Below, piece after piece: positions 1 through 64,000 of a stretch of DNA of 64,000 nt. The DNA is taken from assembly GCF_900167435.1 (NCBI RefSeq), contig NZ_FUWS01000007.1, forward strand, positions 225,522 through 289,521. The letters are read 5' to 3'. Position 1 is the first letter of the stretch; each line of letters opens with the position of its first letter. The translations under genes and the position numbers were made by a program. This stretch comes from Marinactinospora thermotolerans DSM 45154. Its GTDB lineage: Bacteria > Actinomycetota > Actinomycetes > Streptosporangiales > Streptosporangiaceae. The notes beneath the pieces were generated by a model that saw only the letters and a program-made list of their open reading frames with translations, did not search any database and was not told the DNA's origin.

Positions 1-145
1 CCCAGAGTTCGCCGAGTTCCGCGCGTCGGCAGGCGTCCTCCAGGACGCTCTGCACCGTCCTGCTGAGGATCTGCTGGTGGTAACCGGAATGACGGGTGTA
101 CTTCTGCGTGTCGACCGCGAGGACGGCCCGGTAGGGCGGTAGCAC
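1..145 (-). CDS. Partial hypothetical protein (N-terminal 48 residues only)
   Basis: The reading frame is open from a GTG at 145 to the window edge, so only the first 48 residues are visible. They read as a plausible folded start, with AVLAVDTQKYTRHSG near residue 7 followed by an amphipathic helix rich in Glu, Arg and Leu. This beginning resembles actinomycete proteins with a degenerate nucleotide-cyclase-like N-terminus, but that resemblance is from memory and weak. The gene lies downstream of, and in the same direction as, the Crp/Fnr regulator, 170 bases away. No strong ribosome binding site precedes the GTG. Confidence 0.55.
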   Translation of the reverse strand, partial: MLPPYRAVLAVDTQKYTRHSGYHQQILSRTVQSVLEDACRRAELGELW

Positions 146-315
146 AATGCTGGTGCGCTGTGGGCGTGGCCGAATGGACAAGGGGCCTCCTGAGCTCACT
201 GCCGTGGCATATGGGCGGGAAGGGAACGCCCGCCCGGTCCAACAGTGGGCCCGACCGCCAAAGGCCTGTGTTCAGAATCGAACACAGGCACCAAAAGTGA
301 CGCCCGCCACTCGGG

Positions 316-1089
316 TCACAGCACCACGTCGCCTTCCGCCAACTGCCGGAGTCGCTCGACATCGAGGACGGCCACGTACTGCCGGCCCGTGCGGATCAAG
401 CCGATCTCCCTCAGACGGGTGAATTCGACGGCGACCGAGGTACGCGACAGGCCGATGGACTCGCCGAGCTCGCGCTGGGACAGCCCCAGCCTCAACAGGA
501 CCCCCCGTCCCCCCTCCCCTTGAGGGCCGCCGAGCCCGGGCTCAATCGGTTCCCCGGACAGTCGGGACAACCTCAACAGCGCCGCGGCAAGGCGTCGGCC
601 CGCCGGAAGCGTCACCTGCTCGGCTCGCAGCAGATCGCTCTCGTTCTGCCGTTCGACGAGATGACGTAGCAGCGGGGGTTCGAGCTCCATGCTTCGGATG
701 AAGTCGCGGAACCGTTCCTCTGTCAGCATCCGTGTCTGGGAAGGACCGACCGACGTGACCGTGGCGGTTCTGGGCCGACCTGATATCACAGACATCTCTC
801 CCAGCGCCTCGCCCACGGTGCGCATGATCAGCATGACCTCTTCGCCGTCCGGACGTATCAGGGTCACCTTCACCCGTCCCTCGACGAGGAGATGGACGCT
901 CCCACCGGGATCCCCCTGCCGCATGATCACCTGGCCGGCGGCGTGACGCCGAGGAGTTCCCGAGCGCACCATCCGCCGCCACTGCTCATCGGTCAGCAGA
1001 CCACCGAACCCCTGCCTTGCCACCGCGCCCCTTTCAGTTCTGCGACGAGGAGAGGATTCCCCTTCGGGAAAAGCCAGGACGGGGGACAT
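316..1089 (-). CDS. Crp/Fnr-family transcriptional regulator
   Basis: A 257-residue DNA-binding regulator. Residues ~35-150 form a cyclic-nucleotide-binding-type beta barrel (GQVIMRQGDPGGSVHLLVEG, then GEALGEMSVISGRPRTATV in the phosphate-binding cassette position). Residues ~175-245 form a Crp-type winged helix-turn-helix (LSQRELGESIGLSRTSVAVEFTRLREIGLI). The R-T-A-T stretch in the cassette is compatible with ligand binding, but the ligand is unknown. There is no Fnr-like Cys cluster. The gene diverges from the helicase at 1213, with a 123-bp shared upstream region. A start at a later codon is possible because the first ~30 residues are unstructured. Confidence 0.9.
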   Translation of the reverse strand: MSPVLAFPEGESSPRRRTERGAVARQGFGGLLTDEQWRRMVRSGTPRRHAAGQVIMRQGDPGGSVHLLVEGRVKVTLIRPDGEEVMLIMRTVGEALGEMSVISGRPRTATVTSVGPSQTRMLTEERFRDFIRSMELEPPLLRHLVERQNESDLLRAEQVTLPAGRRLAAALLRLSRLSGEPIEPGLGGPQGEGGRGVLLRLGLSQRELGESIGLSRTSVAVEFTRLREIGLIRTGRQYVAVLDVERLRQLAEGDVVL

Positions 1090-1212
1090 CGAGGTTGGCC
1101 GGTACCGGTCGTTTTGTCAGCACCAGCCGTTACAAGATCAAGGGAAGACATTCCGGGAGACACCGCAGGACGGGCTCCCCCGCGAGACACGCGCCCGTAG
1201 CGAAGGAGGCTC

Positions 1213-3360
1213 ATGCCCCAGCTTGCCATCGACGCGACGTGCCTCCCCCAATACGACAAGCTCGACCGGCCCACCCGGGAACGGTTACTCGCCGCGACGC
1301 GCAAGTTCCGGGAACTCCCCCTGCAGGCCCTGCTGGCCCACCCCGACCTGCGCATCAGGTCGCTCCCCGCGGGACAGGACCCCCGGATCCGAACATTTCG
1401 AATCAGCGACTCGTGGACCGGTGTCATGCTGGCCCCCGAATCCGGTGAGACGTTCCTGCTGGTGCACCTGCTCCCACGCGAGAGCGCCGAGGAGTGGGCC
1501 GGCGACCAGCGCCACGACGTCAACACCGTCATGGGCACGCTGGAGCGCCGTGACGCCACCGCGCTCCAGCGTTCGCCCCTCCGTGAGCCCGTGAACCGGG
1601 CCGACGTCCATCACCACTCCGACCGTGGCCTGTTCGACCACGTCAGCGACCACGACCTGAAACGCCTGGGGATCGACGAGGAGATCCTCGACTTCTGCCG
1701 TTCCATCGGCGATCCGGCAGAACTGCGCGATTGGGGTCCGGCGCTGCCGCAGGACCAGTACGAGGTGCTCACCGAGCTCGCCCAGGGCCACTCGGTCGAA
1801 CGGGTGATGCGCGAGGTCGTCCAGCCGCGGCAGCCCGTCGTGGGCGCCGTGGCCGCCGACGACTACGACAGCGCGATCCGCAACACCCGTGACCGCGTCG
1901 TCCTCGTCGAGGACGACCAGGAGATCGAGGACGTCCTGGCCGGCGAGTTCAACGCCTGGCGCGTCTACCTGCACCCCAAACAACGGGAACTGGCCTACCG
2001 GCCCCGGTTCAACGGTCCGGCGAAGGTGTCGGGCGGGCCGGGCACCGGGAAGACCGTGGTCGCGCTGCACCGGGTCAAGCACCTCACCGAGCACCTCCCG
2101 TTGGGCGGGCGGGTCCTGCTCACCAGCTTCACCAACGCGCTCGTGGAGTCGCTCAAACGCAACCTCGCGCTGCTGCTGCCCGGTGAGCTGATCGACGACG
2201 TCGACGTCATCACCGCCGACAAGCTGGCGCTGGACGTCGTCAAGGACGAGCACCCCGACATCCGGCTGCGCTCGGACACGCGGGGCCTGTTCGCCAACGT
2301 GGCGCGCAAGCACGAGCTGCCCTGGCCCGCGGACTTCGTCTACCAGGAGTACCGGCACGTCGTCATGGCCCAGGAGATCACGACGCTGGAGGGCTACCTC
2401 GACCCCGACGCGCGGCGCGGCCGCAGCACCCCCCTCACCACCGACCAGCGGCGCGACGTGTGGCACGCCATCTCCGACGCGCGCGCCGTGATGCGCCAGA
2501 CCAGGCGGCTGCCGGCGCTGGAACTGCACGCGGAGGCCGCCCGGATCCTGCGGGCACGCCCTGAACGCCCCTACACCAACGTCGTGGTGGACGAGGCGCA
2601 GGACCTGCACCCCGCGCAGTGGCGGACGCTGCGCGCCGCCGTGGATCCCGGGCCCAACGACATGTTCATCGCGGGGGACAACCGGCAGCGCATCTACGAC
2701 AGCGTCGTCTCGTTCAAACAGCTGGGCATCGGGATCGTCGGCCGTTCCTACCCGTTGCGGGTGAACTACCGCACCACGACCGAGATCCTCACCTGGGCCG
2801 GGGAGATCCTGCGCGGCCAGCGCATCGACGAGCTCGGCGAGACGACCCCCGAACCCTCCGGTGCGACCCGTTCGGTGCTGCGTGGGCACCCGCCCGAACT
2901 GTACGGCGCGGCCGACGAGACCGCCGAGCTCGACGCGCTGGCCCGGCGGGTCCAGGGGTGGCTGTCCTCGGGCATCGCGCCGGGCGACGTCTGCGTCACG
3001 GCGCGCACCAAGCGGATCCGCGACACCGTCGTACGCCGCCTGCGCGAACACGGACTGCCCGTCGCGGTGTTCAACCCGCGCGAGCACGCCGTCACCGACA
3101 CCACGGGCACCGTCCGGGTCACGACCATGCACGGGGTGAAGGGGTTGGAGTTCCGCGCGGTCGCGGTGGTCGGCGTCACCGCCGAGGCACTGCCGCGGAT
3201 GGACCACGTGACCCCCCTCGAGGTCGACGAGCACCAGCACGAGGCCGACCTGGCGGCCCAGCGGTCCCTGCTCTACGTGGCCTGCACCCGCGCCCGCGAA
3301 TCGCTGTACGTGAGCTGGCACGGCCGGCCCAGCCCTTTCCTCCCCCGCCCGCGCCGGTGA
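1213..3360 (+). CDS. UvrD/Rep-type SF1 helicase with N-terminal RelE/ParE-like domain
   Basis: A 715-residue protein starting at ATG 1213 with a clear AAGGAGG-type ribosome binding site. Residues 1-~105 have the length and pattern of a RelE/ParE toxin fold (alternating strands, PRIRTFRISDSWTGVMLAP, then LLVHLLPRESAEEWA). Residues ~110-235 are an extra alpha-helical segment. An SF1 helicase follows: Walker A GGPGTGKT at ~274-281, Walker B VVVDEAQD at ~457-464, motif III GDNRQRIYD, motif V/VI TTMHGVKGLEF and LLYVACTRARESLYVSW. The helicase should unwind or translocate on nucleic acid using ATP. The role of the toxin-like part is inferred from pattern only. A paralogue without the extra segment lies at 13154-14971. 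Confidence 0.88.
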   Translation: MPQLAIDATCLPQYDKLDRPTRERLLAATRKFRELPLQALLAHPDLRIRSLPAGQDPRIRTFRISDSWTGVMLAPESGETFLLVHLLPRESAEEWAGDQRHDVNTVMGTLERRDATALQRSPLREPVNRADVHHHSDRGLFDHVSDHDLKRLGIDEEILDFCRSIGDPAELRDWGPALPQDQYEVLTELAQGHSVERVMREVVQPRQPVVGAVAADDYDSAIRNTRDRVVLVEDDQEIEDVLAGEFNAWRVYLHPKQRELAYRPRFNGPAKVSGGPGTGKTVVALHRVKHLTEHLPLGGRVLLTSFTNALVESLKRNLALLLPGELIDDVDVITADKLALDVVKDEHPDIRLRSDTRGLFANVARKHELPWPADFVYQEYRHVVMAQEITTLEGYLDPDARRGRSTPLTTDQRRDVWHAISDARAVMRQTRRLPALELHAEAARILRARPERPYTNVVVDEAQDLHPAQWRTLRAAVDPGPNDMFIAGDNRQRIYDSVVSFKQLGIGIVGRSYPLRVNYRTTTEILTWAGEILRGQRIDELGETTPEPSGATRSVLRGHPPELYGAADETAELDALARRVQGWLSSGIAPGDVCVTARTKRIRDTVVRRLREHGLPVAVFNPREHAVTDTTGTVRVTTMHGVKGLEFRAVAVVGVTAEALPRMDHVTPLEVDEHQHEADLAAQRSLLYVACTRARESLYVSWHGRPSPFLPRPRR

Positions 3361-3491
3361 CGGTCGCTCCTCTCCTCGCCCACGCCCCCGGCCGAGGGTG
3401 ACCCGGGACCCCGTGGCGGGGCGGGGACGCGCGGGCGACCGCACAACGTGCTCTAATGCCCAGTACTTCGTTGTCGTGTTGGGAGTTGTCC

Positions 3492-4595
3492 GTGGAGTAC
3501 CGTCTCACCGCCGAACTGGCCCCGCCCTCGGGGACCGGTGAGCTCGACGAGCTGCAGCGTCACGGGGCGACCGCGCTGCTGTCGGAGTGGCTTGAGCGGG
3601 TCGCGACGGTGGAGGGCCCCGACGGGGTCGAGATCACCCCCTACGACCACGAGATCACCGTGCACGGCACTGGCGCGACGGTGCGCCTGCTCGTCGACGC
3701 GCCGGCGCTGTCCTTCGCCGAGAACGGCGCGGTCGCGCTGCTGCACGAGATCCTGGAACGGACCGGTGCCCTCGCCGAATGGACCGTGGGCAAGTGCGAG
3801 GTGACCGTGACCGACGAGGAGCTCGCCGAGGCCGTCGCCGGCGAGGAGCGGTCCTTCGGGGCCTCCCGCGAAGGCCCTTCGGGCATGCCCGAGGAGGAGA
3901 TCGCCGCGCAACGGCGCCGGCTGTTGCGGCGCGGTACCCGATTGCGCGCCTTCGACGCGGGCGCGTTCGGACACGTCTCCGGGGACGAGGGCGCGGTGGA
4001 GCGCGGGAGGACTCCCAGCGCGACCGACGTCGCGCTGGCCGCGGGCGCCCTCGTCGAGGGGGCCGCCGTGCTGACCGAGGAGCTGTTCGTCGACATCACC
4101 TACCTGGAGGAGGACGCCGGGGAGGCCCCGGAGGGGACCGAGGCGACCGCCGACGACTGCGAGTCGATGCTGGTCCTGCACGACCTCCCCGACCGCTACC
4201 GGCACCACTACGACGCCTGGTTCGCCAAGCGCTTCCTCATCGCCTCGGCGAACGTGTTCACCCGGCTCACCGCGTCCCGTTGGATTCCCCCCACCTGCAC
4301 CGCCGAGGCGCTGGCCCTGCGCCTGCTCGTCGAGAACGCCAAGACGGCGCTCATCGACCTGGCCGGCATGGAGGAGGAGACCGTCTTGGACATGTTCGCG
4401 GCGTTCACCGAGTCGGCGTTCGAGGACCTCGACCACGAACGGCTGTACTCGACCAGCCTCGACCTCCCCGAACCGGACGGTTCCGACCTGGACCTGGAGG
4501 CCGGCGCTCCGGCGCTGCGCTCCTGGTTCCGGCCCGACCGGGAGGAGATCGTCCCGTTCCACCCCTACCTGGACGACGATCCGGCCGAGTCGTGA
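3492..4595 (+). CDS. Acidic hypothetical protein
   Basis: I do not recognise this 367-residue protein. The GTG at 3492 is chosen because GGGAG precedes it by six bases; an in-frame ATG at 3456 lacks such a site. The protein is rich in Asp and Glu and has no signal peptide or membrane segment, so it is probably cytoplasmic. The N-terminal ~110 residues look like an alpha/beta unit. A central Arg-rich stretch (~135-150) is followed by an acidic linker and a helical C-terminal half with YDAWFAKRFLIASANVFTRL. It lies 131 bp after the helicase on the same strand and may be read through from it. Confidence 0.75.
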   Translation: MEYRLTAELAPPSGTGELDELQRHGATALLSEWLERVATVEGPDGVEITPYDHEITVHGTGATVRLLVDAPALSFAENGAVALLHEILERTGALAEWTVGKCEVTVTDEELAEAVAGEERSFGASREGPSGMPEEEIAAQRRRLLRRGTRLRAFDAGAFGHVSGDEGAVERGRTPSATDVALAAGALVEGAAVLTEELFVDITYLEEDAGEAPEGTEATADDCESMLVLHDLPDRYRHHYDAWFAKRFLIASANVFTRLTASRWIPPTCTAEALALRLLVENAKTALIDLAGMEEETVLDMFAAFTESAFEDLDHERLYSTSLDLPEPDGSDLDLEAGAPALRSWFRPDREEIVPFHPYLDDDPAES

Positions 4596-5143
4596 ACAGG
4601 CGAGGGGGCTCCCCCGCCAGGGGGCGCCGGGTCCGCGGGTGCCGTCCGTCCCGGAAGGCAGCCGCGGTGCAGGGGGCCCGCGGCCCCGGGGAGGCCCGCC
4701 TCGAAGACTCTTCCGTCGCCCTTCCCCAGGAGGGCACCCCGCCGTAAGGGGACGGCCCGTGCGGCCTCGCCTCTTCCGTGACCGAAGGTCCCTGTCCCGG
4801 GTTCGCCGAGCGGGCCGGGACGTTCCCCACCGGCCTCCATGGCCTCCCCTCTCGCGCCCCTCGCCCGGCGGGGATCCTCGCGTTGGCGTTCCACCGGCCG
4901 CGGCCTCGTCCTGGCGCGCGGCGGAGCCCCTGGAGGCAGCGGCAGGTCATGCGTCACCGGAGGAACAGGACGTTGCGCGCGGTGTCCCCCCACCGCAACC
5001 CGGGTGGCCGCGTCGCGGCGGTAGGGTCATGCCATACGGCGGTGTCCGATGGGGCGCTGGTCATCCCCATACGGGTCACCGCCCTCTTCCGCGGCCTCCG
5101 CGTTCTCTTCCTCGTCCCTCTATCACGGGTTGGTCCTCACGTC
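4596..5143. other. Long G+C-rich intergenic gap
   Basis: This 548-bp stretch has no convincing gene. Open frames run through it on both strands, but their composition is Arg/Pro/Gly-rich, as expected from shadow frames. It contains imperfect G+C-rich inverted repeats, for example GAGGGGGCTCCCCC near 4600-4620, which could stop transcription from the gene ending at 4595. No tRNA, riboswitch or strong promoter is visible. Confidence 0.5.
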
Positions 5144-6847
5144 ATGCGCCTGGTGTTCACGAACGCCGATCAGGAAACGTTCGACCGGTATCGTTCGTTG
5201 TTCGTCACACGAGTGGTCGATCACGCCCGCAGGGAACGGATCGAGGTGTCCCGGTGGGCGCTGGAGACGATCCTCGACTTCAAGTACGGCGAGCCCGACC
5301 TGGGCGGCGACGGACTGCTGGCGCGCTGGCACGGTTCCGACGTCGCCGCCCTGCTCCTGGACTGGCTGCCCCGAGAGGACATGGCCGCGCCGTTGCGCGT
5401 CGAGGAGGTGCGCTCCTCGCTGCTGGCCTGGGTGGAGTTCCTGCGCGCACGCGGATGGTACGACCCTCGCTCCGACGAGCCGGGGGAGCTGGTGGAGACC
5501 TTGGACACGCTCGCCGACGCCTACCGCCAGGCCGTGGCGAACCCGGCCGAGCACCGGGTCTCCCTGTTCCTCCAGCACAGCATGGTCGAGGCCGGCTACG
5601 ACCCCGAGGATCCCGACCAGGTCGCGGAGTTCGAGGCCGAGGTGGAGTCCGGCGGGGTGTCGCTGGACGAGGAGCTGATGGCCGCGATCGCGTCGGGCGA
5701 GGAGGAGGCCCCGCTGTCGCCCCTGTCGGGTCCCGGGCGGACCGGCTACACCTGGCGTGCCCCGCGGCTGCTGGAGGGGGCGGCCCTGGCCGAGGCGATC
5801 GAGGCGACCCCGACCATGCTCCGGCTTCGCGAGCAGGGCGACGACGCGCTCCCCGAGGACTCCGTCGAGGCGTGGCTGCTGGCCTACGAGGCGCTGGGGG
5901 AGGCGCTCGCCGAACGGCTGGGGCTCGACGAGGACGACTTCTACGAGGCGTTCGGCTCCGAGGCCGACGAGTTCGTCGCCTCCATCGTGACGACGCTGTT
6001 CATCGAAAGGCTGCCGCTCCCCGGCACGCTCGTCTCCGAGGTCGTCGCCGAGATGGGCGACCCCCTGGAGGAGGACCGGCCGCTCACCGACGAGGAGTCC
6101 GAACAGTTCGACCGCGCGGTGGGCCTGGTCCTCGGCGAGCTGGAGGGCCTGGGGGCCGTCGCGCGCGAGACGACGGGCGAGGAGGCCGAACTCGCGGGCG
6201 AGCCGGTGTTCCGGTTGACGCCGTTGGGCGAGTGGATCGGGTTCGACGAACTCGTCCTCGACGACTACACGATCCGCACCTTCGATGAACTGATGGCCGA
6301 GGACGCCGAGGTGCTCGTCGAGCGTGCCGCGGCCGGCGAGCCGTTCAGCGACGTCGACCTGGACGAGTGGATCGGGCAACGCGGCACGGAACGGGCGATG
6401 CGGGAGCTGGTGGAGGTGGCGCGGCGCACGGACGACTGCACGCACCGCGGAACGGTCCGCGCCGTCACCGCGGAACATCCCCAGGAGGCCCGTCCCGTCT
6501 ACGAGGAGCTGCGCGCGGACGGGGCGTTCGGTCCCCAGGCCCGCGCCTGGCTGTTCGACGCGGGCTTCCTCAAGGAGGGTGAGCTGGAGCCGGCCGACCT
6601 GCCGTGGGTCATGGTCGACGGCGTCGCCGCCATGGCGCGCATGAACCTGTTGGACGAGGAGCGGCTCGGCGAGCTGCCGGTCCGGCGCGGCGGCGAGGGA
6701 GCGTCGCTGCTGGAGCTCGCCCCCTCGCTCGGCCATCCCGAGACCACCTTCCTGCTGAGCTGGCTCGGGGACAACCATCCCGACCCGGGGGTCCGCAAGG
6801 AGGCGCGCACCGCGCTGTTCCGCTACCAAAGCGGCGGTGGCCGCTGA
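5144..6847 (+). CDS. Acidic hypothetical protein, helical-repeat-like
   Basis: A 567-residue protein of unknown function. I chose ATG 5144 because the recognisable protein begins MRLVFTNADQETFDRYRSLF; the frame extends upstream to 4778, but that part is low-complexity. The N-terminal ~90 residues end in LLLDWLPR, a pattern I associate with uncharacterised actinomycete proteins. The middle (~170-400) is very acidic. The last ~150 residues (MRELVEVARRTDD, ARAWLFDAGFL, HPETTFLLSWLGDNHPDPGVRKEARTALFRY) look like paired helices of a HEAT-type repeat. It has no signal peptide. A terminator at 6864-6904 closes the unit. Confidence 0.75.
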   Translation: MRLVFTNADQETFDRYRSLFVTRVVDHARRERIEVSRWALETILDFKYGEPDLGGDGLLARWHGSDVAALLLDWLPREDMAAPLRVEEVRSSLLAWVEFLRARGWYDPRSDEPGELVETLDTLADAYRQAVANPAEHRVSLFLQHSMVEAGYDPEDPDQVAEFEAEVESGGVSLDEELMAAIASGEEEAPLSPLSGPGRTGYTWRAPRLLEGAALAEAIEATPTMLRLREQGDDALPEDSVEAWLLAYEALGEALAERLGLDEDDFYEAFGSEADEFVASIVTTLFIERLPLPGTLVSEVVAEMGDPLEEDRPLTDEESEQFDRAVGLVLGELEGLGAVARETTGEEAELAGEPVFRLTPLGEWIGFDELVLDDYTIRTFDELMAEDAEVLVERAAAGEPFSDVDLDEWIGQRGTERAMRELVEVARRTDDCTHRGTVRAVTAEHPQEARPVYEELRADGAFGPQARAWLFDAGFLKEGELEPADLPWVMVDGVAAMARMNLLDEERLGELPVRRGGEGASLLELAPSLGHPETTFLLSWLGDNHPDPGVRKEARTALFRYQSGGGR

Positions 6848-6863
6848 CCTGGGCGGTCTGCAC

Positions 6864-6904
6864 GCGCGGGGCGCCCCGGCGATACCTGCCGGGGCGCCCC
6901 GCGC
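6864..6904. terminator. Bidirectional terminator hairpin
   Basis: A perfect 17-bp G+C stem (6864-6880 with 6888-6904) and a 7-base loop GATACCT. It sits between the convergent ends of the acidic protein (stop 6847) and the catalase (stop 6923), so it can serve both strands. Confidence 0.85.
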
Positions 6905-6922
6905 GCCGTCGTCCAGACGCCG

Positions 6923-8581
6923 TCAGCGCGTGACCTCGAACCGCTCGTTGGGAACGGTGTGGGTCATCTTCAGGCCGTTGACGTCACGAGGGCCGTTCTT
7001 GCCGAGCTTGCCCAAGCGGTCACGGTCCTCGTCGGTGAGGGTCTGGCTCTGAAGCGGCTCCAGGTGGGCGACGTCCTCGGGGGAGATGCCGAGCCCCTCC
7101 CCGACCCGTAGCCCCAGCTCGTCCTCGACCAGCAGGAAGTGCCAGACCATCCGTTCCTGGATCGGACGGTCGCACTGGGAGAGCTGGTTGACGAAGTTCT
7201 TCACCAGATCGTCGCGTTCCCACTGCTCCATGAGCCGGAAGCGCTGCCCCGCCTGCTTGTAGTCGTTGGTGCGCGGGATGCGTTTGCGCGTCACCCTGCC
7301 CACGATCTCCGGGCCCTGCTCGTCGTGGGTCGGGTACTGGGCCTCGCACAGCCCGCCGGTGATGGAGGGCTCGTAGTTGACGTGCGGGTTCCGGCCCCCG
7401 TTGTCCTGGGAGTAGGCCATCTGGCCGTCACGCTGGTTGGTGCGCACCTGGGCGTTCTTGGCCTGGTTGACCGGCAGCTGCAGGTAGTTGGGCCCCACCC
7501 GGTAGCGCTGGGTGTCGCTGTAGGAGAAGGTGCGGCCGACCAGCATCTTGTCGTCGGAGAAGTCCAGGCCGTCGACGAGCACACCGGTTCCGAACGAGAT
7601 CTGCTCGTTCTCCGTGAAGTTGTCGACGACGTTGCGGTTGAGGACGAGCCGGCCCACCGGCTTGGGCGGGAAGTCCTGCTCCGGCCAGGTCTTGGTGTCG
7701 TCGAGCGGGTCGAAGTCGAGTTCGGGATGCTCGTCGTCGCTCATCATCTGCACGAACAGCTCCCACTCGGGGTAGTCGCCCCGGTCGATGGCCTCGCGCA
7801 GGTCCTTGGTGGCGTGGCCGAGGTCGTGGGCCTGGATCTTGGCGGCGTCCTCCTCGGTCATGCTGCGCACGCCCTGTTTGGGCATCCAGGTGTACTTGAC
7901 CAGCACGGTCTCGCCCTTGTCGTTCACCCACTTGTAGGTGTTGACGCCGAACCCCTGCATGTGACGGTAGTCGGAGGGGATGCCGCGCGGGCTGAACAGG
8001 TTGACGAGCATGTGCATGCACTCGGGCGTCTGCGACATGAAGTCGAAGATCCGGTTGGGATCCTGCCGGAAGGTCACCGGGTCGGGTTTGAGGGAGTGGA
8101 TGACGTCGGGGAACTTGATGGCGTCACGGATGAAGAACACCGCGAGGTTGTTGCCCACAAGGTCCCAGTTGCCCTCCTCGGTGTAGAACTTCACCGCGAA
8201 ACCGCGCGGGTCGCGGACCGTCTCCGCGGAATCGCGTCCGCCGATGACGGTGGAGAACCGCAGCGCGACGTCGGTGCGCTTGCCCGCCTCCTGGAACAGC
8301 CCGGCCCGGGTGTAGCGGGAGATCGGTTCGTCACCCCACTTCCCGTAGGCCTCGAAGTAGCCGAACGCGGTCGCGCCACGGGCGTGCACGACCCGCTCGG
8401 GGATCCGTTCCCGGTCGAAGTGGCTGATCTTCTCCAGGAAGTGGTAGTTCTCCAGCGTCGCCGGGCCACGGGCGCCGACGGTGCGCTGGTTCTGGTTGTC
8501 GTAGACGGGGTGGCCTTGCCGGTTGGTCAGGGTCTGGCGCTCATCACCGCTGCGGCGGCCCTGGCTTGCTACGTCCGTCAT
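6923..8581 (-). CDS. katA: Heme catalase
   Basis: A 552-residue monofunctional heme catalase that converts hydrogen peroxide to water and oxygen. The active-site region [17 protein letters not shown] carries the distal His near residue 63. The distal Asn lies in [13 protein letters not shown], and the proximal heme Tyr lies in [17 protein letters not shown]. The length fits small- to mid-subunit catalases. The ATG at 8581 has a GAGGAAG ribosome binding site. It diverges from the OsmC/Ohr gene, giving a peroxide-defence pair around a shared 175-bp region. No Fur-type regulator gene is adjacent. Confidence 0.97.
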
Positions 8582-8663
8582 GACAGAACTTCCTCGATTA
8601 CTCTCGGCACCGGTGTTCGTGGGGTTCTCGGCCCGCTACCCGACCCCCTCGCCCTAATCACGG

Positions 8664-8695
8664 CCCCACCCCCGGGTCTGCGCCCGGGGGTGGGG
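8664..8695. promoter_or_regulatory. G+C hairpin in catalase/OsmC divergent region
   Basis: A perfect 13-bp inverted repeat (8664-8676 with 8683-8695) and a 6-base loop. It lies between two divergent genes, where a terminator is not expected, 83 bases from the catalase start and 62 from the OsmC start. It could be a structured leader of either transcript or a protein-binding site. Confidence 0.45.
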
Positions 8696-8756
8696 TGGTT
8701 CGGCGCACTCCGCCCGGGTAGCCGTCCCGCGCTCGGCACGGAGGAGGGACGAGGAG

Positions 8757-9191
8757 ATGGGACGACACGAGACGGTGCACGAGGCGCGGGCGATCGCCGA
8801 GAACGGGAGTGTGCGGACCGAGGAGGGTGCGCTGGTGACCCCGTTGGCATCGCCCCTGAAGCCGAACGGTCGCGGGGTGACACCCGAGCAGTTGCTGGCC
8901 GCCGGCTTCGCGGCGTGCCTGCACCACGCCGCGGCCGAGGCCGCGGCGGCCGACGGGGGCAGCGGCGCCGGCCGGCCGGTCCGGGTCGAGACCCGGGTGA
9001 GGCTGGGACGGGACGGGGGGCGTGGCTATGCCCTCGACGTCCGCGCGACGGTCCGTCCCAAGGGGGTGGGTCAGGACCACTGGGAGACGATCGCGCGCGC
9101 CGCCGAGGAGATCTGGCCCTTCGGCTGCGAGGAGTCGTCTCGCTTCAGGATCCACGTCGTACCTGACGACGGGGACTGCCCGGGCGACTAG
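8757..9191 (+). CDS. OsmC/Ohr-family peroxiredoxin
   Basis: A 144-residue thiol peroxidase of the OsmC/Ohr family, which reduces organic hydroperoxides in the cytoplasm. The first active-site Cys is in FAACLHHA (~residue 61). The second is in WPFGCEESS near residue 125, matching the family's Cys pair; the usual VCP around the second Cys is replaced by FGC. The conserved early PEQLLAAGFAAC helix is present. The ATG at 8757 follows a GAGGAGGGACGAGGAG purine run. Shares its upstream region with catalase, which supports an oxidative-stress role. Confidence 0.88.
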   Translation: MGRHETVHEARAIAENGSVRTEEGALVTPLASPLKPNGRGVTPEQLLAAGFAACLHHAAAEAAAADGGSGAGRPVRVETRVRLGRDGGRGYALDVRATVRPKGVGQDHWETIARAAEEIWPFGCEESSRFRIHVVPDDGDCPGD

Positions 9192-9363
9192 CCGGCGCGC
9201 CTTTCCGCGGGCCTCTCCCTCTGGGCGTGTGCCGTCGTGGCCGCACAGGCGTGCCTCGGGTTGTCCACAGCCCTCGGATTGCGGTGGTGAGGGCCGGCGT
9301 CCGGTACGCAGCATGGAGGTGCGGCGCTCAGATCGGGCGCCCGCCCCACCCTGGAGGTTCGCC

Positions 9364-9864
9364 ATGTCCTGGATCGGACGTCTCCTGCTCGTCACGCTGT
9401 TCACCGTGACCACGGCCACCTGGCACAGTGGTGCGCTGGGCGACGAAGGCGCGAAAGGGGGCATCGTGGACGGCTTCGCCGTGAACCATCTTCCTTCGGG
9501 GATCGGTTCGTCGGTCTCCGACTTCTCCTACGAATGGGGCGGGGTCGCCTTCTCCTCCCGGGTGTGGGAACGCGACCTCGGCGAGGAGGGGCACCGGGTG
9601 GACCTGAGCGTGGCGGTACTGCGGGGCGAGCGTCTCCGCGATCTCGCCGGTCTGCGGGATTTTCTGGCCGAATACCACGAACGCGATCTCGCCACCTGGC
9701 GGCTGACCCCCTTCTCCCACGGTTCCGATCCCGGCCTGATCACCGAAGGCCAGGCGTTCTGGTCGGTGGCGCCGGGGCTGGCCGTGTCGGTCCGTCTCGA
9801 TCCCGCCCGCTTCGACCTCCCCGAACTCACCGCGACCGCGCTCGGTGTGGTACCGACCGCGTGA
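9364..9864 (+). CDS. Small exported protein, unknown function
   Basis: A 166-residue protein starting at ATG 9364 behind TGGAGG. Residues 1-~25 (MSWIGRLLLVTLFTVTTATW) form a signal peptide or a single anchor, and there is no lipobox Cys. The remainder reads as a compact alpha/beta domain with VAFSSRVWERDL, VDLSVAVLRG and EGQAFWSVAPGLAVSVRLDPARF, reminiscent of bacterial domains that score exported substrate binding, but I do not recognise the family. It is followed by a hairpin terminator at 9888-9913. Confidence 0.75.
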   Translation: MSWIGRLLLVTLFTVTTATWHSGALGDEGAKGGIVDGFAVNHLPSGIGSSVSDFSYEWGGVAFSSRVWERDLGEEGHRVDLSVAVLRGERLRDLAGLRDFLAEYHERDLATWRLTPFSHGSDPGLITEGQAFWSVAPGLAVSVRLDPARFDLPELTATALGVVPTA

Positions 9865-9887
9865 GTCCGTTTTCCGACAAGCCGCAT

Positions 9888-9913
9888 GTCCCTCCCCCTG
9901 GGCGGGGAGGGAC
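9888..9913 (+). terminator. Terminator hairpin before dhaK
   Basis: A perfect 10-bp stem, GTCCCTCCCC (9888-9897) with GGGGAGGGAC (9904-9913), and a 6-base loop. It separates the exported protein from the dihydroxyacetone kinase operon, whose start is 33 bases further on. Confidence 0.65.
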
Positions 9914-9945
9914 CCTGGAGAGAATCCACGTGGAAAGAGGGGCAC

Positions 9946-10950
9946 ATGCGACGGCAGTTCGTCAACGACCCGGCCGACCTCGTCAACGAGGCGCTGGAGG
10001 GGTTCGAGGCCGCGCAGCGCGGTCGGATCCGCTGGAACCGCGATCCGTCCTATGTGGTACGCGCGGACTCCGGCCGGCGCCGCGGCAAGGTCGCCCTCGT
10101 CTCGGGGGGCGGGTCGGGACACGAACCCCTGCACGTCGGCTATGTGGGACCGGGAATGCTCGACGCCGCCGTGCCGGGCGCGGTGTTCGCCTCTCCCACC
10201 GCCATCCAGATCCAGGCGGCCTCCCGGGCCGCCGATTCCGGCGGCGGCGTCGTGCACATCGTCAAGAACTACACCGGTGACGTGCTGAACTTCCGCATCG
10301 CCGCGGAACTGCTGGAGGACGACGGCATCCGCGCCGAGGCGGTGTTCGTCGACGACGACGTCGCCTCCGACACCGGCGACGGCGAGGGACCGGGACGGCG
10401 CGGCACCGCGGCCGTCATCGCGGTCGAGAAGCTCTGCGGAGCCGCGGCCGAACGCGGCGACGACCTCGACGAGATCGTCGCCCTGGGACGGCGGATCACC
10501 TCGGGAGCCCGCACCTTCTCCGTCGCCCTGGCCGCGGGGGCGCATCCCGGTCAGGGACGGCCCTCCTTCGACCTCGCGGACGACGAGATCGAGTTCGGTG
10601 TCGGCATCCATGGTGAGCGGGCCCGCCAGCGCCACCCCTTCGCCCCCGTACGCGACCTCGTCCCCGAGATGGTCGATCGGGTACGCGACCCCCTCGGGCT
10701 GGGCCGCGGGGAACACGTCATCGCGATCGTGAACGGGCTCGGCTCCACCCATGACCTTGAGCTGTACGCCATCCACCGCGAACTCGTCCAGGTGCTGGCG
10801 AAGGAGGGGATCGTCATCGACCGCGCGCTGGTGGGCACCTATCTGACCTCGTTGGACATGGCCGGTTGTTCGATCACGTTGATCCGCTCGGACGACGACC
10901 TGGTCGACCTGTGGGACGCCCCGGTGTCCACGCCGGCGCTGACCTGGTGA
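9946..10950 (+). CDS. dhaK: Dihydroxyacetone kinase, DhaK subunit
   Basis: A 334-residue substrate-binding subunit that holds dihydroxyacetone as a hemiaminal on a His and accepts phosphate through DhaL. The substrate pocket GGGSGHEPLHVGYVG is at ~54-68. The covalent His is in FGVGIHGERARQ near residue 220. The ATG at 9946 has an AAAGAGGGG ribosome binding site; the frame extends to 9886, but without a site. It is 26 bases upstream of dhaL and clearly co-transcribed. A dhaM phosphotransfer gene is not present in the operon. Confidence 0.95.
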   Translation: MRRQFVNDPADLVNEALEGFEAAQRGRIRWNRDPSYVVRADSGRRRGKVALVSGGGSGHEPLHVGYVGPGMLDAAVPGAVFASPTAIQIQAASRAADSGGGVVHIVKNYTGDVLNFRIAAELLEDDGIRAEAVFVDDDVASDTGDGEGPGRRGTAAVIAVEKLCGAAAERGDDLDEIVALGRRITSGARTFSVALAAGAHPGQGRPSFDLADDEIEFGVGIHGERARQRHPFAPVRDLVPEMVDRVRDPLGLGRGEHVIAIVNGLGSTHDLELYAIHRELVQVLAKEGIVIDRALVGTYLTSLDMAGCSITLIRSDDDLVDLWDAPVSTPALTW

Positions 10951-10976
10951 ACACCCCTGGAAAGGAGTCCGCACCG

Positions 10977-11624
10977 ATGACGACCGGATTCACACCGGCC
11001 CAGACGAGCCAGTGGGTGGATGGCTTCATCGCCACCGTGGAACGGGCCGAACCCGAACTCACCGATCTCGATCGGCGTAGTGGCGACGGCGACTTCGGCA
11101 CGAACATGACCACCGCCCTGCGACGCACCCGTGACGCCCTCGTCCGCAATCCGCCCCGGGACCTGGGCGACCCGTTCGAGACCATGTCCACGACCTTCCT
11201 CTCCTACAGCGGAGGCACCAGCGGACCACTGTTCGGCATGTGGTTCCGCGAGTTCGCGAAGGCCGCCCGTGGCGGGGAGGAATTCGGGGTGGGCGAGCTC
11301 ACCGAGGCCACCGCCAACGGCCTGGCGACAATCCAGCGCCTCGGATCGGCGAAGGTCGGCGACCGCACCATGGTCGACGCGATCGCCCCGGCGGCCGAGG
11401 CCCTGGAGCGGGCCCGTAGCGACGGCGCCGACCTCGCGGGGGCCGTGGACGCCGCGTTGGAGGCCGCCCAGCGTGGCGCCAAGGGCACCAGCGAACTGCT
11501 CGGCCGGAAGGGCCGGTCCAGTTACGTCGGCGAGGCCGCGTTGGGCGCGGCCGATCCGGGAGCCCTGACCATCGCCCTGTTCTTCCAGGCCGCCCGCGTG
11601 GTGGTGGGCAGGAGATCGGGATAG
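10977..11624 (+). CDS. dhaL: Dihydroxyacetone kinase, DhaL subunit
   Basis: A 215-residue ADP-binding subunit that transfers phosphate to dihydroxyacetone on DhaK. The metal and nucleotide motif DGDFGTNM is at ~36-43. The helical barrel signatures SYSGGTSGPLFGMWF, VGDRTMVDAIAPA and GRSSYVG follow. The ATG at 10977 is preceded by GGAAAGGAG. Partner of dhaK immediately upstream; the operon ends at the hairpin 11632-11661, so no phosphate-donating DhaM is encoded here. Confidence 0.95.
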   Translation: MTTGFTPAQTSQWVDGFIATVERAEPELTDLDRRSGDGDFGTNMTTALRRTRDALVRNPPRDLGDPFETMSTTFLSYSGGTSGPLFGMWFREFAKAARGGEEFGVGELTEATANGLATIQRLGSAKVGDRTMVDAIAPAAEALERARSDGADLAGAVDAALEAAQRGAKGTSELLGRKGRSSYVGEAALGAADPGALTIALFFQAARVVVGRRSG

Positions 11625-11631
11625 GAGGCTG

Positions 11632-11661
11632 TCTCCCGGCCGCCACCGCGGCCGGGAGACC
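11632..11661. terminator. Bidirectional terminator hairpin
   Basis: A perfect 13-bp stem (11632-11644 with 11649-11661) and a CACC loop. It lies between the convergent ends of dhaL (11624) and the DUF1707 gene (11677). Confidence 0.82.
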
Positions 11662-11676
11662 CGACGGGGGTCGGGC

Positions 11677-12300
11677 CTACTCCGTGCCCCACGAGGCCAC
11701 CAGGTTGTCGAATCTCGAACCGTAGCGCACCTTCAGCGTCGCGCCGGCCGCCTTCCCGGTGATGCGCAGGTGTGGGGCCGGGGGATCGGCGACCTCGTTG
11801 ACCCGGCTGTCGATGGTTCCCAGCCAGGAGGTGTCGACCTCGATCTCGGCGGAGGCGTGGTCGGGCAGGATGAGCTTCGCCTCGCCCCACGACAGGGTGA
11901 TGTCGATATCGACGACGGAGGTGGTGAACACCGCCTTGCGGAAGTCCAGTCGGACGGTGCCATAGGGGTTCTTGACGATGATCTGGCCGGGGACCCGCCA
12001 GGCACCGGTACGGGTGATCGTGCTGCCCTTGGCCTTCAGCTCCAGGGTTCGCTCCGTCCCGCCCGGGACGAGACCGCCTTCCGACCCGGCAACGGCGACT
12101 CCCGAGGACGTGGCGGGGAGGTCAGCGGTCAACGGCGCGAGGTCGGCGTAGGTACGTGCCCGGTAGGTCAGGTCGAGCCGTTCGTCGAGCTCCTCAAGCG
12201 TGATCCGCCCCTCGGCCGCGGCATCACGCAGGATCTCGGCCACGCGCTCCCGATCGGCGTCGGAGGCGCGCAGGGCATTGTTCACCTCGTCTGGGCTCAC
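11677..12300 (-). CDS. DUF1707 domain protein with C-terminal beta-helix-like domain
   Basis: A 207-residue protein. Residues ~8-60 are a DUF1707 domain (LRASDADRERVAEILRDAAAEGRITLEELDERL), a SHOCT-like helical unit common in actinomycetes and typically next to membrane or cell-envelope domains. Residues ~85-205 are beta-rich with repeated short strands (IIVKNPYGTVRLDF, VVDIDITLSWGEAKLIL), resembling LiaF/DUF4097-type adhesin-like sheets. There is no transmembrane segment. The GTG at 12300 has GGGAGGAAC upstream. The function is unknown; the family is often linked to envelope-stress systems. Confidence 0.85.
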   Translation of the reverse strand: MSPDEVNNALRASDADRERVAEILRDAAAEGRITLEELDERLDLTYRARTYADLAPLTADLPATSSGVAVAGSEGGLVPGGTERTLELKAKGSTITRTGAWRVPGQIIVKNPYGTVRLDFRKAVFTTSVVDIDITLSWGEAKLILPDHASAEIEVDTSWLGTIDSRVNEVADPPAPHLRITGKAAGATLKVRYGSRFDNLVASWGTE

Positions 12301-12397
12301 GTTCCTCCCGTCCTACTCCTCGTGCTCCTTCAGCGGATTCCCATCGTAATCGGACAAAGGAGAGCCGGGCAGCCCCCGTGTCGGCTCGCCCCACCCG

Positions 12398-12727
12398 TCA
12401 GGCGGGCTGCTGCTCGCGCGCGGGCTCGACGGCGAGGCGTCCGGTGCCGGCGGCCCAGCGTTCGAAGACCACGGTGCCCAGTGGCGGCACGCTCGCGACG
12501 AGCGCGAGCAGCCCGGTCAGGGGACGCCAGCGCAGGGTCCACCAGGCGAGCACCGCGAGGATTACGTAGACGATGAACGCGATGCCGTGCAGCGGGCCGA
12601 AGATCGTCACGCCGATCTCGTTGTGAACGACGACGTATTTGAAGAACATGCCGACCAGCAGCCCCATCCAGGTCACCGCTTCGACCGCCGCCACGACCCG
12701 GAACGCGGTCACTATCGCTGCGCGCAA
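12398..12727 (-). CDS. DUF3817 membrane protein
   Basis: A 109-residue integral membrane protein with three hydrophobic segments: AAIVTAFRVVAAVEAVTWMGLLVGMF, IFGPLHGIAFIVYVILAVLAWW and LTGLLALVASVPPLGTVVFE. The pattern and the conserved HGIAF match DUF3817, an actinomycete membrane family without known function. I place the start at TTG 12727 because a strong GGAGGAG lies five bases upstream; longer frames upstream are low-complexity. It ends 97 bases before the DUF1707 gene begins, on the same strand, so the two may be co-transcribed. Confidence 0.82.
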   Translation of the reverse strand: MRAAIVTAFRVVAAVEAVTWMGLLVGMFFKYVVVHNEIGVTIFGPLHGIAFIVYVILAVLAWWTLRWRPLTGLLALVASVPPLGTVVFERWAAGTGRLAVEPAREQQPA

Positions 12728-13153
12728 CTGAACTCCTCCTGGACCGGACGACGCGGGGTGGGACCGCCTCACCCTAACCCGCGCCCACAGGTGGCCAGAA
12801 CCGGCCTCCTCCGCCGTCCTCTTCTCGCCGGCCCCGTCCCGTCCCTCCCCCCTCTTCTTTTCGGCCCCACTGATAAGCGTTTTACGGTCACAGGTGCCGC
12901 GTTCGCTTCCCCAGCGCGAGGCCTCCGTGGGCCACATCATCTTGCCCACCCCCGGAACCGGCCTTGAAAACACGTCCTGAGCTGCACGGACACCACACGC
13001 TCCGGCTCCTTGTGACCGGTCTGGATTCCTCCTTCCCAAGGGGTTTGCCGGAATTCCGCGGGGGCGATGTTCTTAGGTGACGCGGTGGTTGCACGCAACC
13101 TTCTTCCCCACGCGAATCCCCACGTCAGGTCGATGACCGGAGGAACCCCCGAC
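12728..13153. other. Divergent intergenic region
   Basis: This 426-bp gap separates the DUF3817 gene (minus strand) from the second helicase (plus strand) and must hold both promoters. A relatively A+T-rich island at ~12870-12890 (GATAAGCGTTTTACGG) is the likeliest promoter core. The frames through the gap are low-complexity shadows, and I see no further gene. Confidence 0.4.
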
Positions 13154-14971
13154 GTGCCTCAGCTCGCGATTGCCCCGACTTTCCTCAGCGATTTCTCCCG
13201 TCTCGATGCCCGGGTCCAGGCCGCCACGCTGACGGTCATGCAGGCCTACATGGCCGGTGACCGAAAGGACCTCGAACCTATTTCGGACGCACCGGACCCC
13301 CGGGTGCGCGTCATGCAGATCGGTCCCGAATGGTCTGGTGTCGTCGCGCCGACCTCGGCGGACGTCTACTGCCTTGTCGCGGTCCGCCCCCACGACGAGG
13401 CGGTCGCCTTCGCCCGGGGCTACCGGGTCCCCTCCACCGCCCCCATGGAGATCGTGGAACCACACACCCCGTCCCCCATGGCCACGCCCCGCGCCCCGCG
13501 GGTCAGCGGCCCCGCCGAGCTCTCCCGCGGCCTGGGCCGTTCGTTCGCCGAATGGCGGATCACCCTGCACCCGGACCAACACCGCATCGCCAGCGCCCGG
13601 TTCAACGGGTCCGCTCAGGTCACGGGCGGTCCCGGGACCGGAAAGACCGTCATCGCGCTGCATCGGGCGGCGCACCTGGCCTCCCTACAGGACCGCCTCG
13701 ACGGTCCCGCCGGTCACCGTCCGGTCCTGCTCACGACCTTCAACCGGCTCCTCGCCCGCACCCTGGCCGATCAGCTCGACCGGATCGTCCCCGACCCCCA
13801 CGTGCGCTCCCGGATCGAGGTCGTCACCATCGACGCCCTGGCCCGGGGGATCGTCCAGGAACAGTCCGGCGCGCCCCTCCAGACACTCGCCAAGGAGGCG
13901 CTCGCCGAGCGCTGGCGCGAGGCCGCCCGCGCCGACGGCATCCCCTACTCCGGCCGTTTCCTGGTCGACGAGTGGGAGCAGGTGATCCTCGCCCGGGACA
14001 TCACCGACCTGCCCTCCTACATCCGTTGTGAACGCAATGGTCGGATCCTGCACCTCGCCCCCGAGCACCGCACCCTGGTGTGGGAGACGATCCGGCGCTA
14101 CACCGGCGCGATGCGTGTGGCCGGCGAGTGGTTCTACCCCCAGATCGCCCAGGAGGCCGCCCGTCTCCTGCGCCACTCGGGCCCCCGTTACCAGCACGTC
14201 GTCGTCGACGAGGCCCAGGACCTCCACCCCGCGCAGTGGCGACTGCTACGCGCGGCGGTGGACGAAGGACCCGACGACCTGTTCATCGTCGGCGATCCGC
14301 ACCAGCGGATCTACGACAACCGGGTCTCCCTGGCGTCGCTGGGGATCAACGTGCGCGGTCGCAGCCACCGGCTGCGGGTCGGCTACCGGATCACCCAGGA
14401 GATCCTGGACTGGGCGCTGCCCATCCTGGGGCGGACGGCGGCCGTGGGGCTGGACGACAACGCCGACACCCTCGCGGGTTACCGTTCCCTCCTGCACGGC
14501 CCCGATCCGGTGGTACGCGCCTGCTCCAGCCGGGCGGAGGAGCTGGCCGCGCTCGGGGCGTGGGTCCGGGGGTGGCTCGAAGCCGGGATCGTCCCCTCCT
14601 CCATCGCCGTCGCCGGGCGCAACCAGTGGGTGGTGCGGCACGTGGCCAAGGAGTTGACCGCCCGCGGGATCGCCACCGCGCCGCTGGACACCGGCGAGGA
14701 TGCCGAGGGGGTGCGCGTGGGAACGATGCACAAACTGAAGGGGCAGGAATTCCGTTGTGTGGCGGTGGTCGGCCTGAGTGAGCCGCTCCTGCCCCCGAAG
14801 GCCGCGATCGAGGCGGCCGAGGGCGACCCCGTCGCCCTGGAACAGGTCCACCAGCAGGAACGCAACCTCGTGTTCGTGGCGTGCACCCGGGCCCGTGACG
14901 CGCTGTATGTGTCCCATGTCGGGGAGCCGAGCCGGTTGCTGCCGCGTCCGGCCCACGCCGAGCGTCGCTGA
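13154..14971 (+). CDS. UvrD/Rep-type SF1 helicase with N-terminal RelE/ParE-like domain (paralogue)
   Basis: A 605-residue protein. I choose the GTG at 13154 because the product then begins VPQLAI, aligned with MPQLAI of the paralogue at 1213, and GGAGGAA lies upstream. Residues 1-~100 carry the RelE/ParE-like pattern (PRVRVMQIGPEWSGVVAP, then YCLVAVRPHDEAVAFA). The SF1 helicase follows directly: GGPGTGKT at ~158-165, DEAQD at ~352, GDPHQRIYD, GTMHKLKGQEF, VFVACTRARDALYVS. It lacks the ~120-residue helical insert of the first copy. The biochemical role is ATP-driven nucleic-acid translocation; the toxin-like domain's activity is untested. Confidence 0.88.
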   Translation: MPQLAIAPTFLSDFSRLDARVQAATLTVMQAYMAGDRKDLEPISDAPDPRVRVMQIGPEWSGVVAPTSADVYCLVAVRPHDEAVAFARGYRVPSTAPMEIVEPHTPSPMATPRAPRVSGPAELSRGLGRSFAEWRITLHPDQHRIASARFNGSAQVTGGPGTGKTVIALHRAAHLASLQDRLDGPAGHRPVLLTTFNRLLARTLADQLDRIVPDPHVRSRIEVVTIDALARGIVQEQSGAPLQTLAKEALAERWREAARADGIPYSGRFLVDEWEQVILARDITDLPSYIRCERNGRILHLAPEHRTLVWETIRRYTGAMRVAGEWFYPQIAQEAARLLRHSGPRYQHVVVDEAQDLHPAQWRLLRAAVDEGPDDLFIVGDPHQRIYDNRVSLASLGINVRGRSHRLRVGYRITQEILDWALPILGRTAAVGLDDNADTLAGYRSLLHGPDPVVRACSSRAEELAALGAWVRGWLEAGIVPSSIAVAGRNQWVVRHVAKELTARGIATAPLDTGEDAEGVRVGTMHKLKGQEFRCVAVVGLSEPLLPPKAAIEAAEGDPVALEQVHQQERNLVFVACTRARDALYVSHVGEPSRLLPRPAHAERR

Positions 14972-14974
14972 AAC

Positions 14975-15014
14975 GCGTGAGCCCGGCCGTTCCCGTGGAC
15001 GGCCGGGCTCACGC
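14975..15014. terminator. Bidirectional terminator hairpin
   Basis: A perfect 16-bp stem (14975-14990 with 14999-15014) and an 8-base loop. It lies between the helicase stop at 14971 and the convergent DUF6114 gene ending at 15026. Confidence 0.88.
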
Positions 15015-15025
15015 CTGGTGTGCGC

Positions 15026-16381
15026 TCAGGAACCGACCGACTGGGCGAAACCGTCGATGACGATGGAGTCCGCCTCTGCGAGGGGATGTTCGACGTCCAC
15101 GTCGGTGACGATCATGTAGGGCAGCAGCAACGGAGGGGGGAAGTCGGGGGTGAAGGTCAGGGGGATGCCGAGCAGGCGGACCTCCATCCGGGTGACGTGC
15201 AAGACGACGTCGCCCTCCATCGTCATGGAGGGGATGTCCAGCGTGCTACGGACCGTTCCCTCTTCGAACCACTTCTCGGCCCCGGTGAAGACCCCCTCGT
15301 CCATGGTGAGCTTCAGATAACGCCGCGGGCCGTCGGTGGTGGGGTACTCGACGACGCCGCCGAACGCCGCCCCGCTCATCGTGAGGCGGTCGGCGCTCAG
15401 GCCGGAGGGGGCGGTGTGCGCGATGAACCTGCCATCCCCCTCATGGACCGTGAAGTCCGGGACCTCGCCGCGTTCCCGGGCGGCCTCACAGGCCTCGATG
15501 ATCGCGCGGAACTCCTCCTCGGAGATGTCGGTGACCCCTTCGCGGACCTGACACTCCTCGGCGACCTCGGCCTCCTCCTCGGAGTCGCCCTCCTCGTCCT
15601 CCTCCTCGGGCCGGCCGTCCTCACCGCCGTCTTCATCACCGTCCCCGCCGTCGTCCTCACCTCCGTCGCCGGGGCCGGGTGAGGCTCCAGGGGGCTCGGA
15701 GGGCTGGGAACCGGGCGAGGGGGAGACCGAGGGCGAGGGAGACGGGCTGGGGGTGGCCTCCTGCTCCGCCGTCCCCTCCTGCCCACCACCGAACCGGTCA
15801 TCCCATGGCCAGGCCGGCGCGGACAGGGCGAGGAGGAGCGCCAGGGGAAAGGCGATGACGCCGTGGACCTGCCCCTCGCTTCCGACGATGGGAGGCCGCT
15901 CCTCGGATGTGCCGTCCCCTCGGGGTTCCGCTGCGGGCTCTTTCTCCGCCGGGCCGGTGGGCGGGACGGTCGCGGAGCCGCGTGCCCGGCGCCGATGCTC
16001 ACGGGGTTCCTTGGGGCCCCAGGCGAAGACCGACGAGCCGCCGACGATGCCGGTGAGCAGGCCGATGCCGAACCCGCCGAAGTTGGAGGTCACGAAGGAG
16101 ACGAGCGAGAGCAGGATGGCGACGATCCCGAAGAAGAACCGTTGGGCGGGTTGCAGCCAGGTCAGCACGCCGATCGCGATGAGCAGCAGTCCGACGAAAT
16201 AGCCGGAGACGCCGGCGATGCCCTGGTGGATGATCAAGGGGAGGGGCGCCATCGGAGCCGCGACGATGGCCAGACCCGCGACGATGACGAGGAGGCCGCC
16301 CCAGAAGGGACGGGTCCTGCGCCATGTCCGAAACCCCTGTCGGGGAGCATGCCGGAGTTGGGCGGTTCCGTGCCTTCTCAT
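15026..16381 (-). CDS. DUF6114 membrane protein with acidic linker and extra C-terminal domain
   Basis: A 451-residue protein from ATG 16381. Residues ~20-110 hold four membrane segments typical of DUF6114 (FWGGLLVIVAGLAIVAAP, GYFVGLLLIAIGVLTWL, FFFGIVAILLSLVSFV, GIGLLTGIVGGSSVFAW). A charged stretch follows, then another hydrophobic segment at ~160-178. A Ser/Pro repeat and a long Glu/Asp/Gly-rich linker (~190-270) lead to a ~180-residue C-terminal domain beginning VTDISEEEFRAIIEACEAAR. The C-terminal part is probably outside the membrane. The gene starts four bases after the DUF6230 gene stops; this pairing is conserved in streptomycetes. Function unknown. Confidence 0.85.
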   Translation of the reverse strand: MRRHGTAQLRHAPRQGFRTWRRTRPFWGGLLVIVAGLAIVAAPMAPLPLIIHQGIAGVSGYFVGLLLIAIGVLTWLQPAQRFFFGIVAILLSLVSFVTSNFGGFGIGLLTGIVGGSSVFAWGPKEPREHRRRARGSATVPPTGPAEKEPAAEPRGDGTSEERPPIVGSEGQVHGVIAFPLALLLALSAPAWPWDDRFGGGQEGTAEQEATPSPSPSPSVSPSPGSQPSEPPGASPGPGDGGEDDGGDGDEDGGEDGRPEEEDEEGDSEEEAEVAEECQVREGVTDISEEEFRAIIEACEAARERGEVPDFTVHEGDGRFIAHTAPSGLSADRLTMSGAAFGGVVEYPTTDGPRRYLKLTMDEGVFTGAEKWFEEGTVRSTLDIPSMTMEGDVVLHVTRMEVRLLGIPLTFTPDFPPPLLLPYMIVTDVDVEHPLAEADSIVIDGFAQSVGS

Positions 16382-16385
16382 GGCC

Positions 16386-17000
16386 TTAGAAGCACTCGTG
16401 GTCGCCGGGCTTGACACCGAGCTGGAGCCCGTTGAGCCCGAAGGTTCCGGCGTTGACCGACCAGGCGGTGAGCCGCAGGTCGGTGACGTTGATGGTGCCG
16501 GCCTGCATGCCGAACCCCCCGGGAGCGCCGGCCTCGCCGCTGGCGTTCTCCAACGTGCTGGCGTCACGGCCGATCTGCATGCCGGAGAAGGACGCCTCCC
16601 CGGAGAGCTGCTCCAGGTCGATGACCATGTTGCGGGCGGTCACCGGCGTGCCGTCCTGACCGGCCTCGACGAGCAGTGTCACGTCGCCGACGGGCGTCTC
16701 CATCAGGACCGACTGGCACAGGTTGGTCAGCTCGGCGTCGTCGATGACCGACAGCGCGACGGGGTGAGCGGTGTCGTCCACGGAGGTCGCGACGTCGCCG
16801 AACTGGGCGAATCCCGTTCCCTCCAGGGAGTCGGCCGAGACCTTGAAGTTCTGGCCGGACACCGCGAAGGAGGCGGCGATGCTGCCCTGGGCGGTGAGGA
16901 CGACGAGGACCGCGGCCGCACCGAGGGCGGGGCCGAGGGCGAGGAGGAAACGCCTCCACCCCACACCGCCCTGGACGATCGTCTGCGTTTCTTCTGCCAT
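16386..17000 (-). CDS. DUF6230 exported protein
   Basis: A 204-residue protein with a Trp-Arg-Arg start followed by a membrane segment, FLLALGPALGAAAVLVVLTAQGSIAASF (~18-44), which is a signal or anchor. The rest is a beta-rich domain with two Cys (LCQSVLMET and the C-terminal HECF) that could form a disulfide. It matches DUF6230; older annotations call members cholesterol esterases without biochemical support. ATG 17000 has GAGGAGGC upstream. It is the first gene of a two-gene unit with DUF6114 and diverges from the GMC oxidoreductase. Confidence 0.85.
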   Translation of the reverse strand: MAEETQTIVQGGVGWRRFLLALGPALGAAAVLVVLTAQGSIAASFAVSGQNFKVSADSLEGTGFAQFGDVATSVDDTAHPVALSVIDDAELTNLCQSVLMETPVGDVTLLVEAGQDGTPVTARNMVIDLEQLSGEASFSGMQIGRDASTLENASGEAGAPGGFGMQAGTINVTDLRLTAWSVNAGTFGLNGLQLGVKPGDHECF

Positions 17001-17104
17001 GGGAACTGCCTCCTCAACCGGGGTCGGCCGTGGCCGGTCCCGCGCCCGGGATGGGGGATCGGGGGTCTCGAGAGGGATGACCGCTCGGGTTTTCCATGTG
17101 ACAC

Positions 17105-17120
17105 CCTACTCATCAGTAGG
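17105..17120. promoter_or_regulatory. Inverted repeat CCTACT-N4-AGTAGG
   Basis: Perfect 6-bp arms with a 4-base spacer in the A+T-richest part of the 226-bp region between the DUF6230 and GMC genes, ten bases from the putative MerR site. Its size fits a dimeric regulator half-operator pair. Confidence 0.4.
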
Positions 17121-17129
17121 TGAGGAAGA

Positions 17130-17148
17130 TTACAATAGTTAATGTCAC
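17130..17148 (-). promoter_or_regulatory. Putative MerR operator, copy 1
   Basis: Read on the minus strand this is GTGACATTAACTATTGTAA. It shares GTGACA-N6-ATTGTAA with the site at 21001-21019 in front of the MerR/diiron-oxygenase pair. It lies between the divergent DUF6230 and GMC genes. The shared 13 fixed bases at equal spacing suggest one regulator, most likely the MerR protein encoded at 20125-20889. Confidence 0.55.
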
Positions 17149-17226
17149 ATTTCTAGGTGGCTCGTTTTTCATTTCGAGCACGCTTCGGGCCACGTTCCCC
17201 GTCCCCGAGAGAAGAGAAGGTGTGCC

Positions 17227-19080
17227 ATGGCCCCCGAGCACGACCACACCGCGGAGACCACGGCCCCCCGGCCCACCACCCCCGGCTCCGGGGACGACAT
17301 GTTCGACTACGACGTCCTCGTGGTGGGATCCGGGTTCGGCGGTTCGGTCAGCGCGCTCCGCCTCACCGAGAAGGGATACCGCGTCGGCGTCGTGGAGGCA
17401 GGCCGCCGCTACACCCCCCAGACCCTGCCCAAGAACTCCTGGGACCTGCGCAACTTCCTGTGGGCCCCGGCTCTCGGCTGCTACGGGATCCAGCGCATCC
17501 ACCTGCTCCGTGACGTGCTCGTCCTGGCCGGCGCGGGCGTCGGCGGCGGTTCCCTCAACTACGCCAACACGCTGTACGAACCGCCGAGGGAGTTCTTCGC
17601 CGATCGGCAGTGGCGCGACATCACCGACTGGCACGACGAACTGGCCCCCTTCTACGACCAGGCCAAACGGATGCTCGGGGTGCGCACCAACCCGCACATG
17701 ACCCCCTCCGACGTGCACCTGAAGAAGGTCGCCGAGGACATGGGCGTCGGCCACACCTTCCGCCTCGCCCCGGTCGGCGTCTTCTACGGTGACGGACTCG
17801 ACGGCGAGGGCAACGAGCGGATCGAACCCGGATCCGAGAGCGCCGATCCCTACTTCGGCGGTGCCGGCCCACGCCGGCGTTCCTGCACCGAATGCGGCAA
17901 CTGCATGACCGGGTGCCGACACGGCGCGAAGAACATGCTCACCGAGAACTACCTCTACTTCGCCGAACGCGGCGGCGCGGTGATCCATCCGATGACCACG
18001 GTGGAGCGGATCCGTGAGCGTCCCGAGTCCCTCGGCGGTGGATACGCCGTGGACACCCTCGTCACCGGCGCTCCGCGGGTCCGGGCCAACGCCCGCACCC
18101 TCACCGCCCGCAACATCGTGCTCGCCGCGGGCACCTACGGCACCCAGCGCCTGCTGCACGCCATGCGCGACAGTGGGCTGCTCCCCCGCATCTCGCCCCG
18201 ACTGGGATCGTTGACCCGGACCAACTCCGAGTCCCTGGCCGGGGCGATGACCACGTCGATGACGCCCCCCGAGGACTTCACCCGGGGGGTCGCCATCACC
18301 TCCTCCATCCACCCCGCCCCCTACACCCACGTCGAACCGGTGCGCTACGGAAAGGGGTCCAACGCGATGGGACTCCTCGCCACGATCCAGGTGCCCGGTG
18401 GTGGACGGATCCCCCGCTGGCTGCGTTTCCTCGGCCTGGCCGCCGCCCATCCCTACGTCTTCGCGCGCAGCCTCTCGGTGCGCCGCTTCTCCGAGCGCAC
18501 CATCATCGGCCTGGTGATGCAGTCGCTGGACAACTCGCTGACCACCTACACCCGGCGCGGGTTGTGGGGAGGACGCAGGCTCACGTCCCGACAGGGGCAT
18601 GGCGCTCCCAACCCGACCTGGATCCCCAAGGGCCAGGAGGTCATGACGCGGCTCGCCAAGGAGATCGACGGGTTCCCCGGCGGCACCGTCGGGGAGGTGT
18701 TCAACATCCCGTTGACCGCGCACTTCCTCGGCGGCTGTCCCATCGGCGCCACCCCCGAGCAGGGAGTGGTGGACCCCTACCACCGGCTCTACGGCCACCC
18801 GGGGATCTCCGTTGTGGACGGATCGACGGTCTCGGCGAACCTCGGGGTCAACCCCTCCCTGACGATCACCGCGCAGGCGGAACGGGCGATGTCGCTGTGG
18901 CCCAACCGGGGTGAGGCCGACCCCAGGCCCGAGCCGGGATCCCCCTACCGGCGTGTCGACCCGGTCTTCCCCCGCCATCCCGCCGTTCCCGCGGGAGCGT
19001 TCGCCGAGCTGAACTTCGGTCGGCGTCGCTCCCTCTCCGTCGAGGTGGTCCCTCCGGCCTCCACCGCGGCGGCAGGCTGA
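17227..19080 (+). CDS. GMC-family flavin oxidoreductase, ChoD-like
   Basis: A 617-residue FAD enzyme resembling mycobacterial ChoD-type cholesterol/steroid oxidases. The dinucleotide fold LVVGSGFGGSVSALRL is at ~33-48, and the flavin-binding GAGVGGGSLNYANTLY lies near 103. A Cys motif C-x2-C-x2-C-x3-C at 220, 223, 226 and 230 (CTECGNCMTGCRHGAKN) recurs in this subfamily. The C-terminal HFLGGCPIG and HPGISVVDGSTVSANLGVNPSLTITAQAERAM complete the GMC fold. The real substrate is unproven. ATG 17227 has GAAGG upstream. The alpha/beta hydrolase follows 95 bases later. Confidence 0.88.
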   Translation: MAPEHDHTAETTAPRPTTPGSGDDMFDYDVLVVGSGFGGSVSALRLTEKGYRVGVVEAGRRYTPQTLPKNSWDLRNFLWAPALGCYGIQRIHLLRDVLVLAGAGVGGGSLNYANTLYEPPREFFADRQWRDITDWHDELAPFYDQAKRMLGVRTNPHMTPSDVHLKKVAEDMGVGHTFRLAPVGVFYGDGLDGEGNERIEPGSESADPYFGGAGPRRRSCTECGNCMTGCRHGAKNMLTENYLYFAERGGAVIHPMTTVERIRERPESLGGGYAVDTLVTGAPRVRANARTLTARNIVLAAGTYGTQRLLHAMRDSGLLPRISPRLGSLTRTNSESLAGAMTTSMTPPEDFTRGVAITSSIHPAPYTHVEPVRYGKGSNAMGLLATIQVPGGGRIPRWLRFLGLAAAHPYVFARSLSVRRFSERTIIGLVMQSLDNSLTTYTRRGLWGGRRLTSRQGHGAPNPTWIPKGQEVMTRLAKEIDGFPGGTVGEVFNIPLTAHFLGGCPIGATPEQGVVDPYHRLYGHPGISVVDGSTVSANLGVNPSLTITAQAERAMSLWPNRGEADPRPEPGSPYRRVDPVFPRHPAVPAGAFAELNFGRRRSLSVEVVPPASTAAAG

Positions 19081-19175
19081 CTCCCACTCCGGCGGGGCTT
19101 CCCCTCCGGTCCCTTCCCGCCCTCCCCTGCCCTCACGGGCCGTCAGGTCCGTGGACGCCCCCGGACGGAGGCTCG

Positions 19176-20111
19176 ATGACCCCCCTGCGCTACGCCGTCG
19201 AAAGCCCACGGAGCCTCAGGACACCCGACGGCGCGCTGCTGCGGGTGTTCCTGCGCGGGCCGGACGACGCTCCGCTGACCGTCGTGTTGTGCCACGGCTG
19301 GTTCCTGTCCTCCGACACCTGGCGTCTTCAGGTGTCGGCGCTGTTCTCAGGCCGGTCGGGGATCGAGCCGGGGAGGGTGCGGGTGGTGCGCTGGGAACAG
19401 CGGGGCCACGCCGGTTCCACCCTGGGCGCCCGCCGTGTGGACGGCGGGCTGCTCGGCGCGGGTCTGGCCGCGGTCATCCGGGAGTTCGCCCCGACGGGCC
19501 CTGTGGTCCTGGGCGGGCACTGCGTGGGGGGTGTGGCGGTGTGCGCGCTGGCCGCGGCCCATCCCGATCTCGTCGCCGATCGGGTCCGCGGGCTCCTGCT
19601 GGTCTCCGTGCCGTCCGGGCGGCCGGCCCCCGAAGGTCCGGGGCTTCCGCGGGCGGCGCGCGTGTCCGCCCTCGCGCGGCGCGGCGTCTTGGGAGCGCTC
19701 GCAGCGCTCCCCGGACCGGTCGAGCACCTGCGCGCTCTCCTTCCCGCCCACTGGAGCGCTCACCAGGCGCTCGTCCGCCGGACGCTCTTTGGACGTCACG
19801 CCGACCCGATGCTGGTCCGGGAGTGCGCGGAGCTCCTCCACGCCACACCCACGGCCGTCATCGCCGCCTTCCGACCGGAGGTCGTGGCGTCGGGCGCGCC
19901 GCGCTTTCCGACGGCGCTGCGTGACGTCGCGGTGAGGATCATGCTGGGCGAGGAGGACCGGTTGACGCCGGCCCACCACGGCGACGCGCTGGCGCGGGCC
20001 CTGCCGGACGCCCGGCTGGACCTGCTGCCCGGGGTCGGACATGTACCGATGTTGGAGAGTCCCCGACTCGTGGAGGAGCGGCTGGCGGAGCTGTGCCGGG
20101 CCGCCCTGTGA
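19176..20111 (+). CDS. Alpha/beta hydrolase with Cys nucleophile
   Basis: A 311-residue alpha/beta hydrolase. The oxyanion region is VVLCHGWFLSS. The nucleophile elbow reads GGHCVGG, with Cys116 where family members usually have Ser. The acid is in MLGEEDRLTP and the His in GVGHVPMLE, completing a Cys-Asp-His triad. There is no signal peptide. ATG 19176 has CGGAGG. Downstream of the GMC oxidoreductase and probably co-transcribed, so it may act on the same lipid or ester. Its end is convergent with the MerR gene. Confidence 0.88.
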   Translation: MTPLRYAVESPRSLRTPDGALLRVFLRGPDDAPLTVVLCHGWFLSSDTWRLQVSALFSGRSGIEPGRVRVVRWEQRGHAGSTLGARRVDGGLLGAGLAAVIREFAPTGPVVLGGHCVGGVAVCALAAAHPDLVADRVRGLLLVSVPSGRPAPEGPGLPRAARVSALARRGVLGALAALPGPVEHLRALLPAHWSAHQALVRRTLFGRHADPMLVRECAELLHATPTAVIAAFRPEVVASGAPRFPTALRDVAVRIMLGEEDRLTPAHHGDALARALPDARLDLLPGVGHVPMLESPRLVEERLAELCRAAL

Positions 20112-20121
20112 GGCAGGGCGG
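20101..20121. terminator. Short bidirectional hairpin
   Basis: An 8-bp perfect stem, CCGCCCTG (20101-20108) with CAGGGCGG (20114-20121). It overlaps the hydrolase stop codon, in the 13-base gap to the convergent MerR gene. Weak but well placed. Confidence 0.4.
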
Positions 20122-20124
20122 CGG

Positions 20125-20889
20125 TCAGGCGCTGTGCCGCTCCTCCTTCGCCGCCTTGAGGTGTTCCAGGACGGCGGCGAAGTGCTCGCCCAGGGCCTCT
20201 TGGAGGTGGTGGGCCATGGCCTGGGCGAGGATCGCGTCGACCGCGGTCTGGGCGAGCGGACGCGCCCGGCGGATCAGCTCGGCCGCGCCGGCGATGTCGT
20301 CTCCCTGGAGCAGCCCGCCGGGGGCGTGTACCGCCAGAACGTGGTCGGCGACCGTCCCGACCAGGTCCCGCGCCGCCGCGTCGATGCGCTCGCGTAGCTG
20401 TTCGGCGATGTCCAGGACGCCGTCCAGGGACATCCCGATGGAGACGAGTTCGGCTCCCGCGTGCAGGAGGCGCGGGCTGGGCGCGCGGAAGCGCACACCG
20501 TCGCGTTCGAGCAGGCCGAGCCGCAGCGCACGGGTCAACGTGGCGGGGGTGACCTGACCGCCGAACATCCCGCGCAATTCGTCCAGGGTGACGTAGACGG
20601 GGATCTCGTCGGTCCAGGGATCGCCGACCGCGGACTCGAAGCCGAGCACGTCGGCGAGGTCGCCGCCGCGCTCCCAGACGGTCACCAGTTCGCTGATGTT
20701 GGCGAAGGTGTAGCCGCGTTTGAGGAGCTGGCCGATGAGCCGCAACCGGGCCAGGTGGGCCTCGGTGTAGATGCCGACCCTGCCCTCCCTGCGAGGAGGC
20801 GGCAGGAGTCCACGGTCCTGGTAGACGCGGACGTTACGGACGGTGGTCTCGGCGAGCCGGGCCAGCTCGTCGATGCGGTATTCGGCCAT
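20125..20889 (-). CDS. MerR-family transcriptional regulator
   Basis: A 254-residue regulator. Residues 1-~70 are a MerR winged helix (YRIDELARLAETTVRNVRVYQDRGLLPPPRREGRVGIYTEAHLARL). The C-terminal ~150 residues are helical and lack the Cys pairs of metal sensors, so an organic effector is likely. It diverges from the diiron oxygenase operon with a 362-bp intergenic region containing a near-palindrome at 21001-21020. A similar site is found at 17130-17148. ATG 20889 begins MAEYRIDELA, the normal family start. Confidence 0.93.
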   Translation of the reverse strand: MAEYRIDELARLAETTVRNVRVYQDRGLLPPPRREGRVGIYTEAHLARLRLIGQLLKRGYTFANISELVTVWERGGDLADVLGFESAVGDPWTDEIPVYVTLDELRGMFGGQVTPATLTRALRLGLLERDGVRFRAPSPRLLHAGAELVSIGMSLDGVLDIAEQLRERIDAAARDLVGTVADHVLAVHAPGGLLQGDDIAGAAELIRRARPLAQTAVDAILAQAMAHHLQEALGEHFAAVLEHLKAAKEERHSA

Positions 20890-21000
20890 GGGCTCAGCTT
20901 ATGGACCGTGGGGCGTGGGAGGGCGCGCTCCCGGGCTGGGAACCGGAGTGGTGCGGGCCGTCGCGGGTCTCCACGGGCCCGGAAAATTCCCTATTGCATC

Positions 21001-21020
21001 GTGACAATGCTCATTGTAAC
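21001..21020 (+). promoter_or_regulatory. Putative MerR operator, copy 2
   Basis: GTGACAATGCTCATTGTAAC is an inverted repeat with 8-base arms that match at seven of eight positions around a 4-base centre. A second repeat, GTTCT-N5-AGAAC, follows at 21021-21035. The site lies 111 bases upstream of the MerR start and 231 bases upstream of the oxygenase start, in a local A+T-rich pocket. A possible -35 TGACAA (21002-21007) and -10 TTAATG (21025-21030) would place the operator in the promoter spacer, as MerR proteins require. Confidence 0.6.
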
Positions 21021-21251
21021 GTTCTTAATGAGAACTGTGGAGGAGGTCACATTGGCGCCGGACACGCAGGGTGATCTCAGCGGACGCGCCCCTCATCTCC
21101 GCCCCGCCTCCGGCTCCACGGCGCCCACCACCCCGCTCTCGCCACCGCCTCGTCGGGGATGGGCCCGGCCGGACACCCCGCGGCTTGCCGGCACACCGGG
21201 GCCCGTCCGTCCCTCACGCACAGCAGCGCCGCACCCGCAAGGAGAAACGCC

Positions 21252-22178
21252 ATGACCGTCCAGGCACAGGCGCCCGCCCCGACCGACCGCGAGGACATCG
21301 CCAAACGGCTTCTGCGCTCTTCGGCGAAGGCGTCCTTCGACCCGCTGGTGGAGATCGACTGGGACGCGCCGATCGACCGCGACCGCTACGCCCTCCGCCC
21401 CGAGCGGGTCTCGCTGTACGGGACGGAGCTGTGGGACCGCATGACCGAGGAGCAGCGCAAGGAGCTGAGCCGCCACGAGGTCGCCAGCATCGCCAGCATC
21501 GGGATCTGGTTCGAGACGATCCTCATGCAGATGCTGGTACGCCACGCCTACGACCGCGACCCCACCTCCAACCACATCCAGTACGCCTACACCGAGATCG
21601 CCGACGAGTGCCGTCACTCGGTGATGTTCGCCAAGATGGTCGGCAGGCTCGGCGCCCCCTACTACCGGCTCGACCCGGTGACCCACTTCCTCGGCAAGGT
21701 GTTCAAGACGATCTCCAACGGCCCGCTCACCTTCAGTGGGGCGCTGTTCGTCGAGGAGATCCTCGACCAGATCCAGCGCGAGGCCATGACCGACGAGTCC
21801 CTGGAACCCCTGGTGCGCGCGGTCTCGCGCATCCACGTGGTCGAGGAGGCCCGGCACATGCGTTACGCGCGGGAGGAGTTCATCCGCGACTGGCCCAGGA
21901 GGAACGCGCTGTCCCGCGCCTACACCCGGCTCGTGCTCGGCCTCGTCGTCTACTACTCCACCACCCGCCTCATCAACCCCCGCTGCTACGCGGCGGTGGG
22001 ACTGAACCCCCGCGAGGCGCGCAGGGTCGCGCTGCGCAACCCGCACTGGGTGGACACGCGCACCTGGGCCGCGCGCAAGGTCGTGGCGACGCTCAGCAAG
22101 GCCGGAGCCATCTCGGGTCCGGGCAGGTACCTGTGGCGCAAGGCGGGTCTGCTGGGGCGCCCCGGGGCGCCGGCCTGA
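21252..22178 (+). CDS. AurF-like diiron oxygenase
   Basis: A 308-residue protein of the AurF/p-aminobenzoate N-oxygenase type. It has the carboxylate-bridged diiron ligands of a ferritin-like four-helix bundle: an early Glu in SIGIWFETILMQ, EIADECRHSVMFAKM (ExxH-type), a Glu in FVEEILDQ and HVVEEARHMRYAREEF. The ATG at 21252 has GGAGAAA upstream. Such enzymes oxidise amines or C-H bonds using dioxygen; the substrate is unknown. It is the first gene after the MerR-controlled promoter, followed by the flavin monooxygenase and DUF4873. Confidence 0.88.
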   Translation: MTVQAQAPAPTDREDIAKRLLRSSAKASFDPLVEIDWDAPIDRDRYALRPERVSLYGTELWDRMTEEQRKELSRHEVASIASIGIWFETILMQMLVRHAYDRDPTSNHIQYAYTEIADECRHSVMFAKMVGRLGAPYYRLDPVTHFLGKVFKTISNGPLTFSGALFVEEILDQIQREAMTDESLEPLVRAVSRIHVVEEARHMRYAREEFIRDWPRRNALSRAYTRLVLGLVVYYSTTRLINPRCYAAVGLNPREARRVALRNPHWVDTRTWAARKVVATLSKAGAISGPGRYLWRKAGLLGRPGAPA

Positions 22179-22217
22179 CCGATCGTCGCGCGCACACCGC
22201 CACGGCCCGTCGAACTC

Positions 22218-22248
22218 GCACGGCCCCGGCCTCGTGCCCCGGCCGTGC
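22218..22248 (+). promoter_or_regulatory. Intercistronic stem-loop
   Basis: GCACGGCC (22218-22225) can pair with GGCCGTGC (22241-22248) in the 159-bp gap between the diiron oxygenase and the flavin monooxygenase. It may attenuate or stabilise the transcript; no U-tract follows. Confidence 0.35.
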
Positions 22249-22337
22249 GCAGCGGCCACGGCGTCCCGGTGGAACGATCGCGCCCGTGTCACCGGACGCC
22301 GTGGCCGACCCCGGTTTCCCTCGTGAAAGGTCCGCTC

Positions 22338-23858
22338 GTGACGAAAGCCCCTGAGCCCCCCGCCTCGGGAGTGCCCCACCACCGCGTCGCCATCATCGGT
22401 ACGGGGTTCGCCGGACTGGGCATGGCCGTCCGCCTCAAACGAGCCGGTCTGGACGACATCGTGCTGCTGGAACGCGCCGACGAGATCGGCGGCACCTGGC
22501 GGGACAACACCTATCCCGGTGCCGCCTGCGACGTCCCCTCGCACCTGTACTCCTTCTCCTTCGCGCCCAACCCCGGCTGGAGCCGCAGTTTCTCGCCCCA
22601 GCCGGAGATCTGGGACTACCTGCTGCGGGTGGCCAAGGACGAGGACGTGGTGCGCCATGTCCGGTTCGGTCATGAACTGCTGGCGGCCCATTGGGAGCCC
22701 GACGCCAACCGCTGGCGGCTGGAGACGAGCGGGGGGACGCTGACCGCGCAGTTCCTGGTCAGCGGGACGGGGCCGTTGAGCGATCCGTCGATCCCCGACA
22801 TCCCCGGCCTCGAGCGGTTCGCCGGCACGGTGTTCCATTCGGCGCGCTGGGACCACGACCACGACCTGCGCGGACGCGATGTCGCGGTCATCGGGACCGG
22901 CGCCTCGGCCATCCAGTTCGTCCCCCGGATCCAGCCGCTGGTCCGGCGCCTGCACCTGTTCCAGCGCACGCCGCCGTGGATCATCCCACGCCACGACCGC
23001 CCCATCAGCGGGATCGAGCAACGGCTCTACCGCGCCCTGCCCGTGACCCAGCGGATCGCCCGGACCAGCATCTACTGGGCGCGGGAGAACTACGTGTTCG
23101 GGTTCGCCAAGAACCCCAGGCTGACGAAGGCCGCCGAGGCGCTCGCCCGTTTCCACCTGCGCCGCCAGGTCAAGGACCCGTGGCTGCGGGCGAAGCTGAC
23201 GCCGGACTACACCATCGGCTGCAAGCGCATCCTGATGTCCAACGACTACTATCCGGCGCTCACCCGCCCCAACGCCTCGGTCGTCACCGAGGGCATCGCC
23301 GAGATCCGGGAACACTCGATCATCACCCGCGACGGTGCCGAGCACGACGTGGACACGATCATCTTCGGCACCGGGTTCCACGTCACCGACATCCCGGTGG
23401 CGCAGCGTGTCCACGACGCGGCGGGGGTGGCCCTGGGCGAGCGGTGGGGCGAGGACGCCCAGGCGTTCCGCGGCACCACCATCAACGGCTACCCCAACTT
23501 CTTCCTGCTGACCGGACCCAACACCGGGCTCGGGCACACCTCGCAGGTGTTCATGATCGAGGCGCAGATCGCCTACGTGATGGCCGCGCTGCGCTACGCC
23601 TGCCGCAACCGGCTGGACCGGATCGAGGTGCGCGCCGACGCCCAGGACGCCTACAACACGTGGGTCCAAAACGCCCTGGAGGGAACCGTGTGGACCTCGG
23701 GGGGCTGCGACAGCTGGTATCTCAACTCCGAGGGCCGCAACACCACGCTGTGGCCGACGTTCACCTGGTCCTACGCGCTGCGCACGCGCAGGTTCGACCC
23801 GGCCAACTACCTCCTCCGCCGCGAGACGCCGGCGTCCCGGACGGCCGTGGCGGCCTGA
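22338..23858 (+). CDS. Baeyer-Villiger-type flavin monooxygenase
   Basis: A 506-residue NADPH/FAD monooxygenase. FAD fold GTGFAGLGMAVRL is near residue 23, and the NADPH fold is DVAVIGTGASAIQFVP. Between them sits the Baeyer-Villiger fingerprint F-x-G-x3-H-x3-W at 161-171 (FAGTVFHSARW). Members insert oxygen next to ketones or oxidise heteroatoms. GTG 22338 is chosen because GAAAGG lies seven bases upstream; the longer frame to 22245 is low-complexity. It follows the diiron oxygenase and precedes DUF4873, a neighbour often found with such flavoproteins in actinomycetes. Confidence 0.92.
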   Translation: MTKAPEPPASGVPHHRVAIIGTGFAGLGMAVRLKRAGLDDIVLLERADEIGGTWRDNTYPGAACDVPSHLYSFSFAPNPGWSRSFSPQPEIWDYLLRVAKDEDVVRHVRFGHELLAAHWEPDANRWRLETSGGTLTAQFLVSGTGPLSDPSIPDIPGLERFAGTVFHSARWDHDHDLRGRDVAVIGTGASAIQFVPRIQPLVRRLHLFQRTPPWIIPRHDRPISGIEQRLYRALPVTQRIARTSIYWARENYVFGFAKNPRLTKAAEALARFHLRRQVKDPWLRAKLTPDYTIGCKRILMSNDYYPALTRPNASVVTEGIAEIREHSIITRDGAEHDVDTIIFGTGFHVTDIPVAQRVHDAAGVALGERWGEDAQAFRGTTINGYPNFFLLTGPNTGLGHTSQVFMIEAQIAYVMAALRYACRNRLDRIEVRADAQDAYNTWVQNALEGTVWTSGGCDSWYLNSEGRNTTLWPTFTWSYALRTRRFDPANYLLRRETPASRTAVAA

Positions 23859-23861
23859 CAT

Positions 23862-23883
23862 GGTCCCGCCCGCGGGCGGGACC
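23862..23883 (+). promoter_or_regulatory. Perfect 22-bp palindrome
   Basis: A self-complementary G+C sequence starting GGTCCCGCCC directly after the monooxygenase stop, before the DUF4873 gene. In RNA it would form a ~9-bp stem and could reduce expression of the downstream gene relative to the upstream one. Confidence 0.45.
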
Positions 23884-23921
23884 GCACCACACCGTTTCAC
23901 GAACATCCAGGAAGGCGCGAG

Positions 23922-24245
23922 ATGAGCGGCATGGGAGACGAGGAAGAGGAGTACCGCGGTCCGGTGACCGTGGTGGTCGACGAGCGGGAGATCGCCGCCG
24001 AAGCCCATTTGGCGGGTCACTTCGACCCGCTGACCGGCGGCTACCGCTGGGTCGGCCGGCTGGCCCCCAACAGCGAGGTCAGCGAGTGGTACGCGGCCGG
24101 GAAGGCGAGGACGGTCGTGGTGCGCACCCCCGAGGGCCACGAGGGGCATGGCAGGATCGGCGATCCCAACGTCTGGGGCGGACACCCGGTGTCGGGATCG
24201 GGCCGCCCCCCGTTCGCGGTGCCCGAGGTGTTCGCCGACGAGTGA
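23922..24245 (+). CDS. DUF4873 domain protein
   Basis: A 107-residue small protein matching DUF4873, with YRGPVTVVVDEREIAAEAHLAG, HFDPLTGGYRWVGRL and a C-terminal VRTPEGHEGHGRIGDPNVWGG. It is a beta-rich domain also found fused to the C-terminus of some flavin monooxygenases, so an accessory role to the preceding enzyme is likely but inferred. ATG 23922 has GGAAGGCG upstream. Last gene of the MerR-controlled unit; convergent with the gene ending at 24248. Confidence 0.88.
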   Translation: MSGMGDEEEEYRGPVTVVVDEREIAAEAHLAGHFDPLTGGYRWVGRLAPNSEVSEWYAAGKARTVVVRTPEGHEGHGRIGDPNVWGGHPVSGSGRPPFAVPEVFADE

Positions 24246-24247
24246 GG

Positions 24248-24616
24248 TCATCGCGCCCCCGCCCCGGAAGCGCCCGGAGGGGACGGCGGGGCGGCGACCG
24301 GGACCGTCCAGACCCGCGCCACCCGCCATCCCGCCAGGCAGGCGCGCTCGCCCAGGAGGCGGGCCAACGCGAGACGCAGTCCGGTGCCGGCCCGGTCGGG
24401 CGACGGGGCCTCGGCGAGCAGACCGACGAGGACGCCCCGGTCGTGGGGAAGACACCGATGCTCCAGGAGGCGGACCACGATCCCCCCGGGCCCCTCGACG
24501 CGCACGATCGCGCCGAGGTCCTCGGTCAGGACATGGGCGGCCCCCCGGGAACGGAGTTCGTCGAGGACGGGCACAGCGCCCGCCGCCTCGATCTCGATCT
24601 GGACGACACAGCGCAC
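24248..24616 (-). CDS. Hypothetical protein
   Basis: A 122-residue protein beginning MRCVVQIEIEAAGAVPVLDELRSRGAAHVLTEDLGAIVRVEGPGGIVVRLLEH. This looks like a small alpha/beta (ferredoxin-like) unit, followed by helices and a Pro/Ala-rich tail. GTG 24616 has GGGAGG upstream, which supports translation. I do not recognise a family. It ends two bases from the convergent DUF4873 stop, and overlapping frames on the other strand are poorer in composition. Confidence 0.6.
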   Translation of the reverse strand: MRCVVQIEIEAAGAVPVLDELRSRGAAHVLTEDLGAIVRVEGPGGIVVRLLEHRCLPHDRGVLVGLLAEAPSPDRAGTGLRLALARLLGERACLAGWRVARVWTVPVAAPPSPPGASGAGAR

Positions 24617-24704
24617 CGTGGGCCTCCCTGACGGGTCGGTTGGGAGTCCCGACGTTAGGCGAACGGCCTTCGCCCGCGCGGTGGCCGTCCACAGGCCGTC
24701 TCGG

Positions 24705-24739
24705 CCCCGCCCCTTCCACGCCGCGTGGAAGGGGCGGGG
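24705..24739 (-). terminator. Terminator of the acid-sugar operon
   Basis: A perfect 16-bp stem (24705-24720 with 24724-24739) and a 3-base loop, ten bases after the pdxA2 stop. It ends the four-gene minus-strand operon. Confidence 0.85.
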
Positions 24740-24748
24740 AGGCCGGGG

Positions 24749-25771
24749 TCAGCTACCATACTCGGCCCGGATGCGGTCGGCGAAGTGGGAGAACTCCGCG
24801 CCGTGCAGGAAGGCCGACTTCATCGTGCCCTCCTCCGCCAGCCCCTTGCCCGCGATGTCGAACGCGGTGCCGTGGTCCACCGAGGTGCGCAGGATCGGCA
24901 GGCCGACCGTCACCGAGATGGTGCCGTGGAAGTCGAACGTCTTGGCCGCGATGTGCCCCTGGTCGTGGTACTGCGACAGCACGCCGTCGTAGCGCCCCTG
25001 GAGGAGCTGGTGGAACACCGAGTCGGCCGGGACCGGTCCGGTGACGTCGGCGCCGGTCGCCCGCACCCGCTCGATCGCCGGCTTGAGGTGGACGATCTCC
25101 TCGTCGCCGAAGGCGCCGTTCTCGCCGCCGTGCGGGTTGATGGCGGCCACGGCCAGGCGGGGCTCGTCGTCGCCGAACACGCGCAGCGCGGTCAGCGCCT
25201 CGTTGATGACGGCGACCTGCTGCTCCTCGTTGATCTGGTCGAGGGCCTTGCGCAGCGACAGGTGCCGGGTGCCGAAGAAGATCTTCTTGCCCCGCACCAC
25301 GAACATCGTGGTCTGGCGGGTCACCCCGGTCAGTTCGCCCAGCATCTCGGTGTGGCCGAGGTGCTTGCTGCCCGCCGCCCAGATGGCCTCCTTGTTGATG
25401 GGGCCGGTGACGATGCCGGCGACGTCGCGGTCCATGGCGGCCTTGGTCGCGACCTCGATGGCGCGCACCGCGGCCCGGCCCGCGCGGGCGTCGACCACGC
25501 CCCAGGCGAGCTCCTGCTCACCCAGGACGTCGATGTCGTAGCAGTCGATGACCCCCTCCTGCTCGGGGGGCAGGTCCCACGAGGACACCGTGCGGATCTC
25601 GACGTCCAGGCCGCACACCTGGACGGCGCGGCGCAGCACGGCCGGGTCGGCGACGACGACGCCGCGGGCCGACGCCGAGGCGCCGACCTCGGCGAGGGTG
25701 CGCACGGTGATCTCCGGTCCGATGCCGACGGGGTCGCCGACGGTGACGGCGAGGGTGGGGCGTTCGGTCAT
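24749..25771 (-). CDS. pdxA2: 4-phospho-acid-sugar dehydrogenase, PdxA2 type
   Basis: A 340-residue PdxA-family enzyme. The nucleotide/substrate start LAVTVGDPVGIGPEI and the metal His residues in KHLGHTEML, VAAINPHGGENG and LSQYHDQGHIAAKTFDF are present. PdxA homologues next to a DUF1537 kinase oxidise 4-phospho-D-threonate or -erythronate; decarboxylation then gives dihydroxyacetone phosphate. That context, not vitamin B6 synthesis, fits here. ATG 25771 (MTERPTLAVT) with GGAGGGA is preferred over the upstream 25810 start. Last gene of the operon, 54 bases after the kinase. Confidence 0.9.
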   Translation of the reverse strand: MTERPTLAVTVGDPVGIGPEITVRTLAEVGASASARGVVVADPAVLRRAVQVCGLDVEIRTVSSWDLPPEQEGVIDCYDIDVLGEQELAWGVVDARAGRAAVRAIEVATKAAMDRDVAGIVTGPINKEAIWAAGSKHLGHTEMLGELTGVTRQTTMFVVRGKKIFFGTRHLSLRKALDQINEEQQVAVINEALTALRVFGDDEPRLAVAAINPHGGENGAFGDEEIVHLKPAIERVRATGADVTGPVPADSVFHQLLQGRYDGVLSQYHDQGHIAAKTFDFHGTISVTVGLPILRTSVDHGTAFDIAGKGLAEEGTMKSAFLHGAEFSHFADRIRAEYGS

Positions 25772-25825
25772 GTCTGGTCCCTCCAGTGGGTGGGGGCGTG
25801 GGGAGGTCACGCCCGGATGAGTCGG

Positions 25826-27187
25826 TCAGTCGCGCGGCCGTCCGCCGCTGATGAGCACGTGCTCGGAGACCTCGGAGCGCACGTTGCGCAGCCGGGTCTG
25901 GACCGCGCGGCGCAACTTGGCGAAGCACTCCAGGATGGTGGTGTCGTCACCGATGAGGCCGCCCTTGGTGACGATGGGGATGCCGTCCAGGGGGCCGCCG
26001 CTCAGCGTCCCGTGGACCGCCAGCGGGACGACCTCGCCGCCGACCTCGAAGGCGTGCACCCCGAGCTCGTCGAGCACCGCCGAGGTGACGTCGCCTCCGC
26101 TGGTGTACAGCCCGCTGGGCAGGCCGGTGGCCCCGGCGGCGCGCCCGGCCTCCTCGACGACCTCGGTGACCAGCTCGGCGAGCAGGCGCGGCAACGCGCG
26201 GCGGGACTCGGCCGGCAGCTCCACCACGTCGCCGGCCGAGGTGGCCGTACGCAACACCACGACCTCGGGGAAGACGGCGGTGGTGAGGTGGTCGGTGAGG
26301 GCCGCGGCGAGGTCGTCGCGGTGCTCCTCGTCGCCGGAGGCCAGCCTGGTGACGTCCACGTCGACGAAGCGGACCGGTCCGGTGCGCGCGACCGCGTCGA
26401 GCTGGCGCCGGGTCAGCTCGGTCGCGCTGCCGACGACGGCGAGCAGGGGGCCGGCCGCGTTGCCGCGACCGCCCAGGCGCAGCGCGTCGGCGAGCAGCGC
26501 CCCGGCCGGGCCCGGGTCGACCGACACCCAGACCGTCCCGTCCCTGCGGTGGGCCTCTGCCGCGGCCGTCGCGATGTCGGCGAGGTGCTGCTCGGTCAGG
26601 GCGTCGCACAGCACGATGGGCTCGTCCCCCGCCACCAGGTCCGCGGTGAGCATCGCGTGGGTGACCTGGCGGATCGGGACGTGACGCACCGCCAGGTCGC
26701 TCTGCTGGGCGATGATGTCGGTGACGATGCTGGTCCGCATCGGGCTGAGCGGGTCGAACGCGAGCTCGGTCCGCTCCAACGGGACACCGTCGAGAAGCTG
26801 GACCCCGTCGGCGGTGACCCGCCCGGACGAGGGGAAGGCCGGCGCGAACAGCGCGCGCACCCGCGTGCCGGCGGGGAAGCGTTCCCGCACCGCTCGCCAG
26901 GCGGCCTCCAGCTCGGCCCCGATGTTGCCGCGCAGGGTGGTGTCGGTGCGCTTGACGACCAGTCCGACCGGCCACACCGCCTCGATCACGTCGGTGACGA
27001 GGTCGGCGGCCTGCTGCGGCGGCAGGTGCCGGCTGTCCAGGTTGGCGATGACGACGTCGTAGTCGTCGGCCACGTGGGTGACGTGCTCGGGCGCCACGGT
27101 TGCCACGCGCATCCCCATGCGGGCGAAGCGCGCGCCGGTCGCGTTGGCGCCGGTGAGGTCGTCGGCGACGACGAGGACCTGAGCCAT
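25826..27187 (-). CDS. Four-carbon acid sugar kinase (DUF1537 family)
   Basis: A 453-residue kinase with the family N-terminus VLVVADDLTGANATGARFARMG, substrate region KRTDTTLRGNIGAELEAAW and the C-terminal nucleotide-binding GLYTSGGDVTSAVLDELGV plus IPIVTKGGLIGDDTTI. DUF1537 enzymes phosphorylate D-erythronate, D-threonate or related acid sugars at C4. ATG 27187 has GAGGAGACC upstream. It starts ten bases after the permease gene and feeds PdxA2 downstream. Erythronate versus threonate specificity cannot be read from the sequence. Confidence 0.92.
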   Translation of the reverse strand: MAQVLVVADDLTGANATGARFARMGMRVATVAPEHVTHVADDYDVVIANLDSRHLPPQQAADLVTDVIEAVWPVGLVVKRTDTTLRGNIGAELEAAWRAVRERFPAGTRVRALFAPAFPSSGRVTADGVQLLDGVPLERTELAFDPLSPMRTSIVTDIIAQQSDLAVRHVPIRQVTHAMLTADLVAGDEPIVLCDALTEQHLADIATAAAEAHRRDGTVWVSVDPGPAGALLADALRLGGRGNAAGPLLAVVGSATELTRRQLDAVARTGPVRFVDVDVTRLASGDEEHRDDLAAALTDHLTTAVFPEVVVLRTATSAGDVVELPAESRRALPRLLAELVTEVVEEAGRAAGATGLPSGLYTSGGDVTSAVLDELGVHAFEVGGEVVPLAVHGTLSGGPLDGIPIVTKGGLIGDDTTILECFAKLRRAVQTRLRNVRSEVSEHVLISGGRPRD

Positions 27188-27197
27188 GACGGTCTCC

Positions 27198-28538
27198 TCA
27201 GTTCAGGATCAGCGCCGCGACACCCAGCAGCGGAAGGCTGGCGAGCCACAGCGTGGTGGTCATCCCACTCCACATCTTCATGGCGGCCACGCCGGACAGC
27301 CCGGTGAACCGCGTGACGACCCAGAAGAAGGAGTCGCTGAAGTAGGAGAACACCATCGAACCGGCGCAGGCCGACAGTACGGCCAGCGTCGGGTTGACGC
27401 CGGCGGCCTCGACGATCGGGGCGCTCAGCGTGGCGGCGGTGATGATCGCGACGGTACCCGACCCCTGCGCGACGCGGACGAAGCTCGCGATGAGGAACGG
27501 CATGAGGAACATCGGGACGGGCCAGCCGGAGACGGCGTCGGCGAGCGCGTCGCCCACGCCGGACTGGCGCAGGACCTCGCCGAACGCGCCGCCGGCACCG
27601 GTGATGAAGACGATCATGCCGGCCGAGGCCGCGGCGGCGGTCAGCCAGCCGAGCACGGTCTTGCGGTCGGTGCCGCGCGGCGGCAGCAGGTAGACGGCGA
27701 TGGCCAGGCCGATGAGCAGGGCGATGGCGGGCTCGCCGAGGAAGGCGAAGACGGTGGCGACCGCGCTGCCCTCCATGGCGGCACCGGTGACGGTGTTGCC
27801 GACGATGAGCAGCAGCGGCAGCAGGAGCGGGATGCTCGCGCGGAAGGCGCCGATCCGGGGGTCGGCGGGCTCCTTGCCGATCTCGTCCTCGTCGGCGTCG
27901 CCGACGAGGGCCGGGTCGAGCTGGGACTCCAGGCGCGGTCCCACGATGCGCGCGTAGGCGACGACGACGGGGATGAGGGGGATGACGAACAGCAGGCCGG
28001 CGAGGATCACCGAGCCGAGGTCGGCGCCGAAGAGGCCGGCCGCGGCCAGGGGGCCGGGGGTCGGGGGCACCATGTGGTGGGTGATGGCCAGGCCGCCCGC
28101 CAGCGCGAGGCACAGCGTGACGATCGGCCTGCCGTAGCGGCGGGCCAGCGAACGGGCCAACGGGTGCAGGATGACGAACCCGGAGTCGCAGAACACCGGG
28201 ACCGAGACGACCGCGCCGGTGGCGGTCATGGCGACGTCCTCGCGTCCTTTACCGGCCATCCGGACGAAGAGCTTGGCGAGCGCGTCGGCACCACCGCTCT
28301 CCTCCAGGATCTTGCCGATCATCACGCCCAGGGCGATGACGACGCCGATACCGCCCAGCGTGCTACCGAATCCCGTGCTGATGTGGTCGATCAGCTCGGT
28401 GACCGGGACTCCGGCCACCACGCCGGTGACCAGCGCACCGGCCAGCAGGCCGACGAACGCGTCCAGTCGCGACCACAGGATGAGCGCGACAACCGCGGCG
28501 ACGCCGAGCGCCAGCGCCGCGAGCAGCTGCAGTTCCAT
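27198..28538 (-). CDS. GntP-family gluconate/acid-sugar:H+ symporter
   Basis: A 446-residue inner-membrane permease with about 12 hydrophobic segments and the GntP signatures GFGSTLGGIGVVIALGVMIGKILEESGGADALA near residue 60, plus GLAITHHMVPPTPGPLAAAG and SFVRVAQGSGTVAIITAA. The central hydrophilic loop (DADEDEIGKEPADPR) is cytoplasmic. It probably imports the four-carbon acid sugar used by the next two genes. Fifteen bases separate it from the DeoR regulator upstream. Confidence 0.93.
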   Translation of the reverse strand: MELQLLAALALGVAAVVALILWSRLDAFVGLLAGALVTGVVAGVPVTELIDHISTGFGSTLGGIGVVIALGVMIGKILEESGGADALAKLFVRMAGKGREDVAMTATGAVVSVPVFCDSGFVILHPLARSLARRYGRPIVTLCLALAGGLAITHHMVPPTPGPLAAAGLFGADLGSVILAGLLFVIPLIPVVVAYARIVGPRLESQLDPALVGDADEDEIGKEPADPRIGAFRASIPLLLPLLLIVGNTVTGAAMEGSAVATVFAFLGEPAIALLIGLAIAVYLLPPRGTDRKTVLGWLTAAAASAGMIVFITGAGGAFGEVLRQSGVGDALADAVSGWPVPMFLMPFLIASFVRVAQGSGTVAIITAATLSAPIVEAAGVNPTLAVLSACAGSMVFSYFSDSFFWVVTRFTGLSGVAAMKMWSGMTTTLWLASLPLLGVAALILN

Positions 28539-28553
28539 ACTCGTTCTTCTTCC

Positions 28554-29345
28554 TTAGCCTTCCGCCGGCGTCATTGCCGGGGAATCGGGACCGAGGGGAA
28601 CGATGAGGGGGGAGCATCGCGGGTCCTCGGTGAGGGAGGCGCGGTCGTCCTCGGTGACGCCCTCGTCGGTGATGACGGTGTAGGGGCCGGGGACGATCGC
28701 CCAGTGCGGGAACGGCGCCGCGCCGATCTTGGTGGAGTCGGCGACGACGACGGTGTGCCGCGTGCTGCGCATCTGGAGTTCCTTGACCGCGGCGAGTTCG
28801 GAGCTGGCGCAGTTGAGGCCGCGCCCGGGCACGAGCCCGTCGGCTCCGATGAAGGCGATGTCGGCGGTGACGCGGTCGAGGACGGCGCGCGCGTAGTCGC
28901 CGACGATCGAGCCGCGTCGCTGCCGGACGTGTCCGCCGATCAGGATGACCTCGACGTCCTCGGCGTCGTGCAGCGCCCACAGGGGGCCGATGCCGTTGGT
29001 GACGATGGTCAGCCCGGAGCGGTCGGCGAGGCGTTCGGCGACGAAGGTGGTGGTGCTGCCGGCGTCGAGCAGGACGACGGCGCCGTCCTCCACGAGCTCG
29101 GCGGCGCGCTCGGCGATGCGCCGTTTGGCGGTCGCGTTGCGCTCGCTCTTCTGCGTCCACGACAGTTCGGTGGTCGCGCTGACCGGAACCGCGCCTCCGT
29201 GGGTGCGCACCACCTTCCCGGCCTGCTCCAGCTCGCTGAGCCCACGCCGGACCGTCGAGGGACTGACGCCGAGGGCGTCGGCGAGATCCTCGACGCGTTG
29301 GATCCCCTCGGTGACGGCGTCCAGCAGCCGCTGGTGGCGTCCCAT
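28554..29345 (-). CDS. DeoR/GlpR-family regulator of the acid-sugar operon
   Basis: A 263-residue regulator. An N-terminal DeoR winged helix (RVEDLADALGVSPSTVRRGLSELEQAGKVVRTHGGAV) is followed by the sugar-phosphate isomerase-like sensor domain (ERAAELVEDGAVVLLDAGSTT, VTNGIGPLWALHDAEDVEVILIGG). ATG 29345 is chosen for its GGAGGAG six bases upstream; an ATG at 29366 lies just before that site. It is the first gene of the operon and probably a local repressor responding to a phosphorylated acid sugar. Confidence 0.92.
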   Translation of the reverse strand: MGRHQRLLDAVTEGIQRVEDLADALGVSPSTVRRGLSELEQAGKVVRTHGGAVPVSATTELSWTQKSERNATAKRRIAERAAELVEDGAVVLLDAGSTTTFVAERLADRSGLTIVTNGIGPLWALHDAEDVEVILIGGHVRQRRGSIVGDYARAVLDRVTADIAFIGADGLVPGRGLNCASSELAAVKELQMRSTRHTVVVADSTKIGAAPFPHWAIVPGPYTVITDEGVTEDDRASLTEDPRCSPLIVPLGPDSPAMTPAEG

Positions 29346-29384
29346 CGACTCCTCCTGCCAGGTCATGCGCGTAACGTTCGCCCC

Positions 29385-29413
29385 ATCATGACCTTTTTGC
29401 TCATTTTACGCAA
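29385..29413 (-). promoter_or_regulatory. Promoter of the acid-sugar operon
   Basis: On the minus strand, TTGCGT (29408-29413) and CATGAT (29385-29390) are separated by 17 bases in an A+T-rich pocket, 40 bases before the DeoR start. TTACGC here and GCGTAA at ~29369-29374 form a widely spaced inverted repeat that could be the DeoR operator. Confidence 0.5.
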
Positions 29414-29498
29414 GATGGAGGTTTCAAATGCGTGAAGTGCGCACCACGCGCATACGCGGACGCTCACAACGCGCGCCGATCCGATGGCGCAACGCGAA

Positions 29499-29539
29499 CA
29501 CGGCCGTGGCGCCGCGCGTCACGCGGCGCCACGGCCGTG
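29499..29539 (-). terminator. Terminator after the MFS gene
   Basis: A perfect 18-bp stem (29499-29516 with 29522-29539) and a 5-base loop CGTCA, located 31 bases past the stop codon of the MFS transporter. Confidence 0.87.
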
Positions 29540-29569
29540 CCGAGGGATCGGGGCCGGAGCGACCCGGGT

Positions 29570-30871
29570 TCAGCGGGCGGCGGGAACGGGGAACCGCACC
29601 ATCACCCCCGAGAGGGCCGCGGCGGCGCACAACGCCACGACGTAGCCCACGACGCCGCCCCAGCCGAGGTGACCGTAGACCACGCCGCCGAGCCAGCCGA
29701 ACAGACTCGACCCGAGGTAGTAGCCGAGGGTGTAGAGCGCCGACGCCTGGGCGCGGCCGGTCGTGGCGCGGTGTCCCACCCACGCCGAAGCGGTGGTGTG
29801 GGCGGCGAAGAAGGCGAAGGTCATCACCAGCAGCCCGACGACCACCGCGATCAGCGAGGTGACCGCCAGTCCGACCATCCCCACGACCATGCCGGCCACG
29901 CCCGCCAGCAGGATCGTGTGCCGGCCGAGCCGCCCGGTCAGCCCGCCCGCGATCGCCGAACCCGCGGTGCCCGCCAGGTAGGCGACGAACAGGAAGGCCA
30001 CGACGGTCTGCGAGACGCCGAACGGCTCCCCCAGCATCCGAAAGCCCAGGTAGTTGTAGACCGTCACGAAGGCGCCCATGAGGAACAGCCCCTGGCAGTA
30101 CAGCGCCACCAGGCCGGGATCGCGCAGCGCCCCCGCCAACCGCCGCAGCAGGCCGGGGCCCGTCCCACGCCGGACCGGCGTGAACCCCCGCGCCCTCGGG
30201 ACGGCGACGGCGAACACCACGAACGCCACCAGCCCCAGCGCGGAGTCCGCCGCGATCCCCCAACGCCAGCCGCCGAAGTCGGCCACGACCCCCGAGAGCA
30301 GCCGCCCGGTCATGCCCCCGATGGTGGTGCCCGCGATGTATCCCGCGGCCGTGCGGGACAGGTCCGCGGGGTGGATCTCCTCCGCCAGGTAGGCCATCGC
30401 CACCGCGGGAACTCCGCCGAGGAAGGCCCCCTGGACCGCGCGCAGCGCGATGAGGGCCCACAGTTCAGGAGCCAAGGGCGCGAACAGCCCGAGAAGCGTG
30501 GAGACCGCCAAGGCCGTCATCATCACCTGGACCCGGCCGAACCGGTCGGCCGCCCCACTCCACAACAGGACGAATCCGGCAAGGCCCCCGGTGGCGAAGG
30601 AGACCGTCAACGCCGTCTGCGCGGCCGAGGCGTCGAAAGTGGAGGCGAGCCCGGGAAGTACCGCCTGGACCGCGTAGAGCTGGGCGAAGGTCGCGACCCC
30701 GGCCGCCCCCATCGCGGCCATGATCCGCCGGTGGCCACCCGTTCCCCGCCGCCACCCCTGCCAGGAGGAGGCGCCGTTCGTTCCGCGGGCCGGGTCGTCC
30801 CCGGACTCCTGGTCCGCCGAAGTCATATCAGTCGAGGTCGAGGTCACTCCCTCGACGTTAAACACGGCCAT
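29570..30871 (-). CDS. MFS transporter, AraJ-like
   Basis: A 433-residue transporter (if started at ATG 30871; ATG 30826 would give 418). After a ~55-residue polar N-terminus there are about 12 membrane segments. The family loop DRFGRVQVMMTALAVSTLLGL and RAVQGAFLGGVPAVAMAYLAEE are present. The fold fits drug or metabolite efflux. Neither start has a strong ribosome binding site. It diverges from a LysR regulator with a very short shared region, the usual arrangement for a LysR-controlled exporter. Confidence 0.88.
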   Translation of the reverse strand: MAVFNVEGVTSTSTDMTSADQESGDDPARGTNGASSWQGWRRGTGGHRRIMAAMGAAGVATFAQLYAVQAVLPGLASTFDASAAQTALTVSFATGGLAGFVLLWSGAADRFGRVQVMMTALAVSTLLGLFAPLAPELWALIALRAVQGAFLGGVPAVAMAYLAEEIHPADLSRTAAGYIAGTTIGGMTGRLLSGVVADFGGWRWGIAADSALGLVAFVVFAVAVPRARGFTPVRRGTGPGLLRRLAGALRDPGLVALYCQGLFLMGAFVTVYNYLGFRMLGEPFGVSQTVVAFLFVAYLAGTAGSAIAGGLTGRLGRHTILLAGVAGMVVGMVGLAVTSLIAVVVGLLVMTFAFFAAHTTASAWVGHRATTGRAQASALYTLGYYLGSSLFGWLGGVVYGHLGWGGVVGYVVALCAAAALSGVMVRFPVPAAR

Positions 30872-30893
30872 TCCATACGTCCAATACATGGAT

Positions 30894-30907
30894 ATCGGAT
30901 GTTCGAT
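30894..30907. promoter_or_regulatory. Candidate LysR box
   Basis: ATCG-N6-CGAT lies in the A+T-richer 46-bp space between the MFS and LysR starts. It contains the T-N11-A spacing typical of LysR-family sites. Confidence 0.4.
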
Positions 30908-30917
30908 ACTGATACGC

Positions 30918-31841
30918 ATGGATGGTCAGGAGATCCGCCGCATCGCCCACGTACTGGCGCCCCGGCTCCGCATGTTCGAGGCCGTGGCCACCCACGAGCA
31001 CATCACCCAGGCGGCGGACGCACTGGGGGTCCCCCAGCCCACGGTCAGCCGCGCGCTGGCCCGCCTTCAGGAGGAACTGGGATTGGAGCTGCTGGAACGC
31101 ACCGGACGGGGCGTCCGGCTGTCACGGGCCGGCCGGGTCCTCCTCCCCCACGTCCGACGGGCGCTGGAGACCCTGGCCGAGGGGGCCGCCGAACTGACGG
31201 ACGCCTCGGCCGGCCGGGTGACCCTGGCGTTTCCGCCGACGTTGGGCGCCGAGGTCGTCCCCGCGCTGATCCGCGGATTCCGCGCGCGCCATCCCGACGT
31301 GCGCTTCGCCCTCATCCAGGACGTGTGGGCGGCGGCGATGCACCACCTACGTGACGGTTCGGTGGACCTGGCGCTGACCTCTCCACTGCCCGCCGAACCC
31401 GGATTGGACACCCGGGTCCTGCACACCCAGCCACTGCGGCTCGTCGTCCCGGACAGCCACCCGCTCAACGGACGCGAGCGGGTGGCGCTGCGCGCGGTGG
31501 CCCGGGAGGACTTCATCGCGCTCAAACCCGGGCGCGGCCTGCGGCACCTGACCGACGACCTGTGCCACCGGGCCGGTTTCGCGCCCCGCGTGGCCTTCGA
31601 GGGCGATGACATCGACACCGCCCGCGGTCTGGTGGCCGCGGGGCTGGGCGTGGCGGTCCTGCCGCCCCACCGGTACGGCCTCCTCCCCGGGACCGGCGAA
31701 CTCGTCATCGACGACCCCGGCGCGGTGCGCACCCTGGGACTGGTGTGGCGTCCGGCCGGCTACGAGCCGCCCGCCGTGGCCTCGTTCCGCGCGTTCGTTT
31801 TAGAGGAGGGGGCCCTCCTCGTCGCCGAGGGACTGGCCTGA
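30918..31841 (+). CDS. LysR-family transcriptional regulator
   Basis: A 307-residue LysR protein. The N-terminal winged helix is FEAVATHEHITQAADALGVPQPTVSRALARLQEELGLELLERTGRGV, and residues ~95-300 are the periplasmic-binding-like effector domain (LAFPPTLGAEVVPALIRGFRARHPDV). The start ATG 30918 has no Shine-Dalgarno sequence upstream and the transcript may be leaderless; the frame extends further upstream into the divergent MFS gene. It presumably controls the MFS exporter. Confidence 0.9.
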   Translation: MDGQEIRRIAHVLAPRLRMFEAVATHEHITQAADALGVPQPTVSRALARLQEELGLELLERTGRGVRLSRAGRVLLPHVRRALETLAEGAAELTDASAGRVTLAFPPTLGAEVVPALIRGFRARHPDVRFALIQDVWAAAMHHLRDGSVDLALTSPLPAEPGLDTRVLHTQPLRLVVPDSHPLNGRERVALRAVAREDFIALKPGRGLRHLTDDLCHRAGFAPRVAFEGDDIDTARGLVAAGLGVAVLPPHRYGLLPGTGELVIDDPGAVRTLGLVWRPAGYEPPAVASFRAFVLEEGALLVAEGLA

Positions 31842-31925
31842 CAGGCCGCTCCCGAAGGGCACCGCCGGCGCGCGCCGCGCGGCGGCGAGGAGGCCGGGGA
31901 GGGCCACCGCGCGCCCTCCCGTGGA

Positions 31926-33011
31926 TCAGTCCGCCTCAGACTTGGCGGACAGGTGCACCGCCCGTCCGGTCCGGGCGCTCTCCCGCGCCGCCTCGATGAC
32001 CTCCAGGCCGTGGACGACCTCGTGCAGCTCCACCGGAAGCGGCTCCCCCTCGCCCACGGCGTCGCGGACCGCGGCGTAGAAGGCCGGGTAGTCGCCGCGC
32101 TCGCTGGCCACCGCGAGCAGATCGCCCTCGACACCGAGCGCGCCCCACTTGACCATCGGTTCCTCGCCCCAGTCGGCGGCGTCGGGGCGCTCGCCCCGCT
32201 CCAGCCGGCGCTCCTGGCCGTCCAGACCGCGGATGCTGAACGCGCCACGGTCGCCGAGGACCCGGAAGCGGGGCCCCAGCTGGGCCGCCAGCGCGCTCAT
32301 CCACAGGTGGGAGCGCACACCCGAGGCGTGGTGGAGCGAGACGAAGGCGTCGTCGTCGGCAGCCACCCCGGGGCGGCGGGAATCGAGTTCGGCGTAGACC
32401 GTGGCCACCGGTCCGAACAGGTTGATCGCCTGGTCCACGAGGTGCGGCCCCAGGTCGTAGAGCAACCCCGCGCCCTCGTCGGCCGTCCCCCGCTCGCGCC
32501 AGGTGTCCTTGGGCTGGGGCCGCCAGCGCTCGAAGCGCGACTCGAAGCGGTGGACCTCGCCGAGCTTCCCGTCGTCGATGAGCTTCCACACCGTCAGGAA
32601 GTCGCTGTCCCAGCGCCGGTTGTGGAAGGCCGTGAGAGGAAGGTCGCGCTGCTCGGCCTCCTCGGCGAGCTCGCGCGCCTCGGCCGCTGTCAGCGCGAAC
32701 GGCTTGTCCACGACGACCGCGAGGCCCGCCTTGAGCGCGGCACGCGCCAACGGGACGTGGGTGGCGTTGGGGGAGGCCACGACCACGATCTCGAAATCCT
32801 CGGCCCGACGCCACAACTCCTCGACCGAGGCGAGCACCTCGGTCTCGGGATAGCGCTCGCGCACCCGGGCGGCCCGCTCGGGGTCGCCGGTGACGACCGC
32901 CGACAGACGCAGGCCGGGCGTGGCATCGATCAGGGGAGCGTGGAAGACCTCACCGCCCTTGCCGAAGCCGATCAGGGCGACGTGGAGCTCGGGGGCGTGC
33001 GCAGACGTCAT
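31926..33011 (-). CDS. Gfo/Idh/MocA-family oxidoreductase
   Basis: A 361-residue NAD(P)-dependent oxidoreductase. The Rossmann start HVALIGFGKGGEVFHAPLI (~9-27) and the conserved VVVDKPFALTAAEARELAE (catalytic Lys in DKPF) are present, followed by the alpha/beta substrate domain with NRRWDSDFLTV and GLLYDLGPHLVDQAINLFGP. Sequence layout resembles YdgJ/YvaA-like members acting on sugars or inositols; the substrate is unknown. ATG 33011 has only a weak ribosome binding site. It lies downstream of the lon terminator as its own unit. Confidence 0.92.
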   Translation of the reverse strand: MTSAHAPELHVALIGFGKGGEVFHAPLIDATPGLRLSAVVTGDPERAARVRERYPETEVLASVEELWRRAEDFEIVVVASPNATHVPLARAALKAGLAVVVDKPFALTAAEARELAEEAEQRDLPLTAFHNRRWDSDFLTVWKLIDDGKLGEVHRFESRFERWRPQPKDTWRERGTADEGAGLLYDLGPHLVDQAINLFGPVATVYAELDSRRPGVAADDDAFVSLHHASGVRSHLWMSALAAQLGPRFRVLGDRGAFSIRGLDGQERRLERGERPDAADWGEEPMVKWGALGVEGDLLAVASERGDYPAFYAAVRDAVGEGEPLPVELHEVVHGLEVIEAARESARTGRAVHLSAKSEAD

Positions 33012-33063
33012 GGGTCCAATCTAACGGGTCGTCCGGGATCTCCCCCGCCCCGCCGCCGGCGGG

Positions 33064-33094
33064 ACCGGGGCGCCGTCCGCGACGGCGCCCCGGT
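33064..33094 (-). terminator. Terminator after lon
   Basis: A perfect 14-bp stem (33064-33077 with 33081-33094) and a CGC loop, eight bases past the lon stop codon. Confidence 0.85.
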
Positions 33095-33101
33095 GCGACC
33101 G

Positions 33102-35513
<2,412 letters not shown>

Positions 35514-35526
35514 CTGACCCTCCTTG

Positions 35527-35545
35527 TTGAGTCACTAGCACTCAA
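35527..35545. promoter_or_regulatory. HAIR element (HspR-associated inverted repeat)
   Basis: TTGAGT-N7-ACTCAA matches the inner 12 bases of the CTTGAGT-N7-ACTCAAG HspR operator exactly; only the outermost C and G differ. It ends 14 bases before the lon start, where a bound repressor would block the promoter. In streptomycetes lon belongs to the HspR regulon with dnaK and clpB. Confidence 0.82.
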
Positions 35546-35791
35546 TAAAGAAGAGTCTCCCTTTGTTCCCTGTTTCCTGTTCGCCCTGAGCGATCACGGG
35601 CAACCCCTCGGGGAGACCGGTTCGGGGCCCTCCTGCCGAGCGCGTGTCCCGGGTCCCGGATTGCCGGCGAGCCACGCCACGGCTCCGGGCACCCGCGGCG
35701 CCGTCCGCATCCCGCCGCGTTGGCGCGCCCGGTGGCGAAGCACCCTGGAGGGCGCCGCGAAACGCAGGGCGTCATGTCCCGGGAGGCCGCC

Positions 35792-37135
35792 TCAGCGGAG
35801 GAGGAGCAGGGTGTCCCAGCCGCTGGCCGGCGGACGGCCGGTGGCGTAGGCGTGCAGGGCCAGGGCGATCCCCGCGGCGCCGTCGAGGAACCCCGGCATG
35901 TCCAGATCGAGGTCGGCGGCCGGCTGGTGGAAGCGGAACCCGAACGGGGCCTCGGGATCGAAGCCGGCCAGCAGGCGTGCCGCGCTCTCCTCGACCGCCG
36001 GCCCGAAGCCGGCCTCGGGGTGGTCGGCGTGGAACAGGCCGAGCAGGTACAGGATCCCGGCCCGACCGTGGCAGAGGGCGTCGTCGACCACGCCCCAGTC
36101 CGCGACGGGCCTGCGGAGCATGGCCCGCACCGCCTCGAGACCGGCCCCGACCCACTCGGGCCGTCCCAGGGCCCGCCCGGCGAGGTCGAGGGCGCGGGCG
36201 GTCCCCACGGCCCCGTAACACCACGAGGGACGCGCCGGCAGGGGCGTGGGCCAGGCCCGCCGGTCCGCGTAGTAGCGCAGTGGCATGTAGGCGGTCCAGT
36301 ACGGTCCGGCGGCGTCCTCCTCGCGCCACTCCAGCAGCCACCGCGCCATGCCCTCGATCGCCTCGGCCTGCCCGTCGACCCGGACCCCCTCCTCCCAGGC
36401 CAGGGAGAGCAGGGCCAACGGGCCGGGGACCCCGTGGGCGAGACCCAGGTTGACCTGTCCGTCCGCGAACTCCTCGGCGACACGGGTGCGGGAGGTGGCG
36501 CCGAACCACCACCCGGGCACCTCGACCCCTCGGACCGACAGTGGCAGGCGCAGGGAGACCAGACAGCCCAGGGCCGCGCGCAGGGCGGCGGCCACGTCGG
36601 GGGCGGCGGCCCTGCGCCGGTGCAGCAGATAACGGCCGACTCCGCTGAGGCCGCTGAGGACGTCCACCAGCGCCGGGTAGGTCGGTTCCCCGGCCGCACG
36701 GGTGGAGACGTGCAGCGCCACCAACCGGTGGGCGTGCTCGGCCATACGGGCGTCCGTCCGGGCCAGGAGCCCCGCGTAGTCGCCGTCGGCGCCCGCGGCG
36801 ACACGGGCCGCGGAGGCCAGCGCGCCCACTCCGGCGAACGCGCCGTGCGCGGGTCGGGCACGGGTGGCCGCGGCCGACAGCTCCAGGTACCTGTGCGCGT
36901 TGAGCCGGTGTCCCTCACTGTCGGGGGCCGAGAGGCCCAACTCGGCGGGTAAGAGCACGAGCCCGGGATACCCCCGGTTGAGCGAGCCCGGCTCCCACAA
37001 CGGGGACCGGGACTCATCGACCCCGCGACGCCCGGCGTTGGCCCGGGTGGCCGCGACGACCGCGTCGGGATCGCTCAGCCGCCGGGCGACCTCCTCCACG
37101 ACACGCGCCGCACGGACCCGCTGCGGAGCGCTCAT
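35792..37135 (-). CDS. lanC: Lanthionine synthetase C-like cyclase (LanC)
   Basis: A 447-residue LanC-type cyclase that adds Cys thiols onto dehydrated residues to form thioether rings. The three zinc ligands are visible: Cys306 in PSWCYGAVG and Cys355-His356 in ALCHGRAGIL. The alpha-toroid repeats also appear in GLAHGVPGPLALLSLA and MPGFLDGAAGIALALHA. ATG 37135 overlaps the lanB stop by four bases, so translation is coupled. The longer frame to 37510 runs into lanB and is not the true start. Confidence 0.93.
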   Translation of the reverse strand: MSAPQRVRAARVVEEVARRLSDPDAVVAATRANAGRRGVDESRSPLWEPGSLNRGYPGLVLLPAELGLSAPDSEGHRLNAHRYLELSAAATRARPAHGAFAGVGALASAARVAAGADGDYAGLLARTDARMAEHAHRLVALHVSTRAAGEPTYPALVDVLSGLSGVGRYLLHRRRAAAPDVAAALRAALGCLVSLRLPLSVRGVEVPGWWFGATSRTRVAEEFADGQVNLGLAHGVPGPLALLSLAWEEGVRVDGQAEAIEGMARWLLEWREEDAAGPYWTAYMPLRYYADRRAWPTPLPARPSWCYGAVGTARALDLAGRALGRPEWVGAGLEAVRAMLRRPVADWGVVDDALCHGRAGILYLLGLFHADHPEAGFGPAVEESAARLLAGFDPEAPFGFRFHQPAADLDLDMPGFLDGAAGIALALHAYATGRPPASGWDTLLLLR

Positions 37136-40100
37136 CGGGCCCCTCCCCCCGTCCGGCCCACCCTGGTCCGGACCGCGCTGCGCAATAGGCCGTAGGAGCG
37201 GCGCTCCGCGGCGGGGTCCATGCCCAGCAGCCGGTTGGCGTGCATGTGCAGGAGGCCGGCGACGGCCGTGGCGGCCGCGGGGGAGGGCCGTTTCGAACCG
37301 CCGATCCCCAGGGCACGACCGTAGGCGCGGGCCGCCGCGGCGCGGGCCGGCCAGTGCGCGAAAAGCTCGTCCGCCCTCCCCGGCGGTCCGGCGAGTCTGC
37401 GGCACCGATCCGGGTCGGCCAGCGGGGCGGCGGTCCGGCGTACCGTGGGGGCGACCTCCTTCTGCAGCTCGATGGGGTAGGTGTCGAGCACCCAGCCGCA
37501 CCAGTCCCACTCCCCCAGGCCGCGCAGGAGTTCGGCGTGGTTCATCGCGGCCAGCGTCTCCAGGGGCGGGGCGGTCACCCCCCGCGCGCGGGCGGCGAGC
37601 TGGCCGGCCACGACACGGCTGTCGGCGTCGAAGAGCCGCTCGGCGTACTCGATCGCATCGGGACCGCCGTAGCGGAGGACCTCGGGTTCGTAGGTGTCGA
37701 GGACGACCTTGCGGATCACCCCGCGTTCGGTGACGGCCGCCGCCCAGGCGTGCAGGGCGGGCAGGACGGCGGAGAGCAACCGCTCGGGCCGCCCGTGCAG
37801 CCGCAGCCGCAGATGCGGGGCCGGATCGACGTAGCGCAGGAAGAACCAGCGGTCGACGTCGGCCTCCACCGTGGAGAGGAAGGCCGGCAGGTCGCGGACG
37901 AGGAGCGCGTCCATGCGGTCACGGGCGACGTAGACCTTCGCATAGAGCCACTCGCCTCCGGGCGGGTGGGCCACCCGTGGGGCGAGCCGGGCCGGTGCCG
38001 GGGCCGGCGGCCCGGGGCGGAGGGACAGCAACGGCACCACGACCTCGGCGGCGTGACCGTCGCTCCAGCCGGATTCCGCCGGATCGGCGAGGGGGGACTC
38101 CTGAAGCAGCGGGACCGCGCGTTCGCGCAGCTGGGCGCGGAGCAACCTCCGGTGCATCGGCGCGCCGAGGTCGAGGTCCAGGTGGCGGTCGAGCGCGCTG
38201 ACCCGCAACACGTCGGGGACGCCCAGCCGCTCCCGCCAGGCAGCGAGGGCGCGCTCCCACGCGCGTTCCGGCAGCGCGGGGTCGCACAGTGTGGGGTCCG
38301 GCCGCCAGCGGGCGGGCGCCAGGACGCTGCGGCCCCGGCGGACCCGGGGAAGGTGGGGCAGCGCGTCCAGACGGCCCCACTGCCACGGCGCCCAGGGACG
38401 GACCCCGCTCATCGAGACCGCCGCGAGGAAGCGGGCGATGTTGGGGGCCTCGGTGACGATGTTGAGCATGGTGGGACGGATGACCCTCACCTCCCGCCCG
38501 GTGGAGGCCAGGGCCAGGTAGAGCCGTTCGCCGGTGGCCCCCACGGCCAGATCGCCGAGGTCGACGGGATCGCCCGCCCCGTCCCGCTCCACCGGGAAGC
38601 AGCCCACCGCGACGGCCCTGGGGGCCAGCAGCGGGGTGCGCGCGACGTTGCCCGAGCGCGCCGCGTAGGGCTGGAAGAACAGGTGGGCGGTGAGGGGCCC
38701 GTCCCCCCGCTCCGCGTGCAGGCCGGCCAGTTCGCGTTCGAGGCCGAGGAGGTGGGCGAACCTCCCGGCCATCGCCCCCGCGGTGTAGGAGCCGTTGGCC
38801 ACCACCAGTCGGAAGTCCCCCTCGGCGAGGGCGTCCGCGGAGCGGGCGAGTATCTGGACGCACAGGTCGAGTGTCGGGGAGGGCGGGACCTCCTCCCCCT
38901 CCCCCGAGAGGGCGGCGACCAGCCCGTCGTCGAGGACGAGCTCGCTGCCCGGCCCGGCGGCGAGGGCGGCGTGGAGGGCGTGTCCCAGCGTCTCGTCGCG
39001 GGAGGCCGGGTAGGGCGTGGCGGCTTCGGGCGGGGCGGGGCGGTCCCCGGGGGGGCATCCGGTAGCCGGCGGGGACTCCCAGGCCGAGGTGGGGGTCGAG
39101 CAGCTCCCGGACGGGCACCAGACGACCGATCCCGTACCGGTCCAGGAACGCCCGGTGGTAGTCGGCGAGCTGGGGGGTGTGGGCCGCGCCCGCGGGGGCC
39201 AACCGCCACAGCACGTCGGCGGCGCGCGCCGCCTCGACCGCGACCTCCTCGGGAAGGCGGAAGTCGGCGTCGAGCCGCAGGTCGACCTGGATCGGGGGGC
39301 GGTCGCCGGGCAGGCCGGCGGAGCGCATCCGCCGCATGGCCGTGACGGCGTCGCGCCAGCGCTCCCCGCCCTCTCCCGGCGCGGTGGCCGCGTAGGCGTC
39401 CAGCAGCCGCGCCACCTCCCGCACTTCGATCGCCACCGGGGCGTCGGTCTGCGCCAGGCGCTCACCGAGGTGGGCGAGCGGATCGGGTAGGTCGGTACGG
39501 GACGCGACGTCGGTGAGGAGGATCTCGCGGTCGACGAGACGGCCGATGAGCAGGTCGACGTCGTCGGCGGCGGCCTCGGGGAAGCGCGCGCGGACCGCGG
39601 CGCGCAGCTCCGCGAAGGTCAGGGGCAGGCGGGCGGCCTCGACCGCGGCGCGCACGACAGGGGTGAGGCCGACGGTGAGCTCGTGGGCCACCGGGCCGCT
39701 CCGATGGCCGTCGGCCTCGCGGACATAGGGCAGGACGAGCCGGTCGCCGCGCCGGTGGCACAGGTTGTTGACGACGAGGAGGAGGCCGTCCCGCGCCTTG
39801 GGGTCGTGGTGGAGATCCGAGGTGAGGCCGGCCAGCCAGGCGGTGTCCGGCCGTGGCCGCTTGTGGTGGCGGGCGCCGATGCGGATCTCGGTCGGCGCGC
39901 CGAAGGACGCCGGGGCCACTCCGGCGAGCAGTCCGAAGGGGGTGGTGCGCCGGGTCATCCGCAGGAGGTAGCGGGTGACGGAGAGCACCGCGCGATCCAC
40001 CCTGGCCTGGTCGACAGGGCGGCCGGACTCGATGCGGGCGATGGTCGCGGCGAGGGAGGCGCTGGAGGTCTGGATCGCCTCGCGGACGACGGGGTCGGCG

Positions 40101-40264
40101 ACGAGGTCGAGCAGGAGGCGCGCGGATCCGCGCTGGTCGGCGGCCGCTCCGTCCGGGCGTGCCGTGACGGCCACGGCGGGGTGACGCAGGGGGAGCGCGG
40201 CCATCCGGACGACACCGAAGGACGCGGGACGGTACACCGCCCCATTCCGGGGATCACGCGACAC
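37132..40264 (-). CDS. lanB: Lanthipeptide dehydratase LanB, interrupted by a one-base frameshift
   Basis: Residues 1-~405 read in one frame (YRPASFGVVRMAALPLRHPAV, then RYLLRMTRRTTPFGLLAGVA), and the rest in another. The switch falls at seven G on the plus strand (39049-39055), coding ATG CCC CCC C. Removing one base joins the frames into 1044 codons exactly (1043 residues), the usual full LanB length. The joined protein has the glutamyl-tRNA-dependent dehydratase part (to ~700) and a C-terminal SpaB_C elimination domain (EWLYAKVYVARDRMDALLV, WFFLRYVDPAPHLRLRLHG). GTG 40264 is the likely start. The shift may be a sequencing error, a true mutation or a +1 slip. Confidence 0.88.
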
Positions 40265-40300
40265 TGGGTTCCGTTCGTTCGCTCACCGGGCCGCCCCGGT

Positions 40301-40329
40301 CCCCCATTGCCCGAGGCGGACAATGGGGG
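40301..40329 (-). promoter_or_regulatory. Stem-loop between lanA and lanB
   Basis: CCCCCATTG (40301-40309) pairs with CAATGGGGG (40321-40329) in the 86-bp gap between the precursor and dehydratase genes. Leaky hairpins at this position are common in lanthipeptide operons and give more precursor than enzyme. Confidence 0.6.
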
Positions 40330-40350
40330 TCGTTCTTCCTTGGCCGAAGG

Positions 40351-40515
40351 TCAGCAGCAGGGAATGCACATCGCGATTCCCGCGGCGTAGGTGTTGACCG
40401 TCGTGGGGGTGAGGGCGGCGTTCTCGTCGAGTTCGCGGGCGGCGTCGGGGTGAACAGGGGTGTCGTCGGTCGAGGTGACGAGTTCGACGTCGAGCTCGAA
40501 CAGGGCGCTGGGCAT
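40351..40515 (-). CDS. lanA: Class I lanthipeptide precursor (FxLD-type LanA)
   Basis: A 54-residue peptide that is shorter than usual gene-size cut-offs. It starts at ATG 40515 with GAGGAGG upstream. The leader has FELDVELV at residues 6-13, a match to the FNLD/FxLD box bound by LanB. The tail is rich in Thr (T36, T38, T39, T42) and ends in C50, C53 and C54 (AMCIPCC), with no Ser in the presumed core. A cleavage site near N32-L35 is plausible. Immediately upstream of lanB and lanC on the same strand. No relative comes to mind with this exact core. Confidence 0.85.
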   Translation of the reverse strand: MPSALFELDVELVTSTDDTPVHPDAARELDENAALTPTTVNTYAAGIAMCIPCC

Positions 40516-40572
40516 ATTCGTCCTCCTCGGCGGGAATGCGGGTCATTGGCACCCGACCCGCAGGGCGAAGCA

Positions 40573-40602
40573 AATATAGGTACCACCATTCGCGTAATAC
40601 AA
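40573..40602 (-). promoter_or_regulatory. Candidate lanA promoter
   Basis: On the minus strand, TTGTAT (40597-40602) and TATATT (40573-40578) are 18 bases apart in a distinctly A+T-rich stretch, 58 bases before the precursor start. The local base composition stands out from the surrounding 70-75% G+C. Confidence 0.5.
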
Positions 40603-40926
40603 CCGTTGACAAAACAACGTCGATATGGGCGTGGAAACGACACGGCGTCACGACGCTTCCCCGCCGGCCCACCCCGACACGCCGACGAGATCTGGCGGTT
40701 CGCCGCGTTTCGCAAGGTCCCGGGGTCGTGAGTTGCACCACCCGCCCCATGAACGGATACGCCCCCGGAAAGGTCAGACCCGCTGACCAGGCGCATCGCC
40801 ATGTGTGACACAAACGTTACGACAGAGAGCACCTATATATGTGGACAACGTCACTCAAAACCACTTCCATCAGACGAAACAACCCCGGTCTACACCACAC
40901 CATCCGGCGGTACTGGAGGTACACGC
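40603..40926. other. Divergent region between lanthipeptide and sugar ABC operons
   Basis: The remaining 324 bases hold no gene. An A+T-rich zone at 40800-40870 (TGTGACACAAACGTTACG, then CCTATATATG) is the probable promoter and operator zone of the ABC operon, about 60-120 bases upstream of its start. No regulator gene is adjacent. Confidence 0.4.
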
Positions 40927-42273
40927 ATGACCACGCCCGCGCGCCGCCGCGCGACCATCGCGGCGTCACTCCCCCTACTGCTACTCGCCGGTGGCTGTTC
41001 CTACCTATCGGGCGAATCGCAGGGAGCCGACCCCCAATCCGCCGACTGCGACGCCTACGAGCAGTGGCAGGGACACGACGGCACCACCGTTTCCATCTAC
41101 GCCTCCATTCGCGACCAGGAGGCCGAGCTGCTGGAAGAATCCTGGTCGGAGTTCTCCTCGTGCACCGGTATCGACATCGCCTATGAGGGAAGCGGCGAAT
41201 TCGAGGCGCAGATCCAGGTGAAGGTCGACGGCGGAAACGCCCCCGACCTCGCCTTCTTCCCCCAACCCGGCCTACTCGCCCGTTTCGCCCAATCAGGTGA
41301 CGCCATCGCGCTTCCCGAAAGCGTGCGCGCCAACGCGGAATCCGGTTGGAGCGAGGACTGGCTGAACTACGCCACCGTCGACGGAGAGCTCTACGGAACG
41401 CCGTTGGGGGCCAACGTCAAGTCGTTCGTCTGGTACTCCCCCGGACTCTTCTCCGACAACGGCTACGCGACGCCCACGACCTGGGACGAGCTGATCGAGA
41501 TCAGCGACGCGATGGTCGAGGACGGCATCAAGCCGTGGTGCGCCGGCATCGAGTCCGGTGACGCCACCGGCTGGCCCGCCACCGACTGGGTCGAGAACAT
41601 CATGCTGCGCGAACACGGCCCCGAGGTCTACGACCAGTGGGTCGACCACGAGATCCCCTTCGACGATCCGGCCGTCGCCGAGGCGCTCGACCGCGTCGAC
41701 TCCATCCTGCGCAACCCCGACTACGTCAACGGCGGCCACGGCGAGGTGCAGAGCATCGCCACGACCTCCTTCCAGGACGCGGGCACCCCCATCCTCGACC
41801 GGCAGTGCGGCATGTACCTGATGGGCTCCTTCTACGCCGCCCAGTGGCCCGAGGGGACCACCGTCGCCGAGGACGGTGACGTCTACGCCTTCAACCTGCC
41901 GCCCATCCAGGAGGAGCACGGCACCCCGGTGCTCGGCGGTGGCGAGTTCATCGGCGCCTTCGCCGACCGCCCCGAGGTCGTCGCGGTCCAGGAGTACCTG
42001 TCGACCGTGGAGTACGCCAACAGCCGCGCCTCCCTGGGCTCCTGGTTCTCCGCCCACCGCGACCTCGACCTCGACCTTCTCGAGGCCCCGACCGACCGAC
42101 TGGGCGCCGAGACCCTGCGCGACTCCGAGGCGGTGTTCCGGTTCGACGGCAGCGACATGATGCCGGCCTCGGTCGGCGCCGGAACGTTCTGGCGCGGCAT
42201 GACGAACTGGATCAACGGCGACGAGACCGAGGAGACCCTCGCCTACATCGAGGAATCCTGGCCCTCCTCCTGA
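40927..42273 (+). CDS. Sugar ABC transporter substrate-binding lipoprotein
   Basis: A 448-residue extracellular binding protein. The signal peptide ends at a lipobox LLAGGC with Cys24 as the lipidated residue. The remainder is a cluster B-type solute-binding fold (DLAFFPQPGLLARFAQSGD, VDGELYGTPLGANVKSFVWYSP, GYATPTTWDELIEISDAM), closest in my recollection to alpha-glucoside binding proteins (AglE). ATG 40927 has TGGAGG. It is the first gene of a three-gene importer; an ATPase is missing, as in actinomycetes that share MsiK. Confidence 0.93.
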   Translation: MTTPARRRATIAASLPLLLLAGGCSYLSGESQGADPQSADCDAYEQWQGHDGTTVSIYASIRDQEAELLEESWSEFSSCTGIDIAYEGSGEFEAQIQVKVDGGNAPDLAFFPQPGLLARFAQSGDAIALPESVRANAESGWSEDWLNYATVDGELYGTPLGANVKSFVWYSPGLFSDNGYATPTTWDELIEISDAMVEDGIKPWCAGIESGDATGWPATDWVENIMLREHGPEVYDQWVDHEIPFDDPAVAEALDRVDSILRNPDYVNGGHGEVQSIATTSFQDAGTPILDRQCGMYLMGSFYAAQWPEGTTVAEDGDVYAFNLPPIQEEHGTPVLGGGEFIGAFADRPEVVAVQEYLSTVEYANSRASLGSWFSAHRDLDLDLLEAPTDRLGAETLRDSEAVFRFDGSDMMPASVGAGTFWRGMTNWINGDETEETLAYIEESWPSS

Positions 42274-42339
42274 TTCCCGCTGCCCCCGAGGCGGGCGACG
42301 GCCCCCGTCCCCGCCCATCCCTCCTCCCGTAAGTCCGTC

Positions 42340-42367
42340 CCGGGCGCCGGCGCGTGCCGGCGCCCGG
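42340..42367 (+). promoter_or_regulatory. Intercistronic hairpin after the binding-protein gene
   Basis: A perfect 12-bp stem (42340-42351 with 42356-42367) and a GCGT loop in the 116-bp gap before the first permease. Such hairpins usually protect the 5' message and raise the ratio of binding protein to membrane components. Confidence 0.65.
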
Positions 42368-42389
42368 TCCGCCCACCGAAAGGGCCGGC

Positions 42390-43370
42390 ATGGGCTTCTC
42401 CCTGCTCGAAGAACTCCCCAAGATCCTGTGGCTGGTGATCGGCGTCGCCGGGTTCGCCGCCGTCATCGGTCTGCTCCTGCTCCTGGTCGACCGCGGGCCC
42501 AAGACCCGGCGCGACTGGTGGCAGGCCGTGTGCTTCCTCGGCCCCGCGCTGCTGTTGCTGCTGCTGGGCCTGGTCTACCCGGCGATTCGCACCACCGCGC
42601 TGTCGTTCTTCGACAGATCCGGTGACAGCCTGGTCGGGTTGGACAACTACGTCTGGATGTTCACCCAGCCCGAGATCCTCACGGTGCTGCGCAACACGCT
42701 GCTGTGGGTGCTGTTCGCCCCCTTCCTGGCGACCGCGACCGGGCTGCTCTACGCGATCCTGGTGGACCGCTCGCGTTTCGAGTCGGTGGCCAAGTCGCTG
42801 ATGTTCATGCCGATGGCGATCTCCTTCGTCGGCGCCAGCATCATCTGGCGGTTCGTCTACGCGGTGCGCCCCGCCGAATCCGACCAGATCGGCCTGCTCA
42901 ACCAGATCGTCGTCTGGTTCGGCGGCGAGCCCCAGCAGTGGCTGCTCAACCAGCCCCTGAACACGCTGCTGCTGATCGTCGTGTTGATCTGGGTGCAGGC
43001 CGGGTTCGCGATGGTCGTGCTGTCCGCCGCGATCAAGGCCATCCCGGCCGAGATCATCGAGGCCGCGCGCCTCGACGGGACGACGCCCTGGCAGCTGTTC
43101 CGCCACATCACGCTGCCCTCGGTCTGGCCGACCGTGACCGTCGTGCTGATCACGATCTCGGTGCAGACGCTCAAGGTCTTCGACATCGTGCGCACCATGA
43201 CCGGTGGCCAATTCGACACCAGCGTGATCGCCAACGAGATGTACAACCAGGCGTTCCGCTACGGCGAGCTGGGCCAGGGCTCGGCGCTGGCGGTCTTCCT
43301 GTTCGTTCTGGTCATTCCTCTTGTCCTCGTGCAGATGCGCACCAATCGACGTGCCAGGGAGCAGCGATGA
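42390..43370 (+). CDS. Sugar ABC permease, first subunit (AglF-like)
   Basis: A 326-residue inner-membrane permease of the MalF type with an extra N-terminal membrane segment (ILWLVIGVAGFAAVIGLLLLLVD). The cytoplasmic EAA loop reads EIIEAARLDGTTPWQLFRHITLP, which docks the ATPase. ATG 42390 has GAAAGGG. Its stop overlaps the start of the next permease by four bases. With the lipoprotein upstream it should import an alpha-glucoside or related oligosaccharide; the substrate is inferred. Confidence 0.92.
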   Translation: MGFSLLEELPKILWLVIGVAGFAAVIGLLLLLVDRGPKTRRDWWQAVCFLGPALLLLLLGLVYPAIRTTALSFFDRSGDSLVGLDNYVWMFTQPEILTVLRNTLLWVLFAPFLATATGLLYAILVDRSRFESVAKSLMFMPMAISFVGASIIWRFVYAVRPAESDQIGLLNQIVVWFGGEPQQWLLNQPLNTLLLIVVLIWVQAGFAMVVLSAAIKAIPAEIIEAARLDGTTPWQLFRHITLPSVWPTVTVVLITISVQTLKVFDIVRTMTGGQFDTSVIANEMYNQAFRYGELGQGSALAVFLFVLVIPLVLVQMRTNRRAREQR

Positions 43371-44305
43371 GCGCCCCGACCTCCCCCGCCGCCACGGAGT
43401 CCTCGGCGGCCCGGGTCCGCCGCCGGCTGTCGGGGCGGGCCGCGAGCATCGCGGCGATCGTCATCGCCGTCGTGTGGACCCTGCCCACCTTCGGGCTGTT
43501 CGTCTCCTCCTTCCGCCCCGAGCAGGAGATCAAGACGACCGGCTGGTGGACGTTCTTCACCGACCCGAGCCTGACCCTGGCCAACTACCGTGACGTCCTG
43601 TTCGGTACGGCCAGCCAGGGCCAGTTGGCCAGCTACTTCGTCAACTCCTTCGTCATCACGTTGCCCTCGACGGTGTTCGTGGTGGCACTGGCCGCGCTCG
43701 CCGCCTACGCGTTGGCCTGGATGAACTTCCCCGGACGCGACTGGATCTTCCTCGGCGTCTTCGCCCTGCAGATCGTCCCGCTGCAGATGTCGCTGGTGCC
43801 GCTGCTCAGCTTCTTCTCCGAGGGGGTGAGCATCGGCGGCGTCCAGGTGCTGCCCGCCTGGGAGCTGGAGGGCGCGTTCCAGTTCACCACGGTGTGGGTG
43901 GCGCACACGATCTTCGGGCTGCCGCTCGGGGTGTTCCTGCTGCACAACTTCATCGCGCAGCTGCCGCGCAGCCTGTTCGAGGCCGCCCGGGTCGACGGCG
44001 CGGGGCACGGGGTGATCTTCCGGCGCGTGGTGACCCCCCTGATCGTTCCGGCGCTGATGTCGCTGGCGATCTTCCAGTTCCTGTGGGTGTGGAACGACCT
44101 GCTCGTCGCGCTGATCTTCGCCGGAGGCGGTGTGGAGACCGCGCCGTTGACGGTCCGGCTCGCCGAGATGGCGGGGACACGGGGCAACGAGTGGCAGCGC
44201 CTCACCGCGGGCGCGTTCGTCTCCATGATCGTGCCGTTGCTGGTGTTCTTCTCGCTCCAGCGTTACTTCGTGCGCGGCCTGCTGGCCGGCAGCGTCAAGG
44301 GCTGA
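43367..44305 (+). CDS. Sugar ABC permease, second subunit (AglG-like)
   Basis: A 312-residue MalG-type permease with six membrane segments and an EAA loop SLFEAARVDGAGHGVIFRRVVTP. ATG 43367 overlaps the preceding stop codon (ATGA). No sugar hydrolase or LacI regulator follows; the gene ends two bases before the convergent response regulator. Confidence 0.92.
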   Translation: MSAPTSPAATESSAARVRRRLSGRAASIAAIVIAVVWTLPTFGLFVSSFRPEQEIKTTGWWTFFTDPSLTLANYRDVLFGTASQGQLASYFVNSFVITLPSTVFVVALAALAAYALAWMNFPGRDWIFLGVFALQIVPLQMSLVPLLSFFSEGVSIGGVQVLPAWELEGAFQFTTVWVAHTIFGLPLGVFLLHNFIAQLPRSLFEAARVDGAGHGVIFRRVVTPLIVPALMSLAIFQFLWVWNDLLVALIFAGGGVETAPLTVRLAEMAGTRGNEWQRLTAGAFVSMIVPLLVFFSLQRYFVRGLLAGSVKG

Positions 44306-44307
44306 GC

Positions 44308-44967
44308 TCAGCGCACCAGCCCGGCCCGGTAGGCGATGACGACCAGCTGGGCGCGGTCACGGGCGCCCAGCTTCACCATGGCCCGGCTGACGTGGGTGCG
44401 CGCGGTCGCGGGGCTGACGACGAGGCGGCGGGAGATCTCCTCGTTCGTCAGCCCCTCGCCGACCAACGCCAGGACCTCGCGTTCGCGTTCGGTGAGCGCG
44501 GACAGGTCGGGGCCGGGGGTACCGCGGGTCCGCGCCCCGCCGGCGAACTCGGCGATGACCCGTCGTGTCACCGAGGGGGAGAGCAGTGACTCGCCGGCGG
44601 CGGCGACCCGGACGGCGCGGAGCAGCTCGCCGGGGTCGCTGTCCTTGAGCAGGAAGCCCGCGGCTCCCGCGGCGAGCGCGTCGAAGACGTACTCGTCCAG
44701 TTCGAAGGTCGTGAGCACGACGACCCGGGTGGTCGCCAGCGACTCGTCGCCGGCGATCCGGCGCAACGCCGCGATACCGTCCAGGACCGGCATCCGCACG
44801 TCCATCAGCACCACGTCGGGCCGTTCACGCCGGACCAATTCGACAGCGGCGCGGCCATCGGCGGCCTCGCCCACGAACTCCAGGTCCTCCTCGGCGTCCA
44901 GGAGGACCCGCAGTCCCATGCGGATCAGCGCCTGGTCGTCGGCGACGGCCACCCTGATCCTGGTCAC
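44308..44967 (-). CDS. NarL/LuxR-type response regulator
   Basis: A 219-residue response regulator. The receiver domain has the acidic pair in VAVADDQALIRMG, phospho-Asp in DVVLMDVRMP and Lys in FLLKDSDPGELL. The C-terminal LuxR helix-turn-helix is LTEREREVLALVGEGLTNEEISRRLVVSPATARTHVSRAMVKLGARDRAQLV. GTG 44967 overlaps the kinase stop by four bases. Partner of the upstream histidine kinase; the 20-bp palindrome at 46270-46289 is a likely target. Confidence 0.94.
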   Translation of the reverse strand: MTRIRVAVADDQALIRMGLRVLLDAEEDLEFVGEAADGRAAVELVRRERPDVVLMDVRMPVLDGIAALRRIAGDESLATTRVVVLTTFELDEYVFDALAAGAAGFLLKDSDPGELLRAVRVAAAGESLLSPSVTRRVIAEFAGGARTRGTPGPDLSALTEREREVLALVGEGLTNEEISRRLVVSPATARTHVSRAMVKLGARDRAQLVVIAYRAGLVR

Positions 44968-46196
44968 CCTCCTTCCCCCGCCCCGCGTAGCGGAAGCTCG
45001 GCGCGTACCTCGAACCCGCCGCCGGGGCGCGGACCGGCCCGCAAAGCGCCGCCCACCGCCCTGGCACGCTCGCGCATCCCCGTGATCCCGGTCCCCTCGA
45101 CGGGCGCGGAGCGCGCCGGCCCGTCGTCGGCGACCTCGACGACGAGGTGCGTCGGCAGGTGGGACAGGGTGACCAGGATGTCGGCACCGTCGGCGTGGCG
45201 GACGGCGTTGGTCAGCGCCTCCTGGACGATGCGGTAGGCCGCGTGGCCGACCGCGGCCGGCGGGTGGGAGGGATCGCCGTGGATCTGGAGCCGCGCCCGG
45301 CGCCCGGCGGCGGTGACCGTGGCGACGAGGTCGCCGACCCGTTCCAGGCCCGGCAGCGGGGCCGGGGAGGCGGCGGGTCCCGTGGCGCGGGGTTCGCGAC
45401 CGTTGTCGGGGTCGCGGAACACCGCGAGCGTGCCGCGCAGCTCCGCGAGCGCCTCGTTGCTGGTGCGGCGGATGGCCTCCAGCGACGGCGCGGCCTGCTC
45501 GGGGCGCCGGTCCAGCACGTGCAGCGCGACACCCGCCTGCATGCTGATCACCGAGAGGCTGTGGCCGACGACGTCGTGGACCTCGCGGGCGATACGCAGC
45601 CGCTCCTCGTAGAGGGAGCGGCGGAGTTCCTCCTCGCGGTCCCGGCGGGTGTTCTCGCGGCGGATCCGCACGAGGGAGCCCAGCGCCATGGCCAGCACCG
45701 TCAGCGCCAGGAACCCCACGGCGGAACGTAGCGTGGCGGGATCGGCACGCCAGGGGGAGAGGGGGCCCGACCATCCCGCGGCGATGACGGGCAGGATCAG
45801 CGCCGACCAGGGTGCCCAGACTCGCGGCGGGAGGGTCACCGCCAGCGAGAAGAGCCCCACCGCGAACAGCAGCAGGATCGGCCCGAAGGGACGGCCCGTG
45901 GCGAGGAACCCGGTGACCGCGGCCGCGGTGAGCGCGAACGCCGTGCGCGGCCATACCCGCTGTGCCATCACGCCGGCGGTCGCCACCGCCACCGCCGCAT
46001 AGACGGTGACGGGCAACGGGGGGAGACGGTCGCCCGCCCACGGCGGGCCCGCGGCCCCGGGCTGCGGGCCGCCCTCGCCCATGCCGAGCTGGGCCCGCGT
46101 CGCGAACAGGACGAGGGAGCCGAGGAGGATCCCCAGCGGGATGTCCAGGGCCAGGACACGTGTGGTTCTCGGCGGCACTGCGGCACCCCCTCTCAT
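44964..46196 (-). CDS. HisKA_3-type sensor histidine kinase
   Basis: A 410-residue membrane kinase. The N-terminal ~185 residues contain about five hydrophobic segments forming the sensor part. The dimerisation/phospho-acceptor helix RLRIAREVHDVVGHSLSVISMQAG has His in EVHDVVGH. The ATP domain is QEALTNAVRHADG and TGITGMRERARAVGG. There is no extracytoplasmic sensor domain, a layout typical of membrane-stress kinases. Overlaps the response regulator by four bases. ATG 46196 is used, although its ribosome binding site is weak. Confidence 0.92.
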   Translation of the reverse strand: MRGGAAVPPRTTRVLALDIPLGILLGSLVLFATRAQLGMGEGGPQPGAAGPPWAGDRLPPLPVTVYAAVAVATAGVMAQRVWPRTAFALTAAAVTGFLATGRPFGPILLLFAVGLFSLAVTLPPRVWAPWSALILPVIAAGWSGPLSPWRADPATLRSAVGFLALTVLAMALGSLVRIRRENTRRDREEELRRSLYEERLRIAREVHDVVGHSLSVISMQAGVALHVLDRRPEQAAPSLEAIRRTSNEALAELRGTLAVFRDPDNGREPRATGPAASPAPLPGLERVGDLVATVTAAGRRARLQIHGDPSHPPAAVGHAAYRIVQEALTNAVRHADGADILVTLSHLPTHLVVEVADDGPARSAPVEGTGITGMRERARAVGGALRAGPRPGGGFEVRAELPLRGAGEGG

Positions 46197-46269
46197 GTGC
46201 CGGTACGGGCCGCGCTAACGACGATAGTCCTCCGCCCCTCATCGGACGTCGGCCGCCGTGCGTATCCGC

Positions 46270-46289
46270 GCTACGCAGCGGTGCGTAGC
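46270..46289. promoter_or_regulatory. 20-bp palindrome, likely operator
   Basis: GCTACGCA-GCGG-TGCGTAGC has perfect 8-base arms. It lies in the 150-bp divergent region between the two-component operon (start 46196) and the SHOCT protein gene (start 46347), 74 and 58 bases from them. The arrangement suits a NarL-type regulator controlling both directions. Confidence 0.6.
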
Positions 46290-46346
46290 CGCGAAGCCGC
46301 CCGCGGGGCGACGACACGGCGGGGTTCCGCGCGCGATCATCTCCGC

Positions 46347-46682
46347 ATGTACAGCATGTTCCTCGCCACGGGCGCGGCCGCATCCGGTGCCATCGCCCAG
46401 GCCGCCCCTTCCTGGGGCGACGGCCCGCCCTTGTTCCTGCACGCCTTCGGAGGCACCATGTTCCTGTTGTTCCTGCTGATCGGACTGGTCGTGTTCCTGT
46501 CCGTCCGCCGCCATGGGGGCCGCCCGCCGTGGGCCCGTCCGGCCGCCGAACCTCCCGAGACCAGCGCGAAACGGATGCTGGCCGAACGGTTCGCGCGCGG
46601 CGAGTTGAGCGTCGAGGAGTTCATGGAGCGTGCCAGCGCGCTCAACTGGACCCCCGGTTCCCCGCCCAAGGGCCGGCGTTGA
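46347..46682 (+). CDS. Small SHOCT-domain membrane protein
   Basis: A 111-residue protein with a membrane segment at ~36-55 (GGTMFLLFLLIGLVVFLSV) and a C-terminal SHOCT motif (AKRMLAERFARGELSVEEFMERASAL). The first ~25 residues are also hydrophobic and could be a second segment or signal peptide. SHOCT modules are small oligomerisation units. It diverges from the two-component system, which probably controls it. Confidence 0.82.
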   Translation: MYSMFLATGAAASGAIAQAAPSWGDGPPLFLHAFGGTMFLLFLLIGLVVFLSVRRHGGRPPWARPAAEPPETSAKRMLAERFARGELSVEEFMERASALNWTPGSPPKGRR

Positions 46683-46694
46683 ACACTGCGGCTC

Positions 46695-46738
46695 CGCTCC
46701 CCCGCCCCGCGGGCCGAGGCCCGCGGGGCGGGGGAGCG
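46695..46738 (+). terminator. Terminator after the SHOCT gene
   Basis: A perfect 19-bp stem (46695-46713 with 46720-46738) and a 6-base loop. It starts 13 bases past the stop codon and is the longest perfect hairpin in the window. Confidence 0.87.
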
Positions 46739-46948
46739 ATCGGGCGCCACCCGGACCGGGTGCCCCCATGGTCAGGGCCGGTCCGCCGCCTGTGGGCGGT
46801 GATCGAGCCGGGTCCACGCCGGCACCGGTCGCCTCGGCCCTGCCCCTCCGTCCTCTCCGGGCGGGTCCGGCGCCGCCCACGGGACTTCCCACCGCGCGGT
46901 CGGACCCATCCGGGCCCTCCCTCGGTCGGCCGTGAACGCACCGGCGTC

Positions 46949-47782
46949 TCAGGACCCCCGAACCTCGATCGACGCGGCGTAGTCGGCGAAGTCCCGGGGC
47001 TCTCGGCCCAGCGCCCGCTGGACACCATCGGCGAGATAGGCGTTCGCTCCACGCCGGATCCTGCCGAACAGCATGATGAACTGTTCGATCTCCTCGGCCG
47101 CGACGCCCCTGCGCGCCATCTCCTTCGCGTACTCCTCCTCCGTCACCGGGACGTAGCCGATGTCCCGGCCCGTCGCCCGCGCGATCTCCGCCACCGCGTC
47201 GCCGAAGGACAGCAGGCGCGGCCCGGTCAGCTCGTAGGCCTGCCCCGCGTGACCGTCATCGAGGAGCGCGGCCACCGCCACCTCGGCGATGTCCTCGGCG
47301 TCGATGAAGGGATCCAACCCGTCTCCGGTCGGCTGGCGCAGCTCCCCCGCCGCGATCCCCTCGGCCATGAACCACGCCTCCGTGAAGTTCTGCGAGAACC
47401 AGCTCGGCCGCAGCAGCGTCCACTCCGCACCGGAGTCCTGTACGGCCTGTTCGACCGTGAGGAGCGCGGGATCCCCTATCATCCACAGGTCCCGCGACGA
47501 CAACAGCACCAGCCTGCGCGCTCCGCCGTCCACCGCGAGCCGGGCGAAGGCCCGCATCCGCTCCGCGGCGTCGGCACTCTGCGCATCGACCAGGTAGACC
47601 GCCTCCACCCCCGCCAGCGCCGGTTCCCAGGTCTCCTCGTCGTACCAGTCGAACCTGTGGCCGCCCGAGCGCGAGGCGGGGCGGGGGCGTGCGCCACGGC
47701 GGCGCAGCGCCTCGGTCACACGGCGGCCGGTCTTGCCGCTGCCGCCCAGGACGAGCACGTCCGTGTTCGGTGTTTTCGTCAT
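46949..47782 (-). CDS. NmrA-like NAD(P)-binding oxidoreductase
   Basis: A 277-residue atypical short-chain dehydrogenase/NmrA-type protein. The dinucleotide motif VLVLGGSGKTGRRVTEAL is at ~9-26. Substrate-side features include LVLLSSRDLWM and TLLRPSWFSQNFTEAWF, as in QorB and NmrA homologues. ATG 47782 is followed by MTKTPNTDVLVLGG. It diverges from an AraC regulator with an 81-bp gap, a common pairing in actinomycetes, so expression is likely AraC-dependent. Confidence 0.92.
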   Translation of the reverse strand: MTKTPNTDVLVLGGSGKTGRRVTEALRRRGARPRPASRSGGHRFDWYDEETWEPALAGVEAVYLVDAQSADAAERMRAFARLAVDGGARRLVLLSSRDLWMIGDPALLTVEQAVQDSGAEWTLLRPSWFSQNFTEAWFMAEGIAAGELRQPTGDGLDPFIDAEDIAEVAVAALLDDGHAGQAYELTGPRLLSFGDAVAEIARATGRDIGYVPVTEEEYAKEMARRGVAAEEIEQFIMLFGRIRRGANAYLADGVQRALGREPRDFADYAASIEVRGS

Positions 47783-47863
47783 ATCCACAGCCAAACAGCG
47801 CGAACCCGGACGATCCATGGGCGGATATCTCATTTCAATGTCCAGGCGTCTAAGGTCGTCGGT

Positions 47864-48808
47864 ATGGACGTGCTCACCGACCTCCTCTACGACCTGAACG
47901 CGCGCGGAGCGGTATTCGACCACTCCGCGCTGACGCCCCCGTGGTCGCTCCGGTTCCTCGGCGAGACCCCGCTCACCCTGGTGGCATCGCTGCGCGGTCA
48001 GGGGTGGATCGTGCCCGACGACACCGCACCGGTACCGATCGGTTCCGGTGATGTCGCGATCGTGGTGGGCCCCCGTCCCTGGACGGTCGCCGACACCGTC
48101 ACCACACCACCGCGGTTCCTGGTCCGTGGTGACGGTTCCTGCCTCGCCGTGGAGGGCGAAGAGGCCCCCGGCGCCCCGGACCGCGACCACCGTGCCCCAC
48201 CGGACACCGAAGACCCCGCGGTGCTGCTCATCGGTTCCTGCCGGCTGCGTGAGGAGCTGTGCGCGTGGCTGCTGGACGCACTGCCGCGGGTCCTCGTGGT
48301 TCCTCCGGACGGCCCCCGCCCCGTCATGGACCTCATCGTCGCCGAGACCGCGCGACACGCGCCGGGGCGGCAGGTCATCCTCGACCGCCTGCTGGACCTG
48401 CTGCTAGTGAGCACCCTGCGCGAGTGGTTCGCCCGCCCCGGGGTCACCATCCCGGCCTGGTACCGGGCCCTGGACGACCCCGTGGTCGGAAGGGCGCTGC
48501 GGCTCATGCACGACGACCCCGCCCACCCCTGGACGGTGGCGGAGCTGGCCTCCCGCTCGGGGGTCTCCCGGGCCACGTTCGCCCGCCGGTTCACCGAACT
48601 GCTCGGCGAGCCGCCGATGGCCTACCTCACCGCCTGGCGCGTGTGCCTGGCCGCCGACCTGCTCACCCAGACGCAGGACACCGTGGCCACCATCGCCCGA
48701 CAGGTCGGATACGCCGACGCCTTCAGCCTGAGCGGCGCCTTCAAGCGCGTCCGCGGTGTACGCCCCAGCGAGTACCGCCTGGCCGCCCGTGCCGCGCCCG
48801 GTGAGTGA
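47864..48808 (+). CDS. AraC-family transcriptional regulator
   Basis: A 314-residue regulator. The N-terminal ~180 residues are a cupin_6-type ligand domain (FDHSALTPPWSLRF, VPIGSGDVAIVVGPRPWTVAD). The C-terminal ~100 residues carry the double helix-turn-helix (WTVAELASRSGVSRATFARRFTELLGEPPMAYLTAWRVCLAADLL, then TVATIARQVGYADAFSLSGAFKRVRGVRPSEYR). ATG 47864 is without a strong ribosome binding site. Likely regulator of the divergent NmrA-like gene. Confidence 0.93.
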   Translation: MDVLTDLLYDLNARGAVFDHSALTPPWSLRFLGETPLTLVASLRGQGWIVPDDTAPVPIGSGDVAIVVGPRPWTVADTVTTPPRFLVRGDGSCLAVEGEEAPGAPDRDHRAPPDTEDPAVLLIGSCRLREELCAWLLDALPRVLVVPPDGPRPVMDLIVAETARHAPGRQVILDRLLDLLLVSTLREWFARPGVTIPAWYRALDDPVVGRALRLMHDDPAHPWTVAELASRSGVSRATFARRFTELLGEPPMAYLTAWRVCLAADLLTQTQDTVATIARQVGYADAFSLSGAFKRVRGVRPSEYRLAARAAPGE

Positions 48809-48848
48809 AGAAGGACCCGTGAGCGTCGCGGTCGCACCCCGGCGCCGC

Positions 48849-49724
48849 TCAGGCGATATCGGTGTCGCTGTCGCGCAGGGTCGAGACGATGGTCTCGACG
48901 ACGTCCTCGCCCAGGGCGCCCTCCACCCCGGTGTGGACGTCGATGATCAGCAGGCGGGTCCCCGCGCCGTCGCCGTCGGTGGGGACCCCGACGGCGTGGA
49001 CACGGGCCGTCGCCGGGTCGCAGTCGGGATCGTCCTGGCGCACCTCGACGTCGACGACGGCGTGGTGCCCGCTCAGTCCATTGGCCGCGAACTCCTCGAC
49101 CGAGGCCGTGGAGACCTCGGGTTGTCCCGCCTCGGTGTGGTAGGAGGCGAGCGCCCATTGAAGGGCCGCCGCCTCGGTCATCTCCTCGGTGTCGGCGGAG
49201 TCGACGATGCCGCGCGCGCCCAGTTCTGCCAGCGATCGGTGGTCACAGCGGTATCCGTCGTGGTAACCGGCCGTCCCGCTCATGGAGACCTGGTCCCCCT
49301 CGGCTCCCTCCCACCCGCGGATCGTGGTGGGGGTGTCGACCGTCCAGCCGTCTCCGCCGGGGACCTCGTAGGTCAATCCCCACTTGGCCACGCGGACCGC
49401 GGTCCACCCTTCCTGAAGGGTCGTCTCGGCGGGGGCCTCCGCCGGGGGCCGTTCCTCCTCCTGGGAGGACGGGGTCTCCTCCCGTGTGGGGGCCGCGGCC
49501 TCCTGCGAGGAGCCGCCCTGCGGGGGAGAGGCGACCGCCTCCCCCGTGTCTTCGCGCAGGGTGATGACGACCACCGCGCCCGCGACGATGAGCACCGCGG
49601 CGAACACGATGGCCAGGACCGCCGCCATCATGGGGCTCACGCCCCCGGCCGCGGGGCGTCGGGGCTCGTGCGTGGCGGGCCGCTCCCAGCCACCGCCCCT
49701 CGGATCGTGTCCAGGCCAAGTCAC
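48849..49724 (-). CDS. Membrane-anchored exported protein, unknown function
   Basis: A 291-residue protein. A ~30-residue Pro/Gly-rich cytoplasmic stretch is followed by a single membrane segment (AAVLAIVFAAVLIVAGAVVVITL), then a low-complexity Glu/Pro/Ala linker (~60-100). The extracellular domain starts WTAVRVAKWGLTYEVPGGDGWTVD and contains Cys in YRCDHRS and DPDCDPATA, which may form a disulfide. I do not know the family. GTG 49724 starts it. It is convergent with the AraC gene. Confidence 0.78.
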   Translation of the reverse strand: MTWPGHDPRGGGWERPATHEPRRPAAGGVSPMMAAVLAIVFAAVLIVAGAVVVITLREDTGEAVASPPQGGSSQEAAAPTREETPSSQEEERPPAEAPAETTLQEGWTAVRVAKWGLTYEVPGGDGWTVDTPTTIRGWEGAEGDQVSMSGTAGYHDGYRCDHRSLAELGARGIVDSADTEEMTEAAALQWALASYHTEAGQPEVSTASVEEFAANGLSGHHAVVDVEVRQDDPDCDPATARVHAVGVPTDGDGAGTRLLIIDVHTGVEGALGEDVVETIVSTLRDSDTDIA

Positions 49725-49796
49725 GGCCCCGACTCTAGAGGATCGACGCGCGCCCGTTCCGCACCGGTACGGCCCGGGAGCCGGGCGGCCGGGGTC

Positions 49797-50672
49797 TCAA
49801 CCGGCGTTCAGCGCGGCCCGGGCCGCCTCCAGCGCCGTCGTCCGGTAGGCCGCACCGTACAGGCAGACGTGCACGAGCAGGGGGTGGAGCTGGTGCAACG
49901 GGACACGGGCGCGCCACCCCGAGGCCAGGGGAGCCGCCTCGTTGTAGGCGTCGCGCACCCGGTCCAGGTGGGGGAGCCCGAACAGCGACAGCATCGCGAG
50001 GTCGGTCTCGCGGTGGCCCCCGTGCGCCGCCGGATCGACGGCCACGGCGCCGTCGTCCTGCCAGATCACGTTGCCGTTCCACAGGTCGCCGTGCAGGCGC
50101 GCGGGGGGCTCCGGGGTGCCGGCCAGGTCATCGATGGCGTCGAGGACCTTCTCGACGAGCCGCACGTCGGAGGCGGTGAGCGCGCCCCGATCGGCCGCCC
50201 GCCGCAGGTAGGGCCGGACGCGCTGCTCGGCGTAGAACTCGGGCCAGGAGTCGTGGGGGGTGTTGTCCAACGGCAGCGGACCGATGTAGCCGTCCCATTC
50301 GGCGCCGAAGGAGTCCGCACCGGCCAGGTGCATCGCGGCGAGGGCGTGCCCGAAACGTTCCGCGGCCTCCGGGGAGGGGGCGCTCTCCTCCACCCAGTCC
50401 AACACCAGCATGGTGTCGTCCCAACCGGCGACCGCGGGGACCGGCGCCCCGAAGGAGCGCCTCAGCCAGCCGAGGCCGAGCGCCTCGGCCCGGAAGAGTC
50501 CGACCGGGACCCCGTCGGGGTCGTGCCCGGCGGCGGCCTTGACGAACAGTGGGGAGGCGTCGGCGCGTTCGGCCCGGTAGAGCTCCCAGGTGTGGCTGGT
50601 GCCCAGGGGGATGACGGTGGCGACGTCGCGCCCGGTGAGCCCGGCGACGCGGTCGGCGATCGAGGACGGCAC
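49797..50672 (-). CDS. Fructosamine/ketosamine kinase family protein
   Basis: A 291-residue fructosamine-3-kinase homologue. These phosphorylate sugar adducts on proteins so that they fall off. The kinase-like fold has the catalytic PPARLHGDLWNGNVIWQ and the metal Asp in AVAVDPAAHGGHRETDLAMLSLFG. Bacterial members usually act on ribulosamine or erythrulosamine. It starts ten bases after the low-molecular-weight phosphatase, a conserved pairing. Confidence 0.92.
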   Translation of the reverse strand: MPSSIADRVAGLTGRDVATVIPLGTSHTWELYRAERADASPLFVKAAAGHDPDGVPVGLFRAEALGLGWLRRSFGAPVPAVAGWDDTMLVLDWVEESAPSPEAAERFGHALAAMHLAGADSFGAEWDGYIGPLPLDNTPHDSWPEFYAEQRVRPYLRRAADRGALTASDVRLVEKVLDAIDDLAGTPEPPARLHGDLWNGNVIWQDDGAVAVDPAAHGGHRETDLAMLSLFGLPHLDRVRDAYNEAAPLASGWRARVPLHQLHPLLVHVCLYGAAYRTTALEAARAALNAG

Positions 50673-50682
50673 GGCGCCCCTC

Positions 50683-51201
50683 CTAGTGCGGGCCGAGCAG
50701 AGCGGTCAGTTCGTCGGTGAGCCCCTTGGCCGCGGCCTCGATCATGCTGAGCACCGCCGTGAAGCCGTCGTCACCCCCGTAGTAGGGGTCGGGGACCTCG
50801 GGGTTGGGCCCGACACCGGGGGCGAAGGAGCGGAACAGCCGAATCCTGCCCTCGGCGACGTCCTCGTCGGGCGCCAGGGCGCGGAGGTCGGCGAGGTTGT
50901 CGGTGTCCATCGCCAAGATGAGGTCGCGTTCGGCGAACCAGCCCGCGTCGAACTGGCGGGCGACGTGCTCGAACGTGTAACCGTGGACACGCAGCGCGGA
51001 AGCCGCGCGTTCGTCCATGGCCGAGCCGATGTGCCAGTCGCCCGTGCCCGCGCTGTCCACGGACACCTCGTTCGCCAGGCTGGCCCGCTCCAGATCTGCG
51101 AGCAGTACCTTCTCGGCCATCGGGGAGCGGCAGATGTTGCCGAGGCACACGAAGCAGATGCGGTACGGACCTTCGGGGTCACGGGGTTGGGGCAGGCTCA
51201 T
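50683..51201 (-). CDS. Low-molecular-weight protein-tyrosine-phosphatase-like protein
   Basis: A 172-residue phosphatase. The P-loop CLGNICRSP contains the C-x5-R-S signature near residue 18, and the general acid lies in PEVPDPYYGGDDGF. ATG 51201 (MSLPQPRD) is chosen over 51210. It is upstream of, and in the same operon as, the fructosamine kinase homologue. In bacteria such pairs are proposed to clear ketosamine-phosphate products, so the substrate may be a sugar phosphate, not phosphotyrosine. Confidence 0.92.
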   Translation of the reverse strand: MSLPQPRDPEGPYRICFVCLGNICRSPMAEKVLLADLERASLANEVSVDSAGTGDWHIGSAMDERAASALRVHGYTFEHVARQFDAGWFAERDLILAMDTDNLADLRALAPDEDVAEGRIRLFRSFAPGVGPNPEVPDPYYGGDDGFTAVLSMIEAAAKGLTDELTALLGPH

Positions 51202-51360
51202 GTGTCCCACGGTAACCGAGTTCCCCTCGGGAGACGGGGACCCGGCGCGGTCGGGTCCGGATCGGGGTGCTGCGCCGCCGGGTCCGGTCTCCCCGGCCGC
51301 CTTCGGACCGTGTGACGCCGTGGTTGGTCTTCTGTCGGCCCCCGCCCCTACAGTCGCCCC

Positions 51361-51900
51361 ATGGCCCTCTCACGTCGCCGCGCGATCGCGCTGGCCGTCG
51401 TCGTTCCCACCGTCCTGATCGCCCTGTTGGACGGGTGGCGGTCGTCCTTCCTGTCCTGGCCGGTGACGCTGGTCCAGGTGGCCGTGACGGTGGGGGTGGT
51501 CGTACTGCTGCTGCGCGTCGCCCTGCCGGGTGTGGCGTCCCGGGCGGCCACGATGGCCGTGTTCCTCCTCGGCTGGGGCGTGGTGGTGCTGGCCGCGGGC
51601 GCGGGCGAGGCGGTGGCCACCCTGGTGAACAACGAGTTGGCGCTGGGTGGGATCGCCGTGGGGGCGGGCACGGAGCCGTCGTTCGGGTGGTTCGCCTACA
51701 CCCCGCTCGGACCTCAGGCGCACGGCGGCCTGAGCATGGACGCCGACTACGCTTCCCCGTCCCCTTTCGCGGGTTCGCTGCTGCCCCACGGCACCGCGGC
51801 CCTCGCCCTGGGGCTGGGCTGGGTGTCGGGCGGGGCCGGCGCCCTGGCCTACGCTCGCACCGCCCACCTGGAGCGGGAGGACGGGACCGCCTCCTCCTGA
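51361..51900 (+). CDS. Four-helix membrane protein, unknown
   Basis: A 179-residue membrane protein with four predicted membrane segments: AIALAVVVPTVLIALLDGW, LVQVAVTVGVVVLLLRVAL, ATMAVFLLGWGVVVLAAGAG and AALALGLGWVSGGAGALAYA. A polar loop before the last segment is rich in Gly and Ser. It has no recognised domain. It diverges from the phosphatase gene. Confidence 0.72.
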   Translation: MALSRRRAIALAVVVPTVLIALLDGWRSSFLSWPVTLVQVAVTVGVVVLLLRVALPGVASRAATMAVFLLGWGVVVLAAGAGEAVATLVNNELALGGIAVGAGTEPSFGWFAYTPLGPQAHGGLSMDADYASPSPFAGSLLPHGTAALALGLGWVSGGAGALAYARTAHLEREDGTASS

Positions 51901-52298
51901 TCGCGCTCCCGGTGTCGTTCTCCGCGTCCGGCGGCCCGCGCGATCCGGTCCCTCATCGCCGGAGGCGTCGCCGGAACCGGGCATCGGGGCCGCGTCCGAC
52001 GCGCCCGCCCGCCGTGGCCGGACGGGCGCCCGGCACCGGCCTGGCCCCGGCGCGTCGAGGTTCGGATCCCCGGTCCCGGGCGGGGGCGCTGTTCAGTAGC
52101 GGGCCGGTGGGGGCGTCCCCGACCACCGACGGCGTCCCGTGGCCCGCGGGCGTGGACGAACGCGGTCCGGCCCGGTGGCGGCGCGCCGGACCGGACGAGC
52201 CGCGTGGGGAGCCGCCGTGTCACCGGCGCCCCGGACAGGAGAAGCGGCCGTCTCCCAGGAGGGCCCGGTCACGCCTTACCGCGGGCGGCCGGGGGTCT
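51901..52298. other. Intergenic gap without recognisable genes
   Basis: A 398-bp gap between convergent genes (membrane protein ends 51900, metQ ends 52299). Open frames are Arg/Gly/Pro-rich shadows. No hairpin as clear as elsewhere was found. The length suggests a decayed gene, but nothing can be recognised. Confidence 0.4.
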
Positions 52299-53129
52299 TC
52301 AGGACTGTCCGGAGGCCACCGGGATGACCGTGCCGCTGTACTCCTCCTCGATGAACCGGGCGACCTCCTCGGAGGTGAGGATCTCGGCGAGCTTCTGTAC
52401 CCGCGGGTCGTCCTGGTTGTCCTGGCGGGCGGCGAGGATGTTGATGTAGGGGCTGCCCTCGTAGCGTTCCAGCAGGATGGCGCTCTCGTTGGCGCTGAGG
52501 TCGGCGTCCAGGGCGTAGTTGGCGTTGACGATGGCGGCGTCGACGTCCTCGAGGGAGCGCGGGAGCTGGGCGGCGTCGATCTCGCGGAACTCCAGGTCCT
52601 TGGGGTTGTCCTCGATGTCCGCCAGGGAGAAGGAGCTCTCCTCGATCCCCTCGGCCAGGGTGATGAGCCCGCCCTCTTGGAGCAGCAGCAGCGCCCGGTA
52701 CTCGTTAGTGGGGTCGTTGGGCAGCGCGACGGTGGCGCCGTCGGGCAGCTCCTCGACCGAATCCACGGTGAAGGAGTACAGCCCCAGTGGCGGCAGGTAG
52801 ACCTCGGTCACCGGGACGAGGTCGGTGCCGCTGTTGGCGTTGTAGTCCTCCAGGAAGGGCGCGTGCTGGAACAGGTTGGCGTCGAGCTCGCCTTCGGCGA
52901 GGGCGGCGTTGGGGGCGTTGTAGTCGGCGAACTCCTGGATCTTCAGGTCGAGTCCGGCGTCGGCGGCGAGCTCGTCGCGGACGAATTCCAGGACCTCGCC
53001 GGCGGGGACGGCGGTGGCGCCGACCGTGAGGGTGTCCTCTCCCCCTCCCGCCTGTTCCGAGGGGGCGCCACAGGCCGCGAGGCCCAGGGCGACGGTGGCT
53101 CCCGTGACGGCGGCGGTGATGCGGCGCAT
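52299..53129 (-). CDS. metQ: MetQ/NlpA-family methionine-binding lipoprotein
   Basis: A 276-residue substrate-binding lipoprotein. The lipobox is LAAC with Cys20. The MetQ fold has TVGATAVPAGEVLEFVRDEL, FADYNAPNAALAEGELDANLFQHAPFL, DGATVALPNDPTNEYRALLLLQE and DAAIVNANYALDADL. It binds methionine or a related compound outside the membrane. Unlike the usual metNIQ operon, no ATPase or permease gene is adjacent. Ends with an intergenic leader containing hairpins. Confidence 0.9.
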   Translation of the reverse strand: MRRITAAVTGATVALGLAACGAPSEQAGGGEDTLTVGATAVPAGEVLEFVRDELAADAGLDLKIQEFADYNAPNAALAEGELDANLFQHAPFLEDYNANSGTDLVPVTEVYLPPLGLYSFTVDSVEELPDGATVALPNDPTNEYRALLLLQEGGLITLAEGIEESSFSLADIEDNPKDLEFREIDAAQLPRSLEDVDAAIVNANYALDADLSANESAILLERYEGSPYINILAARQDNQDDPRVQKLAEILTSEEVARFIEEEYSGTVIPVASGQS

Positions 53130-53170
53130 GGCGTTGTGCTCCCTGATGGGTCGGACGGGGATAGACGGAC

Positions 53171-53197
53171 GGCCGCCGTGGAGGAACCGCGGCGGCC
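53171..53197 (-). promoter_or_regulatory. Leader hairpin upstream of metQ
   Basis: An 11-bp stem including one G-U pair (53171-53181 with 53187-53197) and a 5-base loop, 41 bases before the metQ start on the transcript side. Confidence 0.45.
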
Positions 53198-53201
53198 GAA
53201 T

Positions 53202-53233
53202 TTCCTACTTGTCCGATCATATTTAGGTAGGAA
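53202..53233. promoter_or_regulatory. Inverted repeat in the metQ promoter
   Basis: TTCCTAC and GTAGGAA are perfect 7-base arms separated by 18 bases, in an A+T-rich patch just upstream of the leader hairpin. Its position fits a repressor site on the metQ promoter. Confidence 0.5.
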
Positions 53234-53703
53234 CAAAACGGAAACATCGGGACGAAGTGACCTTGGTCATTCCCCTACCAGCGCCGATCGTCCCCTCCGC
53301 CACCGACGCTTCCCTGATCACGGAGGGCGGCGTGGGCTCCTCGCCATCGGCGGCCCCGCATCGTGGGGTACCCGGGGCACCGGCCACCGGACGCGTCGTC
53401 GAGCGGCTCGGCGGAGGTGGTGGCGCGCCGAACACCCGTGACCGGACCGTCGTAGACGAGGCCGGCCGTCACCGGGTCCCGCCTCCACGTGCCGGTCCGG
53501 CGCGCTGCGCGGATGCCGGGCTCCCCGCCGGAGAACCGGCGCTACGACGGCGGGGCCGCGTCGCCGAGGACGCGGGCGGACCGTCCGGACCGGCGGATGT
53601 GACGGGCCGCCCAGAACTCACCGGGACGGGCGAGCCGGCCCGGACCCCGTCGCGGTGGTCGCCCATGGCGAGTCCCGCCGGGATGCGCCGGGGAGCGTCA
53701 TGT
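53234..53703. other. Intergenic region without genes
   Basis: About 470 bp of G+C-rich sequence between metQ and the response regulator terminator. Frames through it have shadow-like composition (Arg/Gly/Pro). I see no RNA gene or riboswitch consensus. Confidence 0.45.
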
Positions 53704-53726
53704 CCCGGAGGGCATCACCCTCCGGG
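53704..53726 (-). terminator. Terminator of the signalling operon
   Basis: A perfect 9-bp stem CCCGGAGGG (53704-53712) with CCCTCCGGG (53718-53726) and a CATCA loop, 15 bases past the stand-alone receiver stop codon. Confidence 0.75.
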
Positions 53727-53741
53727 CTCCGGCTCGGCGGG

Positions 53742-54184
53742 TCAGCCCCTGGGAAGCCGTACGACGGTGACGAAGAAGTCGTCGATCTGGCGCACCACGT
53801 TGATGAACTGGTCGAAATCGACCGGCTTGGCCACGTAGGCGTTGGCGTGCAGCCGGTAGCTGCGCAGGATGTCCTCTTCGGCCTCGGAGGTGGTCAAGAC
53901 CACGATCGGGATGTGGGCGAGCGTCTCGTCCTTCTTGACCTCCTCCAGCACCTCGCGCCCGTCTTTGCGGGGAAGGTTGAGGTCGAGCAGGATCAGGTGC
54001 GGACGAGGTGCGTCGGCGTACTCTCCCTCGCGGCGCAGGAAGCGCAGCGCCTCGACGCCGTCGGAGACCACGTGCAGGCGGTTGCCCACCTTGTGCTCCT
54101 CGAACGCCTCCTTGGTCATCAGGACGTCACCGGGGTCGTCCTCGACCAGCAGCACCTCTATGGGTTGCACCATCGTGACCTCGC

Positions 54185-54188
<4 letters not shown>
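53742..54188 (-). CDS. Stand-alone receiver protein (Rcp1-like)
   Basis: A 148-residue receiver domain with no output domain. Acidic pocket [14 protein letters not shown], phospho-Asp in [14 protein letters not shown], Thr-Ser in [11 protein letters not shown] and Lys in [12 protein letters not shown]. The closest pattern is the Rcp1 type that accompanies phytochrome-family kinases. ATG 54188 overlaps the kinase stop by four bases. Likely phospho-partner of the kinase upstream in the operon. Confidence 0.93.
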
Positions 54189-55839
<1,651 letters not shown>

Positions 55840-55843
<4 letters not shown>

Positions 55844-57105
55844 CCGACGTCCCCGTGCGTCACCAACAGCATGGCCACGTCGTCTTGGAGCGGTCCCCCG
55901 TTGTACCGCTCGACCTCGTCGACCAGTCGTTCGGGCAGGTCCACGATCGAGACTCCCCTGTTCAGTACGGTGCTCAACGTCCGGCCCAGTCCTTCGACGC
56001 CCAGCCGTTCGGCCCCCTCCCCGGCGTGGGCGTCGACCAGGCCGTCGGTGTAGAGCATGAGCGTGGCGCCGCGCGGGAAGGGGAACTCCTCGACCTCGTT
56101 CTCGGGTTCGGGGAACACCCCCAGCGGCGGGCGCGGCGTGGCCTTCGTCTCCACGACGGTGTCGGTGATCAGCAGCGGTGGCGGGTGGCCGAACAGGCGT
56201 ACCCGCGCCGACTCGCTGCCGGTGTCCAGGCTGACCTGGCACAGCGTCGCGTACATCTCCTCCTGCGCCCGTTCGCTGACGAGGATCTCCTCCAGCGCGG
56301 GCAGCAGCGACGTCTCGGGGACCCCTCCCATGACCAGGGCGCGCCAGGCGATGCGCAGGGAGACGCCGAGGGCGGCCTCGTCGGGGCCGTGTCCGCTGAC
56401 GTCGCCGATGATGACGTGGGTGGTGCCGTCCTTCTCGACCGCGTCGAAGAAGTCGCCGCCCACCAGGGCCCGCTTGCGTCCGGGACGGTAGAACGAGCGG
56501 TGACTGAGCGGAGAGCGTTCGAGCAGCACCTGGGGCAGCAGCCCGCGCTCCAGGCGCATGTTCTCCCGGGCGTACAGCTCGGCCTCGCGCAGTTGGCGGG
56601 CGTTCTCGTCGGAGCGCCGGCGTTCGACGGAGTAGCGCAGGCTGCGCGCCAGCAGCGACCCGTCGACCTGCCCCTTGACGAGGTAGTCCTGGGCGCCGGC
56701 GGCCACCGCCGCGGCGCCCTCGTGCTCGTCGTTGAGACCGGTCAGCACGACGACCGCGGCCGAGGAGGCGGAGGTCAGGACCTCACGCAGCAGGTCCATC
56801 CCACCGGCGTCGGGCAGGTTGAGGTCGAGCAGCACGCATCCTCGGAAGCCCGGCAGGTGCCGGCGGGCCTCCTGCAACGTGGCGACCCAGGTGATGTGAA
56901 CGCTCAGCGCGGTGTCGGCCAGCAGCTCCTCGACGAGGAAGGCGTCCTGGGGGTCGTCCTCGACGAGGAGGACGTCGACCGACTCGATGGGAGCGGCCAT
57001 GGAACGCGTCATCGCGTCACCGTCGAGGTGCCCGGCTCCCTTCGATCCCGCGGTGGGATCATCCGTCACGGCCATGGGGTCGTGTTGCGTTTCCCTAATA
57101 TCCAC
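55840..57105 (-). CDS. Receiver-PP2C (RsbU/SpoIIE-type) phosphatase
   Basis: A 421-residue protein (405-411 from the ATG at 57075). Receiver domain at ~40-155 ([43 protein letters not shown]). After a coiled linker, a PP2C/SpoIIE phosphatase starts VGGDFFDAVEKDGTTHVIIGDVSGHGPDEAAL and ends MLYTDGLVDAHAG and GGPLQDDVAMLLVTHGD with metal Asp residues intact. Such proteins dephosphorylate anti-sigma antagonists. First gene of the operon with the CHASE3 kinase and receiver; four-base overlaps link all three. Confidence 0.93.
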
Positions 57106-57617
57106 ACATCGCCTCTACGTCGACCAGTTCTTCGGCGCTCGGTGGCGCCGTCGTCATGGTTTTCCGACGCCCGAACCCCTCCTCTTCGTCCGCGCGGCGG
57201 TGCCGGACCTCGGTCCTGGCACTCACCGGAGACTGCGGCCACCCGCTCAGCGAGGCGTCAGCACGCGCACTTCCGCGGCAGCCAAGACGATAATGGCCCG
57301 GATCGTCCCGTTGCCAGGTGGAGTGCGCCAGAGACACCCAACGCCCACCTCGGGAACCTCCGCGCTCGATGCGCCCGTCGCCGCGTCGTTTCCGTCGCAA
57401 GGATACCGCCCTCACGACCGTACGAACGGGCTGGTGGCGGCGAGGCTGCCACAATCCGGTGCCTCTTGTGCCACCTGCCACCCCTTCCGCGTTACCGACA
57501 CATCGTCACCAAACCCTTGACAGGATCACCGACCTTGCTGACATCATGTCGCAAACGCGGTCGTTCCGTGGCACGTGCCCTTCCCCGGACACGCGCCCGA
57601 ACCGGAAGGTGCCCGAC
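57106..57617. other. Divergent region between signalling operon and heme oxygenase
   Basis: A 512-bp region with no gene. TTGACA at 57517-57522 followed 17-19 bases later by GACATC/CATCAT could be the promoter for the heme oxygenase gene, roughly 75 bases from its start. An A+T-richer pocket at 57095-57110 is the likely start region of the signalling operon. Confidence 0.4.
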
Positions 57618-58292
57618 GTGAACGCAGGATCCCCCCGAGCCTCCTCCGTCTCCCTCTCCCGGCGCCTGCGGGACGCCACCAGTGACGAGCACGACAGCGC
57701 CGAACAGCACGGCTTCACCCGGGCGCTCCTCGAAGGACGGGTCCCCCTCTCCGGCTACGCCGAGATGGTGGCCCAGCACTACTTCGTCTACGCCGCGCTG
57801 GAGGAGACCGCCGCCGAGCTGGCCGACGATCCCATCGTCGGCACGCTCCTGTCCCCCGCGCTCGACCGCGTGCCGGCGCTCGAACGCGACCTGGAGGCCC
57901 TCCACGGCCCCGGCTGGCGCGGACGTGTCACCCCCGGCCCCACCACCGCCGCCTACGCCGACCACATCCGGCGTACGGCCGCCCGCCCCTCCGGTTACGT
58001 CGCCCACCACTACACCCGCTACCTCGGCGACCTGTCGGGAGGCCAGTTCATCGGACGGGCCGTGCAGCGCGCCTACGGCCTGCGGGACGGACACGGCGTG
58101 GGGTTCTACGACTTCGGCGAACTCGGCTCGCTGCCCCGCTTCAAGAAGGGCTACCGGGCCCGGCTCGACGCGCTACCGCTGCCGGAGGCCGAGATCCGCC
58201 ACACCCTGGACGAGGCACGCCTGTCCTACCGGTTCTCCACCGGGCTCCTGGCCGATCTCGGCCGGGGCCTGCCCCCGGAACTCGTCGCCTGA
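57618..58292 (+). CDS. Heme oxygenase (biliverdin-producing type)
   Basis: A 224-residue helical heme oxygenase that opens heme to biliverdin, CO and iron. The proximal His is in SLSRRLRDATSDEHDSAEQ near residue 25. The distal helix Gly motif is YLGDLSGGQFIGRAVQRAYG. GTG 57618 has GGAAGG upstream; an ATG at 57546 is possible but lies over the promoter. A TetR gene follows within 34 bases. Iron release and defence against heme are the usual roles. Confidence 0.92.
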   Translation: MNAGSPRASSVSLSRRLRDATSDEHDSAEQHGFTRALLEGRVPLSGYAEMVAQHYFVYAALEETAAELADDPIVGTLLSPALDRVPALERDLEALHGPGWRGRVTPGPTTAAYADHIRRTAARPSGYVAHHYTRYLGDLSGGQFIGRAVQRAYGLRDGHGVGFYDFGELGSLPRFKKGYRARLDALPLPEAEIRHTLDEARLSYRFSTGLLADLGRGLPPELVA

Positions 58293-58326
58293 CCCCCCGC
58301 CCTCACCGGCGTGGCACGATAGCGCC

Positions 58327-59031
58327 ATGCCCAAGATCTCGGCCCCCACCATCGCCGCCCATCGGGCGCAGATCCGCGGACGCATCCTCGACGCGGTGGC
58401 GACGCTCACCCGATCACAGGGCATCGACGAGATCTCCATGACCGAGGTGGCCTCGGCGGCGGGGATCACCCGCACGGCGCTGTACAACTACTTCCCCGAC
58501 AAGGCCGCGCTGCTGCTCGCCTTCACCGAGCAGGTCACCACCGGCTTCGTCCGCCGCTACCAGCGAGAGCTTCCCCACGGCGCCGGGGCCGCGGAACGGC
58601 TGTCGGTGTTCATCCGCTTCCAGCTGGAGGGCATCGTCGAGCACCCCCATCCGGCGGCGGCCGAACTGGGCGCGAGCCTGGGCCCCGACGCCTACCAGGC
58701 CCTGGCCGAGCACGTCGCGCCGATGCAGCGCCTCATGGTGGAGATCCTGCGCGAGGGGGCCGAATCCGGGGAGTTCGCGGACCTGCCGGCCGAGGCCACC
58801 GCGAAGCTCGTGTTCGCCATGATCGGGGCGCAGCGGGTCCCGCTGCTGCACGGCGGAACCGGGTTCGACGACGCCCACGCGCTGGTGACCACCTTCACGC
58901 TGCGGGCGCTGGGCGTGGCCTCCTCGACCGCCGAACGGGCGGTGCGCGACGCCATCGGGCGCAACAAGGGGGCACACGAGGAGTCCGGACCGGTCCGGGC
59001 CCACCGGGCCGGACCTCCCTCCGCTCAGTAG
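58327..59031 (+). CDS. TetR-family regulator
   Basis: A 234-residue regulator with an N-terminal helix-turn-helix (RGRILDAVATLTRSQGIDEISMTEVASAAGITRTALYNYFPDKAALL) and a helical C-terminal effector domain. It follows the heme oxygenase gene on the same strand and probably co-transcribes with it; heme or a bilin is a reasonable but untested effector. The C-terminal tail is Arg/Gly/Pro-rich and overlaps the convergent exonuclease gene by seven bases. Confidence 0.92.
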   Translation: MPKISAPTIAAHRAQIRGRILDAVATLTRSQGIDEISMTEVASAAGITRTALYNYFPDKAALLLAFTEQVTTGFVRRYQRELPHGAGAAERLSVFIRFQLEGIVEHPHPAAAELGASLGPDAYQALAEHVAPMQRLMVEILREGAESGEFADLPAEATAKLVFAMIGAQRVPLLHGGTGFDDAHALVTTFTLRALGVASSTAERAVRDAIGRNKGAHEESGPVRAHRAGPPSAQ

Positions 59032-59960
59032 GCGCGCAGCCGGCGGGTCAGCGCCGCCACGGCGGCGGCGGTCGCCAGGGCCCCGGTCAGGGCGGCGGTG
59101 GCCGACGCCCGGTGGCTGCGGCGACGGCGTTCCCGGGCGGCGGCCACCGCCGCGGCCCGTTCCTCCTCGTCGAACCGCCCCCCGCACATCCGCGGGTCCA
59201 GCTCCAACGGGCGCCACAGGGAGGGCCAGCGGCTCAACGCCTGCACGGGGGCCTGCCTGGCGACGCCGTCGGCCAGGCGCTGCTCGACGCCGTCGACCCT
59301 GCGGCGCGGCTTGAGCCGCGCCCCCTCGGAGCGGCCCGGCAGCTCCACCGGTTGCGGCCCGACGTAGCGCAGCTCCCCCGGCGCGTTGCACAGCAGCTCG
59401 GCCAGGAGCTGGGCGCAGGCGCGGGCGTCCCCCAGCGCGGTGTGCTGCCCGGTCGGCCAGTGTCCGTTGAGCGCGTGGCTGGCCCGCGGCAGCGAGTAGC
59501 GCTTCAGGTCGATCTGGGCGCGCAGCGTCCGCAGGGTGCACAGTCCGGGCATGTCGGCGGGCAGACCCAGCGGGACGAAGTCCGCGGTGAGGAAACGCTC
59601 CTCGAAGTCGAGGTTGTGCCCGACGAGGACCGCCCCGGAGAACAGCTCGGTCAGTTCGCCGACGATGTCGCCCGCGGTGGGAGCCCCGACGACGTCACCG
59701 TCGGCGATGCCGTGGAACTCCTGACCGGTGACGGGGATGCGGGGGTCGACCAGGGTGGTGAACTCGCGCAGGACCGTGCCGTCACCGCGCATGCGGACCA
59801 CCGCGATCTCGCAGACCTTCGCGCCGGAACCGGGTTCCAGGCCGGTGGTCTCGACATCGACGACGGCGTAGTCGAGCTCCCGCGCCAAGCGGCCGGCGCG
59901 ACCACGCGTCAAGGCCCCCAGGCGAAGTGCTCGCCGGGTGGCACGCCCATCGTGCAGCAC
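59025..59960 (-). CDS. DEDDh 3'-5' exonuclease (DNA polymerase III epsilon-like)
   Basis: A 311-residue exonuclease. ExoI has DYAVVDVETTGLE, ExoII is VGHNLDFEERF and ExoIII HTALGDARACAQLL, so the DEDDh catalytic set is complete. Such stand-alone proteins act in DNA repair or proofreading. A C-terminal hydrophobic tail (TAALTGALATAAAVAAL) may be a membrane anchor, which is unusual. GTG 59960 has AGGGGAC upstream and is preferred to 60032. Confidence 0.88.
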   Translation of the reverse strand: MLHDGRATRRALRLGALTRGRAGRLARELDYAVVDVETTGLEPGSGAKVCEIAVVRMRGDGTVLREFTTLVDPRIPVTGQEFHGIADGDVVGAPTAGDIVGELTELFSGAVLVGHNLDFEERFLTADFVPLGLPADMPGLCTLRTLRAQIDLKRYSLPRASHALNGHWPTGQHTALGDARACAQLLAELLCNAPGELRYVGPQPVELPGRSEGARLKPRRRVDGVEQRLADGVARQAPVQALSRWPSLWRPLELDPRMCGGRFDEEERAAAVAAARERRRRSHRASATAALTGALATAAAVAALTRRLRAY

Positions 59961-60233
59961 GTTCGTCCCCTGTCTGTCGCAGCGGCCTTTCCGACTCCGG
60001 ACGCCCGCGCCGGATCCTCCCGGCCGGGCCAAGCCCCGACACTACCCGCTGGCGGCGACGAAACCCGTCAAACAGGCACGTGGCGGCACCTGGGGGAGAT
60101 CGCCGTCACCACCGGCGCTGCCGGGGCCGCGGACGCGCCGCCGCCGGGCGGCGTCTATGCTCTGGCCTGGCCGGCACCCCGCCGGCGCCGGGCCAGCGCC
60201 ATGGCGTCCCGGCGGATCGTTCGAGGAGTTCCC

Positions 60234-61199
60234 ATGTCCGAGGCCCCGCCCGCCTACGTCCCCCTCGCCGAGGTCATCCGATCCGGCCTGCGCGAAGGGG
60301 TGCACCACGGTGCCGTGGTGGGAGTGGACTCCGACGGCACCGTGGTCCGGGCCCGCGGTCCGGTGGACGCCCCGATGTTCCCGCGCTCCTCGGCCAAGCC
60401 GTTCCAGGCTCTGGCCTGCCTGCGCGCCGGGGCGCCCCTGTCGGGCGCGGCCCTGGCGATCGCGGCGGGCAGCCACAACGGCCAGGACTTCCACGTCGCC
60501 GAGGTGGAGCGGATGCTGGCCGAGGCCGGTCTGGCGCCCTCCGCGCTGCGCTGTCCCGAGGACTGGCCGATGGGGCGGGCGGCACGGGACGAGCTGGTCC
60601 GTTCCGGCGGGGCGCGGAGCAGGCTGCTGATGAACTGCTCCGGCAAGCACGCGGCGATGCTGACGGCCTGCGTGCGGCGGGGCTGGGACACCGACACCTA
60701 TCTCGATCCCGCCCACCCGTTGCAGCTGCTCGTCCGCGAGGTGATCGAGGAGTTGTGCGGCGAGCCGGTGGCCCACACCGCCGTGGACGGGTGCGGCGCC
60801 CCGCAGTTGGCGGTGTCGTTGACCGGCCTGGCCCGTGGCATCAACGCCATGGTCCGCGCGCCGCAGGGCAGTGCGGAGGCGGCCGTGATCGCGGCGATGC
60901 GGGACTTCCCCGAGTACGTCGCCGGCGACCGGCGTGACGACACGGTCCTGATGCGCCGGCTACCGGGACTGGTCTCCAAGATCGGCGCCGAGGGCGTCAT
61001 CGTGATGGCCACCTCCGAGGGGCGCACCGTCGCGGTCAAGATCGCCGACGGCGACCCCCTGACCCGTTGCCGGACGATGGTCGCGTTGAGCGAGCTGGCC
61101 GCCATGGGCGTGGACGTCTCCCCCGTCTCCGACCTCCTCAGCGGCGACGTGCTCGGGGGCGGCGAGCCGGTCGGGGTGATCCGCCCCATCCCGGCCTGA
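60234..61199 (+). CDS. L-asparaginase II-type protein
   Basis: A 321-residue protein of the Rhizobium-type (ReAII) asparaginase family, which hydrolyses asparagine to aspartate and ammonia. Conserved features are PMFPRSSAKPFQALACLRAG near residue 47, AIAAGSHNGQDFHVAEVERML, MNCSGKHAAMLTAC (zinc-related Cys-His region) and VDGCGAPQLAVSLTGLA. ATG 60234 has GAGGAG upstream. It diverges from the exonuclease gene. Confidence 0.9.
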   Translation: MSEAPPAYVPLAEVIRSGLREGVHHGAVVGVDSDGTVVRARGPVDAPMFPRSSAKPFQALACLRAGAPLSGAALAIAAGSHNGQDFHVAEVERMLAEAGLAPSALRCPEDWPMGRAARDELVRSGGARSRLLMNCSGKHAAMLTACVRRGWDTDTYLDPAHPLQLLVREVIEELCGEPVAHTAVDGCGAPQLAVSLTGLARGINAMVRAPQGSAEAAVIAAMRDFPEYVAGDRRDDTVLMRRLPGLVSKIGAEGVIVMATSEGRTVAVKIADGDPLTRCRTMVALSELAAMGVDVSPVSDLLSGDVLGGGEPVGVIRPIPA

Positions 61200-61334
61200 C
61201 CCGGGCCGGGCCGCGCGCGAGGCGGAAACAGGCCGGCCACGACGCGCGTTGAGCACGATGTGGCCGGACCTCCCCGGCGACATCTCGGACAAGCGCGTCC
61301 ACGGGGACGCGGTGGCGGCAGGTAGGGAGAACGG

Positions 61335-62549
61335 ATGCGCGACATCGTCATCGTCGGGGCCGGCATGGCCGGGCTCGGGGCCGCGGAGGCGCTGCGGGCC
61401 GCGGGCTTCGACGGCACGATCACCCTGATCGGCGAGGAGCCGCACCGCCCCTATTCGCGCCCGCCGCTGTCCAAGGAGGTGCTGACCGGCAAGGGGTCGC
61501 CGCTCGGCGTGGTGTTGCGGGACGAGCCGGAGTTCGATGCGCTCCACCTGGACCTGCGCACGGGCGTGCGCGCCGAACGGCTGCGGCCGGGTGGACGCGC
61601 CGTCGACCTGTCCGACGGCACATCGGTCACCGCCGACGGTGTGATCATCGCGACGGGGGCCGCCGCCCGCCGCCCCGACACGGACCTGGCCGGCGTGCAC
61701 GTGCTGCGCACGCTCGACGACGCGCGGGCCGTGCGCGCGGCCCTGGAGACCGAGGAGCGGATCGTCGTGGCCGGGGCCGGCTTCATCGGCGCCGAGGTGG
61801 CCGCGAGCGCGCGCTCGCTCGGCCTGGACGTGGTCCTGGTCGAGGCCGCGCCGACACCGCTGACCCGCGTCGTGGACCCACGTGTGGGCCGGGTGCTCAC
61901 CGACCTCCACCGCGACAACGGGGTGGAGGTGCGGCTGGGGACCGCCGTCACCGGTTTCGAGGGGGACGGCCGGGTCGAACGGGTCCGGCTCTCCGACGGG
62001 ACCGCGGTGGAGACCGGGCTGGTCGTGGCGGGACTGGGCGTCACCATGAACACCGGCTGGCTGGCCGGCTCCGGCGTCGAGCTCGACGAGCGCCTGGGCG
62101 GTGTGCGCTGCGACGCCTACTGCGCGACGACGGTGCCCGGTGTCTACGCGGTGGGCGACCTGGCGAGCTGGCCGCACCCCCGCTACGGCGGACGGATCCG
62201 GCTGGAGCACTGGACCAACGCCGGGGAGCAGGCCGAGCTGGCCGCGCGCAACCTGCTCGCGGGCGAGAACGGGCGACGCCCCTACACCCCGGTCCCCTAC
62301 TTCTGGTCGGACCAGTACGGGATGAAGATCCAGCTCCTGGGCCGCGCCGCGCCCGCCGAGACCGTGGAGTTCGTGCACGGCTCACCGGAGGACCGCAAGT
62401 TCGTGGCCTTCTTCGGCGACGGCGGCATGCTCGTCGGGGTGCTGGGGCTGCGTTCGACCCCCAAGGTCATGCGCTACCGGGGACTGTTGGAGAAGCCCAC
62501 CACCTGGGACGAGGCGCTGGCCGCGGCCGGGATCACCGCTGGAGCCTGA
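61335..62549 (+). CDS. Ferredoxin reductase (FAD/NAD(P)-dependent)
   Basis: A 404-residue flavoprotein that passes electrons from NAD(P)H to a ferredoxin. FAD fold VIVGAGMAGLGAAEALRA at ~5-22, NAD fold IVVAGAGFIGAEVAASARS and the C-terminal FAD motif GVYAVGDLASWPHP are present. It resembles the reductases of P450 and Rieske oxygenase chains. Overlaps the convergent ferredoxin gene by 17 bases at their 3' ends. ATG 61335 has AGGGAGAAC upstream. Confidence 0.92.
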   Translation: MRDIVIVGAGMAGLGAAEALRAAGFDGTITLIGEEPHRPYSRPPLSKEVLTGKGSPLGVVLRDEPEFDALHLDLRTGVRAERLRPGGRAVDLSDGTSVTADGVIIATGAAARRPDTDLAGVHVLRTLDDARAVRAALETEERIVVAGAGFIGAEVAASARSLGLDVVLVEAAPTPLTRVVDPRVGRVLTDLHRDNGVEVRLGTAVTGFEGDGRVERVRLSDGTAVETGLVVAGLGVTMNTGWLAGSGVELDERLGGVRCDAYCATTVPGVYAVGDLASWPHPRYGGRIRLEHWTNAGEQAELAARNLLAGENGRRPYTPVPYFWSDQYGMKIQLLGRAAPAETVEFVHGSPEDRKFVAFFGDGGMLVGVLGLRSTPKVMRYRGLLEKPTTWDEALAAAGITAGA

Positions 62550-62724
62550 TGGCCTGCTTCGGGCACATCCGGGCGGCCTCCTCGACCTTCGCCCACTGCT
62601 CCTCGGCCGGCTCCTCCTGGAGCACGTAGAGGTAGTCGTCCTCGCGCACCTCGAACACCTCGGGGGCGATCCCCATGCAGACCGCGTTGCTCTCGCACAG
62701 GTCGAAATCGACGTTGACGCGCAT
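62533..62724 (-). CDS. [3Fe-4S]-type P450 ferredoxin
   Basis: A 63-residue ferredoxin. Cluster ligands Cys10 and Cys16 (CESNAVC) and Cys54 (MCPKQAI) give three Cys, with Asn13 where a fourth Cys would be in 4Fe-4S proteins. This pattern is usual for electron donors to cytochrome P450. ATG 62724 has GAGGAGGGG. It should be reduced by the convergent reductase, though no P450 gene is in the window. Confidence 0.92.
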   Translation of the reverse strand: MRVNVDFDLCESNAVCMGIAPEVFEVREDDYLYVLQEEPAEEQWAKVEEAARMCPKQAIRLQR

Positions 62725-62823
62725 AGCGCCCCTCCTCAGGGGGATGGTCCTCACCTCACGATCGCTGACAGCGAGCTTAGCCCCGTCCCACCCGCGGCGG
62801 CAGGGGGCCGGCGAAGGGGCCTG

Positions 62824-62853
62824 GCGGCCGTCCCGGCGGACCGGGACGGCCGC
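62824..62853 (-). terminator. Terminator after the aminopeptidase gene
   Basis: A perfect 13-bp stem (62824-62836 with 62841-62853) and a CGGA loop, five bases past the pip stop. Confidence 0.82.
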
Positions 62854-62858
62854 TCCCC

Positions 62859-63983
<1,125 letters not shown>

Positions 63984-64000
63984 TCATGGCTGTGAACGGG

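Follow-up and report, generated by a model that had tools for sequence, protein, structure and literature searches.

In the class I route to lanthipeptides, the dehydratase LanB binds the FxLD leader of the precursor and dehydrates threonines via glutamyl-tRNA, and the cyclase LanC closes the thioethers. The FxLD leaders of class I precursors have long been recognized, and about 24% of such precursors were unannotated according to the excerpt of PMC7268733 used here; the same excerpt gives S-x-x-x-C-T-P-[GS]-C as the motif of lipid II binders (nisin or microbisporicin). Compact sets of LanA, LanB and LanC are on record, e.g., SCO0268-0270 (PMC3091789, in part), and a portion of PMC8960859 puts the lanthipeptide clusters without a protease gene at about one third.

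The window analyzed here, a stretch of 64,000 nucleotides from Marinactinospora thermotolerans DSM 45154, very probably holds a class I lanthipeptide locus at positions 35792-40515, in which LanA, LanB and LanC act on an FxLD-led precursor. The three genes lay on the minus strand in the compact order already given in a preliminary description of this DNA: lanA (40351-40515), lanB (40264-37132) and lanC (37135-35792). The gene for LanB (PF04738 and PF14028, the matches being spread over two frames) adjoined that for LanC (PF05147), and beside lanB was a short precursor with an FxLD box and a core containing threonine and cysteine. Together, the Pfam matches and the precursor agreed with the class that had been proposed earlier; an intact LanB reading frame was not found in the DNA as sequenced. 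The features of the locus were as follows.

40550-40649, no strand assigned: A+T-richer stretch upstream of lanA (G+C 0.54), possible promoter region
40516-40535, minus strand: ribosome-binding site AGGAGG before lanA
40351-40515, minus strand: lanA, 54-residue precursor with the leader box F6-E-L-D and a probable core within residues 27-54
40301-40329, minus strand: hairpin of 13 pairs in the lanA-lanB interval, no T run
39056-40264, minus strand: N-terminal part of lanB in the first frame, first half of the glutamylation domain (PF04738 1-353, E 3.8e-103)
39049-39055, minus strand: C7 run at which the lanB frame changes by one base
37132-39048, minus strand: remainder of lanB in the second frame, rest of the glutamylation domain plus the elimination domain (PF04738 337-649, E 8.5e-76; PF14028 1-255, E 6.1e-53)
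35792-37135, minus strand: lanC, cyclase of 447 residues (PF05147), whose zinc-ligand motifs WCYG and CHG align with those of NisC

The start codon of lanC overlapped the stop codon of lanB (ATGA), indicating an operon-like arrangement. Downstream of the locus was a Lon protease gene (33102-35513) and upstream, in divergent orientation, were a solute-binding-protein gene and two permease genes. In a family search, none of the genes adjoining the locus proved to encode a dedicated exporter or protease, a methyltransferase or an immunity protein. The genome had six matches to PF02441 (the family of the LanD decarboxylase of AviCys formation) and 20 to PF01135 (the family of the methyltransferase of FxLD systems), none of which was on the contig of the locus (C24), and Rfam gave no match in 34000-43000. 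Farther from the locus, and with no apparent tie to it, were genes for an MFS transporter, a GntP permease, LysR, DeoR and AraC-type regulators and a two-component system.

Among the described systems, the microbisporicin/planosporicin type resembles the window in having a full-length-type LanB and a LanC, and the best solved LanB relative was 5ehk. The window differs from that type in its core, which has neither serine nor the S-x-x-x-C-T-P-G-C lipid II motif (S-x-x-x-C-T-P-[GS]-C was absent from the 54 residues), in the lack of an adjoining LanD, P450 or halogenase gene, and in its interrupted lanB. With the SCO0268 family and embleporicin, as far as the excerpts of PMC3091789 and PMC11672506 describe them, the window shares the compact LanA-LanB-LanC set, an L/F-x-L-D leader and a C-x-x-C-C end. 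The precursor of 59 residues from an Embleya plasmid (locus L117), TSPSTYGVQSRCPLCCA, showed a likeness by eye to the window peptide, TPTTVNTYAAGIAMCIPCC. By eye, then, the closest core was of the embleporicin/SCO0268 type, but the sequence tests did not confirm this. The SCO0268-family model, NCBIfam TIGR04451, matched L117 at 46.5 bits (cut-off 40) and did not match the window peptide, and BLASTP of the L117 precursor against the window peptide produced no alignment. A separate search with the Embleya precursor in 296 genomes returned two weak matches, neither in a lanthipeptide locus, and both were rejected.

The FxLD-methyltransferase lanthipeptides (olv and coi types) have the FxLD leader, LanB and LanC in common with the window, which differs in having no adjoining methyltransferase and no Asp in residues 31-54. 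Clusters of that kind carry an FxLD-system methyltransferase and conserve an Asp in the core. TIGR04364 matched the control loci L078, L081 and L082; the neighbors in the window were instead the Lon and solute-binding-protein genes. Closer relatives were sought among 22 related loci, comprising the top 20 LanB relatives and two from a class-wide search, each of 15 kb or less where a contig ended. The genus of the strain was represented by one genome. Loci L064-L076 and L095 shared an FxLD-type leader with the window, and their LanB proteins, in the loci that were aligned, were 39-43% identical to that of the window. By gene calls, L073 and L095 looked as bare of extra genes as the window locus. 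The cores of all these loci differed from that of the window, and their lanB was unbroken where complete. An ABC transporter of one cluster was present in 11 of the 20 loci L064-L083, whereas the window locus had no adjoining exporter, and a JmjC-type gene was present in six of the 20 (the domain was tested in two). Several lower-ranked LanB matches had open frames of only 344-600 codons.

Both parts of the window LanB aligned with the solved lantibiotic dehydratase 5ehk, which we take to be MibB (E 1.1e-43 and 1.4e-65), and the alignments with 5ehk and NisB ran through the TPFG, FFLRY-DP-PH-RLR, YxxEVxRYGG and HxHxNRL stretches. The alignments of LanC with 8byk and NisC took in WCYG and CHG. 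The identity of LanB to 16 aligned relatives was 34-43%; six of the 22 loci lacked a usable call of a long LanB and were left out of this alignment, and the invariant columns were counted without L083. A tree built from the N-termini of 21 LanB proteins left the window sequence alone, in no well-supported set. This sequence was set apart from the FxLD-methyltransferase type with support of 92/91, a value below that of the sets marked as well supported.

The preliminary description had missed a change of frame within lanB. As sequenced, lanB was not one open frame: the N-terminal part was in the ORF 40264-37919 and the rest in the ORF 39465-37132, and the homology passed from one to the other, with a one-base shift, at the C7 run (39049-39055), which adjoins a G4 run. 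As lanB lies in two frames, a full LanB is not predicted. Translation in the frame as sequenced stops 787 bases short of the lanC start, which would leave LanB without function and lanC uncoupled; with the break, the locus may yield no product. Of the top 20 relatives, 19 had lanB as a single open frame of at least 1,007 codons, and in the twentieth (G184) the frame stopped at a contig edge. Of the columns that did not vary among 15 relatives, the window LanB kept 33 of 35 on one side of the break and 45 of 47 on the other. As nearly all invariant residues were kept on both sides, the break is likely to be recent, or a sequence error or, with lower likelihood, recoded. No other decay was visible in lanB, and LanC was intact. 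We also considered a split LanB, with one gene for the glutamylation domain and another for the elimination domain, and rejected it since the break interrupts PF04738 itself, at about position 345 of 649. Separate genes for glutamylation and elimination occur in thiopeptides and pinensins.

Runs of at least seven C or G numbered 12 in 480,001 bases of the genome: six fell within called genes whose frame stays open, one was in lanB and five were outside called genes. A scan for frame switches in 464,000 bases flagged 36 candidates, lanB among them, and all eight of the other candidates inspected coincided with the border of two separately called genes, where a start codon was present. The intact runs and the ordinary gene boundaries indicate that the assembly does not look error-prone.

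We tentatively place first, at a little below even likelihood, the reading that lanB has truly been inactivated. A recent one-base slippage in the C7 run would have silenced a working locus, leaving lanA and lanC in place with no lanthipeptide made and the coupling of lanC lost. In favor of this, the six other runs in open genes indicated no general misreading of such runs, no mid-gene frame switch was present at the eight other inspected places, and there was no exporter beside the locus. The invariant columns kept on both sides of the break, the intact LanC and the lack of other visible decay argue against it.

A second reading, nearly as likely in our estimation, attributes the frame change to faulty sequencing or assembly of a homopolymer next to a G4 run; the real lanB would then be intact and the locus would work. 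This reading is consistent with the conservation on both sides, with the position of the break exactly in the C7-G4 stretch and with the single long frame in the relatives. Split or frameshifted lanB genes are on record for Enterococcus faecalis Fly1 and two Geobacillus genomes, and for the split gene of Fly1 the same doubt is printed (PMC3091789, in part). Against an error, the places inspected in 464,000 bases of this assembly showed no comparable break.

It is improbable, in our estimation, that the C7 run is functional, whether through a +1 shift in translation, through slippage in transcription or through phase variation that turns lanB on and off. The run does let the frame pass between two long open frames that overlap by 1,700 bases, and conservation persists on both sides, but nothing of this kind was seen in the 16 aligned relatives. 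If true, the strain would tune lanthipeptide production via homopolymer length or decoding inside the dehydratase, and this would be a new way of switching a lanthipeptide locus.

The translation of lanA is MPSALFELDVELVTSTDDTPVHPDAARELDENAALTPTTVNTYAAGIAMCIPCC, which runs from MPSALFELDVELV to MCIPCC and contains FELDVELV and the CxxCC end, and the 54-residue minus-strand frame at 40351-40515 is thereby confirmed as first described. An AGGAGG ribosome-binding site was directly ahead of its ATG, again as described, and the codon score was +15.5 in the lanA frame, whereas the other five frames scored -12 to -49. A leader profile was built from the leaders of 19 relatives, with near-duplicates left out and the window peptide excluded. 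With this profile the window leader ranked first of 108,549 six-frame positions, at 20.3 bits versus 16.0 for the next, which upheld the FxLD leader box that had been assigned by inspection. Short ORFs with F-x-[LM]-[DEQ] were beside lanBC in 20 of the 22 related loci; these included L064, with an FxLD-type precursor one gene away, and L076, with the precursor after lanC. In L094 the precursor was a variant with YGLD instead, and in L083 no FxLD-type precursor was found in the locus of 15 kb or less. The rank of the leader, together with the FxLD-type ORFs of the relatives, indicated that the leader is real. That LanB and LanC modify another peptide, the ORF not being their substrate, is very unlikely: the ORF has 54 codons only, and neither a family model match nor a relative of the core was found, but the leader rank, the codon bias, ribosome-binding site and position of lanA, and the FxLD precursors of the relatives all stand against it.

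The core contained four Thr (36, 38, 39 and 42), no Ser and three Cys (50, 53 and 54) and ended in CxxCC. Searches of the precursor against NCBIfam (E up to 10), Pfam (0.1) and PHROGs (10) gave no model match. The comparison with the class I FxLD-family model suggested in the preliminary description turned out negative, as TIGR04363, which matched the controls L120 and L078 (61.0 and 60.1 bits), did not match the window peptide within an E limit of 10. The FDLD-family model NF038155 (cut-off 20 bits) also had no window match; L078 and L065 were likewise below the cut-off, at 17.4 and 17.1 bits. On sequence comparison the core is unrelated to any of the NCBIfam, Pfam or PHROGs models tested. 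Of 297 genomes of the same family, 80 had a match to the precursor at E up to 1; the best outside its own genome had an E of 0.04, which we read as chance, and the few loci inspected behind these matches had no FxLD peptide. In 394 genomes of the class the single match at E up to 0.02 was the own genome. These results agree with the preliminary description, which named no matching core, as no match outside the own genome was significant in the 297 and 394 genomes. A scan of genome contigs gave one relative only, Actinomadura craniellae. Among the matches listed in a literature text search for CIPCC or FELDVELV, FELDVELV was absent and the titles were unrelated.

Upstream of lanA the G+C content dipped to 0.54 at 40550-40649. 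The A+T-rich promoter proposed earlier was less marked than described: the stretch is a possible promoter region, and a sigma-70-type scan found no promoter match. The hairpin noted before lanB was found at 40329-40301, with a 13-pair stem of -30.6 kcal/mol (z -2.7); it was not listed among the terminator-like sites and had no T run. In 13 relatives with lanA before lanB, the intervening hairpin had at least 10 consecutive opening pairs in 10 and z of -2 or lower in six, its position being kept among relatives and its sequence not. We speculate that the hairpin may be a partial terminator or mRNA stabilizer, giving more lanA than lanB.

From the enzyme families we infer leader binding, dehydration and ring closure. 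LanB would bind the FxLD leader of LanA, glutamylate up to four core threonines and eliminate water to give dehydrobutyrine. LanC, a zinc enzyme, would then add the three cysteines of the C-x-x-C-C end to form up to three methyllanthionine rings. With four Thr, no Ser and three Cys, only methyllanthionine rings are predicted, three at most, and no more than four waters would be lost. For a leader cut before residue 32, 33 or 36, the calculated monoisotopic mass after the loss of three waters would be 2244.02, 2129.98 or 1874.82, respectively. An unlinked protease and exporter would be needed to remove the leader and export the peptide. The predicted product is a ring-bearing peptide, possibly antibacterial.

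The kind of locus is therefore known, a class I lanthipeptide locus, the core sequence is unfamiliar, and the frame break decides whether the locus is alive. It serves as a caution, since a locus complete by eye carries a frame-broken dehydratase. With this locus the class I lanthipeptides gain an unmatched core that lacks Ser and ends in CxxCC, and its LanB forms a separate branch.

Long, stable hairpins were repeatedly found in actinobacterial class I loci on the 3' side of the precursor gene, between lanA and lanB. They were seen in L065, L077 and L081 (loci around top-ranking LanB relatives), L095 (from the class-wide search), L117 (an Embleya plasmid precursor locus), L118 and others, and it was the position of these hairpins that was conserved and not their sequence.

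The genome of M. thermotolerans was found to hold a further lanthipeptide locus besides that in the window, on contig C21:72000-88000 (L096), which included:

L096 7243-10452, minus strand, LanM (PF13575 and PF05147)
L096 10578-10817, minus strand, precursor of the LanM locus, cinnamycin family (NF033431, E 7.6e-32)

Analysis of L094, a locus from a genome of the same class as M. thermotolerans, identified a precursor-like open reading frame that has three tandem repeats, each of approximately 22 residues, and no Cys:

L094 about 5070-5370, precursor-like frame ahead of the LanB gene, YGLD leader
L094 5554-8736, LanB gene, intact

Gene calling on the 14 kb retrieved for L094 gave no LanC. The product is perhaps a multi-core peptide that is dehydrated and uncyclised.

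Among the relatives' loci, an additional LanC-like gene adjoined lanBC in L068, L069, L072 and L074, close to the precursor and on the strand opposite to lanB. A JmjC-type gene (cluster c3) was located alongside lanBC in L064, L065, L068, L069, L072 and L074, and both members tested (L064 and L068) were PF08007. Its product is a possible hydroxylase working on the peptide.
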